NCBI RefSeq assembly: GCF_026914185.1
Contig: NC_070565.1
Location: forward strand, 4,650,001 to 4,714,000
Origin: Puccinia triticina
Taxonomy: Eukaryota; Basidiomycota; Pucciniomycetes; Pucciniales; Pucciniaceae
Length of the DNA stretch: 64,000 nt
Reading direction: 5' to 3'
Every line of letters starts with the position of its first letter. Within the stretch, counting starts at the first letter, position 1. The notes under the pieces are model-generated. The model saw nothing but the letters and a program-made list of their open reading frames with translations, searched no databases and was not told the DNA's origin. A program made the translations under genes and the position numbers. Below are positions 1 through 64,000 of the stretch, piece after piece.

Positions 1-46
1 CAAGCGCCGACGTCGGCTAGACGTCAGAGTGCACCTGTAGTGTATT

Positions 47-386
47 TGTTGGAATTTCACACCTCTGTCTCTTTTCTTTCCCTTTCACTCATTGTTCACT
101 CAATCCATTCCCTTCAGATAATATTCATTTCCACCTTCTGTCCCACATCTTGTCCCCCAGTTTTAATAGCTTAAGTATCCCAACAGACTAGAAATGGAAA
201 ATCATAAGTTTTCTGTGCCTTTTCCCTGAGCCCAGTGATTCTCTTGTAGTGAGGAGTCTTTTTACTCCTCACAAGCTAGCAGCTTAGCCCCCTTTGTGGG
301 ATTCTTTGCTTTGTTCTTGGCCTCAAGCTTTTTTCCTCAGGCCTGTTTTTCTCTCCTCCCTCCAACTTGGAGCCATCATTTCAACA
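47..386 (+). repeat. Solo LTR, copy 1
   Basis: This 340 bp sequence starts TGTTGGAATTTCA and ends TTTCAACA, the usual TG...CA limits of an LTR. It is flanked by GTATT on the left and ATATT on the right, a 5-bp target duplication with one mismatch. It is recognisably the same sequence as 45702-46099, with shared blocks such as the CACCTTCTGTCCCACA stretch and the TTTCCCTGAG stretch. No internal retrotransposon genes adjoin it, so it is probably a solo LTR left by recombination. The strand is nominal. Confidence 0.6.
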
Positions 387-836
387 ATATTGATAATGAA
401 TCTTATGAATGGCAGAGCTAGAGCTTAATCTTATGACAGGACATCATTCTGGAAATATGCTGTATACTGCAGACGTTTCTGATTGAGAAGCGTACAGAGG
501 ATGCCAGAGCATCCAGCGGAAGTGAGGTGTGCTTAGAATTACTTGGATGCTTCTGCAAGCATCCAAGTGATGCCCTCAAAACTATACATTGCAGGACATC
601 AACAAATGCCATGCATTGGACACTCCCAATTGAGAGTGTCTGATGGACATCTTGACAGTCCAAAACGTTCAGCATCCATTGGACCCTCCAGCCCGAGTGT
701 CCAATGGGCATCAAACAAAGCTTTCCAATAGGCAATCTTGGTTGAGAGTGTCCAAAAGAAATATGGGCACAATTTTACAGTGTGTATCCCCCTAGTAACA
801 CTGCCATTTCCTATCTGGTAAGTGCACTGTCCCCCC

Positions 837-869
<33 letters not shown>

Positions 870-1183
870 ACAATGCATAATAAAGGTTTTGTGTTCAACT
901 TGCAAGCTTTACAACCTCTGCTTTCCTCCAAAACATTCTGACACCTTCCCCCCATCCCCCCCCGCTTCACTGTCCTTCCCATGTCCACCAGAGCCCATTG
1001 CACATTGGGGTCCCCCTGCTGCATCAGCTGTGCCTGCAGGACTGACATTTTGGCAAGCTGAGGGTGGTTGACTATGTCTGATGAAATCCTGTTTACAGCC
1101 ATTCTTGAAAAGCTTGTGGGTTCAAGGCTGAAAAAAGATTTTTTTTATTTCAGCCACAGGCCTGTACAACTTCACTGTACAGG
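387..1183. other. Gene-free stretch with long poly-C run
   Basis: No supported gene. A near-pure C tract runs from about 831 to 869 (six C, one T, then about 32 C). Open frames on both strands here are low complexity or caused by the tract. The 23 bp around 1160-1182 form a small palindrome (CCTGTAC...GTACAGG). Confidence 0.6.
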
Positions 1184-1572
1184 CAACAAAGGGTAGTTAC
1201 GTTACGTTGCGTTATCCACACAATTTTGGTAACGTAACTACCCCCGTTATTTGGGGCCCTCCGTTACTTTACTAGTAACGGGGTTATTTCGGGCCCCGCG
1301 CCTAACGTAACGGGCCTCATTTTTGAGGCCCGTTATCGCGTTATCCCCCGGATAACGCGATAACAGATCATTTAAGGCTTTTTTAGCCTCATTTTTTGCG
1401 CGTTCTCAAGGGCTCTGGGCGCCCAGATAACGCAACAAGCATAAAAAAAAAGGCTTAATGTGGTGCGATAACTTAATCGCGTCGCCGTTACGCGTAATGC
1501 GTAGATAAGGGCAAAAATTCTGTTACGTTACCCTTATCTACGCGTTACACGTAGCGTAACTACCCTTTGTTG
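1184..1572. mobile_element. Multi-hairpin MITE with TIR CAACAAAGGGTAGTTACG
   Basis: A 389 bp sequence bounded by an 18 bp inverted repeat that begins CAACAAAGGG. The right end carries the mirror with one mismatch. It codes for nothing. The inside is packed with further palindromes: GTTAC/CGTTA motifs, a GGGCC...GGGCCC pair near 1254-1298, a pair around the GAGGCCCGTT core near 1310-1334, and one around ATCGCGTTATCC near 1334-1362. No convincing target duplication was seen, so the superfamily is not assigned. Confidence 0.55.
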
Positions 1573-1762
1573 GTACTACAGGCATTCAAAATCCCTTCGG
1601 GCTAAAGAATGTCAAAGTAGACCCTGGTACCATTTGGCACCAGGGTACCCCCTGAGTTTTCAGCCAAAGTTGGTACCTAGTACCGCACCTGGCACCGCCT
1701 GGCGGGTACCAGCGGTACCGGTGGTGGGTACCACGGGTACCGCCAGGCCCATTTCTTGAATT

Positions 1763-2520
1763 TTGTATATAAGTTTCAGTGTCACTTTTTTCAGGTGAGA
1801 ACCATCTAATTGTACTGTTGAGCATTTTTGAGATCACATTCTTGAACAGCCTGGCCAGTCTTTCATCCTTGAAGTTTCTGTTAAACTTTGAGATCAAGAT
1901 CTCCAGGCTTGTCGCGTTGAATGTCCGGCAGAGTGGACTAGGGCGGTGATTGAAAGAATTCAGAAGACTAAAAATTTATTGCTTCTAATTAGAACTCTAT
2001 TCTAAATACATTATTCTCTAATAATGAAGTCTTGTTTGGGAGTATTTACCTAAAAGCAGGCGAAGTGACCGCTGCTTGTTTAAAGAAGAACTTTGGGGGA
2101 AGGGAAAGGTTTAGAGAAAGTTATCTCTTTCTCCACGGCTAAGTTGCTCGAGCTGCGGCAATTGATTGCTATATCAGCTTCTCGTGCTCCCTTTTCTCAG
2201 AGGACATTTGTCCTTACTAGATTCGCCCTGTTGGGTTCTTTGTCCAGTTTGCTAAGCTTCCGCGAAATGACGTTTGAGCGCTCCTACTTCGTCTGGTTCA
2301 TGTAACGGGGGAGTTTTGCTCTTTTTAGTCTTTTGTTTCAATCTTTTGGCTTTTCTTTGTGACAGGGTCACTTACCGATTTGCTCTCCTGCTCTCTGAGC
2401 GGAATCGGCTTTTTCTGTCTTTTCCTGTGCAACGGTGTCTAAGGAAAATATCGGGATGCAGCATTAGCTCGACATCTTGATCAGCTTGTCAGAAGTTTAT
2501 TCAGCCGCTTACCTTTGGCG
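1763..2520. other. Interior of hAT-like element, no clear gene
   Basis: AT/GC-mixed sequence inside the 1603-3346 element. Short open frames exist on both strands but none shows a recognisable domain. A GTAAGC site on the minus strand at about 2510-2515, just after the stop of the 2521-2970 ORF, could be a splice donor, so further minus-strand exons cannot be excluded. Confidence 0.4.
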
Positions 2521-2970
2521 CTAGCTTCGGATATTCTTTCTGCAAGTGACTTGCTCTTGGGATTCTCCGCAAGTTTGATTTTTCGGCTCGCTGGAGTCGG
2601 ACCTGCATAAACCATATATTGGAGTTTCAGTTTTACGACTCTGCGCTGCTGTTTTGGACTGCGGAAATGGTTCGCTTTGCTTACCAGATTCCGCAGCTGT
2701 TGTAGCTCCCGGCCGCTCTCTCATTTTATGAGCGCTGCGCCGTTTGCCTGAGCTGATATTCTCACAGTGATTGGGCATGGGGATGATGGCAAAGTCAGAG
2801 AGTGAGGACTGCGTGGCAATCGTCTGTGTGTACATAGGGCAGATTTGATGGTCCCAGGCCAGAGGGACACCTCCCTCACTCACAAAATGGTTGGTTTCCG
2901 GCTTTCCAGGTGCGCCAGAGGCACTAGATAAGACGGTGATCAATACAAGCAAGAAGACGTGCCAGCTCAT
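2521..2970 (-). CDS. Possible small secreted protein inside a hAT-like element
   Basis: A 149-residue open frame read from the ATG at 2970. An in-frame ATG seven codons upstream (2991) is less likely, because starting at 2970 puts a textbook signal peptide first: SWHVFLLVLITVLSSASG followed by APGKPE, with likely cleavage after Ala-Ser-Gly or Gly-Ala. The mature part is polar, with five cysteines (around residues 47, 70, 120, 133 and 142), a basic stretch and no recognisable enzyme domain. Small, secreted and Cys-containing is the usual profile of rust effector candidates, but nothing here proves expression. It lies wholly within a transposon, so it may be a captured gene or a chance ORF. The stop is followed closely by a GTAAGC donor-like site, so the 3' end may be spliced. 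Confidence 0.35.
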   Translation of the reverse strand: MSWHVFLLVLITVLSSASGAPGKPETNHFVSEGGVPLAWDHQICPMYTQTIATQSSLSDFAIIPMPNHCENISSGKRRSAHKMRERPGATTAAESGKQSEPFPQSKTAAQSRKTETPIYGLCRSDSSEPKNQTCGESQEQVTCRKNIRS

Positions 2971-3011
2971 TGGATTAGATTTAGAAAACACAACAGATTG
3001 TGGACCAGTTG

Positions 3012-3260
3012 CTATTGTCGTCTTCTGTGTTGCTTTGATGGCATGTAATCCCGGCCAAAGCTAAAAGCTTGCTCAACATGAACAACATCTTCATGCATGT
3101 CTGAAAGTATGTAATCCCGGCCACAGCTAAAAGCTCGCTCAACATCAACATCTTCATGCATGTCTGAAAGTTTCACAGGATACCTGGCTGTGGGACCATG
3201 GTGATGGGCGGTACTTGTGGGCGGTACCTGGGTACCACACCGCTTTATGGCCAAAAGCAC
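3012..3260 (-). pseudogene. hAT transposase C-terminal fragment, tandemly duplicated
   Basis: The minus-strand frame contains two tandem copies of a roughly 65 bp block, each encoding LSDMHEDV followed by VERAFSCGRDY or a close variant (VEQAFSFGRDY). The pattern resembles the Val-Glu-Arg-Ala-Phe-Ser-x-Gly-Arg-Asp stretch in the C-terminal dimerisation region of fungal hAT transposases. Only this fragment is present, so it is read as a relic. It sits just inside the right end of the hAT-like element, which fits. The assignment rests on a short motif. Confidence 0.4.
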
Positions 3261-3354
3261 ATACCTAGTACCGCACCCGGCACCGCCTCACGGGTGCAGG
3301 GCGGGTGTGGGTGGTACCCGCCACGGGTACCAATTGACATTCTTTACTTCAGGC

Positions 3355-3832
3355 GGCTGTTTGGCTCAACAAGGGTGCCGCGCTGGCCACAGGGCAGGGG
3401 AGGGGCATGTGGCAAAGTGTCCGATCAGTGTAAAATTGCTCCAGGATTCCAATGGTGCAACCCTCAAGGCCCCAAAGTTGAAAACAAAGAAAGTAGTGAT
3501 TTTCTTACAATCACATTACTTTATGCAGCCTGTAATACAGGGGCTATACAGGCTTTGAGGCTGAAAATAGCAGTCCAAAATTTGGGCCTACGCAGCCGCA
3601 AGCTTTTCAGGAATGGCTGTACTATCCTGCAGATACTTCAGGATTCAAGGATTGATTATACAAATGTACATGTGTGGTAAATCCAGGAAGTCTGTATACA
3701 CCACACCAAATTACATGCATACTTATCAAACTACAGGACAATGTTGTACCAGAGCTGTATCTAGCACACTGCTGTTTTCAATTCTCCTGGAAGAGTACAG
3801 GGATGTTTATGGAAATAGTTCCTGCACACAAG
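3355..3832. other. Gene-free stretch
   Basis: Low-information sequence between the hAT-like element and the next TIR element. No gene, RNA or repeat could be supported here. Confidence 0.5.
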
Positions 3833-3841
3833 TAAAAAGAC

Positions 3842-4617
3842 CTAACTTAACTAAGTCCCTCTCTATGTGAAGGGGGGACGCCTTCCCGCAGGGACCCTCT
3901 GAAGGAGGGACTTATGCGCTATGTCGCCCCTCTTGCCTGAGAGCAGCAGGAAAATGGAGCTTTTTTTCAATCTGCTGTACGGCTGCCATCTCTTATTGGG
4001 TGACTACAAAGTCACCCAAAAGAATGAGGGGCTTATCCAGGAGAATCTCTGTGTCTCCTTCTTGAACTTGTGAGGGCCTTCAATGTTTGGTTAATTGTGT
4101 GTTTTCCAATTTTGTTCCTCCAAAGAGACTGAAACAACAAATCCTGTCTCAACTGCCACATCTCATGGAACAAAGATTCTGCATGAAATACAGCAGTTGA
4201 AATGATTAATCAAGAAGCGTAAAGAACCATTGCTACTTGAATGTCTACATGCACTCATGGGCTACAGTCATTGAAACAGTATAGTATGTTTCAGCACTGA
4301 ATACAGTTTGAATGTGTGGAAGTGCCTGGAATTCAAGTGTGATGCCCAAGAGGAAATAAAAAATCTACACATCAGGATAGTGAAGGCAGCTGATGGGATG
4401 GAGACAAAAAGAAATAGTAGGTACATGGGGACCGCTTGCGTGGTCCCAGAAATGAAAACTAGAAGGAAAAGCGTTCAGAGACGAGTGTGTGAGATTGATT
4501 ATGAAAAACTGCCCACCAAAAGCTGAAATGCTCTCAGGCAACAGAGTCGGCTTAGCACGTAAGTCCCTCCTTCAGAGGTCACTGCACTCCCCCGAGGAGG
4601 GAAATTAGCTAAGTTAG
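3842..4617. mobile_element. Non-autonomous copy of the 9-bp-TSD RecQ/DUF6589 transposon family
   Basis: This 776 bp element begins CTAACTTAACTAAGTCCCTC and ends with the matching inverted terminus (GCTAAGTTAG). It is flanked on both sides by a perfect 9-bp repeat TAAAAAGAC (3833-3841 and 4618-4626). Each end folds on itself: a GTCCCTC block faces a GAGGGACTTA block within about 70 bp. The same terminus and TSD length mark the 6.5 kb element at 55256-61759. No coding capacity is seen, so it would have to be mobilised in trans. Confidence 0.75.
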
Positions 4618-4895
4618 TAAAAAGACCCACATCCGTTGAAGAGAGCTCATTGGTGTTTTTGCATGGGTGTCGGCCAGGAGCCCCATGGGGGATTTATTGG
4701 GGGATGCACAGATGAATGCCTGCAGAACACTTCAAGGATAATTAAATTTCCCAAAAAAAAAAAAAACTCAAAGTTTGAGGTTGGGAAAATCATTGAAAAA
4801 AAATCACTCTGTACTGAAAAAAAATGCAAACTGAGCGTGCTCAGCCAAAAAAATAAAAATGCGTCAGACTGAGTAAAAAACAATGGGGCACATTT

Positions 4896-5018
4896 TGTTG
4901 GATGGAGAGCTCAAGGAATCGATAGATTTCACATCATAGAGAGGAAAGAGAAACTATATAGTGTATCTACAAGTCTGTGACATGTGGCGCAGTCGAGTAC
5001 TATGACTATGTCACAACA
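4896..5018 (-). repeat. copia 3' LTR
   Basis: 123 bp LTR, TGTTGG...CAACA, downstream of pol on the minus strand. It matches the 12486-12608 copy except at 4921 and 4995. The adjoining C-rich run (5019-5028) is the polypurine tract when read on the element's strand. Confidence 0.9.
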
Positions 5019-5119
5019 TCCCCCCCCTCGACAAGACACCAGTAAACAGAAAACATAGAAAGTAAGAGATAAAAGGTCAAAGGAAAGGAAAAAGAAACAA
5101 AAGAAGATAACAAAAGAAA

Positions 5120-8007
5120 TTAGATAAAACCTTGAATAGCCGCTCCACATTTTTCGTGCAGTGTTTTACCTAGAGCCTTATAAGTGAGAATGTCCGCAAC
5201 TTGTTCCTTGCCGGGGATCCATTCGAGAGATGTCTTCCGTTCAAAAAGTGCTTGGTTGGTTACATAGAAATCACGTTCCACATGATGCGTCCTTTTGTTC
5301 GACGCGTTTTCACAGCCAATCTTTACGGCAGATTGATTATCACATAGAATCCAAACTTGAAAATTCCCGCCAATGATGTTGAATAACAAATTCCGGATCC
5401 ACAACGCGCGCCTGGTTGCGTGTCCCAAAGCCATATATTCTGCCTGACACATTGAGCTGGCCACGGTGACTAATCTGCGTGAGACCCACATCACTGGCGC
5501 GCCGTACAAGCGGATGATTACGCCATACGTGGATCTAGAGCTTGGTCCACCCCAATTAGCGTTGACAAAACACTCTACCGGAGGAGTATTGCCCTTCGGG
5601 TGGATTTGCAGGGAAACTTCTTTCGTGCTCGCCAAATATCCTAGAAGATGTCGAAGCCCCTTCCAGTGCAGTGTTGATGGACGGGACGAGAAACGGGCCA
5701 GATAGTTCACGCTGAATGCTATATCTGGTCTCGTCCCAACAGCAACGTAGCTTAAACCTCCTATAGTCGAGAGGTAGTCCTTGCTATTGATGCCGGCACA
5801 CGATTCATCACTGTTCGCAGTGTAGCCTTCAGGAAGAGGTGTGTTGTGCGAAGTCACACTGTCCCAACATTCTCGCAGAATTTTCTCAATCAAATTTGGC
5901 TGGGTCAGCTCGAAACCGTCTGCTGTTTGTCTGATCTTGACTCCCACCATGCTCGTCAGTCCCTCAGACCATTTGATTTCAAGACTCCCTTTCAATTGAT
6001 TTTCCAGGCGTTTCAGTGCTTCGTCGGAAGATCCAGTGACGATGCCGTCGTCTACATGGACCCAAATGATCGATTTGTCCTGCGCGTTGCTGAGCGTATA
6101 CACACTGGAGTCGTAATAGCTCGAGACATAACCCAATTCGGCAAGTGTCTTGCTCAGGTGCTTCCACCAGCAGCGTGCTGCTTGCTTGGTTCCATACAGG
6201 GCGCGTTGAAGCAGGCATGCTTCTCCAAATTGCACGTCTAGGCCTTCTGGTGGTTCCACCCAGACCTCTTCATCGATGGGCGCGTTGAGATAAGCTGCCA
6301 CGAAATCGAAGTTGTATATGGGCCAATTGTTCCGCGCTGCAATAGTCAGGAGGATTCTCATGGACGTAAAAGTCGCCGTGGGAGCAAAAGTATGCGCATA
6401 GTCAGTGCCTTCTTTCTGGTTAAACCCTTTCGCTACATATCTGGCCTTGAATTTGATGGTCCCATCATTATTGGTCTTCTTTGCAAAGACCCATCGTGCC
6501 CCCAGTTTGCGTCTCTGCGGGGGCAGACGCCGTACTTTCCAGACTGCTTTCCTGCGTAGGTTTTCGAGTTCGGTGTCTATTGCTGCCTTCCAATGTTCTG
6601 CATCTTTGGATCTCATCGCCGCCTTGAAAGTTGTTGGGATAGCATCTGAGTCGTCTGTGCAATTCGCCAAGCACGAGTCAACACATTTCTCCTGTTCTTC
6701 AACTTTCTGTTCCTCGGTGAAGTCATTCAATTTCAGCAAGTTTGTTACTGGCTCGGGAGTCTGGGTCGGGACCACTGCAGCGGAAGGCAGAGCATTCCGT
6801 CCGAAATCTGCCCACGCTGACGACACAAGCTTCTTTGACCATGGAAGCCAGAAAGTCCACCCTTTTGATTCTTCAAGGTGACCAACAACAATCCCTTCGA
6901 CTGCCCGGTTGTCTAGCTTTTTTCTCTTTTTGGGTGCCACGAGAACGTACGCGTGTGATCCAAAAACCCGTGTTCGGTCCAGCTGTGGTTTCACCCCGTA
7001 GAAACATTCGTAAGGTGTTTTCTCTTTTGTAACCCTGTTTGGTATCCGATTGAGAGTCCAGGCTGACCACATGAACGTGTATCCCCAAAATTTGCGACCC
7101 AGTTCGCCGTCATACAGAATGCTACGGCCCATGTCTGAAACAGTCCTATTGTATCGCTCAGCAGCCCCATTCTGGAAATGATGGTATGGCAGAGATCGCT
7201 CTGCCACAATACCTTTCTCGCTCAGAAAAGCGGCAAAAACTTTGGAATCAAATTCACCTCCGTTATCCGACCGTAGTATCTTCAGTTTGGACCCTGTTTG
7301 ATTCTCCCACCGCTTGATGGTTTGCATCAGCATGTTCGCAGCATCAGCCTTCGTCTTGAGGATCTTCACTTCGCTGTATGATGTATGTGCGTCTTGAATG
7401 GTCAACGCATATTTGCCGCCAGTCATGGTTGGTGTATCAAACGGACCCATCAAATCAACACATACCACTGATAGTCGCTCTAGGGATCTTCTTGAGGGGC
7501 CTAACCGCGAGGTCCGGGTTGCCTTGCAAATGGAGCACACCGGGCATTTAATCGAGCCCATAGGCATTGTCTGAGGAAGACCGTATCCTAGCTGAAGCTT
7601 CACCAGGCGCCTAATTTTGCGGAGACTTGCATGGCCAAAAAGTCTATGCCAAAAAAGAAGAGTCTTCTCATCTGGCGTCAAATCCTCAGGTGTCCAGGTG
7701 AACTGGCTGTGTTCAATGTGATCAGGAGACTTGAAAATATTATTGGCATGGATATTGTAATTCAAAGCTGTATTACAAGATTGATCAGAACTAGAGAATG
7801 AGGAGGCCCGTATTGGTTTTTTTAATGGCCAGGTGTTCTTGATGGGATCAAACTTGCTCCGCAATAGTACCTTGCCGTCGCTAGTCATCAAATCAATTGA
7901 GTCAAAATTCCCATTGACACAAAACTGAGCGTTAGACTGTTTGAATGCAGCTATTGATAGTAGAGTTGATCGGGCTTGCTCACAGTAGTAAACCCTTTTA
8001 ACAGCGA
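5120..8007 (-). CDS. copia Pol: integrase, reverse transcriptase, RNase H (5' part separated by Helitron)
   Basis: An open frame of over 920 codons from an ATG at 7891. The same frame stays open upstream to the Helitron junction at 8007, so the true protein began in gag. In order: GAG-pre-integrase zinc finger (HRLFGH...CPVCSIC), integrase core (VDLMGP, then LRSDNGGEFD and the AAERYNRTV stretch, giving the D, D, E residues), reverse transcriptase (ARWVFAKK, YNFDFVAAYLNAP, and WVHVDDG at the catalytic box, usually Tyr-Val-Asp-Asp) and RNase H (QAEYMAL, CDNQSA). In RNase H the usual Asp-Ala-Asp-Trp is Asn-Ala-Asn-Trp (AAC codon at 5561-5563), which should cost a catalytic Asp. The frame is otherwise intact. 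Confidence 0.9.
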
Positions 8008-9945
8008 CTAGCGTTTATGGGCGGCTACGCCGCCCCGTGCCCGCTGCTTTAAATTCCTTTACAATTAATTTAAGAGACGTACCAAAACGGTACCTTATGA
8101 GGTGGCAGGCTCCTCCAACCGGAATACGGCTAAGGCCCGCAATCGTGATGAAATCATGAAGACACAGAATAAATTACATCCGGGAAAACTTGATGCAACA
8201 TGGGGACCAGTACTTAACATAGCTTAACAAAAGAGTCTAAACCAATACATGTTTTCCAACTACATTAAATAGGTCCCTAGTAGACCCAATTTGAAAAACA
8301 GCTAAATTTTCAGGACATGTCACTCGCGACAGAGCCACATACAGTTGACCATGAACAAAGACCTGAGACTTTAGAAGAAGAACTACATTTTGCAAAGTTT
8401 GACCTTGACTTTTATTAATGGTCATAGAGAAACATGCAACTACTGGGAATTGCTTCCGATAGAACGAAATTTTAGCCTGCGCTTCGCCCTCGTACCGCAG
8501 AGTTATTTTTGTCAATTTTTTACCTTTATGTGAGCCCGTCAATATTGTCGCGCCCATTGTCCACTTTGTTAAGCGCGTCACCATCAACCGAGTCCCATTG
8601 CACAAGCCCTGGGGAATGTTCAAGTTACGCAACAACATTACTGGCATACCAACTGCCAAAGACAACTTATGCTCGGGGAAGCCGGGGAAGTTGAGCTTAT
8701 TCAGACTTTCTTCAGGCAAAGAATCCAAAGCCTCATCGTCGGGCTTATTGATTGACGTCGAGCATGATACCTCTACGTTCATCCTTTGAAGTACGGCGTG
8801 ATTGAGTGCCCAAGAATCGCTATTCAGCGGCGCGAGAATGCATCGTGAACTGAGATATTCCATGTAATCCTCCCGCAAATTCCGACATTGCTTTTTTATG
8901 TCTTTATATAAATATTCAACCGAATTGCGAATTAAGTCCTCTGGAGAAGTAGCCAAAGTGACATTGATTGTACTCAGTTGGACTTTTTCGTTTGAGCCGG
9001 CTTGTAACTTTCCTTCCCCAAGATCGAGGAGTTCTTGCCCAAACCAAGCAGTATCGCCACCAGGATCCTTGCCCCGCCTGAGTCGCATATTCATAGTTAA
9101 GGCGTGCTTTTTGACTTGAGACCATAAGTAGGAAGACTTCAATGTGGAGTGGGAAGACGGAGGACACTCTTCCATTCCAACGACAGGAAGAGTTTGTCAA
9201 AAGTCCCCTGAGAAAACTACACATTTCCCCCCAAATGGATCCGCACATTTGAGTAGTGGGATAGATGTGCTGACTGTTGGGACCATTGGGGCGAGAGGAG
9301 TGGGAAATAAATGGTGCGGGAGAGGCAATCAAAAAATATTTTGGGTTGGAGTTTTTATAGGGTAACAATGTATGGATGTCAACCAAGTACTCTCGGAGGG
9401 GTGCCGGAAAAGGTGTTAAGATGTGGAAAAAGTTTGGGTCATTGAAAGGAAATTGGGGAAGCATCCATTCCCGGCAGCGCAATAAAGTCGCGATTTCTGT
9501 AAAGAAACTCAGTTTCCCTTTTTTGTGGGATCAATTGCGTCCGGGAAGACTCAGAGGCACACCGGAAAAGGGCTAGGGAGATGGCTTGGAGTGATTTTAG
9601 GAGTTCTGAAAAGAATATCAGGTAACCATTTTCGGGTGATCGATTGCATTTGGAAAAGGTGGCAATGGACGAAAAAAGGGGACGGGGATGTGGGCAAAGG
9701 TGGGAGGGCAAAAGGAAATTAAGTAACAGAGTCCGGGTTGAGTTGAAGTAGAGGGGAAAATTATAAAAGGAGGCAGCGATTCAATGGTTGCTGGACATCG
9801 CTTGGCTCTTGCTCGGCGCCAATTGCTTAAAGAGCCAAGCGATCCAGGTGTATTGGGACCTGTAATTTGTTTTTGGGTGCAGGAAGGGAGAAATGCTGCC
9901 ATTTTTTTTGTTGGTGGGCGCTGCGGTCTGCTTAATGTTAAACTG
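8008..9945 (-). mobile_element. Helitron fragment inserted in copia protease
   Basis: The 3' end is diagnostic. On the minus strand a hairpin (GGGCGGC, GTA loop, GCCGCCC; plus coordinates about 8019-8035) is followed by ATAAACG and CTAG at 8008-8011, and the next host base is T, as expected for insertion between A and T. The copia frame resumes directly after it. The 5' limit is only approximate: the copia protease frame is lost near 9930-9960, and no canonical TC start was found. The insertion carries the C-terminal helicase part only, so it is truncated or non-autonomous. Confidence 0.75.
8237..9290 (-). pseudogene. Helitron Pif1-family helicase, C-terminal part, with stop in GDFRQ motif
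   Basis: The minus-strand frame encodes the C-terminal half of a Pif1-like helicase of Helitron type. It reads PFGGKCVVFSGDF, then a TGA at 9197-9199 where the family has Arg of Gly-Asp-Phe-Arg-Gln, then QTLPVVGMEEC, and further on FPEHKLSLAVGMPVMLLRNL, NGTRLMVTRL, SMTINKSQGQTL and LYVALSRVT, the late SF1 motifs. The Rep/HUH domain and helicase motifs I-II are absent. A CGA to TGA change would explain the stop. 312 codons remain open after it (8237-9175). Confidence 0.75.
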
Positions 9946-11846
9946 TTAATGGTCGTTTTGTTCATCCCTGCAAATCTCAAAGTACCCGTACCTGTGATGA
10001 AATCGCAGGCGGTGTCAGTCGCTACTTTGACAGCGATTGGTTGAGCTAGCGGAGTGAAGTCAAACAACGCATACCTATCCCCGGTGACGTTGTCCGAAGC
10101 CCCAGAGTCCCAGATGACTTCTTGGCCGTCGCAATTGACAGTCATCTCGCAAAGATTGAATCAATGGCCTGAGGGTTCCGCGGATAGGTTCTCGTTCTCA
10201 AAAACAAACTCCGCCTCTTCTTCTTCTTTGGCGAACAGCTCAGGATTAATTTGTCTGGTCTCAACCGCTTTCTTGGTGGCGTTGGGATCAGCTGGCTTTG
10301 AATGAGGCGTGTTGTGCTGGCGAAAGGTTGTAGGCTTGGAGGTAGTTGTTCTGGAGTCCGGCTGAATTGGTTTGATGTAGGGAACCCGATCAAAATTGTA
10401 TGTGATTGAGCAGGGAGGGAAGTTTTGTTGACCCGTGGGCCTGTGAGGCATGGTCCGAAGAGGTTGATTGTTTTTTTGACTGGTCGGGCAGTTCGGAGCA
10501 AAATGGCCTGTTTGCTTGCAGATGTAGCAGTGTTGGGGTTTGTCCAGAGCCATCACGGAGACGCTTGATTCTTCCTGAGGTCCTGAAACGACACCTGAAA
10601 GGCTAGATTCGTTTTGGCTAGCTAGATCGACTGCTAGAGCGGATGATTCTGATCGTCCCGATTCTTTGGCCAAACGGTGTTCAGTGCGCGCGGCTTCCCA
10701 GAAGCGAAGTATGTCTCCGGCCAACGGTAGCTCAAAATTGTGAGTCTCCATGAAAAGGTTGACTTTCCGATCAACTACTGTTCCGAGGTGGTCCTGTAGA
10801 TTGCCCTGGAAGACAAAGCTGACGATGGTGTCCCACGTGAGTGTGACACCCTGCTCCCTGAAAGTTCTCGTGCACTGGTCGATCGCTGCGATTGCTTTGG
10901 CCAAACTGTTATAGTTCGATAGTGAGATTTTTTTTTAAATTTCCCATGTGTGGAGCTGTTTCGCGCGGTTGATGATGCAAAACTTGGACAGTAAATGTTC
11001 GTAGACTGCAGCCGAGTTTTCAAAATCGACGAGGTTGTAGGATAGATCACTATGTACTGAAGAGTGGATAATCCCACAAGCGATTGTCTCAAAATAGGGG
11101 TCAACAATCAAATCCTCGCTCGGTGTGAAAAAATGCTGATTATTGAATTGTTTGAAGGCCGTGAGGCAAAGAGCATCCTCCCAGCGCCTGACATTTGATC
11201 CGTCCGGTTTGAGTATGTCATCCGGGTCCAACTTATTGATTGCCGTGTTGATGATGGCTGATGTTTTGGCTGATTCATCAAGCTCACGGCGTCTTTGGGT
11301 GCGTACCTCCTCAGCTTCCCGGCGGGCTCGATCCTCTTCTCGCCGAGCTTGGTCTTTGTTCAAACGAGCCTGATCCAGCTCGCGTTGAAAGCGCATCTCG
11401 GCGATGAGACTGTTGAGATCGACTTGTCCCGTCTGTTGCGATTGAGGTTGCAGCGCAGGATTAACGTGGGGAGGCGGTTCTGTGCGTCGCCAGTTGTTGG
11501 ACAAGGATCCAATGGCTCGGCCAGTCAAGCAAGGTTGGAAGGTGGTCTCCTCGGGTAAGTCGTCCAACGCTTCACGTCCTTTGCCTTTGCCGTTGTTGAG
11601 GAGAAAGGATTCGTCGCTGTCATGCCTGTTATTGTTGGATAGAGAGGGACCTTCTCCATGGGAATCAGAGGAGGGGATGCGTCCGAGTCGACGTCGGAAG
11701 AGGTCATTCGTCGAAAGCTGTGGGCCAAGGACGCTTTTGATTGTTGGGTTCTTTGGGGTTGTGCGGTCTACAGTCCGTAGTCCTGGGATTGTGCCGAGTT
11801 TGGGTTTTGGGTATAGGCGGCCAGGCGGTAGTTTGGTATCCGACAT
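9930..11846 (-). pseudogene. copia Gag and protease start, with in-frame stops
   Basis: The likely Gag start is ATG 11846 (MSDTKLPPGRLYPKPKLG); the frame is open further upstream to 12002. Gag has a charged coiled coil (about residues 140-190: ELDQARLNKDQARREEDRAR) and a CCHC zinc knuckle (CYICKQTGHFAPNC, near 10520). Two stops interrupt one continuous frame: TAA at 10935-10937 before an A9 run, and TGA at 10161-10163. After the TGA the same frame goes on into the retropepsin motif (VIWDSGASDNVTGD, near 10100) and ends at the Helitron junction. The TGA lies exactly between Gag and protease, so programmed readthrough is possible, but the TAA argues for decay. Confidence 0.75.
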
Positions 11847-12470
11847 GATGCTTGAGGTGACAAGAAGTGATCTTGTGAGTCTGGGGTTGAGAGAGTAGGA
11901 TAGAATCAAGAGAAAAAGAAAAAAAATGGAAGTTGTCCACGGTCGGCGTAGGTGGTCCAAGGTTGAATAGAACCACAACCTGACTTGCTGGGCTACACGC
12001 AAAGTTTAAACCAAGAATGCTGCTCTTTCAGCGGCACCGTGGCTATGGGTGATCAGTCCAACGTAAATATCTGCAGGATATTCACCACGGGCTTGCTTAA
12101 AGAGTAGCAAACTAAGAATCTACCCGCAAGCGTTACCACACAAGACTAGGGATTACAAGAGAACTAATCTTCCGAGGTTGAGTTCAGTCGGATAATCGGT
12201 TGAAGAGAAGAGAAAAAAAATATTTTGTTATTGGTTTATTATTATTTTATTTTTATTTATTTTGTTTGTATCTGATGTGGAGGATGTATAGGAGTTGGAT
12301 AAAGAAAAAGAAGAAAGAGAGAAGACTCGCCGGCGGACTACGATTGCTCGTCTGGAATGACTACGGTACTTGTTTTCTATGAAACTACTAGAATAGGACT
12401 CGTCCTGATGCCGGCTACGGGTGTGAATGATGGGTAAAGTTGTTTTGAAAGATTTTTGAGCTACTCCGGC

Positions 12471-12485
12471 GAGAAGCTCATAACC
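12471..12485 (-). promoter_or_regulatory. copia primer-binding site matching initiator tRNA-Met anticodon loop
   Basis: Immediately inside the 5' LTR the minus strand reads GGTTATGAGCTTCTC. Its complement contains GCTCATAACC, identical to the anticodon-loop segment of yeast initiator tRNA-Met. This corresponds to priming by an internal tRNA fragment, as known for Drosophila copia, rather than by the tRNA 3' end. Confidence 0.6.
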
Positions 12486-12608
12486 TGTTGGATGGAGAGC
12501 TCAAGGAATCAATAGATTTCACATCATAGAGAGGAAAGAGAAACTATATAGTGTATCTACAAGTCTGTGACATGTGGCGCAGTCAAGTACTATGACTATG
12601 TCACAACA
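12486..12608 (-). repeat. copia 5' LTR
   Basis: 123 bp, TG...CA, upstream of gag on the minus strand. It contains a TATATAG stretch. The two differences from the other LTR are both G there and A here, each within a TCGA context. Confidence 0.9.
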
Positions 12609-13788
12609 CATTTTTGGGGTGATTTGTTGGACAGGCCTGCACAAGGCCCGCATGGGCCCCTAACAGGCCCGTTGGGCCCATTGAAAAAGTAGTATTTGTT
12701 TGGAATTCCCATGCTCTGCTAAAATGTGAAATGGGTCAAACTGAATAAAAAACATGGGGGTACATTTTTGGGGAGATTTTTTGGACGGGCCTGAATGAGG
12801 CCCACATGGCCCCCACAAAGCCCACTGGGCCCATTGAAAGAGTAGCCTTGGTTAAGAAAGCATATGCTCAGCTAAGAAATAAAATGTGTCAGACTGAGTA
12901 AAAACCCTAGGGGCACATTGTTGGGGAGGCTTTTTGGATGGGCCTGCATCAGGCCCGTACGCGCCAAAAGGGTTCCAAGGAAAAAGGAAAGGGCCTGGAC
13001 ATACATTCCACAAATGTCATACAGATGTCAGAAGCCCTTCAATATCTTCTGTTGATTAGTGGTCAATTGGTGCTGTTCTGAAACATCATATGGGCATTCT
13101 TAACCAAGACTACTTCTGGGTTGGCCAAACCAACTTTGGGTGGGCCCTGACGGGCCTGATGCAGGTCTGTCAATAAGCCCTCCCCAAAAGTGTGGCCCCA
13201 TGTTTTTTACTCAGGTTGACACATTTTTGTTTCTTAGCAGAGCATAGGCATTCTTCACCAAGGCTACTCTTTCAATGGGCCCAGCGGGCTTTGTGGGGGC
13301 CATGTGGGCCTCATTCAGGCCCGTCCAAAAAATCTCCCCAAAAATGTACCCCCATGTTTTTTATTCAGTTTGACCCATTTCACATTTTAGCAGAGCATGG
13401 GAATTCCAAACAAATACTACTTTTTCAATGGGTCCAACAAGCCTGTTAGGGGCCCATGCGGGCTTTGTGCAGGCCCGTCCAACAAATCACCCCAAAAATG
13501 TGCCCCATTGTTTTTTACTCAGTCTGACACAATTTTTTTTTTTGGCTGAGCACACTCAGTTTGCATTTTTTTTCAGCACGGAGTGAGTTTTTTTCAATGA
13601 TTTTCCCAACCTCAAACTTTGAGTAATTTTTTTTGGGAAATTTAATTATCCTTGAAGTGGAAGAAGCTAGGCTCCAAGGCCATGTCACTCATGACCCAAT
13701 CCAAGCAGCTGGTAATGTGCATTATAATAAGGGATCTAGTAAAAAATGGGGATTTGCCAAGCCTTAGGTGCGTCAGGATTCACACCAA

Positions 13789-13867
13789 AGCTCAACACGT
13801 GGGGGCAAGCCTCTCTGTGAGACAGAGACCCTGCGGGGCTCTCCTCCAGAGAGGGCTTTTTTGAGCT
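13789..13867. repeat. GC-rich foldback repeat (copy of 50128-50201)
   Basis: A hairpin-forming block: GGCAAGCCTCTCTGTGAGAC faces a CTCTCCAGAGAGGGC block. In inverse orientation it matches 50128-50201 almost base for base over about 70 bp. It resembles the terminal hairpins of the 9-bp-TSD family (CTTAACCAAG in place of CTTAACTAAG), but no target duplication was found. Confidence 0.5.
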
Positions 13868-13991
13868 TGGGAGAATCCTGGGCACCAATTGTTACTGGAC
13901 AGGATATCAGACAGCACTACAGGTGAGTAAAATATCTCTAATCCAGTAATCAATCAGTTCTGCCCACCAAGGGGAATGTGGTTTTGAGGAT

Positions 13992-14689
13992 TTGTACAGT
14001 GCCCAGAAGAAAGTTTTCATGAATTTTCTTTTGACTAGAACACATACAAACCATGCTTGTTAAGTTCAGATATATTGGGAGGATGGACAGAAAGGTTTAA
14101 AAGAATGAATATAAGTAATGTTTTTGGAAAAAATAAGTGCATACTAGCTGAAAATATTTTTTTCATTAAATGACAATTGTGGAAAATCTTTAATACTATT
14201 CCAAAAAAACCATGAATAATCAGAATCAATAGACGGACATGTGACGTGAATGATAATGAATGAAAAAATGAATCCCTAAATCCATCCTAAATTTTAGTTG
14301 GCAGTGAAAACACCCCAGACACTGTTTTTTTGTTACCTGCAGTGCAAATTTGAAATTTTGGATGTCCTTTCCCTGCCCACAAAAATTTAGGATGGATTTT
14401 GGGATTCATTTTTTTTTTCATTTATTATCATTCCCGTCACATGTCAGTCTATTGATTCTGATTATTCATGGTTTTTTTGGAATAGTAATAAAGATTTTCC
14501 AAAATTATCATTTAATGAAAAAATATTTTCAGCTAGTATGCACTTATTTTTTCCAAAATCATTACTTATATTCATTCTTTTGCAGCCTTTCTGTCCATCC
14601 TCCCAATAAATCAGAACTCAACAGGCATGGTTTGCATGTTTTCTAGTCAAAAGAAATTTCATGAAAACTTTCTTCTGGGCACTGTACAA
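13992..14689. mobile_element. 698 bp palindromic element, arms about 300 bp
   Basis: It starts TTGTACAGTGCCCAGAAGAA and ends with the inverse. The arms stay closely matched for about 300 bp around a 75-80 bp centre (about 14300-14375), so the whole sequence can fold into one hairpin. Both arms give the same spurious reading frame (containing HGFFGIV and SVHPPN). No gene and no clear target duplication were seen. Confidence 0.65.
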
Positions 14690-14744
14690 TGAAAGAAAGG
14701 GCTGTGGGATTATTAAGCCCGAAGTCTATCTGGAAACTAACATA

Positions 14745-14922
14745 CAGTCAAACCCTTGAAACCACATACCCCTTGGTGGACTGAATTTCCTATGTGGTTT
14801 GGCAGGTTATGTGGTTAAAAGGGTTAGCTACAGGCCAAAATGAGAATTTGGTGGACCCAAATGAGTATGTGGTTTGGGAGGTTATGCCCTTATACAAGTA
14901 TGTGGTTTCACAGGTTTGACTG
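14745..14922. mobile_element. Tc1/mariner-type MITE, 178 bp, TA target
   Basis: The TIR is CAGTCAAACC...GGTTTGACTG, flanked by TA on both sides (14743-14744, 14923-14924). The CAGT start and TA duplication fit the Tc1/mariner (pogo-like) group. The inside repeats the motif TATGTGGTTT in both orientations. It is non-coding. Confidence 0.7.
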
Positions 14923-14924
14923 TA

Positions 14925-15244
14925 AAAACAAAACAGAATAGAACAAAAAAAGAAAAGGTCCCAGCTTCTTGGAAAACACATTTGATAGGTTCTGCCTTTG
15001 CTCGATTTGATTGAGCGACTCAGAGGAAGCTATCTCCCATGCATCCGTTGACAAATTGTTGTGAATGACAGTTTGGGGATCGACATGTAGATCGATCATC
15101 GGTCAGACGGAAGCTCTTGCTTGCTTAAGTGAGCTTGAAAACGGTACTGAACCGCTACTGCTAGGAGTATATCGAGATCGCATTGCATGGTAGACATAGA
15201 CATCATGATGGAAGTGAAGTTGGGGATCTGGGGATTTTTATGTA
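14925..15244. other. Intergenic, downstream of RPL17
   Basis: Lies 3' of the RPL17 gene. It probably includes its 3' UTR and terminator on the minus strand. No other feature could be supported. Confidence 0.5.
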
Positions 15245-16093
15245 TTACGAAGCTGCGATCGCCTTGGGGGCTCGGACTCCACGGCGCTTGGCAACCACTA
15301 CATCTTCAGCCTTTTCAACTTCCTCAGTCACAGGGGTCAAGATGATCTCAACGTGACAAGGGTGTCCTTGGTAAGGGTTAACTGAGAAGGGAATTCGGAT
15401 ATGAGTAAGCACAGTCGGGTCACTGGAAATCTTCATGAAAGAGAAGACTAACTTCGACCGTGAGCACGGTATGTGCGTCGACGGGTTTTGGGGGCCTGGT
15501 TGACGTTGACACTGGTGATGATCAGGTCCTCGGGCTCGAGCTCGTTGGCAACGGCGTTGGCCTGGGCGTTCTTGAGGAGTTGAATCATGTATTTGGCCGA
15601 CTTAAGAGGCCATCGACCTGTTCAAAGAGATACCATTCAGGAGGCAGGTCACATGGCGATCGGTGTAGCAATTCGACCAACCTTGAGTGGCCTTGTGAGC
15701 CTTAGCCTGGGCAGTTCGTCCGACTCCACCAGAAAATCTTCGGAAAGGAACACATTGTTTGTGTTCTGTGACGTCGTTCAAGAAAGAGAGGGCTTTGGCG
15801 AGTTTGAGGCCAGTGATGGCAGCAGCTGTCTCCCTGCCGGTAGGAAGAGCAAATCAAGATCAAACGAGGTCAACAAATGAGAGAATAGTATATCCAGTTC
15901 GCAATGATGCGAAGCCGACGGCCTGGGAGGTCTCGTGTCTGATAACGACCAGGTGAGAGAAACATCGATTTTACCTCGTGTTCTTGAAATGGACGCGGAG
16001 GTAGTTACTTCGAGACCGAGCGATGGCCTTGCGGTCTTCTTTTCCGTCCTCCTTCTTTGGAATGAGGTGTGCGGCGGCGTACTTGGGGGCCAT
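15245..16093 (-). CDS. RPL17: 60S ribosomal protein L17 (uL22)
   Basis: A structural protein of the large ribosomal subunit that lines the exit tunnel. Four exons: 16093-15975, 15833-15682, 15617-15453 and 15381-15245, with introns of 141, 64 and 71 bp, all GT-AG and all keeping frame. The start is the ATG at 16093 ([18 protein letters not shown]). Family landmarks in order: [13 protein letters not shown] across the first junction, [46 protein letters not shown] across the last junction, then [15 protein letters not shown]. The Lys-rich tail is short and ends in Ala-Ala-Ser. Housekeeping; complete and intact. Confidence 0.95.
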
Positions 16094-17149
16094 CTTCTCG
16101 AGTCGTCGTCGTCTTCGTGGGTTTCGGCTGGGGCTATAGTCTTGAGGGCTTGGCCGGGGTGTGCGGGCGGTAGTATGACCGGTTGTTGGTGGAGCGGCCG
16201 GTTAGGTTTCAGCAGATCGTCTCATAGGGTTAGGTTTTAGATTACATCCAACTCGCGCCCTCCCTCACCCCCGACCCAGAGAGCCCGAATCTGAGGCAGG
16301 TCCCCGGAATCGGACAGTTTGACCGCATCAAGGATAGAAGCTCTCCGGCCGAAACCTGCCGAAACACTATGCCGGTCTGCGGCTTAACTCGACAAGTACC
16401 CCTGGTGGGAGGTTCGCTGTGGCTGGCGGCGGAGCTCTCCCTCCCGCGCTGCGTGGTCCGAGTGGCTTTGCTAGCTCGGGTTTGCAGGGGGAAGGGCGGT
16501 TCTACTCGACCTCGAGTCGCAAGCCTTTCTGCTTTCTGCACAGTCCTATCAGGTCCTATCCAATGGTAATCATCTGGGTTGAGTCAATGAGCACCACCAA
16601 GCTTTTGTGCGACTAGCTTTCGTAGGAAGCACACTGCTCGCCTGCCCCTTCAGCTATGTATTTACGTGGTTAGCGAAAGCTTGCCCCAAGAGGGGAAAAA
16701 CTTTTCAAGGCTTCTCTCTTCTCTTACGAAATTAAAGAAACCTCGTTCTCATTGTAAATAATCTGTGTCTTGATGTAATTAGCCCGTAACCTGTTTCAAA
16801 CACACCGCGACCAACAGTCACAGATACCATCTCTCACAATTCTGTCTTTTCGAAGGCGTGGATATTAGGCAAGGAAAGTTACTGAATACTAACAATTTTC
16901 TCCACACATTTTAACTTCTATGCATAAATTCAAGCTGGATTTTGCTCTCATACCACGATCTTGCATTACAATCAGCGGGGGTTAAGAAATTGTTATTGTG
17001 TCAAAACTAGCTCTGTATTCAAGAATGGGGGAGAGGATAGAGCTGAATGAGGGCAGCGGGGACGCTGATTCAACCCTGCTGATTTATATTTATTTAATGT
17101 TCGCGAAACTAGCAGAAAGATTATCCTTGATGCGATGCATGCATATTCC
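16094..17149. other. Intergenic: RPL17 promoter side and region 3' of the ISG12-like gene
   Basis: The bases just upstream of 16093 should hold the RPL17 promoter and 5' UTR. Open frames at 16242-16616 on both strands overlap each other and show no domain. No RNA gene or repeat was seen. Confidence 0.45.
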
Positions 17150-17865
17150 CTAGGTGAACGACTTTCTGGGCGATTTTCCATCCTGACTCTTGCAAGCGTA
17201 GGTTGACTGTTGGTCGTGGGGTTGGCTCCTACCGATGAGACTCCACGCTAAAATACTGCCGACGCCAAGAAGGCCTCCCACACCGGCGATCGTCGCGGTA
17301 CCGACAAACGTAAGACCCGCCGCTCCGATGCTCTGCAAAACCGCGCATAGGCTGCTCGCTGCAACCGACCCCTTGTAGCTCGCCATAAAGTAAGCACCAG
17401 GTGTTCCGGCAATGATACCTGGTTTGCTAAAACCCAGCATCGCAACGAAACCGAGGAGAAGGCTCGGAGCGGATATGGCTCCTAAAGCAGCGCTGCCTAT
17501 AATGTAATTGAAAATACCTGATGTTGAAAATTCGAGTGAGTTTGCTTTAGTAGCGGCCGTCAAATCCTCATCTCATGCTTACCGGTGTTAGTCTTATGTT
17601 TAGTCGTGAACATAAATTTTCTGTCCTTATCGAACTCCGGGATGGCTTTCATCGACAACATCCATCCTCGGTACCCGGCATCGATTTGGCGGCCGCCAAC
17701 GTATATTGCCAATAGAGTGATGTTTTGCTTTGCGCACAACACGATTAATCCATCACGGAGTTGACCGACTGTTATGTTCTTCGATTCGGGAGCAAGCTCA
17801 AAGCAGTGGCAGAACTCGACGTCCTTCAGTCCCATTTCTAATTTTTTGAAGATGGGCAGCGGCAT
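17150..17865 (-). CDS. ISG12/IFI6-16 family small membrane protein
   Basis: Two exons, 17865-17583 and 17517-17150, joined over a 65 bp GT-AG intron in frame (Thr-Gly-Ile-Phe). The N-terminal exon is soluble-looking and has no recognised domain. Exon 2 carries the family signature: repeated small-residue helices with GAISAPSLLLGFVAMLGF, then SKPGIIAGTPGAYFMASYKG, then SIGAAGLTFVGTATIAGVGG, ending in a short polar tail. Members are small hydrophobic proteins of internal membranes; animal ones are interferon-induced, and the fungal role is unknown. The start at 17865 is the first Met in frame, but an upstream exon cannot be ruled out. The next gene upstream is over 1 kb away. Confidence 0.7.
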
Positions 17866-19185
17866 GTGAGTTTTCCGTTCGTTTGGTTGAAGTTTCGGCT
17901 GCTATTCGCTATTTCAGACCAGAAATCAAGGCGTCGATTCCAGAGCTCTTGGAGTTGAATGAGAAGAGCAGTGCAAAAATGGAAGAGTCATAGGAAGGGG
18001 CGGAAGAGAGAAATCGAGAGCAAGATATCTAATACGAAAAACGGGATAACATATCTTACCTGAGGCTGGGATTAGAAAAGTCAATAGAAAAAAAAACCTC
18101 TTGAGTCCTTCGAGTTGAACAAGGAGCGTGAGGAAAGAGGTGGCGGCTCCGGGTGAAGTGGATTTAATAATGGTGAGTATGGATGTATAAAGCCCTTTGA
18201 TTGCTGAGTTTGCAAACCGCCCGCGGGCAGCGTGTGTCAACAGAGATATCTTCGTGTTGTTTGGTTCTTTGGGAGAAAGGGCTACACATATTATTGTAGA
18301 AGCTCTCAACAGTTCTTAACTTCCAGCTTTGGAGGTTGTTATGAAGCAATTGTGGACATACTGTTTAAACAAAGGGTGTGTGTGGATACCTATGTATATT
18401 TAGTTGGGAATCGGATGGGCCAAGGACCCTTTAAACATGTATGTTGTGGTTGTAGATCATTGGGCGGCAGTGCTTGCGTTAAAGTTTACCTGAGCAGGAC
18501 GTTGTTTGCTGAAGTATTCCCCGTGGGCATCCATTTGTTCCGCTTTCAATTTTTCCACTGCTGTTTGCTTCCTTCCCTGCTGTTCTATTCCTATAGTTTT
18601 TGGGTGGGATTTCCGTTTCATTTCATGCCTTTTTTTTAAAAAAAAAACGTAAACATAAAACCAACAGATTTTATCTTGTAAACACACAATGTGGCAACAA
18701 ATTACGTGGATGAGTAAAGCGGTTTAAGCCAAGGTCTACTGAACAGAGTCCTACCCTCCTATCCATGGGGTAGTATTGCGCCGGCCGGCTGTCCCGCAGG
18801 GGCCCTCCTTCGGAATCCAAAGGTCCCCGCGGGACAGCGCTGCCCTCTCCACCCAACGGGGCAGCATACTCCTCGATATTCCCTCCTTGAACTATGAAGC
18901 ATACATATTCTCCCGTACGCGCGGGTGACATCATTCATGGGTTTGTTACAGCCAAATATCGACATGCTAAACATTCTGTCTGGTTCGTGCACAATTTACA
19001 GAACAGACTTTGAACTGCACAAAATTCTTTAGTGTTAATTATGTGGTCTCGAAATTTGAGAAAGCGGAATCAGTGCCAGCTTTCTCAAAACAAATTGTAC
19101 AACATTTCGAATTATGTGGGGCAGGTTTTACTAGGGCAATTTATCATGCATTGAGAATTTCGGGTGGATATGCGACCAGCGATCA
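17866..19185. other. Intergenic with a GC-rich hairpin
   Basis: No gene supported; open frames at 17926-18687 lack domains. At about 18757-18870 a GC-rich foldback is present: GGCTGTCCCGCAGGGGCC faces GGTCCCCGCGGGACAGC across a short loop, with looser GGGGTAGTA/CAGCATACT flanks. It looks like another small TIR or foldback repeat. Confidence 0.5.
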
Positions 19186-20335
19186 TCACCAAACGATATT
19201 CTCGCCTTTATAATCGAAGAATTGACCACCATCGCCTATTCCCAATTTCGAGATGACGTTGAGGAGTGAACTGGCGGCGGTTTCGGTGTCGTGGATGCCC
19301 TGCTTGGAACCGGAGAGATCTTTGGGGACGAACCTCTGCGAGAGCTCGGTGCCGGCGACGGTGCCTGGATGTAAGGCGACAGTGACAGTGGGCGAGATCG
19401 AGCTCCGGGCGGCCAGCTCGTTCTGTAAGGTGACGATGATCTGGTTGAGGGCGGTCTTGGAGGAGCGGTAGGAGTACCATCTGGATCGATCATCTCTCTG
19501 TCAGCCCATGTCGCTATCTCTTCCCTCGCCTGCATACTCGATCGAAGTCTGTGAATCTGCTCTCACCCTCCTAGGGAGTTGTCTCCAATACTGCCCACCC
19601 TCGCACTGAGACTTGCGAGCACGTTGACCTCCGGCTTGACTAGGCCCATAGACGGATCCTCCGCATCAGTTGGTTTTGGGTCTACCTTGAGCGGTAGGAG
19701 TGGCACGAAATGCTTGTAAGTCAATAGATGCCCAAACGTATTAACCTGAAACGTTCCACGACGCGTTGCGCTCAGTTAGCTATCGGAGAATGATACTTGT
19801 AGCTGCTTCAGTTGGAGCCTTACCTCGAAAGTCTTTTGCATCTCTCCTTTTTGGATTTTGAGGATGGACTTTTCAGGTAGCAACTGCCACACGGAAAGAT
19901 GCGATGGAATGGCAAGTGTTTTTCTAATCATTAATCCCCCGATGAATGGAACATCTCAGAGCGAGGACTTACGACACCGGATACATTGATAAGCAGCCTG
20001 AGGTTTTGTCCGAAGTTTTCCTTGACGTACCCGGCAGCCAGGGCGATTGACTGTTCGTCTTGGACATCCAGCTCGAGATTATGTAGTCTTTTGCTGAGCT
20101 TGGTCGAGTTCTCGAGTTTTTCTAAGATTTGTGCTCTACCCTCTTGAGGAGTTCGTGAAGTGGCTACGACTTGCAGCTTGGTATGTTTCAAAAGATGTCG
20201 GGTTAGAGCTAAGCCGATCCCCCTGAATTCGAACACATCAACTTCCTTCCTCTCTCTTGGAGCCCGGGTGTTGTATTTAAATATCTGATGTGTGACTTAC
20301 CTGGATGAGCCTTGGATTACGGCCACGTTCGCCAT
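19186..20335 (-). CDS. Short-chain dehydrogenase/reductase (SDR)
   Basis: A 272-residue NAD(P)-dependent oxidoreductase of the classical SDR fold, substrate unknown. Five exons: 20335-20301, 20222-19973, 19883-19824, 19745-19567 and 19480-19186. Introns are 78, 89, 78 and 86 bp, all GT-AG, and the exon sum is a multiple of three. The start is ATG 20335 (MANVAVIQGSSRGIGLALTR). The dinucleotide-binding motif GSSRGIG spans the first junction. Next come the LELDVQD acidic loop and LLINVSGV (in place of Asn-Asn-Ala-Gly), then the catalytic WYSYRSSK with Tyr-x-x-x-Lys, and HPGTVAGTEL. The length resembles the CsgA-like or sniffer-type SDRs. Only about 160 bp separate it from the divergent HR1 ORF. 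Confidence 0.85.
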
Positions 20336-20495
20336 TGCGAATGATTGAGTTTGCTGATAAATACATACGTCACTGGCCAGTCGCGCATACATATACACCG
20401 TCTTACATAATCAGCCCACCCACCTCGATGGCTGCCAACCCCTTTCATGACCGACCGAACCATCCACCATCGCCATTCACCATCAACCACTGGCC

Positions 20496-20951
20496 ATGGA
20501 CCGGGCAGCAATCCACCAGCAACAGCAGCAGTCCTCGACGAACTCAAACTCGTTCTCCAGTCTCAACAACCTCAACAACAGCACTGCCACCAACATCCAG
20601 CCATCCGCCTCGCAACTCATACTCGACTCCCCAGAACCACCGATCACACCATCAAAGGACCACCTCAAAGAACAGCTAGCAGCCCTTCGGGTAAAGCTCG
20701 AAAGAGCCGAAGCCATCCAACGCGGCGCTGAAAACTTGCTACATCAGGTCGGGGCTGGCCAAGGCCTGAAACGCAAGGACAACGATCTATCCTCTCAACC
20801 CAACAGCTCGATCGGAGGCTCCTCGACGACCACCACCGCGAGCACTCTTCATGCATCCGTTGAGGCCGAGTTGGATCTGGCCAACCGAAACGTGAAGGCC
20901 CTGGTCAAAGAAATCGAAGCACTCGAAGCACTCTCAGGTTCATCTATTTGA
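20496..20951 (+). CDS. HR1/REM-1-type coiled-coil ORF, probably the first exon of the Rictor-like gene
   Basis: A 151-residue frame from ATG 20496. A Gln/Ser/Asn-rich N-terminus (about residues 1-50) is followed by two heptad-rich helices: LKEQLAALRVKLERAEAIQ with RGAENLLHQ, and VEAELDLANRNVKALVKEI with EALEAL. The GAENLL motif between leucine-rich helices is typical of HR1 (Rho-binding) repeats. Fungal Rictor/Ste20 proteins usually carry such a domain at the N-terminus, and the Rictor frame starts 170 bp downstream on the same strand. A donor near 20940 (CTCTCAG/GTTCAT) joined to an acceptor at 21178 would keep frame (Ser-Gly-Lys-Phe). That donor is weak, so a stand-alone small gene remains possible. 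Confidence 0.6.
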   Translation: MDRAAIHQQQQQSSTNSNSFSSLNNLNNSTATNIQPSASQLILDSPEPPITPSKDHLKEQLAALRVKLERAEAIQRGAENLLHQVGAGQGLKRKDNDLSSQPNSSIGGSSTTTTASTLHASVEAELDLANRNVKALVKEIEALEALSGSSI

Positions 20952-21122
20952 CCTCAATCCCCACCTCGAGGCTGATTAAATGTTTACATAAACCTCAATC
21001 TCCATCCTGTTCTCCTTTTCTACGACCATAGCCACATCCCCCAGGAAAGGAAGAAGAAGACTCAAAACAAACGATAGTGGTCAGTCAAACTGTGACCTGA
21101 TCTATACGCCCTCGCTCCTGAC

Positions 21123-24100
21123 ATGGCCGCCAGTTTACCTCCAGCTCAATCTAATCCACCAACCCAAATCTTTCCAGGTAAATTTCCTGCTTTCAAAATT
21201 TGCATCAATCAATGTCCGCGAGAACCGCATTTATCTGACTGTATCAAAACTTTCCAAAATACAATCGTATCACTTATTCCAGACGATAATGTACGAATTC
21301 AATCAGAAATAGAGGAGTTGATCAAGCAGTTTGTCAATGAGGAATCATTGTCAGAACCTCAACTCAGAAAGCTGTCCGATCTAGTCAAAGGTCAACGCGG
21401 TCACTCTAAATTAAATCGGCGGAAATTGATAGAAATGTTGAGTAAAAAATCACGTCCATATTTAAACACTGCTTTTGTGTAAAAAGGACGTGGAATATTG
21501 ACAGAGAACCTGTTGTCTTATTCAGTGGTCTGCTAGGATTAACTGATTCTTGTACAACTGAAGTTAGGGCGGAATCTTATCGGCTGCTACGTCATGCAGC
21601 ACATACTCTAGTAGATATGAACGTCCTCCGTTTATCGCGCGTCGAATTCTTTATCATCAAGTTAGTGCTTTCTCACTATAAGTTGATTAGGATGACTATG
21701 ATCCTCCCAGCTCCAACCAGTTGGGTACCGTTCTCACTCTCAACGACTTACCTTTTGGCGCCTCTAGAACCTTGGCACGAGACCACAAGCATGATTATGA
21801 GAAACTACAAGCACTCATCCTTGTCCGATCAGTTGCCTGTCACCCCCGCTTTTTGACCTTGTGCATCGCTCGTGCTATCGTTGCTATTGCAGAAACAGCC
21901 GAAGAAAAATTGAGACAGTTGGCAATCGAAACTTTGGGAGAATTGAGTTGAGTATTGCCATTTTTTGTATCGCTAGTTCAGAATATTTTTTATAATTCCC
22001 CAAGAAAGAAACTACCATGTATCACAACATTCTCATATCTGATTTTTTTTTCTCGTTGGTCTTAGTGGTTAGGGATTTTGAATTACTGTCCCAAGCAGAT
22101 GGAATAAAAGTGGTCATGCAAAGCCTGACCGATCCCTCCGGGGGCCTGAAAGAATTGGCCCCATATATGGCCAGTCTGGTGATGGCTATGGTTGATCGTC
22201 CCGTTTGCCGACAGTATCTTAAACCGGGTGTAGATTTTGAAGTGAGTGGCGACACTGTTTAAACGGAAGGTTAGATCACACAACAAACTTATTTTTTGAT
22301 CCAGTCAGCGCTTGCTGCGATCACCGAAGTTAATGAACCCAGTTCATCACAAGCCCAGGATGAACGAGTCCGAACCAGCGTCAAACTTGTGGTACTCCTT
22401 TTGAAATCATGGACGGGTAAGCTTTGCTATCTTCTGTTGTATCTTGTCTCCTTTTCGAATAGGTGTGCTGAAGTCGGTTTTGGTCAATAGGATTGATGTT
22501 TCTGTGTTTGAACAAAAAGAGATCACTAAGGATGTATGTCCAATCAATGAAAGTGCCATCCGACAGCATACGGGTAGGCGCTCGTCGTGACATCGTGACA
22601 TCTTTTTTTCTGGCCGTAGTCACACCATCCAGTCCAATTTGTGAATACGGAACCATTGACGCACTTTCAATATTTCCCTATTCTTTTACAGCTGATATTA
22701 ATCGACGCGCTATTCGAAATATTCCAAATCAAAACGCCGCAATGGTTTAGCACTTTCATGTCTGGCAAAAGGTTGACTTGTCAGTTAGATATCCTATTGC
22801 GCTTTGTCTTCCATGTAACATGGTTTAATTTCAGTATGAAGTCCCTGCAGTCTTGCTGACGGAAGTACGTGTTCTCTCTAATTTGTGCCTTAGATTACCA
22901 AAAACCGGGAACACAACCCGTCCAATCATCACAACCACCTATCAACAAAGATCTACCTGAAAAAACATCCGAACGGGCCACTTTGGCTGACCATTACCTT
23001 GCAATCCTTCTGCTTGTATTTTTTGATGTGAAATTGTTAGAAACTTTGATCGAAATCACTGAGTCCAAGGGGACGCGAGATGAACCTGTTCCAGGATCAA
23101 CGACCACCAAGCAAGCCAATCTGAACATTGCTTTGGCATCAAAATCCAGCGTGGTACGGAAGAAAGCTTCGCTTCTGATCGCCGAAATTCTAGATCTTTC
23201 CAACCGCATCTTGCCCTTACGATACGGCACGCGGATCCAATCTTTACCCCGTCTCTTCGAGCTGGCTGCATCATTCCAACAAGGGGATCATCGGTCGACT
23301 GGGACGGCGGCGCTGAGGGAGGTGGATAGTTTACATCGCACGAAGAACCGACTGGCGTCGCCATTCCTGACCAGCCGGGGCGATCCGGGATCAAATTCGA
23401 GTCATTGGGACGATGTATCGCTATTCCGCTCGTTCGGAATCGGCTCGATGGGTCTCACGTCTGTAGGTGGAGTTAGTGGAAGTGCCACGGCGACTTCGGT
23501 GAACGGCTTGCTCAGTGCGGTGTCGAATAGCGAAAGCGCGAGCAAGGTGGGCGGGTCTGGCGTGATGGGATCGAGTGCGTCAGTGAACGGATTGGCCAGC
23601 GGGCTAAGCTTGATTACTGGCGTCTCATCGACTACGACGGGCAGCGGAAATGGTACAAGTGGATTGGGCAGTGTTGGCGGCGTGGCCGGCAACGTCAGCG
23701 CAGGCTCTGATCCACCTCAGAACGCCAAACTTCTGCCGCACTCCGACCCTCGCTTTCGGCTCCATTTCATGAATATTGATGATGTCAGCTTCCGCAACTT
23801 GGTCATCGAAACCCAGGTCTTGGTCACTAAAGACCACACTCGTTGGAACCTCGTCAAGTTACTCGAGTTGATCGAGGGCACGCTTTATATGAACCCTAAA
23901 CGATTGGAGGAGCTTACTAGAAGCACTAAAGTCATGAAACGTCTCTTAGGCTTTCTTCATCCTTTCGAGGGCAGATATCCTTACATCAAGCGCACTAAGG
24001 TATGCACGTTTTTTTTTTTCCTTTGAAGAAAGGTTCAATGAAACTGACTATCTGACTGTCTGTTATGAATTTACTTTTACAAGCACACTAGTCGTTATAC

Positions 24101-26839
24101 CAAACTTGCTTGCTCAACTCTTCAAACTTTACTCAGTGATCCTGTCGGAGTGAAGTTTTTGTCAGAGGATAAATTAGTTGAACAGATTGGCTTAGGTTTG
24201 CGACAGTTAGACCAGGTTGGCAATCCGTTTTCCTCGCGAGCATCCCATATTCAATTAAAAAATAAAATAAAGACTTATATTTTGCTTTTCACTTCGGTGA
24301 ACAAACCTTTATTGTAGCATACTGGTGCTCAGTCAAACGAAGTCTTGTTTTCTCAAAGTCGAGTTGAAGATACTTTGACTCATGGTTATTTTGAAATGCT
24401 TGGCGTTTTGAGTAAATATCCCGAAGGAATCAAGTTTGTGCCACCTTTTTTGAAGAGCTCGAACGGCGCCACTTCTCTGATATTTCGTCACCTGCGCTTT
24501 TTCATCCGCTGACTTGGTTTCCTATGCTCCGTGGTCTTTGTAAATTTTTAGGTTGATGGAAAAATTCAAAATATTCACCTCTTTCTACGCGCTTTGTGAA
24601 ATGAGAACGCGAGATGATTTGGTGAAACAAGTGATCGAAAATGTTGATTATTCGATGTGAGTGATTGCATTTCTTGAGATCTGGCTCGCTGTCGTGTCTG
24701 ATCCGCGTTGTTTCACTCATTTATTTAGAAATGGACATTGCCGCTTAGTGCTCTCAAAGGCATTGACTTCCTCCTACAAGCATGTTCGGTTGTTTGCGAC
24801 CCATCACCTAGAAAAACTAATCTCCCGGGCCGATTTCTCACTCTCTGGATCACCTTACCCACCTGTCAATAGCGTCCCAGCCAACAGCCCAACGGCGATC
24901 AACGATGCCAAAACCTGGTCGATCCGGCTACTCTTGACACAGTTGTACGACCCATCCCCTGAGGTGTGTGGTTTGGCGGTCGAGATCCTCGAAGAGGCTT
25001 GTGCTGGCTCTATCGAAGTCCTCGAAACAGTAGTCAAGATGAGACCTTCAGTCGAAAATCTCGGTGATGTTGGGGCCCCATTATTGTTGAGGTATAAAAA
25101 ATTCACAACTGAAATATTTATTCGAAGTTGCACTGATCCGCTCTCGCTTTCCCTTAGGTTCCTTTCTACTTCTGTCGGTGCGCGTTATCTTAATGAAATC
25201 GAATGGACCGAGAGGGAAATGGATGATTGGTTCCAGGTATGTTGGATTCCTCTTTGTAAGTAGAAGTCCATTTGGCTTTGGTCTAATACTCATTATTGCT
25301 ATTGGATATTCTCAGGAACGCAACCGAGATTATGTGATTCAATTAGAGGTTTATCTCTCCAAGTTACTGAATGCAGATGGCACTAGAGATGAAGAAGATG
25401 ACGAGCTTATGTAAGTTTCAGACAAAATAGTTTTATTGCAAAAGACAACCAAAAATTGCTCGCGCTGAAAAAAGGGATGACTTTTCGATCTAGTGCTAGC
25501 GTGGATGGCTCGCCGCCCCCGCATTTCTACGGAGAATTGGTCAAGACTGCCGAAGGACGTGAGCTGTTGACCGCCAAAGGGCATTTCGATGAATTCGTGA
25601 AAACGATCCGCCAGCATGGACGAGAGGAGTGTGACCTTGAAGTTATCAATCAAGTGAAGACCGCCCTATGGGCCATTGGCAATATCGGCGCATCCGTCGG
25701 CGGCCTTACCTTTTTAGAGGCGGAGTGTGTGGTCGATGATGTGGTCTCGATCGCTGAAAGTAGCAACGTCTTTTCAGTAAGAGGGTAAGAGACCAGATAT
25801 TCGATTAGTATCCGACAAACCAGTCCCGCTAATTTATCGTGCCTCGGTTAGTACATGTTACTTTGTGTTGGGCCTGATTTCATTAACATCAGAAGGATCA
25901 GAACTCTTGGAAGACGCCGGATGGGCGACCGTCCAAACCCCCTTAGGAATGATCACTGGGATTTGTGTGCCCACCCGTCTGAATGAATTCATCGTCAATC
26001 CAACCTGGAAACCCAAGAAAAAGAAGCTACCGGACTTGTCGACTCGTTATACTCCCTTCAAATCACCCATCCACCGAAAAATCTTGATCGCTATCGCCAA
26101 TCTAAGTAACCATCTTCTCGCTAACAATTCCTCTAAAACCTTAGCTAGGTTTGTCAATCCATTCAATACTTTAGTTGGGCCTACTGTGATAATTGAAATC
26201 GTGATTTTTGTTTGTATGCGATGCAGATTGAAAGCGAAACATCGAGAAGCGTTTCAAGATTTGGGATTATTTCACCGAGCACTCAAAATCCTAGGAAATT
26301 ATCATTACAGGTTAATGACACGAAGGTTTGTAATGGAACTTTTTGGTGACATCAAGTTAGACTCGACGTCGGCACGGAAGATCCACGAGGCGGGAGAATC
26401 GATGAAGAGCTCAAGAGCAGATACCAGCAGGACGATCACCCACGATATTTCTCCTGTAAATGTAGGCAGCGAGCAGGCTACAACACTGCCCGAAAAAAAT
26501 GACGGCAATGTGGATGAGGAAGAGGAGGAATCAGAAGAAGAATCAGAAGAATCGGAAACATACGAGAGTGTAAGGATGGAAGACTTGCCCGTCAGGAGCG
26601 GCAGTTGTTTACTCGAAGCCTACGATAAAACAGATTATTGTAGCGATGATGATGAAGAGGATGGTGAGGATGAGGAGATTGAAGCAAACGGAACGGAAAA
26701 CGGGACGTCTCTTGTCCCCACAGACCACTCGCCCGCCTCTCGCCCTGCTGCTCTCGTTCCTCCTCGCTCTTCAGTCGGTGATGCCAAACTTCGTGACCGT
26801 CTCCCCATGGTTACTGTTAGAGGATTCATGGTCTCTTAA
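21123..26839 (+). CDS. Rictor/Pianissimo homologue, TORC2 scaffold subunit (multi-exon)
   Basis: TOR complex 2 subunit (Ste20 in fission yeast, Tsc11/Avo3 in budding yeast, Rictor in animals). Exons read with clean GT-AG joins: 21123-21478, 21526-21660, 21768-21946, 22066-22241, 22305-22416, 22491-22573, then about 22691-22770 and about 22895-23999, then 24084-24215, 24318-24433, 24552-24656, 24729-25091, 25158-25236, 25316-about 25410, about 25450-25784, 25852-26146 and 26227-26839. Landmarks: ILVRSVACHPRFLTL and AIVAIAE (N-terminal domain), DPRFRLHFMNIDDVSFRNL and YPYIKRTKH (middle domain), WTEREMDDWFQ...ERNRDYV, then NQVKTALWAIGNIGASVGG, RGTCYFVLGLISLTSEG, and an acidic, Ser-rich C-terminus. 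A Gly/Ser-rich insert lies at about 23440-23720. Joins at 22.75-22.90 kb and 25.41-25.45 kb could not be resolved. Confidence 0.8.
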
Positions 26840-27906
26840 TCTTCATCACTTCCTTCTTTTGCAATGCCTTCCTAACTATTCCACAAGTCATTCATTCCCT
26901 CATCGAAGAATGACGGAATCCCTGGTTTCCTTGTAGACATATATTCTTATTGTTCCTTCAGCTTTTTCGTTTTGTTATTGTTGTTGTGATATCAACATTG
27001 TTACATATATAAATCTTCATTTATAATCACTTGGCCATATAACCAAAAATTAAGTCTGTTTTGGAAGGCTGACATCCAAAAAATGGCAAGGGCTTGTTGT
27101 GATCTTATCAGCGGGAATGAAAGAAAAACTGAATGGATTTGATAAGCCCAGTATGTGATCAGCTACAAACATCTATTAGAGTGTATGCCAAGGCTGGATT
27201 TGAAATTAATTGGGGTTTGGGATTTAATTTTGTAGCTCTTCACGCAGGAATTTCGACAGGCATAGCCAGGCATAGCCTCCACTGGCGGTGGACAGCTCCG
27301 CTGCTTGCTCCCGCTCCCTGCCTGTGCAGGCCTATTAGTTAAGCTCCAGGCCGCGGGTCTGTTTGGTTGGGCCGACTCACTACAAATTTCCCCCAGCAGC
27401 CAACCCAAACCCGGCCTGAATCCGGCCCAGTTGTGGCATTGGCAGGGCCACCCAATTGCCATCCCTATAGGAGTGTGCCAATGTTGTAAGAATTGGGATC
27501 CAGAAATATCCACGGACATCGAGATATCCGTCTATATCCGCAGGTCTGGGAACCTCGGATCGTAGATATCTGGCATAATCCTTGGTCCTTTACAGATATC
27601 CCAGATTGTCTACCGGCATTGGCTAAGGGTTGAAGTGTCGGTATTGCTTGAGTGGGAGCAGGTGGGAGCGGCGGATCCTAGTGACCTGCACATCGAGGAT
27701 GTATGGTTGCCTGCAAGTCCGAGTATGTAGGTAAAGCACTGATCAGTTTGTTTGATGGCCAGGTCGAATAAATGTCGGATTATGCAGGCCTATCGAGCAG
27801 GATGATCTGCTTTTCGATTCTCTACTTTTAGACTGCTCAAGGCTCAAGCCTTAAGGACGGAAATGATCAGCACAAGGAGTTTTGCACAAGAAAACTCAAA
27901 AGCAAC
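26840..27906. other. Intergenic with low-copy repeats
   Basis: Contains the 3' region of the Rictor-like gene (AT-rich, with TATATAAATC at 27004-27013). At about 27470-27610 there is a cluster of ATATCC/GATATC motifs, and a GGGCCACCCAATTGCCATCC block at 27447-27466 resembles the ends of the hAT-like elements elsewhere in the window. No gene supported. Confidence 0.45.
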
Positions 27907-28351
27907 ATGCGGGTTGAGAAGCCGGGCAGACTAGTCTATTTGCTTTCCTTCTTTGTTTTAACTTTTCTTGTCCGGCTGATCGCGCTAATGCTCCCGAGGA
28001 AGACAGACCTCAGTCCCATCCAAAAGATCCATTTGGCAAAAGAACACGCAGCTTCTGCTTTCCAGTTCTTCGGCTGCACTGTCCTTTCTTTCTATATTTC
28101 CCGCTTGCATTCTATTCCTGAGGTAACCAGCCTTATTTTAGTCAATCAACCACCAGCACAACCCGCCTAATTCTTATAAACTATCCTTACCTCTCCTCAG
28201 TCTTACCCCCTCAGTCCATTTTTACTTCTACGGTCTGTTCTCTCTCAGCACAGATACAAGATATACCAAAAACTTGAAGCTCGATTGCGCACGTCGTTTC
28301 CAAGGAAGAATCTAATCTTTTCGTCCGAGCCTTTGAGCATAAACCAACAAC

Positions 28352-29831
28352 ATGAGATGGCTTGGATTCGTCTGTTTTCTTCTTATGTCAGCACAAGTTT
28401 TTGTAACACTATATATGGTACTTGCTTCGAGCTGACGTGTGAAATGATTGAATCTTGTTCTCAAAGGTGCTCGTCTGTGCTTCCGAAACCGATTGACATA
28501 ACGGAATCTACGGAGTATACTAGCATTGTAGTTTTTGGAGCTTCCTATTGCGGTAAGCCCCACTGTTCTTACGCGGACGTGAACTAATTTCTAATAGCAG
28601 GTTCATAACTGATTGTTGACAAAAGCAGATAACGGACATCCCCGAGACAGCAAGTTCTCATCGAGCCTGCGGGAACCACCCTATTTTCATGGCCGTTGGT
28701 CTAACGGCCCGGTTTGGGTTGAGCATATCGCTGAAGTCATGGGTATTCCGTTGTACAACTATGCCTAGTTAGTCATTTTGAATTTTAGTCTGCAAAGCTC
28801 CATTCCCTCAATGTTCAATACTCGGCATCTACTGATAGCCGAAACATCGATACATGTACCCAACAGCGGCGGCGCGACAGCCAACAACGAGCTTACCAAC
28901 GGCGGTGTCCCAGACACCCGGTCTCAGATCCAGTACTACAAAAATGATATTCAATCCGGCAAGCTCCACAGAGGCCATGGCAGGGTGCTTCACCTGACGT
29001 GGGTGGGCATAAACTCCATACATCACATTTGGCATTCGGAAGAAGGGGTGGAAAAAGCAAACCAGGAAGCGGAGGAGGTCAAGAGGCAGTTCTCCTATCT
29101 CCTCAAAGATAAAATCATCAATCGGTATGCTTCTTCCTTCCTTGCTGCCTTTCACGAACATTCCCCCGGTGAATAAGCTGAGAGTTTGATTTCACATCCG
29201 TTCCGGTTCAATTGCAGCCAACAGTCCGAATTCCATGTGCTTACCTTGCCACCCCTTCAAATTGTTCCAAATGATGCGTTTGCTGGAGCTGGCTCGGGTT
29301 GGGGATATGGGCAAGTAGGTATAAAAATGCTTACTGAAGCTTACAATAACGTCAGTCTCGTCGTTAAACCTATGTTCCATTATCACCAAACCAGTTGCTA
29401 AAGCCCTGCCATGTTTCCGTCCGTTTTGCAGCATTTGATTAGCGCCATTCACAGTCTCAACTCTCCCTCAGCGTACGTCCATGACATTGGAAGTTTTTGG
29501 TTTCGTGTTCACAACGCTCCTGATAGCGTAAGTTACTATTCATGCTTCCTCAAAGAAATGAAGATTAGTCAGCGGCTCAAATTTCTAATATTCTATTCCT
29601 CAAGTTCGGATTCACCCACGTTAATGCGCCCTGCCTTTCATATTCCCAACCATGCAAAGCCCCCGGAGAATATATGTACTTTGTTAGTTTTTTTTTGTTA
29701 TCTTCAATTCCTTTTAGTTAGCTTATGTTCCCCTCAAAATTCAGGATTCACTGCATCCAACAACAAGGATGCATGCTCTAATAGGCGACTGGGTCATGAG
29801 CACACTTGAAGGTGTCTCTTACAGACACTAG
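28352..29831 (+). CDS. Secreted SGNH-family esterase (CE16 acetylesterase type)
   Basis: Probably removes acetyl groups from plant hemicellulose oligomers outside the cell. Exons: 28352-28386, 28467-28552, 28629-28767, 28867-29124, 29218-29314, 29432-29527, 29605-29682 and 29745-29831, giving 291 residues. Landmarks: IVVFGASYCDNGHPRDSK (block I, nucleophile Ser in Gly-Ala-Ser rather than Gly-Asp-Ser), PPYFHGRWSNGPVWVEHIA, YGGATANNE, WVGINSIHHIW (block III Asn), QIVPNDAF, and DSLHPTTRMHAL with the catalytic Asp and His. The first exon gives a signal peptide (MRWLGFVCFLLM) but uses a GTCAGC donor. The second-exon frame is also open upstream to 28200, so a longer N-terminus joined to the frame at 27907-28125 is an alternative. 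All later exons look intact. Confidence 0.8.
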
Positions 29832-31180
29832 GACACAAAGTGGATCCGAGTCACTTTATCTCGTTTTTTCACCCTTTTGATACCTGATTGCATCACCATT
29901 TATTTCTTCAAGCAGTCAAAACGTAGATAAATCTGTATAACACTTATCCTTTGGAAATTTTATGTATCTAAACCTCTGAATATGTACATCTAGATCCACC
30001 TTCTTTTGACTTTGGGTTGTTTTTTGTACACGCAGTAACTTGTACATCCATTACTTGGTCGGAAGCTTTCACAAGAGCCTCTTATTGTTTTGTTTAATTT
30101 TTGTTGCTTCGGTAATTATTGAACTTCCATTCGAAATTATTTTGTTTTTTGTCCCAATTGTCAAACATGGTGAAAACAGTAAAATCTGAATTATTCAACT
30201 GGAAACCTAGAGAGGAAAGGAATCTCATTGATTTATAGAGGAGGTTGAATGTGCATAATAGTGGGTGGCTTCAGGATTTTTGGTGCCGCCCATTTACAGG
30301 GGGTTTCCAGCGTCCTGGAAAATCACAAACCACTGACCTTGGCATACATTTTGATAGATGTTTATAGCTGATCACATACTAGGCTTTTAATTTTCAAATC
30401 CATAGCAGTGCTTCTACATAATTGTTGGATGATTTCTCAATTTTTCTGGTTTTGATGGTCACATAATCTTGAAAATTGAGTTGAGGTGCGCAAAGCAGCA
30501 TGCACACCACTCCAGTGAGGTCCACAGTGCAGGGAGGATTGGGAGGATTCACACATTTGAGCTCCATCCACCAGATCTACAATTATGACTTTGCCACACC
30601 AAGTGATGCTGTAGGCCAGACTAACTGGTGAGCCTGCCATTTCTCTGATTTTCCTCCCCTTTGGTCCCATTTCCCTGTCCCCCCTCCCAACTCATTCTTG
30701 ATTTTTGATTGACCCAATAATTATCCATGCTAAAAATGCCTTATAATTACAACCCAGATTAACCGTTACATGCCACCAAACTGTTATGCTGGATCCAACC
30801 CTCAGCGTTTCCCCTCCCTAGCTAGACTGCACCCCTTTGATCCAGAGCTTAACATGAATTGTTTCCCGCAAGCCTTTCTTGGTCAGATGCTTCAATGCTG
30901 TCAACAAGACCAAGAAACTATCGTGGTCAATGGTATGGGGTGGTTGATGACAATGTGCTTACCCAACGGGTGTCAGATCCAAGGCCAACTTGACTTCCTT
31001 GACTTTGCAACGCAAGCTTATGACACATATCCCAGTAGGGTTGGGATCTGGGTGATCATGCCAGAGCTGTTGAATGTATGTAAGCCACATCGTGAACACC
31101 CCAGGAATGTCATGTGCTAACCCATTTGTTTTTCATCTAAACACACTGGATAGCCACAAACAGCCGGGACTTCAACTATG
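29832..31180. other. Gene-poor stretch
   Basis: Follows the esterase gene. A 116-codon plus-strand frame at 30770-31120 (containing NCFPQAFLGQMLQCC and NGMGWLMTMCLPNG) has five-odd cysteines and no recognised domain. It could be a relic of a larger gene. Nothing else could be supported. Confidence 0.4.
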
Positions 31181-31188
31181 TAGCAACC

Positions 31189-31272
31189 CTAACTTAACTA
31201 AGTCCTTCTATTGGAGACGGGACGCCGTCCTGCAGGGAACCTCCAAAGGTGGGAATTGGCTAAGTAATTAGG
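31189..31272. mobile_element. Minimal 84 bp copy of the 9-bp-TSD family
   Basis: Starts CTAACTTAACTAAGTCC and ends GGCTAAGTAATTAG. The flanks are GTAGCAACC (31180-31188) and GTACCGACC (31273-31281), 7 of 9 positions alike. Little more than two facing termini remain (GGACGCCGTCC inside), which is the smallest unit of this family in the window. Confidence 0.55.
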
Positions 31273-31452
31273 TACCGACCCGGCTTGCCCACACGTGCGT
31301 CGGCGCGCCTGACCCATTGGCCAGGTCCCCCGTTTCATCACACTTGGATTCCTGAGTGACAAACGAGCTCAAAGTGTCATTGGAACATTAAATATCCCGG
31401 ACAAACTTGCGCGTAGGATGTGAGTTGATGGAGTCTGGTGCTGATTTGCAGT

Positions 31453-31542
31453 CTAACTTGACTAATAAAAGTCTCTCTATTGGAGCGGGGGGGGGGGGAG
31501 GGGGGGGCGTCGTGCACCTCCTTCGGAGGCTATGTGAGTTAG
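31453..31542. mobile_element. Minimal 90 bp copy of the 9-bp-TSD family
   Basis: Starts CTAACTTGACTAATAAAAGT and ends GTGAGTTAG. The flanks are ATTTGCAGT (31444-31452) and ATTTTGCAG (31543-31551), a 9-bp duplication if one T was gained or lost in the T run. It contains a G-run (about 31486-31507). Confidence 0.5.
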
Positions 31543-31551
31543 ATTTTGCAG

Positions 31552-32495
31552 TGGGACATCGAGTCCTCCTGGATTCGGTGTCACCCTGTCAGGCTGGAGC
31601 GCCTGATCTGCCCGGGGCCCATCTTGACCCTCAAACCAGGAAAACTACCGATGCAACATCATCTTGGCTGAAAGGTTTGCGTACAAATCCGAACATCCCG
31701 GTGCCAATTGGTTCCCTGGTGTTTAGATTTGCCGTGATGCTTCAACTATGTCCTGGGGCTCCATACATAAATAGATGCCAGCTATGATCAAGCTATGAGG
31801 CTATGTTTTAACAGCGTATTCTGTTTGGTGGGTTGATGGTGTAAGTTCTCCCCGGCCAGTTTACGCTGGCGGTAGACTGAAGCTGACGGGTCGTAGATGG
31901 CTATATCAGCGGGTCTATAGAGAGCTTTCTTTGGTTTAGGGGTCTGCATGTATCTCAGTCCGGGTCTTTCTTGAGGTGCTCTACCTCAGTAACCTCAGCC
32001 CACGCCGCCTGTGCAACTCGCTGATGAAGTTTGGGTGAGTTGCGTTAGCCGGTTATGGAAAGCTTGGCCAGCGGGATATCGGCATGCGGACAAAAGGGCA
32101 TGCAAGGCCGGGAGGTCGGGTGCTCCTCTGCGTTGCCATTTTATTGTTCCGAAAAACAAACAATAAGAGTGGTACAACTGCAGAAGGGTAGATGGAACCC
32201 CTGAACTATCCATCTCTTGCTAATTCCAGCACTATGGAATACTCGCTGATTCTCTCGAAGCACCCAACAAAGCATATTTGAGTTTAAATACTTCCGTCGC
32301 TGCTTTTCTACTCAAGAGTGACTGAGGGCAGACTCAGTGCAGGCATCACCCTCGAGTAACTCAGTCGAGCTGGCTGAGGTTGAGCCGCACTAAATATTTA
32401 AAGAGTGCATTTCTCATTCATCACCCGCAACTTCTTCAGGACACACTCCACTCCCCTTATACTACACCTCCCCCCTTAGATTTATTTAAGCCGCC
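31552..32495. other. Upstream region of the AT-hook protein gene
   Basis: No second gene seen. The last 300 bp are pyrimidine-rich, with CTTCTTCAGG and CCACTCCCC blocks close to the ATG at 32496, as often seen upstream of highly expressed fungal genes. The promoter limits cannot be set by eye. Confidence 0.4.
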
Positions 32496-35237
32496 ATGTT
32501 TCCCAGCACCGGCAACTCACTCTCCCGTCCGAATGTGCCTTTCCCCACGGCTAGCACAAGCCAAGACTCCATGGCCGGCAGCAGTCGTCCCATTGCTAGC
32601 CCCCGGCAAGGAAGGCCGGCTCGCTGCTCCTCGTCGGCCCGGATCCCCTCCCGGCTTGCCCAATCCATCGTGTTTGACCGCGACGGCCACGCGCAAGACG
32701 GCCCGATGAGCGATGCCCACCGCTCCGCTGCACCTCCGACCGCAACTCGCTACGGGATCCCGATGTTGGGCGCGCACGGCAGGAACGCGGACTCCTCGGA
32801 CCGAGGCATCCAAGTCTACGCCGAGACGGCTTCACCCCTCGCCCAGCCACCTTCCCCTCCCCATTCTCCCGAGCTCCCCTCGCAGCCCCCCTCAACCCCC
32901 ACCACCCCCTCCTTCTATCTCTACTCCCGCCCCTTCCACCCCAACCCCCCTGGACCTCACATACGTCCTCCCCCCGAGCTCTGCCTCTCTCCCCCCTCTT
33001 CCCCCTCTACCCCGCCCTCCTCTCCGGCCTCATCCGACTCCGACTCCGAGGAGTCACCCGAAGAATCTCCCTCCACCCCGTCCGACATCCCGCCTTCCGC
33101 TCCCCGGTCTGCGGCAGCGCCTGTCGCCGGTCCCAGCCGCCTCTCTGCGGCACTGCCTCTAGCCAGATACAGCCATCGGTCCTACCCCCGGCTAGCACCC
33201 GACGAGGCCGATGTGCCGGCAATCTCCGACACCAATCTTCGGTCGAGGGAAGGGTCCGTCGATTCCACTTCCGCCCCCTCAACGCTGTTCCTTTCCCCGG
33301 CCTCATCACCCGGGACATCGACATTCGACCCCCGATCCATCTTCCGGCGGGCTCAACCTGCCGCCAAACCCCGAGTCGCCCCGCGTGGGCTTCCATCTGT
33401 CCGGGCATTCGCGCCAGCCAACCGGACTCTCTCGGCACCGGCCGTCTCATCCGCGGGGCCGTTCTCAGCCCGGATAGCCGCTGCTGCTAACCGTCGAGTC
33501 CCTTCCCGTGGGCTTCCATCTGAGCGGGACTTCGTGCCAGCCAACCCTCCTGCGCCCTCGGCCTCCTCACGGCCATCTCAACCGGCCGACCCATCCGCGG
33601 GGCCAGTCTCATCCCAGGCGGAGCTTCCCGAATCCCGACAGCCAGTGGAAGCTTCCGCTCTTTCGACTGGGGCTCAACCGGGGTCGGCAGGAGCAAGTTC
33701 GCCTTACGACTTCCTCTTGCAGCCTCTGGCCAACAGACCGGCTGCAACCTTCACCACCTCTGTGAGGGCTCCATCGGCCTTGCCAGGACGGCGATCCCGG
33801 CCTGCTCGGTTGAGTGTCCGTTTCGACTTGCCTCCTGGCTCGGGTCGATCACCGGCTGGCTCGAGCCGATTGCAGGCTACCTGGAATCGAATTCAGGCTA
33901 GCTCTCGTTCCCTACAAGCTCGCTCACGGCGATCATTCCCTCCGTCTCTTGGCCTGTCAGCGGTACCGACGACCTCAGCCGCGGCACCACCTCCTCGCCG
34001 CCACATCTCCATCCCTGAGTCGGCATCGACATCCCTCGCCGAGGTGCCGCAGCGTGCCCCCGACCTCCCCCCTCCGATATCTCCCATGGTATCCCCCAAT
34101 GCACCTCCTCGTTACTCGCTAGTGTCTCGCCAAGGGAGAACGTCACCGCGGGTGTTTCTGGCCTTGAGTCAGTCGGCAGCAAGGTCTTCGTCTTTGGTCC
34201 GTGCCGCTTCCCCCTCCCCCTCCCCACTTTCCTCACGTCAGTCGACATCACGGTCTCTGCCTCCGGCTCGTGCGCCTTCCCCTTCCCCTTCTCCACCGCC
34301 CTCACCATTGGCGCATCGCTCTTCTTCAATCTCACCGCCACCCACCATCGCGCATTCTCCGTCACTCTCGCCGCCAATCTCTGTGGCTCCCTCTCTACCC
34401 GCTTCCCCGGCACGCACCGCGGTGCCTTCCCCACCAGTTTCCCCGGCACGCCCCCTTGCGCGCTCTCCAAGTGTTTCCCCGGCACGCACCGTCGGACCCT
34501 CTCCTCGGAATTCTCCGGTACGCCCTGTTGTGCCTTCTCCTCGGGTTTCCCCGGCACGCACTGTCGTACCCGCTCAGTCGCCGGCTGCAAATGTTGAGGA
34601 GACGTCATCTCGGGAAAATGCGGTCGAACCCGGCACCTCGGATGCCCCGAGCCGTTCGGGCTATCAAACCCGATCGAAGCGAAGAAGAGACGCCGAAGCT
34701 GCACCGGCCCCTGCAGCCAAGCGTCTTGAGGCTGACCGCCCAGCACCGAAGGGGAAAGGAAAAGCCCCTATGAAACGACAGCCGAACAAGCGAGCCGCTG
34801 TAGATGAAGAGGCCCCCGAAGCGAGCACAAGTCGGCCCCGGAAGACCGCGAAGGCCAGCCCAAAGGCCAAGAAGGAGAAGGAAGCCGACCGCCCGCAATC
34901 GAAGGTGAAGGGAAAGGCTCCGGCGAAACGGCCGACGAAGAAGAGCGCAGCCGTCGATGGGCCTGCACCGCAAGCCAGCACAAGTCGGCCTGGGAAGCCC
35001 GCGGAAGCCAGCAGAAAGGTCAAGCGCGAAGAAGACGATCCGGCCCGGCCAGTGTTGGTTCGTCGGAAGGTGGGCCGTCCGGCGGGCAAAGGCAAGCGCA
35101 AAGCCGCCACCAAGGAGGTTGAGGCCGAACCAAGCAGGCCGAGTGTCAGTCGATCGGCGGACAGGACGGGAAGCGGGGAGGGGACCTCAACTACTTTGGG
35201 CTACTTCACCCGATCTAAAAGAAAACGGGCCCTGTGA
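32496..35237 (+). CDS. 913-residue Pro/Ser-rich nuclear-type protein with AT-hook, intronless
   Basis: One uninterrupted frame, ATG 32496 to TGA 35237. Residues 1-700 are low complexity, rich in Pro, Ser, Ala and Arg, with degenerate repeats such as RGLPS(V/E)R(A/D)F(A/V)PAN (about residues 297-352) and runs of SPART/VVPSPRVSPA (about 625-690). From about residue 720 it is strongly basic: a SGYQTRSKRRR motif, three repeats of about 55 residues built on ADRP.KGKGKAP.KR..K.AAVD and ASTSRP, then KVGRPAGKGKRK, an AT-hook-like minor-groove binder, and a final LGYFTRSKRKR that echoes the first basic motif. The family is not recognised; DNA or chromatin binding is an inference. GC content is much higher than in neighbouring DNA, so long frames also occur on other strands and are treated as shadows. 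Confidence 0.7.
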   Translation: MFPSTGNSLSRPNVPFPTASTSQDSMAGSSRPIASPRQGRPARCSSSARIPSRLAQSIVFDRDGHAQDGPMSDAHRSAAPPTATRYGIPMLGAHGRNADSSDRGIQVYAETASPLAQPPSPPHSPELPSQPPSTPTTPSFYLYSRPFHPNPPGPHIRPPPELCLSPPSSPSTPPSSPASSDSDSEESPEESPSTPSDIPPSAPRSAAAPVAGPSRLSAALPLARYSHRSYPRLAPDEADVPAISDTNLRSREGSVDSTSAPSTLFLSPASSPGTSTFDPRSIFRRAQPAAKPRVAPRGLPSVRAFAPANRTLSAPAVSSAGPFSARIAAAANRRVPSRGLPSERDFVPANPPAPSASSRPSQPADPSAGPVSSQAELPESRQPVEASALSTGAQPGSAGASSPYDFLLQPLANRPAATFTTSVRAPSALPGRRSRPARLSVRFDLPPGSGRSPAGSSRLQATWNRIQASSRSLQARSRRSFPPSLGLSAVPTTSAAAPPPRRHISIPESASTSLAEVPQRAPDLPPPISPMVSPNAPPRYSLVSRQGRTSPRVFLALSQSAARSSSLVRAASPSPSPLSSRQSTSRSLPPARAPSPSPSPPPSPLAHRSSSISPPPTIAHSPSLSPPISVAPSLPASPARTAVPSPPVSPARPLARSPSVSPARTVGPSPRNSPVRPVVPSPRVSPARTVVPAQSPAANVEETSSRENAVEPGTSDAPSRSGYQTRSKRRRDAEAAPAPAAKRLEADRPAPKGKGKAPMKRQPNKRAAVDEEAPEASTSRPRKTAKASPKAKKEKEADRPQSKVKGKAPAKRPTKKSAAVDGPAPQASTSRPGKPAEASRKVKREEDDPARPVLVRRKVGRPAGKGKRKAATKEVEAEPSRPSVSRSADRTGSGEGTSTTLGYFTRSKRKRAL

Positions 35238-37849
35238 ACGTATAATAATATTTAAATTCAATCTAATGACAACAATTTTGTACCTTAAGGCGCACAACTA
35301 ATGTAAAATAAATAAAACTGATTGTTGTGATGAGTGAGACCGATTGATCTTTATCAATCTCAATTATGATTCTTGATTGGTTTTTGCACTTTCAACGACT
35401 TATCTGAATAAAAAATAAGCATCTTTGTTAGTACTAGAGGCAGCACATTTATCTGCCGATATGTTAATCTTTTCTTCTGCTTTCGTTCCTCTCCTTTTCA
35501 AGCTTCCTCTTGTAAAATTACTATTGCTAATTTTTTCAATAGACTCAATAATTTGTTTGACAATGGTTATGTGTTGAACTTCATCATGTCAACATTTTCT
35601 AACACTTCACTGACTGAATTTGAGTCTCCTTCTTGAATCCTTGAATCAATTTTTTTTCATGAACCATCAAAGCCCAATTCAACTTGAATATATGGTGAAA
35701 ATGAAATAGAGAATAAACAAAGAGCAGCTGCAAAATAACATCCATCCAAATCCTTGGTCTTGCTTGCTTTCAAAAGAGGCTGCAAGCCAGCAGTGCTTGT
35801 GAAATGAGCAGTGTACTGTTGGATCAACGTTTTGAGATGAATTTGGTAGAGAACCTCAAGTTTATCAATGGTCAAATCAAGTTTGACGAGCCCAAAGTAG
35901 TCTGTGATGAAAGCAAGTAGGAAGACAAAAGAAATTGATGAAAAAACATTCTAATTGAGGGACAAAATTGTTTGACTCATGACTTGTCAATTTTTAAACT
36001 TCAAGACACACAGACTGAGATGGGCTTGTCAAAGAGGAGGCTCAAGGAAGGTAAAGGACCTATGAAGTTATTGCTTAAAATAAGACCAGACTAAAGACAA
36101 AAAAATCAATAATAGAAAAGAAAAAAGAAGACAAATACTAGAAATAACCAACTCAAGATAGAAGATAAGAATGTAGAAACAACTGATGGAAAATGGGTCA
36201 AGACAAGGGACTAGAAGACAATCTGTGTTGTTGAGGTTAGTTTGGAGTCAAGAGAGAGAGACAGAAAGAGAAGGAGAGAGAACAAACCCTAACAACAGGA
36301 CAAGATAGGTAAGAGATAGATGGAGAAAAAGTAAGTAGAACAATCTGCACCAGAAGACTGAGGGAGAATCACAAATTAGCAATGAAGAACAAAGGGATGT
36401 GAGAGATGAGAAAAAACTTTAACAAAATGATTGGAGTAGCATTTCTCACCAAGTTACAAGAGTTCAAAGACCGTCTGAGTGAAAGCTTGGGTGGTGAATC
36501 AAGAGTTGCAAGAGTGGTACTGAGATTGAGATTGATTGGGCAGAGCTTTGAGCAAAGCAAAATCCAGGTTGAGTTTTTGGATGGTGATTCATCAATACCC
36601 AGATGAGTTTGAGCGTTACCTCTTCCAATTAGGTTTGATATGATGATGATTTATCATTTCACTCAAGTTTCACACACAAGCCAAGACAAAGCGGTGATGC
36701 TGTGGTGCTCTCTTGAGGTCAAGTTCCAACAGAAGGGGCAGTGAGGATGAGAAGCTCAGGGTGGTGTGGAGAAAAATGAGGAAAGAACCAATGATGTTAT
36801 TGAAAGAAAACAAAGATCTAAGATTGATTTCTTGTTAGACTATTTAAACTTATTATTTATATACAACTTGTTTTGTCTAGAGAAACGTGAATAAGAGAGG
36901 GTTTTACCTAAGAGAAGGAGATAGGCCGCTCTTTACTAGAAAAACTTGAGAGGAAATAAGGACAGAGATGGAACTCTGAAAAATGTGAAACCCTTTTGCT
37001 GAATGGAGAAGGGGGATGATGGAGGTGCAAACTCTGCCCTTCTATGCTATCAGTCAACAAGACCCACCAAGATATGCTTGGCAAGTTTTAATCAAGTGAT
37101 AGGTCTGGTCTAGTTCCAGATGAAGTTGTTCAATGACAGGTATGTGAGATTTGAGAGTGAGTTCAGTAGTTATTTGCAAATATAAGGGTTGTAGTGATGT
37201 GTGGTTGTGATGCTAAGTGTGAAGGGTGGTATGTAAATAACTGGTGAGTACTGAGCTGAGGAGCTGACAACTGGGGAGGAGAGAGCTCCTTATATAGACA
37301 AAAGTGGAGCCCCAGAGGGGCTTGTGGGTTAGGGTTTCAACTAATCTAGACAAAAGTGTGAGGGATTTTAGCTGGTGGGAGTAGATACAAATGATGTCAT
37401 AATATGTCAAGGGTACATAAATGATTTCAGAAGAATGCAGTAGGGCCACATGAAGGCTGCGTAAAGTGACAGTAGACTGCATGAGTTGACAAGTGGATGC
37501 AGGGGGTGCATAAATGAAGTCTGACACTGCAGAGTCAGTGTGTGATGACATCATAATATGGAAATAGAAGAGTACTTGATAATATGTAATGACTGTAGTC
37601 TGATGGGGAGATGTATGTTTGTATCCTGTGATGTGTATAAGCATAATGCTGTGATCCTTGACTTGAGGCTTGTGACAGGCTGGTGACTGGGTATGTTGAA
37701 CGTTTGATGGGTGTCCAGTGTCCAAAGAAGTGTAGGTTCCAATCCAGTGGGGTTCAGTTGATGCTTCCAGTGGTGACTAGGGGTAAAATTGGCCGTAGAA
37801 TCCATTTCTGAGGTCTGTTTGATGGTATCTTGAGGCTTATTACGAGTAA
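35238..37849. other. AT-rich, gene-free stretch
   Basis: No gene supported. It is purine-rich on the plus strand around 36050-36330 (long GA-rich runs with AAAGAAAAAAGAAG). The 36850-37850 part adjoins the copia relic and may include its degraded LTR, but no matching LTR pair was found. Confidence 0.4.
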
Positions 37850-38445
37850 ATATATGTACAAGAAAAAACTTTTGATTTTTCACTTTTCCGTCTACCACAC
37901 CGCCAGTTTGAGAAGAGACTTTTGGATGACAAGTCAACCGGATGGCTGAGTTTTACGAGGTTTTGATGTAAAGAAACTTGATGAGTCCCACCGCAATAAG
38001 TTCCCTGAAAAGTGCAGTCAGATGCACATGTGTTTTGTCCTGAAACTGTTTTGCAAAGTTTCACTCTTTGCCAGATCAATTTCTCCTTGATTGTTGATAA
38101 ACACCTTGATGTTCTTGAGGTTAGAAAAGATGATAGTTTGTCTGCTAGATTTGCAATCCACACTAGATCCTGTCCCAGATCTGAAAATTATTTCTATTCT
38201 GCTTCAGTGGTTGACAGTGAGACAGTAGTTTGCTTTGACAATTTCCAGTTGATGAGATGTGTTCCTGTTTGGACAACAAATCATCTGCACGTGTTGGGAC
38301 AGTTCCCCCAGTCAGAGTCAGCAAACGCTTGCACTTCAGAGTTGTTTTGTTGGACTTATGTTAGACCAATTTCACGTGTGCCCTTGATATATCTGAATAA
38401 TTGAACTGCCGCTTGATAGTGTTTTATTCCAGACTTTTTAGTATA
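37850..38445 (-). pseudogene. copia RNase H remnant
   Basis: On the minus strand a broken frame reads YTKKSGIKHYQAAVQLFRYI, then KGTREIGL, VQAFADSDWGNCPNT, LINWKLSKQTTVSLSTTEAE and LGQDLVWIANL. This is the RNase H part of a copia Pol, with several internal stops and frame shifts. The reverse transcriptase part ends abruptly at about 38445. No flanking LTRs were identified. Confidence 0.65.
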
Positions 38446-39920
38446 CTGACCGCTGTGGTGGACAGACTGGTACACGCATGGGATCAAGTTTTGTTGCGCG
38501 TGGTGCGCGCCAGCGGCCGTCATTAGGTCCTGTGACTCAATGAATTATGATTAGGTAATCTGATTGGGTCCCGCGACTCAATCAATTATGATTGGGTCCC
38601 GCAACTCAATGAGAGTTATGGCACAGTCCTCAACCCTCAAGACTTTCTCAGGTCCAACAGCATGGTGTGGCCCGCATCCTCAAGGCGTTTCAGGATTTCT
38701 TCCTCTTTCTATTCTCTTCTATGGTTTGGTTTTGTTTTCTTTTTGTCTTGTTTTGTTTCAGTTGTCTAGTTGTTGTAGCGCGCGCTTGCGCGCTAGGTTG
38801 TGATGAGATGTCTGCTAGATGTCACTAACTCCAAGGTTGGAGTTCAATTTGAAATCAGGCTTTGGAACGGCATGGACCTACTCTGAACTGTATTTTTCAG
38901 TCTTCCATCAAATCCAAAGTTTATTGTTCCTGGCGTCTTCCGCCCGTATTCTCCAAATCCCACATCTTCTAAGTTTGTTTACCCCGCAACGCAGATCTCA
39001 ACCACTCTCTGGTTTTTATCACACTGCCGCCGGCAGTATCCCCGGCTCCCCTCTCAACACAAACACCGCTGACAGGCAACTCTAGCCGTCAGAAAATCAC
39101 CCCCCCCCCCCCTCAATGCTTACACAAATTCTCTGCGCTCATTCACGGCCAATCACCCCGGAGGGCATACGCAGCTCAGTTTCTCATTCCTCATTCCCCT
39201 CCACCAACTGCCTACCACCTGGCACGGTAGGAGTTCCTCACCGCAAAAGCAATATACATTCTTGTCAAAATGCTGAGATAATTCAGAGATCTGATGAGCG
39301 CACAATAGTTCATCCCAGTGTCTTCAAAAAGTTTGATCTCTATAGGTGCTGCCTTCTTGAGGTGTTCTCAAGGATTTAAAGGACACCAGGCAGGGTGTAG
39401 TTCTTCAAATCCAAATTCACAAAGCTTCTGATCAATATCACCAGGGAAGCTTTGGGGGCACTGCACAGGGAGTGCCACAGCTGAATTTGGGGTTAGTTTT
39501 TGTCTGAACTGGGGCAGAAGCCCTTAAAATGTGATGGTTAATTGTTCAATAACTGTGCAAGAACTATAGACCAATCTAATTTGGAGTGATATGTAACCAT
39601 TGGACGTGAACTATCATTCAACTCTGTTGAATTCATCTTGAGGTCAAGTTCATGTCAATCCTAACTTAAGTTCTACATTTCAAAATCAGGTAGCTCTTGC
39701 TTATCCAATTTTTTCTACATTGGGGTGAACTGCCTTCATCAAATATGTATCACACCTGAAACGCAACTGCCTAGATTTGGATAAAGAAAATATCAGAAGT
39801 GCCAAATGTTGTAATATTTGCACAAGTGCAGTAGAACTTTATTTTGGCTGGGTACACAGGGGTGACACAGTTCATAGATCAATCAGCTGCAAATGCCCCT
39901 CAAAATGTGTGATTGGTGTG
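38446..39920. other. Gene-free stretch
   Basis: Near 38540-38610 there are short repeats of a GATTGGGTCCCGC(G/A)ACTCAAT unit, and at 38779-38793 a GCGCGCGCTTGCGCG palindrome. The ORFs at 38564-39379 show no domain. Confidence 0.4.
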
Positions 39921-39921
39921 T

Positions 39922-40118
39922 GATTTGTCACCCTATTGTAGATTTGTCACCCTATTGTACGCGCTTACAATAGGGTGACAAATCAGACACTTTCCATACC
40001 AGAGGGGAATTTTGGCCGAGTAAATGAGGGTAAATTTTAAGAAATATTTAGCTGTAACTGCCCTGATGGACTATGATTTATCACCCTATTGTCCAAGCAT
40101 ACAATAGGGTGACAAATC
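39922..40118. repeat. Cluster of GATTTGTCACCCTATTGT repeats, direct and inverted
   Basis: Two direct copies (39922-39940, 39941-39959) face an inverted copy (about 39966-39984). A second facing pair lies at about 40076-40118 (TTTATCACCCTATTGT and ACAATAGGGTGACAAATC). These form two hairpins about 100 bp apart and may be the ends of a small TIR element. No target duplication was recognised. Confidence 0.55.
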
Positions 40119-41329
40119 ACAAACCAATCACATTCTGTTGAGGCCACAGCAATGGGTACAGATGATGAAATGGTTCCAACACTATTCAGATTGACTCCAC
40201 CCTTGGGTACAAACAATGTGTGAGTGGTGCTTTGCACTTTAGTTAAACTTTGGTTACAGACAATTTGTGTTCTGTGGTCCAGTTTAGTTACTACTGAGTT
40301 ACAGAAGAGTTCCAGCCGAGTTATGGATACTTCATATATATGTACTTGTATATCATTTCATGTATTTTGTGTTTGATTACACATATGATGTAGTAGACAT
40401 TGCGCTGAGTTATGAAAAAAAATCAAGGTAAGGCACTCCCTGGGGAGTGCCCCCCAAGCATTGCTGGTGTATATTGTGTTTGATTAATATGTTGGGTGCT
40501 AGAAAGAGGATGTGGAAGGTCAAGCATTTTAGAGGAGAAAAGCCTGGGAACGGAGCATGTGTAATTTGGGCAGAGATTAAAAACTAGTGTGTGATAGTGC
40601 TGTTCAAGCAGAGTTAATTCTGAAAAGTGTGGAGGGGAGGAAGGGGGATGGGAAGATGGTTTTATTGGTTCTATCTTTCTCATCATCTTACTTACTACGC
40701 ATGATTTGTAATTAAAATTGGGGTACTTAGAGGATTAGGAGAGTTTTTATGTTACTATCTTTATCTTACTAGCTATAAGCTAGTTAGCAAGAGGTAGTGC
40801 TGCCTTGCATCTTGCCGCTACCAGCTCGCCGGGTCCACTGCCACGATGATCCCAATATTCACAAGACTAGTGCACTTGAAATACCCAAGGGAGGTTAGCA
40901 TGCAATTACTTGCCCCAGATTTTAGTATGTTTGTCTGCCCCTTTACTGAATTTGCGCTTGAGAGATATTTGAATGAGGGGCAAATGTTAGCTGCTGATGA
41001 GTCATTGACAACTTTGGTTACTGTATGATAGGTTGCGCCGCCAGCCCTTTTCTCCTTCTGCTTTTCAAGATGTTGCTGGTAGATCACCAGATGTAACATC
41101 CAGCAAGCACTTTTGGTATGATTTGACACTGGGTTGTGTTTATTCCGATGTCAAGTGATTGGATTATACAGTTTTTTTCTTCTTTTCTGGAACTTCTGCT
41201 GCCAATGCAGTAGTGGGATTACCCCTTGAGGTGATTTCTGGAGCTTCTATTTTGAAGCGTTGTAGTAGATACTTTTGTTCCGGATGAAAAATTAAAAAAA
41301 TTCTAGTTTACATATGTAGTGTTACATTC
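40119..41329. other. Gene-free stretch
   Basis: No gene supported. A small hairpin (GGCACTCCCTGGGGAGTGCC) lies at 40432-40451. Confidence 0.4.
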
Positions 41330-41922
41330 CACCCTCTTTTGATAAACACACTCCCTCCAATTTACATACACAGTTGTACACAACTGAATGTATATAGTTT
41401 ACATACCACCCTTTACATATGTCTGTGTGTATGTAGGTGGCTGCGTAGCAACCAGCCATCCTCATATGCAGCTGTGTAGCAACCACAAGCCACTTATTAC
41501 AGTATCCTAGCAACCAAAAGCCACATTAATAAAGCTGCATAGTAACCATGGGGCTGTGCAAGTCACTCAAGCAGACTAAACAGCTATACAGAAAGCTGTG
41601 TAGGTCACTTGAGAAGAATCCATAGCAATCAGAGGGCTGTGTAAGCCACACTTGTAACTAGATTACCAGCTAAATTTCCTCATGTCTACACTGCCACACT
41701 GTACATAGCTGTATTCTGCACAGCAGACCAGCCAAAATATCTCATTTGTAAAAGGCACACCAGCCAAAACCCCTTATGTACATAGACCACCAGCACAAAT
41801 ACCTCACATTTTGCTATATAAGGAGGGGCTCTCTCCTGTTTCCCCATGGAATGAAATCCACTCCAGGAGATCATTCCCCCCATGAGATTCAAATAAATTG
41901 TCACCCTCACACTCTCTGCCAA
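41330..41922 (+). repeat. Possible LTR or promoter-bearing repeat
   Basis: The stretch begins near a TGTTACATTCCACCC run (41319-41333). It contains a loose series of about 40 bp repeats built on GCTGTGTAGCAACCA, then a TATA box (GCTATATAAGG at 41813-41823) followed after about 70 bp by AATAAATTG. TATA plus polyadenylation signal in this spacing is LTR-like, but no partner copy or gene was seen. Confidence 0.3.
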
Positions 41923-42543
41923 TAGAGATGGCCCCTGTGAACCCGGGTACCCGCCAGCTTTTTTGCTAAATTTTGACACCTGCACCCGCACCCGCACCGC
42001 CTGGGGCAGTCAGAGCGGGTACCGGTGTGGAACTACTCAAAGGGGGGAATAGAGCTTGGAAGGGAAATGGATAGCAACACTAGTACTAATGTAAGCTATG
42101 CCAGGGTGCTGATGAGGCTGCCTTCCTGACTAATGCTGAGGGGATGAGAGTAGCACTAAGAAAAAGAAGAAAAGGTGTGGCTGATTTCTACTTGATCTTA
42201 GGAGCTAGTACTATGAGCTGGCTACTGCCTACTTAAGGTGAGAGGGTTGGAGCAATGGTTGAAGGGGGAAAGCAATTGGAAATGATTCAATGGCAATGGG
42301 TTGATGAGAATGGGCACTATAATTTCTGTATCTAAAATTCTCTATAAATTCTGCATAAGGTACAAGTGAGGGGGGAAGGACAGTTCTTATATGATGGAAG
42401 GATGAGCACAGACAATGAGGAGTTCTGGCTATGGGAATGAAGTTTTGTACAAATGGGGAAAGGTTCTGGCTATGGGAATAAAAGATTGTACAAATGGGGA
42501 AAGTGATGTGAACATAGTAACAACTTGTAATGATGAGCACTAC

Positions 42544-43438
42544 TAGAGATGGCAAACAGGTACCCGCGCGGCGGTACCCGGCACCCGCCGGCGGGTACTC
42601 ATCAGGGTCGCGGGTACCGCTGCTGCGGGTGCCAAGTACGGGTACGGGTGTTGGTTTTTGTGTGATTTTTAGGCGGGTACCCGGGTACCACCGCTTGATA
42701 CCCGCCAATACTGCTACCTCTTTTCCGCTGTGTATGTCCCCGACCCCCTTCTGGACTTGTCTCCTGCAAGTCCTGTGTGATATCCCCGGCTGCAGCGCCA
42801 CCAGCTTGCCGAGAGGGATTAGAGATTCCTCTTGGCGAGCAGGTATACGCCCACCAGCCCGCCAAGAGGGATTCCTCTTGGCGAGCAGGTATGCACACAC
42901 CAGCTCGCCGAGAGGTCGGAGAGCAGGTATGCACACACCAGCTCGCCAAGAGGTCGGAGAGCAGGTTTACACACACCAGCTCGCCGAGAGTTCGGAGAGC
43001 TGGTGCACACACACCAGCTCGCCGAGAGTTCGGAGAGCTGGTGCACACACACCAGCTCGCCAAGAGGGATTACTCTCGGCGAGCAGGTATACACCCACCA
43101 GCTCGCCAACAGGAATGCCTCTCGGCGAGCTGGTGTGTGTATACCAGTGCTCGCCGAGAGAAATCTCTCTCGGCGAGCAGGTATAAATCATCTCTTGGCG
43201 GCAGGTATACTGATACCAGCTTGCAGAAGCCCGAGAGGGATCCCTGAGAGGGATCCCTCTTGGCGAGCAGGCACATATCTACAAAAAACAACTTGGCGGG
43301 TACCGCCGGTACCCGCCAGAAAGACCCGGGTACCGCCGCCGGGGGTGCCAAGTACGGGTACGGGTATCTGTTTTGGGCCAAAAAGACAGGAGGTACCCGG
43401 ACACGCGGCGGGTACCCGGGTACGGATTGCCATCTCTA
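42544..43438. mobile_element. Nested hAT-like non-autonomous element, perfect 8-bp TSD
   Basis: It begins TAGAGATGGCAA and ends with a matching inverted terminus (TTGCCATCTCTA), flanked on both sides by AGCACTAC (42536-42543, 43439-43446). Each end has a GGTACC/CGGGTACC block of about 130 bp, mirrored at the other end, including a GTGCCAAGTACGGGTACGGG stretch that occurs in the same orientation near both ends. The centre is filled by the tandem array at 42785-43260. Confidence 0.75.
42785..43260. repeat. Tandem array A, 38 bp palindromic units
   Basis: The core (about 42898-43050) is four units of 38 bp starting CACCAGCTCGCC. Flanking units are longer and more diverged, with CTCTTGGCGAGCAGGTAT elements. 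In the best units CACCAGCTC faces GAGCTGGTG, so each repeat is itself a hairpin. Several long open frames on both strands across the array come from the repeat and are not genes. Confidence 0.75.
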
Positions 43439-43849
43439 AGCACTACTGAAAGGAATAAGCACAGATCCAATGATGTAATGTGTACAGTAGCCATAGTACA
43501 TAATGAGTAATGTATGTAAAGGGTTTAGTATGTGAGAAAATATCTGTGAAAAGAATGTGATGTAATGATTCAACTAAGTTACTAATGAAATGAGTATTGT
43601 AACTATTGAAGACTGTAAGGTTTCTGTAAGTCTTGTATCCTCTATAACTACTGAACCATTGGAGATAAGGGGGTACTATGTATGAGTGACTATAGGTGAA
43701 ATTTGGCGTAGAATCTCAATATGCAATAATAATGAGGTATTTGTGAAGGGTTATAAGGAGATGGGCAATGGAATGATGAATATATGTAAAGAAAAGCAAT
43801 AAAATACTACTTATGGTTTGGAATGGAGCACCACACCGGAGGGTACCTG
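43439..43849. other. Gene-free spacer inside the outer hAT-like element
   Basis: AT-rich, with many ATGTA and GTAACT motifs. No feature supported. Confidence 0.4.
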
Positions 43850-44250
43850 CCCCTCAAAATTGACCGGAAGGATTCCTTCCATTTGAAGAGGTTACAAAAC
43901 CTCTTTGACCGGAGGGATTCCTTCTGGTCAAAGGGGTTCTGTAGCCTCTTTGACTGGAAGGAATCCTTCCGGTCAAAGGGGTTACAGAACCTCTTTGACT
44001 GGAAGGACTTTCCAGTCAAAGAGGTTACAAAACCTCTTTGACTGGAAGGAATCCTTCCGCTCAAAGAGGTTTTGTAACCTCTTTGACTGGAATGCCTTTG
44101 AAGAGGTTACAAAACCTCTTCAACTGGAAGGCCTTCCTTCCAGTCAAGTCGAAGAGGTTCTGTAACCCCTTTGAACAGGAGGATTCCTTCCAGTTGAAGA
44201 GGTTACAAAACCTCTTTGACCGGACGGAAGGCCTTCCCAGTCCTTCTGGT
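43850..44250. repeat. Tandem array B, two alternating palindromes
   Basis: About seven units of about 55 bp. Each combines a GACTGGAAGGAATCCTTCC palindrome with an AAGAGGTTACAAAACCTCTT palindrome, so the array is a string of hairpins with diverged copies. It lies in the outer hAT-like element. Reading frames through it (FDWKESFRSKRFCNLF-like) are repeat artefacts. Confidence 0.75.
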
Positions 44251-44997
44251 TGTTGTGGCAGCCGCCACCTGCCCAAACAAGAGCAGATATGTCACACGGC
44301 TCCTGGTACAGGCAGGCGGGTGGGCACTTGGTGAGGAAAAAGAAGTGCTGAAAGACTAACGGCGAGGAGAGTCTGAGCTGGAAGTATCTTCTGACTTTGA
44401 AAGAATGCTTTTGATAATCGGACTCTAAGCTAGAACACTAAGAGGGGTGCGGAGTAACAATTACACGAGAAGGCAACCAAGAGTGCTGAGAACTATAATC
44501 TTAATTTGATGAGGAGAGAGGAAATCATACAACGAGTGGCCGTACATATAGGGACGCGCACACAGGTGGGTATTGCATAAAGTCATGAGTCATTGGAAAA
44601 GCATAATGAAACAATCAAGAGACCAGCGGTGCCTGTCGAGTCTCGAGCGCCAATAGTGACGTAACTGTAAGCTGTCCTTGAGCGAGACGGTAAGTGTTGA
44701 TTAAGGTCATGCGCCAAGCTGGATGAGACTGGAATCGAGATTCTGATGATAACAGTGAATCGCGCTAGTCGAGAAATGGGTGTGTGACTAGAACGTTCAA
44801 TGCCTCAGATCGCACTAGTCGAGAATTGGGTAGTTGACTAGATGCGATGACTGAGACTGTTTTTTGGGAAAGCAAACGAGCGAGGTCGCCGATTGGAGCC
44901 CTTGGATGAATGGCCGAGAAGATTGGGTTATTGGCCAAGCATCCTTAACAAGATAACTTGATGTTTTTTATCTAAAGGCTTATCTGTTGTATGACAA
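44251..44997. other. Gene-free spacer
   Basis: Contains two similar CGC(G/A)CTAGTCGAGAA(A/T)TGGG blocks (44761-44780 and 44813-44832). No gene supported. Confidence 0.4.
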
Positions 44998-45439
44998 GAT
45001 ACCCGCTAGATTACCTGGGTACCCGCTTTATTTCTCCCAGAAATCCAGCATCCGCACCCAAACATGCACACGCTGGCGGGTACCCGCCAGCGGATAGCAG
45101 GTACCCGCAACGGGTTTGTTGGGGCCATCTCTATCTGCCACTTAATAAAATACTAGCTTTATAGTTTGCAACACACAGTCCATTGTGAGCCACTTGTGAG
45201 AAAAGTATTCAACTACACTAGACCACTGTCTTCTTGCTTCCAGCCTAGCTGGGGGTGTTGTCAGTCTTTGTTTTTCAGAGAGGCAGGGGTTTCCCCACAC
45301 ATACTTCTCTAAATTCAGCCATAAGAGGTGCAAACCGCTTTTGGAGTCTCACAGCATCCAAACTTGGGCAGTTGATTAATTAAAAATTGAGGTTTGCCTA
45401 GAGAGTTGAGATCTTGAAAGAGGCTTTGCATCAAGTATG

Positions 45440-46341
45440 GTTGTTTCTTTGTGATTTGACTTATGATGCTGCAGCATATCACGAAGTCAGGAACTATCAT
45501 TCCGAGAGATTAAAACTTTGCCAAGAATTCTTCAATTCCAACAATGTAGGCGGCCATGTTGTCATTGAATTGAGTATCTTCCCATTTGGCCCAGACTTTG
45601 TAGCTTGCTAGAATTGAATCAGAGGCGTAAATGGATTTGAAAATTTGCCAGAGTTGATAAGGATTTTTGGAGTTCTCCTTTTTCACAATGGTGTTGAAGA
45701 CTGTTGAAATTCCAGTGTCACCGGTCTCTCTTTCCTCATCTTTCCCTTCCCTGTCACACTTTTCCTCTTCCTGTCACTCCTTCACTCCCTCCAGATGCAT
45801 ATACAATGTTCACCTTCTGTCCCACAATCGGGCCCCAATATTGTAATAGCTTGAAGATCCCCAGCTTAGACAAGAAATAAACTCATCTGCTTCTGCGCGC
45901 ATTTCCCTGAGGTCTCTACAGGATACAACCTCTTGTAGTGTGTGTTCTTTTCCACCACGCAAGCTAAAAGCTTTTTTGCACTCCCAGAGGGCTCCCTTGG
46001 CCCCTTTTTGTTGTCTCACTCAGAGCTTCTCTGAGCTTGTTGTTCCTCAGGCCACTCTGCCCTTCCTCTCAGCCTTGACCTCCGGTCATAGCTTCAACAA
46101 ATACACCGTCTGTCAGATTTGCGCATAGTAAGTTTGCTGCCTTCTGTGTTTTGATCTTAGTTCTTTGAGTCATGTTGGGCAGGGGAGGATTGTGGATTAA
46201 ATTCTCAAAGTTGAACTCCAAGAGCACCATCCTTATTTTCTTCTCCCAGATTTCAAATTTTTTGCCCAAGAACTTAGGGACCTTCATTGTTGGCTTGCCA
46301 CCAAAGCTCAAATTGCTTGATTCTCCATTGGTTTTGGCCAT
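45440..46341 (-). pseudogene. copia Gag, interrupted by a solo LTR
   Basis: The N-terminal part (46341 to 46100) reads MAKTNGESSNLSFGG, then TMKVPKFLGKKFEIWEKKI, typical of Ty1/copia Gag (a Lys-Phe-x-Gly-x-x-Phe-x-x-Trp core). The frame resumes beyond the inserted LTR (45696 downward) as FNTIVKKENSKNPYQLW and VWAKWEDTQFNDNMAAYI, stopping near 45510. Zinc knuckle and Pol are missing here. It may be the other end of the element whose RNase H relic lies at 37850-38445, but this is not shown. Confidence 0.6.
45702..46099. repeat. Solo LTR, copy 2, inserted in copia Gag
   Basis: 398 bp, TGTTGAAATTCC...GCTTCAACA, flanked by AAGAC (45697-45701) and AATAC (46100-46104), 4 of 5 alike. Same family as 47-386. 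Removing it and one target copy restores the Gag reading frame around Asp-Gly-Val-Phe-Asn-Thr. Confidence 0.65.
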
Positions 46342-47600
<1,259 letters not shown>

Positions 47601-47609
47601 AGACAGTCA

Positions 47610-48780
47610 GAACCAATGGCTCTGGAGTCCTGGACCTATCAAACTGCCAGAGTCACATCGGGGTTCCGCACAGTGCAAAGTTTGAACCCAACGACATGGC
47701 TTTGGGTGAGCTGAATTTAGAAGAGCTCCAGGATATATACATCTGGCCAAGCAAAGAGCTGTCTTTTGGGCATCTGATTATTTCTTCTTGAGCTTGAAAG
47801 GGACCAGAGCATGTTGAATGTTTCTGTCAAAATACCAGGACATGATAACACCATACAACCTGCGTGTTGCACCACCGGCTGCCACAGACTTGTGTTGCAA
47901 GAGCAAGACGGCATCGATGGGTTGTTGCCGGATCAAATGCTTCAGGATCGGCGGGCATGGGCATGACACGCAGGCTGGACAGTGCAATCATGTCTCGGTA
48001 TTTTGAGAAAGATTTGAAATGTTCTGGTCCCTGTCGAGCTGAAGAAGAAAGAACCAGATATCCAAACCAGCTCTTTGCTTGGCCAAATACGTATATCCTG
48101 GAAGTCTCATGCAGCTCTGGCAGTTCGACAGGTCCGGAGCCTTTGGTTCTGAATCATTTGCGTGAAAAAGACCAAAAAAAAAGTTCCTCGGTCTGATAAA
48201 AGATTAGTGGTAACCCCGACAAGAGAAATAAGAGGGGATATACTTCGCGATGTGACGACAAGAAATGTACCTAATCAGGCGCAATATTATCACCACGAAG
48301 TCGTCCGCGTGGCCAGCCACATAGTCGACATTGAATCCTACGGGCGAGGGGGCATCAATTTCTAGAGCAAACAGGATATCCAATTTGGTAAAACACCCAC
48401 GAACAACAAGAGCGAAACCACTTTACCGATTGTGTTCACCGAATAGGACGGTCGATCCTCCAAGACGTAGGACAGTCCATTGATACAGCTGATTATCTGG
48501 TTCGTCTGTTGGAGGCCCTCGAGGAGGCCTTGTGGAGCTCTGGCTATCTCCACAGAGACTGAAGCAAACATAAGATCCAAATCGCCCATCGATCAACAGG
48601 AGCGAAATCACTTCACCGATTGGGTTCATCGAATTTGACGGTCGATCCTCCAAGACGTAGGGTAATCCAATTATAAAGATGATTCTCTGATTCGTCTGTT
48701 AGAGGCCCTCGATGAGGCCTTGTGGAACGCTGGCTATCTTCACAGTGACACTGCCAGAATCTCATGATGAACGAGCAGAT
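47610..48780 (+). pseudogene. FunK1-type protein kinase debris, inverted and tandem duplicated
   Basis: On the plus strand broken frames read MQLWQFDRSGAFGSESF (about 48108-48158), a Leu-Trp-x-Phe-Asp-Arg-Ser-Gly stretch typical of fungal FunK1 kinases, and later RSILQDVGQSI...LVRLLEALEEALWSSGYLHRD (about 48456-48560), like the His-Arg-Asp catalytic loop. The last block recurs at about 48645-48750 as a diverged direct copy (LIRLLEALDEALWNAGYLHSD). The part at about 47611-47880 is an inverted copy of about 47890-48155. Stops in every frame make this a relic. The family call rests on short motifs. Confidence 0.45.
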
Positions 48781-49204
48781 AGACGATCCGGATAGAAAAT
48801 GCTTCCGGATCGACCCAGATGTGGCAGTTGATTTATTCACGGTGTCGAGTTTGCAGTGACATCCGGACGAGCAGCGCAGCCACTGCGAACGCTGCACAGT
48901 GACGGCGGACGATGCACAGTGACTGCGGATGTAGCCGGTTTGGCAACACATCAGCCTACACGGCGGTGGTAGCATTCGCATTTGTCGGGTTAAGTTGACG
49001 ATTTTGGGCAACTTAACCCGAAAGGCAATCGCATCGGTCCGGGCTAACCCCGGGTCAACAAACCTCAGGTTTGATTTCAGGCTGAGGTCAGCTAAATTTA
49101 GGGCCTGTACCATAGCTTTCCGCGGATTCACACCTCGGATTCCGAGCCGCCAAAAATACCGGTTCGTCAGGATTATTTTCCCTGCACGGTTTCCCCGAGC
49201 TCAA

Positions 49205-49880
49205 AATCAACAACTCCTCGGTCACCGGTACTGACCGGTCAGCCAGAGCGGTACACACCGGCCATCGGAACGTAGATGGCAGGTCCGTTCGGTCATTGAG
49301 GGCTCCCTTCAATGGGCTGTCCTCTTGGTCATCGAGATGAGTATACACTCCTCAAGATGACCGGAACGAACCGGTCATCGAGAGGAGTATGTACTCCTTA
49401 AGATGACCGGAACAAACCGGTCATCGGGAGGAGTATGTACTCCTCTAGATGGCCGGAATGAACCGGCCATCGGGAGGAGTGCATACCCTCTCAATGATCG
49501 GAACGAACCGGTCATCAATCTACTCCTCAAGATGACCGGTTCGTTCCGGTCGTCTTGAGGAGTACATCTTTCTCTCGATGACCGGTTCGTTCCGGATCTT
49601 GGGGAGTACATACTCCTCTCGATGACCGGAACGAACCGGTCATCTCGAGAAGGACATCTTCTTCTCGATGACCGGAACAAACCGGTCATCGAGAATGTGG
49701 CGAGTGACTATTGATGGCCGGTACAGACCGGACATCAACGGAGGTGTGGACTCCTATCAATCACCGGTCTCCACCGGCCATTGAGAGTGCAGAACCTACT
49801 GACCAGCCATCGGTGGAGGGTGTATGCACTCCGCTCGATGACTGGCTTCGGCCGGCCATCGAGGGTGTAGTGAGCTGCTC
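49205..49880. repeat. Tandem array C, alternating GATGACCGG / GAGGAGTA palindromes
   Basis: About a dozen diverged units of about 46-50 bp. The best units combine GATGACCGG, a 6-base centre and CCGGTCATC with GAGGAGTATGTACTCCTC, two palindromes in turn. Unrelated in sequence to arrays A and B but of the same design. Non-coding. Confidence 0.75.
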
Positions 49881-50127
49881 TCGATGGCCGGTACTCACTC
49901 CATGGGTAGGGGAGGCGATACGAGGATGTGCTGTGTATCTGATGGTGCGGGTGGCTGGGGAAGGCGTACATAATCCGAGGTGAAAAAAATAGGTCCGACC
50001 TATTTTTCCAAACTGAGGAAAACAGACCATTTTCCTCGGATTATGAGGACGCCAATTAGGCGCTATGGTACTCCGGATTCTGGGTCGCTCGGATTTCACA
50101 GAAAGTTGCGAATCCCGGGTGAGACGA

Positions 50128-50201
50128 GCTTAACCAAGCCTCTCTGGAGGAGAGCCCCGCAGGGTCTCTGTCTCGCAGAGAGGCTTGCCCCCAAGCGGCG
50201 A
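50128..50201. repeat. GC-rich foldback repeat (copy of 13789-13867)
   Basis: AGCTTAACCAAGCCTCTCTG faces a CAGAGAGGCTTG block across about 40 bp (GAGAGCCCCGCAGGGTCTCT in the middle). Nearly identical, in inverse orientation, to the block at 13789-13867. Further diverged relatives lie at about 50803-50891, 51111-51160, 51180-51255 and 51641-51702. Confidence 0.55.
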
Positions 50202-51110
50202 ATTCTGGCGTGAGAGCTGACAGACCGTAGTCCTGGCCAGCACCCAAATTCCACTAAATCAATGCCTACACATTTTTCACGCAACATACGGGTCATGAGT
50301 AGCACGGCCTTGTAGCCTGGCTGCTTGCGCAGCCTGCAGCCATCCATCCCCCCAGAGCAGTGCTAGACATCCTTTCAAAAAACACAATGAGCTGTTTTCC
50401 AAAAGTCAAACTCTTGATTTTTTTTTTACTCCTGTACACTCCACTATCCAATAAACTTGCTGTATCCTACCTATACTGTGACAAAAACATAGTACAGAAG
50501 CCACCATAACTGTACACTTTGGCATGTGTATTTAGCTCTTATGTACTTGCCTCGCATGTACAAAGGTACGGACAATCCATGAATCTTGGTAAGATGATGT
50601 TACAAGCTTTGTAACTTCAAGACCGTTTGAGTTAATGACATGTGATCTATGTAGGATTGAAGGCAAGATGCAGGCCTTCAATCTGGCACCAGGGCGGCCT
50701 GATTGGCCCGCAGGAGGCTAATTTAGTGTGGTGTTGAAGTTTGACACCAGCCAAATGGTTGGAGGTGGTCCTCAGCGCTCACGCCAAATTTCCCTGCTTA
50801 CTCCCAAGTCCCTCCTTTGGAGGCTCGCGCTTCGCGCGAGGGGCGCCAGCCTGCCAACTCAGAAGGGAGGACTGACTAAGTTCGCGGGTGAGATCCTTGG
50901 AATCCGCGGGCTATGGTACAGGCCCTTAGCAAGCGTTAACCTGAAATCTAGCCTCAGGCTAGGGCAGTCTCCGACTCATTTCAGCTCACTTTAGCCTGAA
51001 ACTGACCAAACAAATGCGTTTGCCCACTTGAAGGCAACCTCGTCAGTAACCTGCCCACAAACCCGGGCTTATTTAACCCAAAAACCTAGCAAACAAATGC
51101 GAATGCTCTA

Positions 51111-52092
51111 ACTTAAGCCTCTCAAGCGGAGGCCCGGAGGGCTCTCTGTGTGTATTCTGAATGGGACAATGGGGGGCACTCTAACTTAACACAAGTCCCC
51201 CCTGGTGGCTTTGGCTGGCGACGAAGCTGCCCCTGGGAGGGACTTGTGTATTATCACAAATTTTACGCAGGAGCAGAAAGTCCATTTGGCTGGGAGGTTT
51301 TTAATTTTTTATAGCTCCTCCCCCAGCATCTCCATAGGTCTGCCCTGTTGGTACATTATGCTACATTACTGTGCCTACAATTTGGCCTACTCAGATTTTC
51401 TCTATCACTATCCGTTGACCTTGAATGATCTTTTGAAGAATTGAAGAATGTGCAGGTTTTGAAAATGAGGGTCCACTGGTTTGGGACTCCAGGAAACAGT
51501 TTTCTGGCTACAAGACAGCTGACTGGCTCAAATTCTTCCCAAGGAAAGTCTTTGCAATTCTGTCTATTCAACTTCACTTTTTTTTTCTTTTGGTGTAGCA
51601 GATACTTTCTGCTAATACTTGAATTGAGAGATAACACATAAGCCTCTCCGACGGGGAGCACTCCGCGGGTCCACCTCAGTCCGAGTGGCTTTGTTAAGCT
51701 AGGGGGGCACGGGCATGTGGAAACGATGAAGCTCACTATTGCTCATGAGTGTTATCAAGCATCAACTGTTGGGTGGGACAGGGATTGCACCAAGTACTAC
51801 GCCTCTTGAAGTAGTAGCTCAAGACAAATAGACCGATATCTCTACATTCCAGCGTACAGAAGCACAGAGAGGACGGCGAATCATCTGTGCCGGAATGTGA
51901 GAGGTAAAGTAGAGATGTGTTGTGACCAACGGCTTGGACACGAGCGCACGAAGAATGGTGGTGACTCAGGTGGAATACACCAGGACTCTTGGGGTAAGCA
52001 AGCTTGGCGAGGGAGCGTAAGAATGATTACGTTTTGTCGTTTCAGGGTGACGTTCGAGAAGAAAGGTCAACAAGTATAAAAAGTGTGTAAAA
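51111..52092. other. Intergenic with decayed foldback repeats
   Basis: Holds three partial relatives of the CTAACTTAA...AAGTCCC family (about 51111, 51180 and 51641). The last 300 bp are the 3' flank of RPL12. No gene supported. Confidence 0.45.
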
Positions 52093-52844
52093 TCATTCCT
52101 CCGGGATTTCAGTCTCGCCCTCGTTGATGGACTCGATGACGTCGTGGGCGGGTTGACCGTCGACGGTACAACCGACGCTTTGAGCAGTGCCCAAGATTTC
52201 TTTCACGGTTCCAGCCAAGTTCTTGGCCAACGATTTGAATCGCATCTTCCGAGCGATCTCGATGATTTCATCAAGGGTGACGTTGCCAGAATGCTTGATG
52301 TTCTTCTCTTTCTTCCGGTCACGGACAGGCTCTGGTGAACAAACAGGGGTAAAGGTAATCAGTGAGCGTCCACAGTTTTCACTCTCAATGGAGGAGTGCT
52401 GATTTCATGTGGAATGAATGAAGTGATATTCACCTTTGAGAGCCTTGATGACCAACGAAGAGGCCGATGGGACGACGGCAACGGTGGCTTGACGGTTTTG
52501 GATGGTCAGCTGGACAGTGACCCGGAGACCTTTCCAGTCTCCAGTGGCCTTGGCGATATCTTCACCGACCTTCTTGGGGGACTGCGGCGACCAGGAAAAT
52601 GTGATACACAGTCAGAAATTCGGTGAATTGGCTTGGGCAAAGTTGCTGAACGTGACTTACGAGACCAAGGGGACCAATCTTGGGGGCGAGGGCAGATGAG
52701 GCACCCACCTCTCCACCGGTGGCTCTCAAGTAAATGATCTTGATTTCATTGGGGTCAATCTAAATAACAGGAACAGCGGCGGGTGAGCACAGAAGCCAAA
52801 GGAGATGGGATGAAGTGATCTGGCTATCTTACTTTTGGTGGCAT
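52093..52844 (-). CDS. RPL12: 60S ribosomal protein L12 (uL11)
   Basis: A stalk-base protein of the large subunit that binds the GTPase-associated rRNA. Four exons: 52844-52833, 52759-52661, 52581-52434 and 52331-52093, with introns of 73, 79 and 102 bp. Exon 1 codes only Met-Pro-Pro-Lys. Landmarks in order: [69 protein letters not shown], then [47 protein letters not shown], and a C-terminal acidic end (GETEIPEE). Complete and intact; head-to-head with RACK1. Confidence 0.95.
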
Positions 52845-53190
52845 GGTCGGTTACTTTGAGGAGTCTGGGCACAGTGATCGTTTGGGGCCTCCGGTATATT
52901 GGTACCTTATTCGACACTGTCCTTGCCGACAAAAATAATGTGCGTGGTGGTGGATGCTGGCTGGGCGCGGCCTGTGGGACGGGACACTGATATATCTGTG
53001 ACAGGTGGGTCGAGTAAACCTAACTCAGCAAGCCGCATCCGCCTACGCGCCGGTTTGCGAGCCTCACCATATCGGCCCGGCTGGAATAGAAATAGCCACT
53101 GCCGGGATGGATGGGGATACCAGCAAACGAACTCGTCGCACACTTCCATAACCTGGGTTTCGATCCTCTCAGCAAACTCGTACAATCAGC
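52845..53190. promoter_or_regulatory. Divergent promoter of RPL12 and RACK1
   Basis: 346 bp between the two start codons must hold both promoters and 5' UTRs. GC-rich with CGCGCC and GGTTTGCGAG-type blocks; no canonical TATA box was seen on either side. Both genes belong to the ribosome, which suggests shared regulation (inference). Confidence 0.6.
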
Positions 53191-54897
53191 ATGTCGGAGT
53201 CTTTGTTGTTCAAGGGTACCCTCGCCGGCCACACCGGCTGGGTCACCGCCATCGCTACCTCGGCCGAGAACCCGTAAGTCCCTCCTCCTGATGCTAATGT
53301 CGACTGCCTCACAAACACTTCACTGACGCGTCGCTGTAATCTTGCCGAAATGTTGTCAGTGATATGATCTTGACCGCCTCTCGGGGTTCGTATACCTCCC
53401 AGATTATTTTGTCCCTTCTCCCCACCCTCCCCTAGCGACTCTGAGCTGCTGCCTCTGGCAGGACATCTGCGCTGAACCACTCTTGTGATCAAAGTGCGGA
53501 GGAAGAGCTCATGTTGTCCTTACTCCCTTCAATTCCATCTCTGCAAACACACCTTTGGTGATCGATAGATAAGACGATTATCGTCTGGCAACTTAGCCGA
53601 GAGGACGTAGGTCTCATAACCCCCCCAATCTGTTCCTTTAGTCTGGCTCGATCGCCCACAACTAACTTTGTTGACTACCTACGAAATAGGGTGCTTACGG
53701 TTTCCCCAAGAGAATTTTGCGTGGCCACAACCACTTTGTCTCTGACATCGTTACGTCTTCCGACGGACAGTGTAAATGACTCCTCTATCCCTTCGCCCTG
53801 CCCATTATCCTTGCCTACTTACTTGTTTTATCCGGTAGTTGCTCTCTCGTCGTCGTGGGACAAAACCCTCCGACTTTGGGATCTTAACACTGGTCTCACC
53901 ACCCGTCTTTTTGTCGGACACACCAAAGACGTCCTCTCCGTCTCTTTCAGTGCTGACAACCGACAGGTCAGTTGCAAAGCTGGCCACTTCATCAATCACC
54001 TACTAACAAGTTCTTTTGCAGATTGTCTCCGGATCCCGTGACCGAACGATCAAACTTTGGAACACCCTTGGAGAGTGCAAATTCGAAATCAAGGACGAGG
54101 GCCACACCGGATGGGTATCCTGCGTCCGATTCTCTCCCAACCCGATGAACCCTGTCATCGTGTCCGCTGGCTGGGACAAGGTTGTGAAGGTGTGTACAAA
54201 TTACTTTGCTTTTAACCCCGACTTTGAAATGATGTACCATTATACTCGTATATATTTGCTACTTCGGAGGGCTATCTACCCGATGAGAACAACTAAAATT
54301 TCCACCGAGATCTCTGATCCCTTTGCTCCAACGATTCCCCCGTTTATCTTCACCGGCGCCCTTGAAGTCTGATACTAACTCAAAAACCGCTGGTCGCTGA
54401 TCAATTTGTAGGTTTGGGAGCTATCCAAGTGCAAGCTCCGCACCAACCACCATGGCCACACCGGTTACTTGAACACTGTTACTGTTTCCCCTGACGGCTC
54501 ACTTTGCGGCTCTGGTGGAAAGGACGGCGTAAGTTGAATTTGAAGCTCTCGGAACTCCCACAGGAGCCTGACTGGACTTGTTGTCATGTAGATTACCATG
54601 TTGTGGGACTTGAACGAGGGCAAGCACCTGTACTCCCTGGAAGCCGGAGATATCATCAACGCCCTTGTGTTCTCCCCCAACCGATACTGGCTCTGTGCCG
54701 CCACTGCATCTTGCATCAAGATCTTCGATCTCGAGAGCAAGAGCATTGTCGATGAGATCAAGCCCGACTTCACCGACATCGAGGGCAGGAACACCAAGGT
54801 GCCCGAGTGCACATCGTTGGCCTGGTCTCCTGATGGAGGTACCTTGTTTGCTGGTTACACCGACAACCTCGTTCGGGTTTACGCCGTCATGGGTTAA
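53191..54897 (+). CDS. RACK1: RACK1, WD40 ribosome-associated signalling scaffold (Cpc2/Asc1)
   Basis: A seven-bladed WD40 protein of the 40S subunit that links translation to kinase signalling. Eight exons: 53191-53273, 53360-53385, 53569-53606, 53690-53771, 53839-53966, 54023-54189, 54412-54528 and 54592-54897, all GT-AG. The start is [20 protein letters not shown]. Landmarks: [140 protein letters not shown]. Complete and intact. Confidence 0.95.
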
Positions 54898-55304
54898 AAG
54901 CAATGAAATATCACGAAAATATATGCACCAACATCTCTTTTTTCCTGAAGAGCTTCCTTGCCCCCAGGTCAGACGCGCCACCTCAAGTCTGTTTGATTGA
55001 GTTCGACTGGCTTCTTACTGTTGAAAGGACTAGTATGTGGTGGGACGTGCTATCAACTCCTCAACTTAGTGAGAGAATCAGATGAGCCAGAGAACATTGA
55101 AGCATCCCACTTCTTGACGTTACTTGTAATGGCCCCTACAGCTCAATGCATGGCGGCTGGTGTCCATGATGTGAGTGAACTATGCTCGGCCCCTCCGTTC
55201 TTCTGCTGGCAGCTGCTGGCCATTTCTGCGGCCGGTGCCATCCTGGCCGTGGCACCGAACTTAACTAAGTCCCTCCTCGCCTGAGGCTTTGCCGGAGGGA
55301 CTTA

Positions 55305-55668
55305 GAGCATCCGCATCGGTGCGGGTGTAACTCGAGGAGTAACAGATCTGCTTACTCCCGGATTAGCGCTAATCCCGGCCGGCAGCCGCATCGGTGCGGG
55401 ATAAAAAGCTGTGTAAGTATGTGGTATGCACCTACAGCTTATGTAAGCTGTGTTTGGTGCATACTTTTGGGTGGGGAGGAGTGTCTGCATGCATGTGAAT
55501 ATGCATGCAGCGCTTACTCCCAGGATTAGCGAGGAGTAACTTTACTCCCGCTTACTCCAAATTGTACTCCCGGGAGGAGTTTAGTCCGATTAAATCGGAC
55601 CCAATGCGGTTGCCGAGGAGGATTAGTTATGCTAATCCTCCCTTAATCCGCAACCGATGCGGATGCTC
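55305..55668. mobile_element. PIF/Harbinger-type MITE inside the left TIR
   Basis: 364 bp, TIR GAGCATCCGCATCGGTGCGG (the right copy has one extra T), flanked by TTA on both sides (55302-55304, 55669-55671). A GAGCATC start and TTA duplication are the PIF/Harbinger pattern. Excising it with one TTA restores the host TIR, as seen by comparison with the intact right TIR. Non-coding; contains ACTCC-rich hairpins. Confidence 0.75.
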
Positions 55669-56136
55669 TTATGACTTATCAGGAATTCTCGCATGAGAGA
55701 TCCGGATAATTGACCACGCTCAACGTTATATTCCTCACTACTCCGTCAATTCTCAACCTCTCCTTACCAGACCCATTTTTACTGAATGGTATCCTTCTCA
55801 ACAAAATTATCATGTATTTTACATCCTATGTATCTAGCTCATCTACTTCAAAAATAAATATTTCAAAAATCAGAATAAAAAACAAAATAATAGTGATGTC
55901 AAGCACATCACTCCATTTCATTCCAAATTAATTTAGTAACTGCATAGTGCACGGACCCACCCGCGTTGGGAGATGATCGGAGCTACTAAGCCTGATCAGG
56001 CTTACATGATCGATGATATATACAAAACGGAGAAAAAACACAATGAGATTGAAAAAAAGAAACACTTTCATCGACAAGGAATAATAATGTAACCTCGAAG
56101 AACATCATCAACTTTGGACAACTACTTCGACCAGCC

Positions 56137-58452
56137 ATGGAACCCACCAACAAGGATGATAGCAATCTTGCCTCTCTCAACCTTTCACAAGAAGAAAACA
56201 CCACTTCTAAACTGACCTTACGCAAAGAATTTGACCAGATGTCCGATGAGGAGCTTGCCAATCATGTTACTCTCACGGCAGCAAAATTCTACTCCAAACC
56301 ACTGAAGCCAATCCAGATGGAGACTGTGATCAGCCTGGTTCGTCGCAAACACACCTTCACACTCGCTGGGACCGGTTTTGGCAAGACCAGGATCGGGGAA
56401 GTATACTACCGCCTCTTTCCCGCCTACAAGAAACCTATCATTCTGGTGTTGAATCCTTTAGATTTGCTGGGGGATAATCAAGTGAGATAAACAGGCTTTT
56501 TTTTGTGATACTTCATACTTACAATTGAACTGCTACACCTTTGACAATCAGGTGCTTGAGAAAAAGCAGGCAAATATCAAAGCGGTTAATCTCACCAAGA
56601 TGAATTTTACACCGGATGTTGAGAAGCAGGTTCTTAGGGGAGACTATGCGTTTATCTACTTGGTTAGAGCCCTTATTAGCCTTTCATTCAAAAAATTGAA
56701 CCTAATCTCATGTCTTACTGTGAAATCAGAGCCCAGAGGTTCTGTTGAACAATGCAATGTTCCGGCAAATCTTCTTTGACCGTCAATTCCTATCTAGATT
56801 GGTCCTCACGGTTGTGGACGAAGCACACATGATATATGTGTGGGGGTTGGTTGCGAGCGGACTTGGAAAAAAGATCAGCTGTCATTTTAAGCTGCAAGAC
56901 CGAGGTATTTTTCAGCCTTCTTATGGCAACTTGGGGGCCAGACTTCTCGCAGCGGTTGGAGTACCCATCCTCTTGCTTTCAGCAACCTGCAGGCCCATTG
57001 CAATAGAGAAGATACTTGAAAGCTTGAAGATATTACCGGAAAACATGAACATTGTACAAGGCGAACTCACCCGTACAGAAATCCGCCTCATCCGCATGCC
57101 AATGAAGCCGTCTCTTGGATCGTGTAATGACCTGAAAAAATTGTTTGTAACCCGCAAAACAATGCCAGATCACAAGATTCCTCCAACATTAATCTTTGCG
57201 CCCACACGCAATCTCACCTGGCAAGTCCTGCGTGCAATCCATGAGGCTCGAGAGATTCAAGGCGGCCATTTGGACCTGGAAAGCTCCTTTGCTTGTCGCT
57301 ATCATTCATGCACTGGAAATTTAGATAAATTAGATATCATTGGTGGATTTGAAGACGAAAATTTCCCGGTTATCTCGTGCACGATGGCTCTTGGATTGGG
57401 TCAGAACTGGAAGCGAGTCAGGTGTGTCGTCCACGTCGGTCGAGGCGATCCTTCATCAATCTGCCAGATGATTGGGAGATGTGGTCGTGGGGAAAATAAT
57501 CCGGGCCTGGGTTTAATGCTTGTTGAATCCAATCGGAGGTCAGGAAAAAATAAAATCAGTGACTTTACTACTCCATTGAAGCAATCCAACGATGATCGTA
57601 TGGATGCATTTGCCATCACCCCCGTCTGCCTTCGCATTGCCTTGTCGCTTGATAACTTGTGAGTCTAACCGTTTTGATACAGATACATCTGAAAATGGTG
57701 GGTTTTAACTGTAAATTATCCTTGTCCACAGATTAGGATACATCCCGTTAGATAATGCCGACCCAAATGTGAAATTAGAAAAGCTGAGGGAGGAGCAGAA
57801 TAAATTTACCATGTGTTTGTGTTCAAACTGCGACCCCGATAACGCCAAGATTTTGTTTGAGGCTTTCAAATATCTCACAACGGACAACTTTAGCAAGAAC
57901 ATCACCTCTAGAGAGTTGTTGATTGACGTACCAGTGCCACCAAAGGTTCCAAAAGTCTCTACCACTCGATCGGTTATTACAGCTGAGACAGGAATGAAGC
58001 CGTTGGTTGGAGAGCTCGAACGATTTGCTGAGTTCTTGGTTCAAGGATTTACTCGATTTCACCATTCGCAAATCGGGGCTGAGCATTCAGAGTTTGAACC
58101 TGAGGACCACTTCCGAATGTTTGAGGCCCGAAGAGTTGTCGTTGGGTTTTGTGGGGGATTTTCTGAGGAGCAGTTGGAAGATCTTTCCGGTGGTGAGGCT
58201 ATCAGTGGTCAAACAGAACATTTGCTCAGACAGATCAACAAATATGCCAAAAAACCATCTTATCTTAATTACTTGGAAGAATTAAAAGTACAAAGTCAGG
58301 CTGCAGAAGAGGCGAAGCGTCAAAAGGTGCTAGAAAGGAATGAAGCTACCCTTGAAAGGCGCCAACAAAGAGTAGAAGAAACAAAAAGGAAAAATACAGA
58401 ACAAGCAGCCGAACGAAAACGCCAAAAACTAGGTGGTCAACCCGGAGAGTAA
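56137..58452 (+). CDS. RecQ-like SF2 DNA helicase carried by the transposon
   Basis: 701 residues from four exons: 56137-56481, 56552-56662, 56730-57658 and 57732-58452 (introns 70, 67 and 73 bp; the sum is a multiple of three). Motifs in order: LAGTGFGKTRIGE (Walker A), ILVLNPLDLLGDNQ (Ia), YLSPEVLLNN, LTVVDEAHMIYVWG (DEAH, motif II), PILLLSATCRP (III), LIFAPTRNLTWQV (IV), SCTMALGLGQNWKRVRCVVH (V) and QMIGRCGRGENNPG (VI). A CLCSNCDPDNA stretch resembles the cysteines of the RecQ zinc region. The C-terminus is a charged coiled coil (about residues 650-700). All helicase motifs are intact, so it may be active. It ends 12 bp before the convergent gene. Confidence 0.85.
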
Positions 58453-58464
58453 CTGAGATCGACC

Positions 58465-61268
58465 TTAGCTTCTGATTTCACCATCTTCGTCCTCGTCTTC
58501 TTCAAACAAATTTGCTTCCTCAATTGGACCCGCTGGCGTGTGATACAGAAGTATAGTTGACGGTTGCATTCGATTCAGCTTCTTCCTCTTTTGTTGAAAA
58601 TCTTGATGCAAGACGGTTGACCCAGCTTTGTAAATGTCCACAATTCTCGACTTATACACCGACGAACTTGAAAGTAAATCGTGCTGTTGGGCCATGGCTA
58701 GATAGCTGTTTATCGAAGTGATTGTTAATGCGTGCTTGTGTGATTGATAGACTATATTTCTTCCTGAATCCCCCTTAATGCCCTGCAACAGCTCGCGCAG
58801 CTGAAAGAAGTGAGATAAATAAGCAAAGAAATAACATGAAATGAGTTCGGTCAAATGTGGAAACCTTACAATGGGTATAATCAGTGAGAAAACATCTTTT
58901 AAGCGGCAAATTTTGGTCCCGATCCCACTGTGGTTGTAAAAATATTTGAGCCAGAAGTTGTTGTTTTCCAAGAAGAAATCCTTGGCGACGAAATGGTTAG
59001 GCCTCCTGGTGGGGTTGATGAGTAGAGAATGCAGTAAAGTTTTTGCACGGCCCTTCGGAAGCACTTTGGTTAAGAGTATTATCATTCTGGGCAAGTAAAT
59101 TGCGTAGTTGTTGAGCCCCTTTATCCCGTGAGCCATCACGGTCCAACGTCGCCACATGTTAAGAACTCTTCCAATGTCTCCTGCCCGCATGGCTCAATCA
59201 CATTCAATGATAGATGCAAAATCTCAGAGGCGCAAGAGGACGTTCTTCAAACCGGTCGACGAATCCGCTGAAGCAGCCTTCAAAGCCAAAGGCGAAAAAA
59301 AACGATCATAGCACAGATCCACGAGTTCATTGATCCGTTCCGAAGGCATCTTGACCTTCTCCTCCAGTATCAAGGCTTTAGGGAGCTTCATCACCATCCT
59401 GGCACAAAGAAATCAGAAGTCAGTAACAAGAAAATAATAGAAGCTGTTCAATCAGATACCCACAAGAGACAATACACAATTGTTGCTTCATGACATTTGG
59501 TCATGTGTGTAAGCATTAAAGTAAAATCCTTTTTTGTTGTTGGTTGCTCAGAGGGTATTCCCAGCGATGATAGTGTATGCCATGCGCCCAAGTCTTGCGA
59601 GTCCGATGGGTTACCGAAATGGAGGAGAAAGATCGCTTGAGCAAAATTCCAGAGCACATGTGAGGCTCCAAGAAGTGAGAAGAAACCAGAGAGGTTGTCT
59701 TGAACATGAGCACTGGGTTTTCGCTGGGCTCTGAGGCTTTCCAGATTCATGCAAGTTGCTAGATCACCCTTGAGTACTTGGAGTTGAGAGTAAAACTCCT
59801 CCGAGGTCAAGTTCGTTTGACGCAGGAATCCTTCCAGGACCTCGCCAACTCCCTCGGTGGAATTGTCCGAGGCAATCATCAGTTTGAACATGGAAATATC
59901 CGGTTTCTTGACGGCAATGGGATTGATCAGAGGCGGGACTGTGCGTAATTTTTGCTTCTTATCTGATGGAGTCGCAATACAGCCCAGTAAAACTTTGGTG
60001 ATCTGACTCTTGAGTACCTCGCGAAAATGTAAGCTGGCATCGTTGTCCGGAAGAAACCAGGCGGGTTGGACTTTCATATCTGCTGAATCCTTGATGGCTG
60101 TCTGGTAACGCTTGAGAGAGAAGTCGTCTGGGTCAAACTCGTCAATCAGTTGTTTATCGGGGACGTGGAGGTAGCCCCAGGTGCCATGGAACATCTGTGT
60201 TGTCTTTTCAATTGATTTTTCGTGGACTGACTCTTCGAAGTCTAGATTGTCCAGGCATATGATTGGGGCCATCGGTGATTTCTGGCTGGCCATTTGCCTG
60301 GCAACCTTCCTTTCCGCAAGTCTGCCGAGAGAACTGATTGCACGGTGAGCCGTTCGGCGAGAAGATGCTAGCCCAATGTAATTCAGGTAAGCACTGACCC
60401 TTTCAGTGACGCCACAGGCAAGCAAAACAACTGAATTCTGTATCTGGAGGGCGTTGTCCCTTCTGTTCGCCGCAAAAGAAACCATCGAACAAACAGTCGA
60501 GGCGATGACGTGGGGTCGATTAGCGCGGTCAAAGGGTTCCTCGCAGTCTTCAATCTCTTCGAGGGCGGTTTTCTTGGCTAGAGGGGTTTCTCTCTGTGTT
60601 TCTGCTGGCGCGGTATCAGTATCAGATTCTAACTCTTTGTCTGATTCTGAGTCGGACTGATTTGTTCGATTTTCTCTTGAATCGCTTCGTGTAGGACCTC
60701 TGGTTTCGAGCGCTGGAGATAGTTCTAGTTGGTCCCTTTGCACTTTGTGCAAGATTAGTTTATAGAGGAACAGCATGTCCGCCGTGACAAGTTTTTCTGT
60801 TTGGGTGGCCTTTGATTCGTCCGAGAAAAAATCCGGTGTGATTTTTCTAGCATTATGATAATTCCCACCTGGGAATTGTCCGCGTGCTCCACCTTCAGCG
60901 GTGAGGATTGCTTGTGCCTGCTCAAACAATAAGATAGAATGCATCAGAACCTTGCCACCCAAAGAAAACGCAGCCAAGACAACAAGATAAGAAGGACGCA
61001 CCTCGGATAGTATGTATTGATTCCAACGAGCTCTTCCTTCAGCAGTATGGCGAACAAGTTGCTTGATTGCAATCAAAATGGCTGTTGTTGTTGGCCATCC
61101 GATTGGTGCTCCCCACAACCGACGATTGGACTTAATTTTCGGATCGTTGTGCGTAAGATAAGCCTGTAAGAACTGCTTCGGGTCGAGCCGATAAGCATGC
61201 AAGACCTTATCAAAAAACTGCAGTTTATCCTCTAAGCGCGGGAGACGCGGTAAGTTTTCGAGACACAT
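58465..61268 (-). pseudogene. DUF6589-type protein, candidate transposase, with two in-frame TGA codons
   Basis: Start ATG 61268 (MCLENLPRLPRLEDKLQFF). Introns: an in-frame one of about 84 bp near 60920-61003, one near 59402-59465, and one of about 72 bp at about 58800-58871. The long first part carries ICLDNLDFEESVHEKSI, QMFHGTWGYLHVP, AWFLPDNDASLHFREVL and VLWNFAQAIFLLHFG; the C-terminal part carries AMRAGDIGRVLNMWRRW and GIKGLNNYAIYLPRMIILL, all as remembered from basidiomycete DUF6589 proteins. TGA at 59224-59226 and 59194-59196 interrupt the frame just before AMRAGDIG; both would be CGA before a C to T change. The role is unknown. Being the only other gene in the element, it is the natural transposase candidate, with Asp/Glu residues in the LDNLDFEE and PDND stretches worth testing. 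Confidence 0.7.
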
Positions 61269-61768
61269 GATCTTGTAGGGCGGTGATTGGGTTGGATGTA
61301 TGCGTTGAAGGGATACTAGGATTCTGATCGGTGGAGGGGATTAATGATCAGCGTTAGGAGATATATGATCGAAGCTAAGGAGAGGGAATCAGTGAAAAAA
61401 AGAGACGCACGTGCCTTTATAACGTTGTATCAAGTGAAGGGACCTCGAGATGTCTGCGCACGGGCGGTTATTTTCTGATCCGGTGGAACCTGCAAGAATT
61501 TGAAGGAAATGGATGTTTTGAAAAAAATATATAAGGGTGAAGATGCAGGCGAGGGAGTCTGAAATTGTATCAGAAGGAGGGGCAGATGCACACGTACCAT
61601 CCACCCAAAACTTAGAAGGTTGGGGATGGTCAGGGTTGAGATTTGGTGGTTCAAAGGAAAACACCACCAAATCTAAAATATCTCTCATGCGAGAATCCCT
61701 GATTAGTCATAAGTCCCTCCGGCATAGCCTCAGGCAAGTGAGGGACTTAGTTAAGTTCGCCGTGGCAC

Positions 61769-62287
61769 GTAGAGGGGGTCTTTGAGCCAAACAGTCCTTT
61801 TATCAACGCCTCCGAAGGGAGTCTTCTCAAGTGAATCATCACAGTTACGCGAACCAATTGAGAAAAAGGAGCGGGAGGTCGTCTTCCAATTGCAGTTTTG
61901 AGATCTCTAGAAGGTTGAGGCCGTTGTTGCTTTGACTTAGATTGACCAATCTTTTGCATGTGCCCTGCTGCACAACATGTCGGTGTGGAAACCGAGAGCA
62001 ACGCCCGAGCCAAGTTCCTGTTCCCAGACATTCCTTCGGGCATCCTGGAATCCACCGACCGAGAACCATTCTGGCAGCCGAGCAACAAGGCCCCAAAGCG
62101 TACGCACTGGCATTCAGGAGATCGAGCCCTTATGGACCACTTCGTTAGGCTGATACCTATCATTTTTGTTTGACTTAGATTTGGAAACTTATGAGGAATC
62201 GCTGCCGTCAGGAGATCAATCCGTGGAATCCATATCTGAGCATCGCATACGCTAGACACTACTCACGACAGAAGAATTGAATACACG
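61769..62287. other. Intergenic, upstream of the She4-like gene
   Basis: Open frames on both strands (61747-62259 and 61942-62173) overlap and show no domain. The promoter of the downstream gene should lie here. Confidence 0.4.
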
Positions 62288-64000
62288 ATGTCCCAACCAA
62301 AACCGAGTGGGCAAAGGATGAATGGCGGAGAGGATGAAATTCAATCGATCATCGATCACCCTTCTCTAGAACCATCGCCACAATCACTTAAAACGCTATT
62401 CCACAGGATTTCTTCTCAAAACCCATCGTTCCGAGCCAAGGCCTTCAGTGCATTAGCGATAACCTTACAATACCATCAAACCAAGACTTTGGTATTGTTT
62501 AAAGTACCACTCGAGTCTCTCCTACAGTCGACAATCATCCAAGAAGTCTGTGATGGTTTGGCTGGGCTTTCTGCCCTCTTCATGCTCTCGCCCCAAGACG
62601 CACTGGGGATGATTCGGTCGGATGGTTTTCTTTCGCGACTTGCAGAATCCGTCGTTGATCTGCTTGCTCTGGGCCCCTCAAAAAATAAATCCAACGCCGA
62701 TCTGAACCACTCCTTCTCCGAATTTATCGCGCTCAGTCTTAATCATAAACCAGTCAGAGAGATCATCAAGTCAGACTGGCCGGGCTGTCTCGACTGGCTG
62801 ACGAGGATCTCATTAGCTACGTCGGTCACCGTCTCCATTCCGGCTCGTTGTGCCGCAAGCTTAGCGTTGATCAAATTACGTTTGACGAGCGACTTGCAAG
62901 ACAAAAACATCGAGCTACCCTCGCTGACCCATCTGACCCGGATCATGCTCAATGCCATATTCGACAAAACCTGTCCGCCAAATGCGCCGATCGAGGGCTT
63001 AGCCCTCCTCAGTCAACACGGGACCGTTCGGGTGATTCTGATGAAAGAATCAGAAAAGTTTTTAAAAGCTACCAAAGCCCTCTCGGCCAGCAAGGAAACT
63101 TCAGAGACGGATGGAATGCCCAAATCTGATACGTCGATCGCCTACGGAGTCGCGACCATCATAGCCCATCTTTCCGCCTACAAGGTCATCAAGACCGATG
63201 AAGATCGAGCAGCAGATCAACTCAAGAAGCTTGCTCAACGAAGTGGACAACCCGTCTCAAACGATAAGCTCTCTGGTATTTCGGATGATGACCAAGATAC
63301 AGAGATCCCCGATGAGCAAGTTTTTGAATGGATCCAACTGTCACTGAAACGGAACAACGATTTAATGGATACTGTCGGCTGGCTTTCTAAGAGTGAGAGT
63401 AAAGAAGTTAAACGGACCACTGGGAAAGTCCTTCTGAACCTAGTCGAGCGTCAAGCCTGCAGAGGACTCGTCTTACAATCTGGGGGTGGAAGGATGTTGA
63501 TGAAAATCATCGCAACTCTGACGGTCTCGAGTAACAGCATTAAACAACCACTTCCGCCATTTTCCTCCGAGTCTGAGGTATCTGGTTCCGGTCAACCCAC
63601 GCTCGACCCATCTGATCTTCACATCATTCAAGCTTTGGCAAAGATTCTCATCACGACGAACCCATTATTAATTTTCGGGCCTTCGCCGGACTCTCCGATC
63701 TTGCTTTCGACCATCAAACCACTAACGACTCTGTTCGTCCACTCGTCCTCGACACTCCTCCAGACGTTCGAGGCGTTGATGGCCTTGACGAATCTCAGCA
63801 GTCTTGGAGGGCGGATTCCGGACGAGGTGGCCGGGTCGACACGAGTGCTGAGCCGCTTAGAAGAATGCATGATCGGGGTTCGGACGGGCGAGAATCACAT
63901 GGTCCGGCGCGCGGCAACCGAGCTCATCTGCAACCTTTCGACCACTCAACTCGTCCTTAACAGTTTCGCGCCCCAATCGAGCGAGCCAGAGGGCAGCAGA
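62288..64000 (+). CDS. UNC-45/She4/Cro1 family myosin chaperone, 5' part (runs off window)
   Basis: A frame of 571 codons from ATG 62288 with no stop to the window end, so the gene is cut. It is made of helical armadillo-like repeats. The clearest match is at the end: FEALMALTNLSSL, then a charged loop and NHMVRRAATELICNLS, the hallmark of the UNC-45/She4 central region. The N-terminal TPR domain of animal UNC-45 is absent, as in fungal She4/Cro1. The family folds and stabilises myosin motors with Hsp90 and is needed for endocytosis and actin polarity (established for the family). No intron was seen. The start is the first ATG after the upstream stops. Confidence 0.8.
   Translation, partial: MSQPKPSGQRMNGGEDEIQSIIDHPSLEPSPQSLKTLFHRISSQNPSFRAKAFSALAITLQYHQTKTLVLFKVPLESLLQSTIIQEVCDGLAGLSALFMLSPQDALGMIRSDGFLSRLAESVVDLLALGPSKNKSNADLNHSFSEFIALSLNHKPVREIIKSDWPGCLDWLTRISLATSVTVSIPARCAASLALIKLRLTSDLQDKNIELPSLTHLTRIMLNAIFDKTCPPNAPIEGLALLSQHGTVRVILMKESEKFLKATKALSASKETSETDGMPKSDTSIAYGVATIIAHLSAYKVIKTDEDRAADQLKKLAQRSGQPVSNDKLSGISDDDQDTEIPDEQVFEWIQLSLKRNNDLMDTVGWLSKSESKEVKRTTGKVLLNLVERQACRGLVLQSGGGRMLMKIIATLTVSSNSIKQPLPPFSSESEVSGSGQPTLDPSDLHIIQALAKILITTNPLLIFGPSPDSPILLSTIKPLTTLFVHSSSTLLQTFEALMALTNLSSLGGRIPDEVAGSTRVLSRLEECMIGVRTGENHMVRRAATELICNLSTTQLVLNSFAPQSSEPEGSR

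Follow-up and report, generated by a model that had tools for sequence, protein, structure and literature searches.

A two-gene DNA transposon of Puccinia triticina, most likely of the AcademH type, pairs a RecQ-type helicase gene with a gene for a predicted DUF6589 transposase

A stretch of 64,000 nucleotides of the Puccinia triticina genome (the window) contains a DNA transposon that carries two genes and is flanked by 9-bp duplications. It most likely belongs to the AcademH type. We predict that the DUF6589 protein is an RNase H-fold (DDE-type) transposase, which would be responsible for cut-and-paste at the inverted ends; the RecQ-type helicase probably assists. Both the AcademH membership and the cut-and-paste chemistry are inferred.

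RESULTS

Ends, duplications and size of the element

The sequence CCGTGGCAC is present on both flanks and, by direct reading, forms a perfect 9-bp target-site duplication (TSD; Table 1). Between the two duplications the element extends from 55256 to 61759, starting with CGAACTTAACTAAGTCCCTC and finishing with GAGGGACTTAGTTAAGTTCG; CGAACTTAACTAAGTCCCTC is the inverted-end sequence at both termini. Inverted pieces of 20 nt (100% identity), 29 nt (93%) and 42 nt (88%) together make up a terminal inverted repeat (TIR) of ∼80 bp. A nested MITE of 364 bp, with inverted ends of its own (GAGCATCCGCATCGG...), splits the left TIR; its TTA duplications suggest the PIF/Harbinger type. The first ∼96 bp of this MITE were found at 39 or more other places in the genome (at least 39 among the best 40 of 305 candidates, the window included), and the MITE is absent from L037, a copy on C6 that is 96.7% identical to the window element. 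The preliminary description had reported a perfect TSD, TIRs of about 80 bp and a length of 6.5 kb. The duplications, the TIRs and the bounds were all confirmed, but the length includes the MITE; without it the element measures about 6.14 kb. When the left flank was compared with the same assembly, the sole match was the flank itself, and no empty site was found there.

Table 1. Features of the transposon, in window coordinates
Feature	Position	Strand	Evidence
Left target-site duplication CCGTGGCAC	55247..55255	.	Direct reading
Left TIR, parts 55256-55304 and about 55672-55701, interrupted by the nested MITE	55256..55701	+	Sequence; C6 copy L037 without the MITE
Nested MITE, TTA duplications 55302-55304 / 55669-55671	55305..55668	.	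Sequence, genome search, comparison with L037
RecQ-type SF2 helicase gene, 4-exon model, 701 aa	56137..58452	+	Splicing model, Pfam, PDB matches
DUF6589 gene, predicted DDE-type transposase	58465..61268	-	Pfam; hand-drawn gene model from homologues
Codon of the Glu in DFFLE (P0002 E722), conserved in 48 of 50 rows; putative third catalytic residue	58966..58968	-	Alignment
Conserved Asp of SDNS (codon 59865-59867, P0002 D443) and of GDL (codon 59763-59765, P0002 D477)	59763..59867	-	Alignment
Two conserved Asp codons of DNxDF, first predicted core strand (P0002 D315, D318)	60240..60251	-	Alignment
Right TIR, 80 bp	61680..61759	+	Inverted-repeat comparison
Right target-site duplication CCGTGGCAC	61760..61768	.	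Direct reading

Elsewhere, the window holds a Copia-type retrotransposon ORF (RVT_2, rve, SH3 and gag_pre-integrs) together with a zinc-knuckle ORF on the minus strand (5123-12005). A Pif1-helicase fragment, possibly a Helitron remnant, lies between these two ORFs at 8240-9196. ORF matches to RICTOR_N and RICTOR_V at 22860-26836 (+) are probably exons of a host gene for a TORC2 subunit. An open stretch of 915 codons at 32490-35237 (+) has no Pfam match at E ≤ 0.001.

The helicase gene

The helicase is encoded by four exons (56137-56481, 56552-56662, 56730-57658 and 57732-58452) separated by GT/AG introns of 70, 67 and 73 nt, and the only stop codon is the terminal one. The motifs AGTGFGKT, DEAH followed by WG, SAT and QMIGRCGR are all present, and the spliced product matches the Pfam domains DEAD (E = 4.4e-12) and Helicase_C (E = 5e-7). 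The gene is an open RecQ-type SF2 helicase gene; the preliminary description had likewise reported a helicase of this type with all motifs intact. Among 35 matches in the PDB at E ≤ 1e-3, 32 bear RecQ-family names and three are called merely ‘ATP-dependent DNA helicase’; the best is WRN (1e-18). Against the NCBIfam model recQ_fam the exon-3 ORF scores 43.8 bits (E = 1.5e-11), below the cut-off of 219.8, which marks the protein as a divergent RecQ-type helicase. Open exon-3 frames are also present elsewhere in the assembly. The dN/dS ratio of the helicase is 0.105 relative to a copy on C18 (dS 0.99) and 1.07 between the window and C6 copies, with six further comparisons being saturated; the helicase is conserved across longer times, not between the window copy and the C6 copy. 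The C6 copy is longer by about 970 bp at the point that matches the last helicase exon (about 58189 in the window). Helitrons have neither TSD nor TIR and encode Rep and a Pif1-type helicase; this assignment was excluded by the TIRs, the TSD and the RecQ-type SF2 helicase.

The DUF6589 gene

Two large ORFs on the minus strand match Pfam family DUF6589 (PF20231) with E-values of 1.4e-33 and 3.6e-27. In the hand-drawn model, made by comparison with relatives, introns are placed at 60918-61001, at 59399-59459 and near 58800-58870. The assignment to DUF6589 made earlier therefore stands, but two in-frame TGA codons (59194-59196 and 59224-59226) had been overlooked. Because of them the window copy is defective and cannot encode a full-length DUF6589 protein; it would need transposase from another source. 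The gene lies tail to tail with the helicase gene, the two stop codons being separated by 12 bp (58453-58464), just as first described. Full-length predicted DUF6589 proteins exist in related rusts, and the closest relative among the candidates scored is a P. triticina protein of 468 residues (89% identity over 81% of the query). Three protein searches, two of which scored only candidates sharing most words with the query, listed named-organism matches from Puccinia and Melampsora only, and among these listed matches there was none that would bridge DUF6589 to an animal or mushroom Academ protein. P0002, the protein used for residue numbering, gave no match in NCBIfam.

Two AlphaFold models of DUF6589 relatives were examined by VIA-align, a re-ranking that is less than a full search, and the best alignments were with Hermes, the P element transposase, ISCth4 (of the IS256 family) and RAG1. 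Foldseek against the PDB and viral models returned no match at E ≤ 0.001, and the DUF6589 profile had no sequence match among solved structures at E ≤ 10. The models predict a fold like that of DDE transposases, an RNase H core with a helical insertion, and the alignments support the role as transposase that the preliminary description had proposed. Candidate catalytic residues would be D315/D318, either D443 or D477, and E722 (P0002 numbering).

The same alignments could be taken to mean that DUF6589 represents a separate superfamily of transposases, a DDE lineage structurally between or nearer to hAT, P element, IS256 and RAG, which acquired a RecQ helicase in an event unrelated to those in Academ and KolobokH and whose helicase-driven cut-and-paste, distinct from that of Academ and Kolobok, spread through the rust fungi. 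The literature searched adds to this argument, since we found no paper that names DUF6589 (the single match to ‘PF20231’ was an unrelated optics paper), as does the high copy number described below, AcademH being called low-copy in the excerpted text of PMC10799480. However, the length of the TSD and the type of helicase agree with AcademH, and Academ is itself listed among the DDD/E superfamilies in excerpts of PMC9587614, so that the fold does not set such a lineage apart from Academ. We consider a separate superfamily unlikely and favor the AcademH assignment.

Pairing of the two genes across the assembly

The assembly contains at least 83 DUF6589 loci, merged from 104 matches (among the best 102 of 223 candidates), and at least 119 helicase loci, merged from 129 matches (among the best 127 of 214 candidates). 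Among the matches listed, a helicase locus lies within 3 kb of 66 of the 83 DUF6589 loci and within 5 kb of 72, and all 66 pairs within 3 kb are arranged tail to tail. In 200 draws of random placement, 0.76 pairs on average and never more than four lay within 3 kb, which rules out chance as the cause of this layout. The DUF6589 gene and the helicase gene are a real unit. For 53 of the 119 helicase loci no DUF6589 match was found within 3 kb among the matches listed.

MULEs typically have 9-bp TSDs and long TIRs. A Mutator-like element, or a non-autonomous derivative of one, that had captured two genes would accordingly fit the ends of the window element. Pfam, however, detected no MULE domain when six ORFs of the element and 56 relatives of DUF6589 were scanned, and the recurrence of the same gene pair at 66 loci argues against incidental capture, making this origin very unlikely. 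That the two are host genes lying between chance repeats is close to negligible: although annotations often list such helicases as host genes, according to excerpts of PMC6416283, the many copies, the fixed orientation, the TIRs and the TSDs contradict it.

Other copies and their ends

A search with the TIR gave the best 40 of 206 candidates, from which 20 loci were fetched: the right end of the window element, both ends of L037 and a single end of L038, together with 11 short copies that have two ends, and five one-ended loci, the last being left out of the duplication count. Exact 9-bp duplications flank 12 of the 15 two-ended copies examined, while none of 5820 fixed random position pairs used as a control matched over 9 bp. 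Nine of the short copies are 577-579 bp long, one 588 bp and one 790 bp; nine have an exact duplication, one matches at 8 of 9 positions and one has none (an additional pair joining L024 to an adjacent element was excluded from this census). The single short copy that was compared with the element (L017) has retained only sequence of both element ends. Since these gene-less copies share the 9-bp duplications, mobilization in trans is likely. Among the larger two-ended copies, the duplication is exact in the window, in L037 (C6:5366900-5375100, with its own duplication) and in L047, and not in L038. The 80-bp TIR is present in the subfamily of the window element, and its 20-bp end motif has 224 exact hits in the genome, compared with 0 for the reversed motif.

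Ten loci with the gene pair were also fetched (L037 and L040-L048). Exact 9-bp duplications were found in L037, L046 and L047; in L046 one extra base matches beyond the duplication and the TIR is weak past the outer bases. L048 has a match at 7 of 9 positions. No duplication was present at recognizable ends in L040-L045, including L044, which has long inverted ends (76%). One end-like motif and no end pair came to light in the sequences flanking two further gene pairs (L049-L052). Copies further removed from the window element are less clear.

Kolobok elements are flanked by 4-bp TTAA duplications. The duplications seen here are 9 bp long and variable in sequence, and it is therefore highly improbable that the element belongs to the Kolobok superfamily as a KolobokH transposon, even though it encodes a RecQ helicase, as KolobokH does, and KolobokH is reported from fungi only, according to excerpts of PMC9587614.

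DISCUSSION

Mechanism and consequences

In the AcademH-type mechanism that we propose, the DUF6589 protein would bind the TIRs, excise the element and insert it at target positions staggered by 9 bp. A possible role for the helicase is to open the DNA at the ends, or to aid repair or replication at the donor or the target. Pfam family DUF6589, to which no function has been assigned, thereby gains a predicted role as a DDE transposase. As DUF6589 recurs in the gene sets of Puccinia and Melampsora, many rust genes labeled ‘DUF6589’ or RecQ-type helicase are likely to be transposon genes. Moreover, with the pairing present in dozens of copies, the function of the helicase in Academ-type transposition becomes testable.

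AcademH, within the Academ superfamily, was reportedly defined by Kojima in 2020. To name DUF6589 as the transposase of AcademH-type elements may be new in wording, although Kojima's sequences may already contain DUF6589. The preliminary description had gone further and suggested a new class of transposon, which we do not uphold. Excerpts of PMC10045372 give 9-10-bp duplications for AcademH and 3-4-bp duplications for AcademX, and tie the difference to helicase versus nuclease; those of PMC6416283 describe fungal Academ copies with DEAD (PF00270) and recQ_fam domains. AcademH occurs in Basidiomycota, Ascomycota and Mucoromycota according to excerpts of PMC10799480, and a study of rust genomes names Academ as an additional type of transposable element (PMC12210899, in excerpt). 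Given these descriptions and that of KolobokH, a RecQ transposon with 9-bp TSDs is to be expected in a basidiomycete.

Comparison with known systems

The predicted RNase H core with helical insertion is what DUF6589 would share with hAT (Hermes), P element, ISCth4 and RAG1/Transib; it differs from them in sequence, as judged by the profile search of solved structures. We know of no RecQ helicase in elements of these groups. KolobokH resembles the window element in being a fungal DDE transposon with a RecQ helicase (PMC9587614, in excerpt) and differs from it in the TSD. AcademX shares a superfamily with AcademH, but has a nuclease in place of the helicase and the shorter TSD (excerpts of PMC10045372). 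AcademH itself differs from the window element in copy number, the latter having many copies. Compared by description, the two agree in host group, helicase and TSD: AcademH elements are fungal, encode a helicase and make 9-10-bp TSDs (PMC10799480 and PMC10045372, both in excerpt), and the window element has a helicase gene and a 9-bp TSD; its TIRs likewise suit AcademH.
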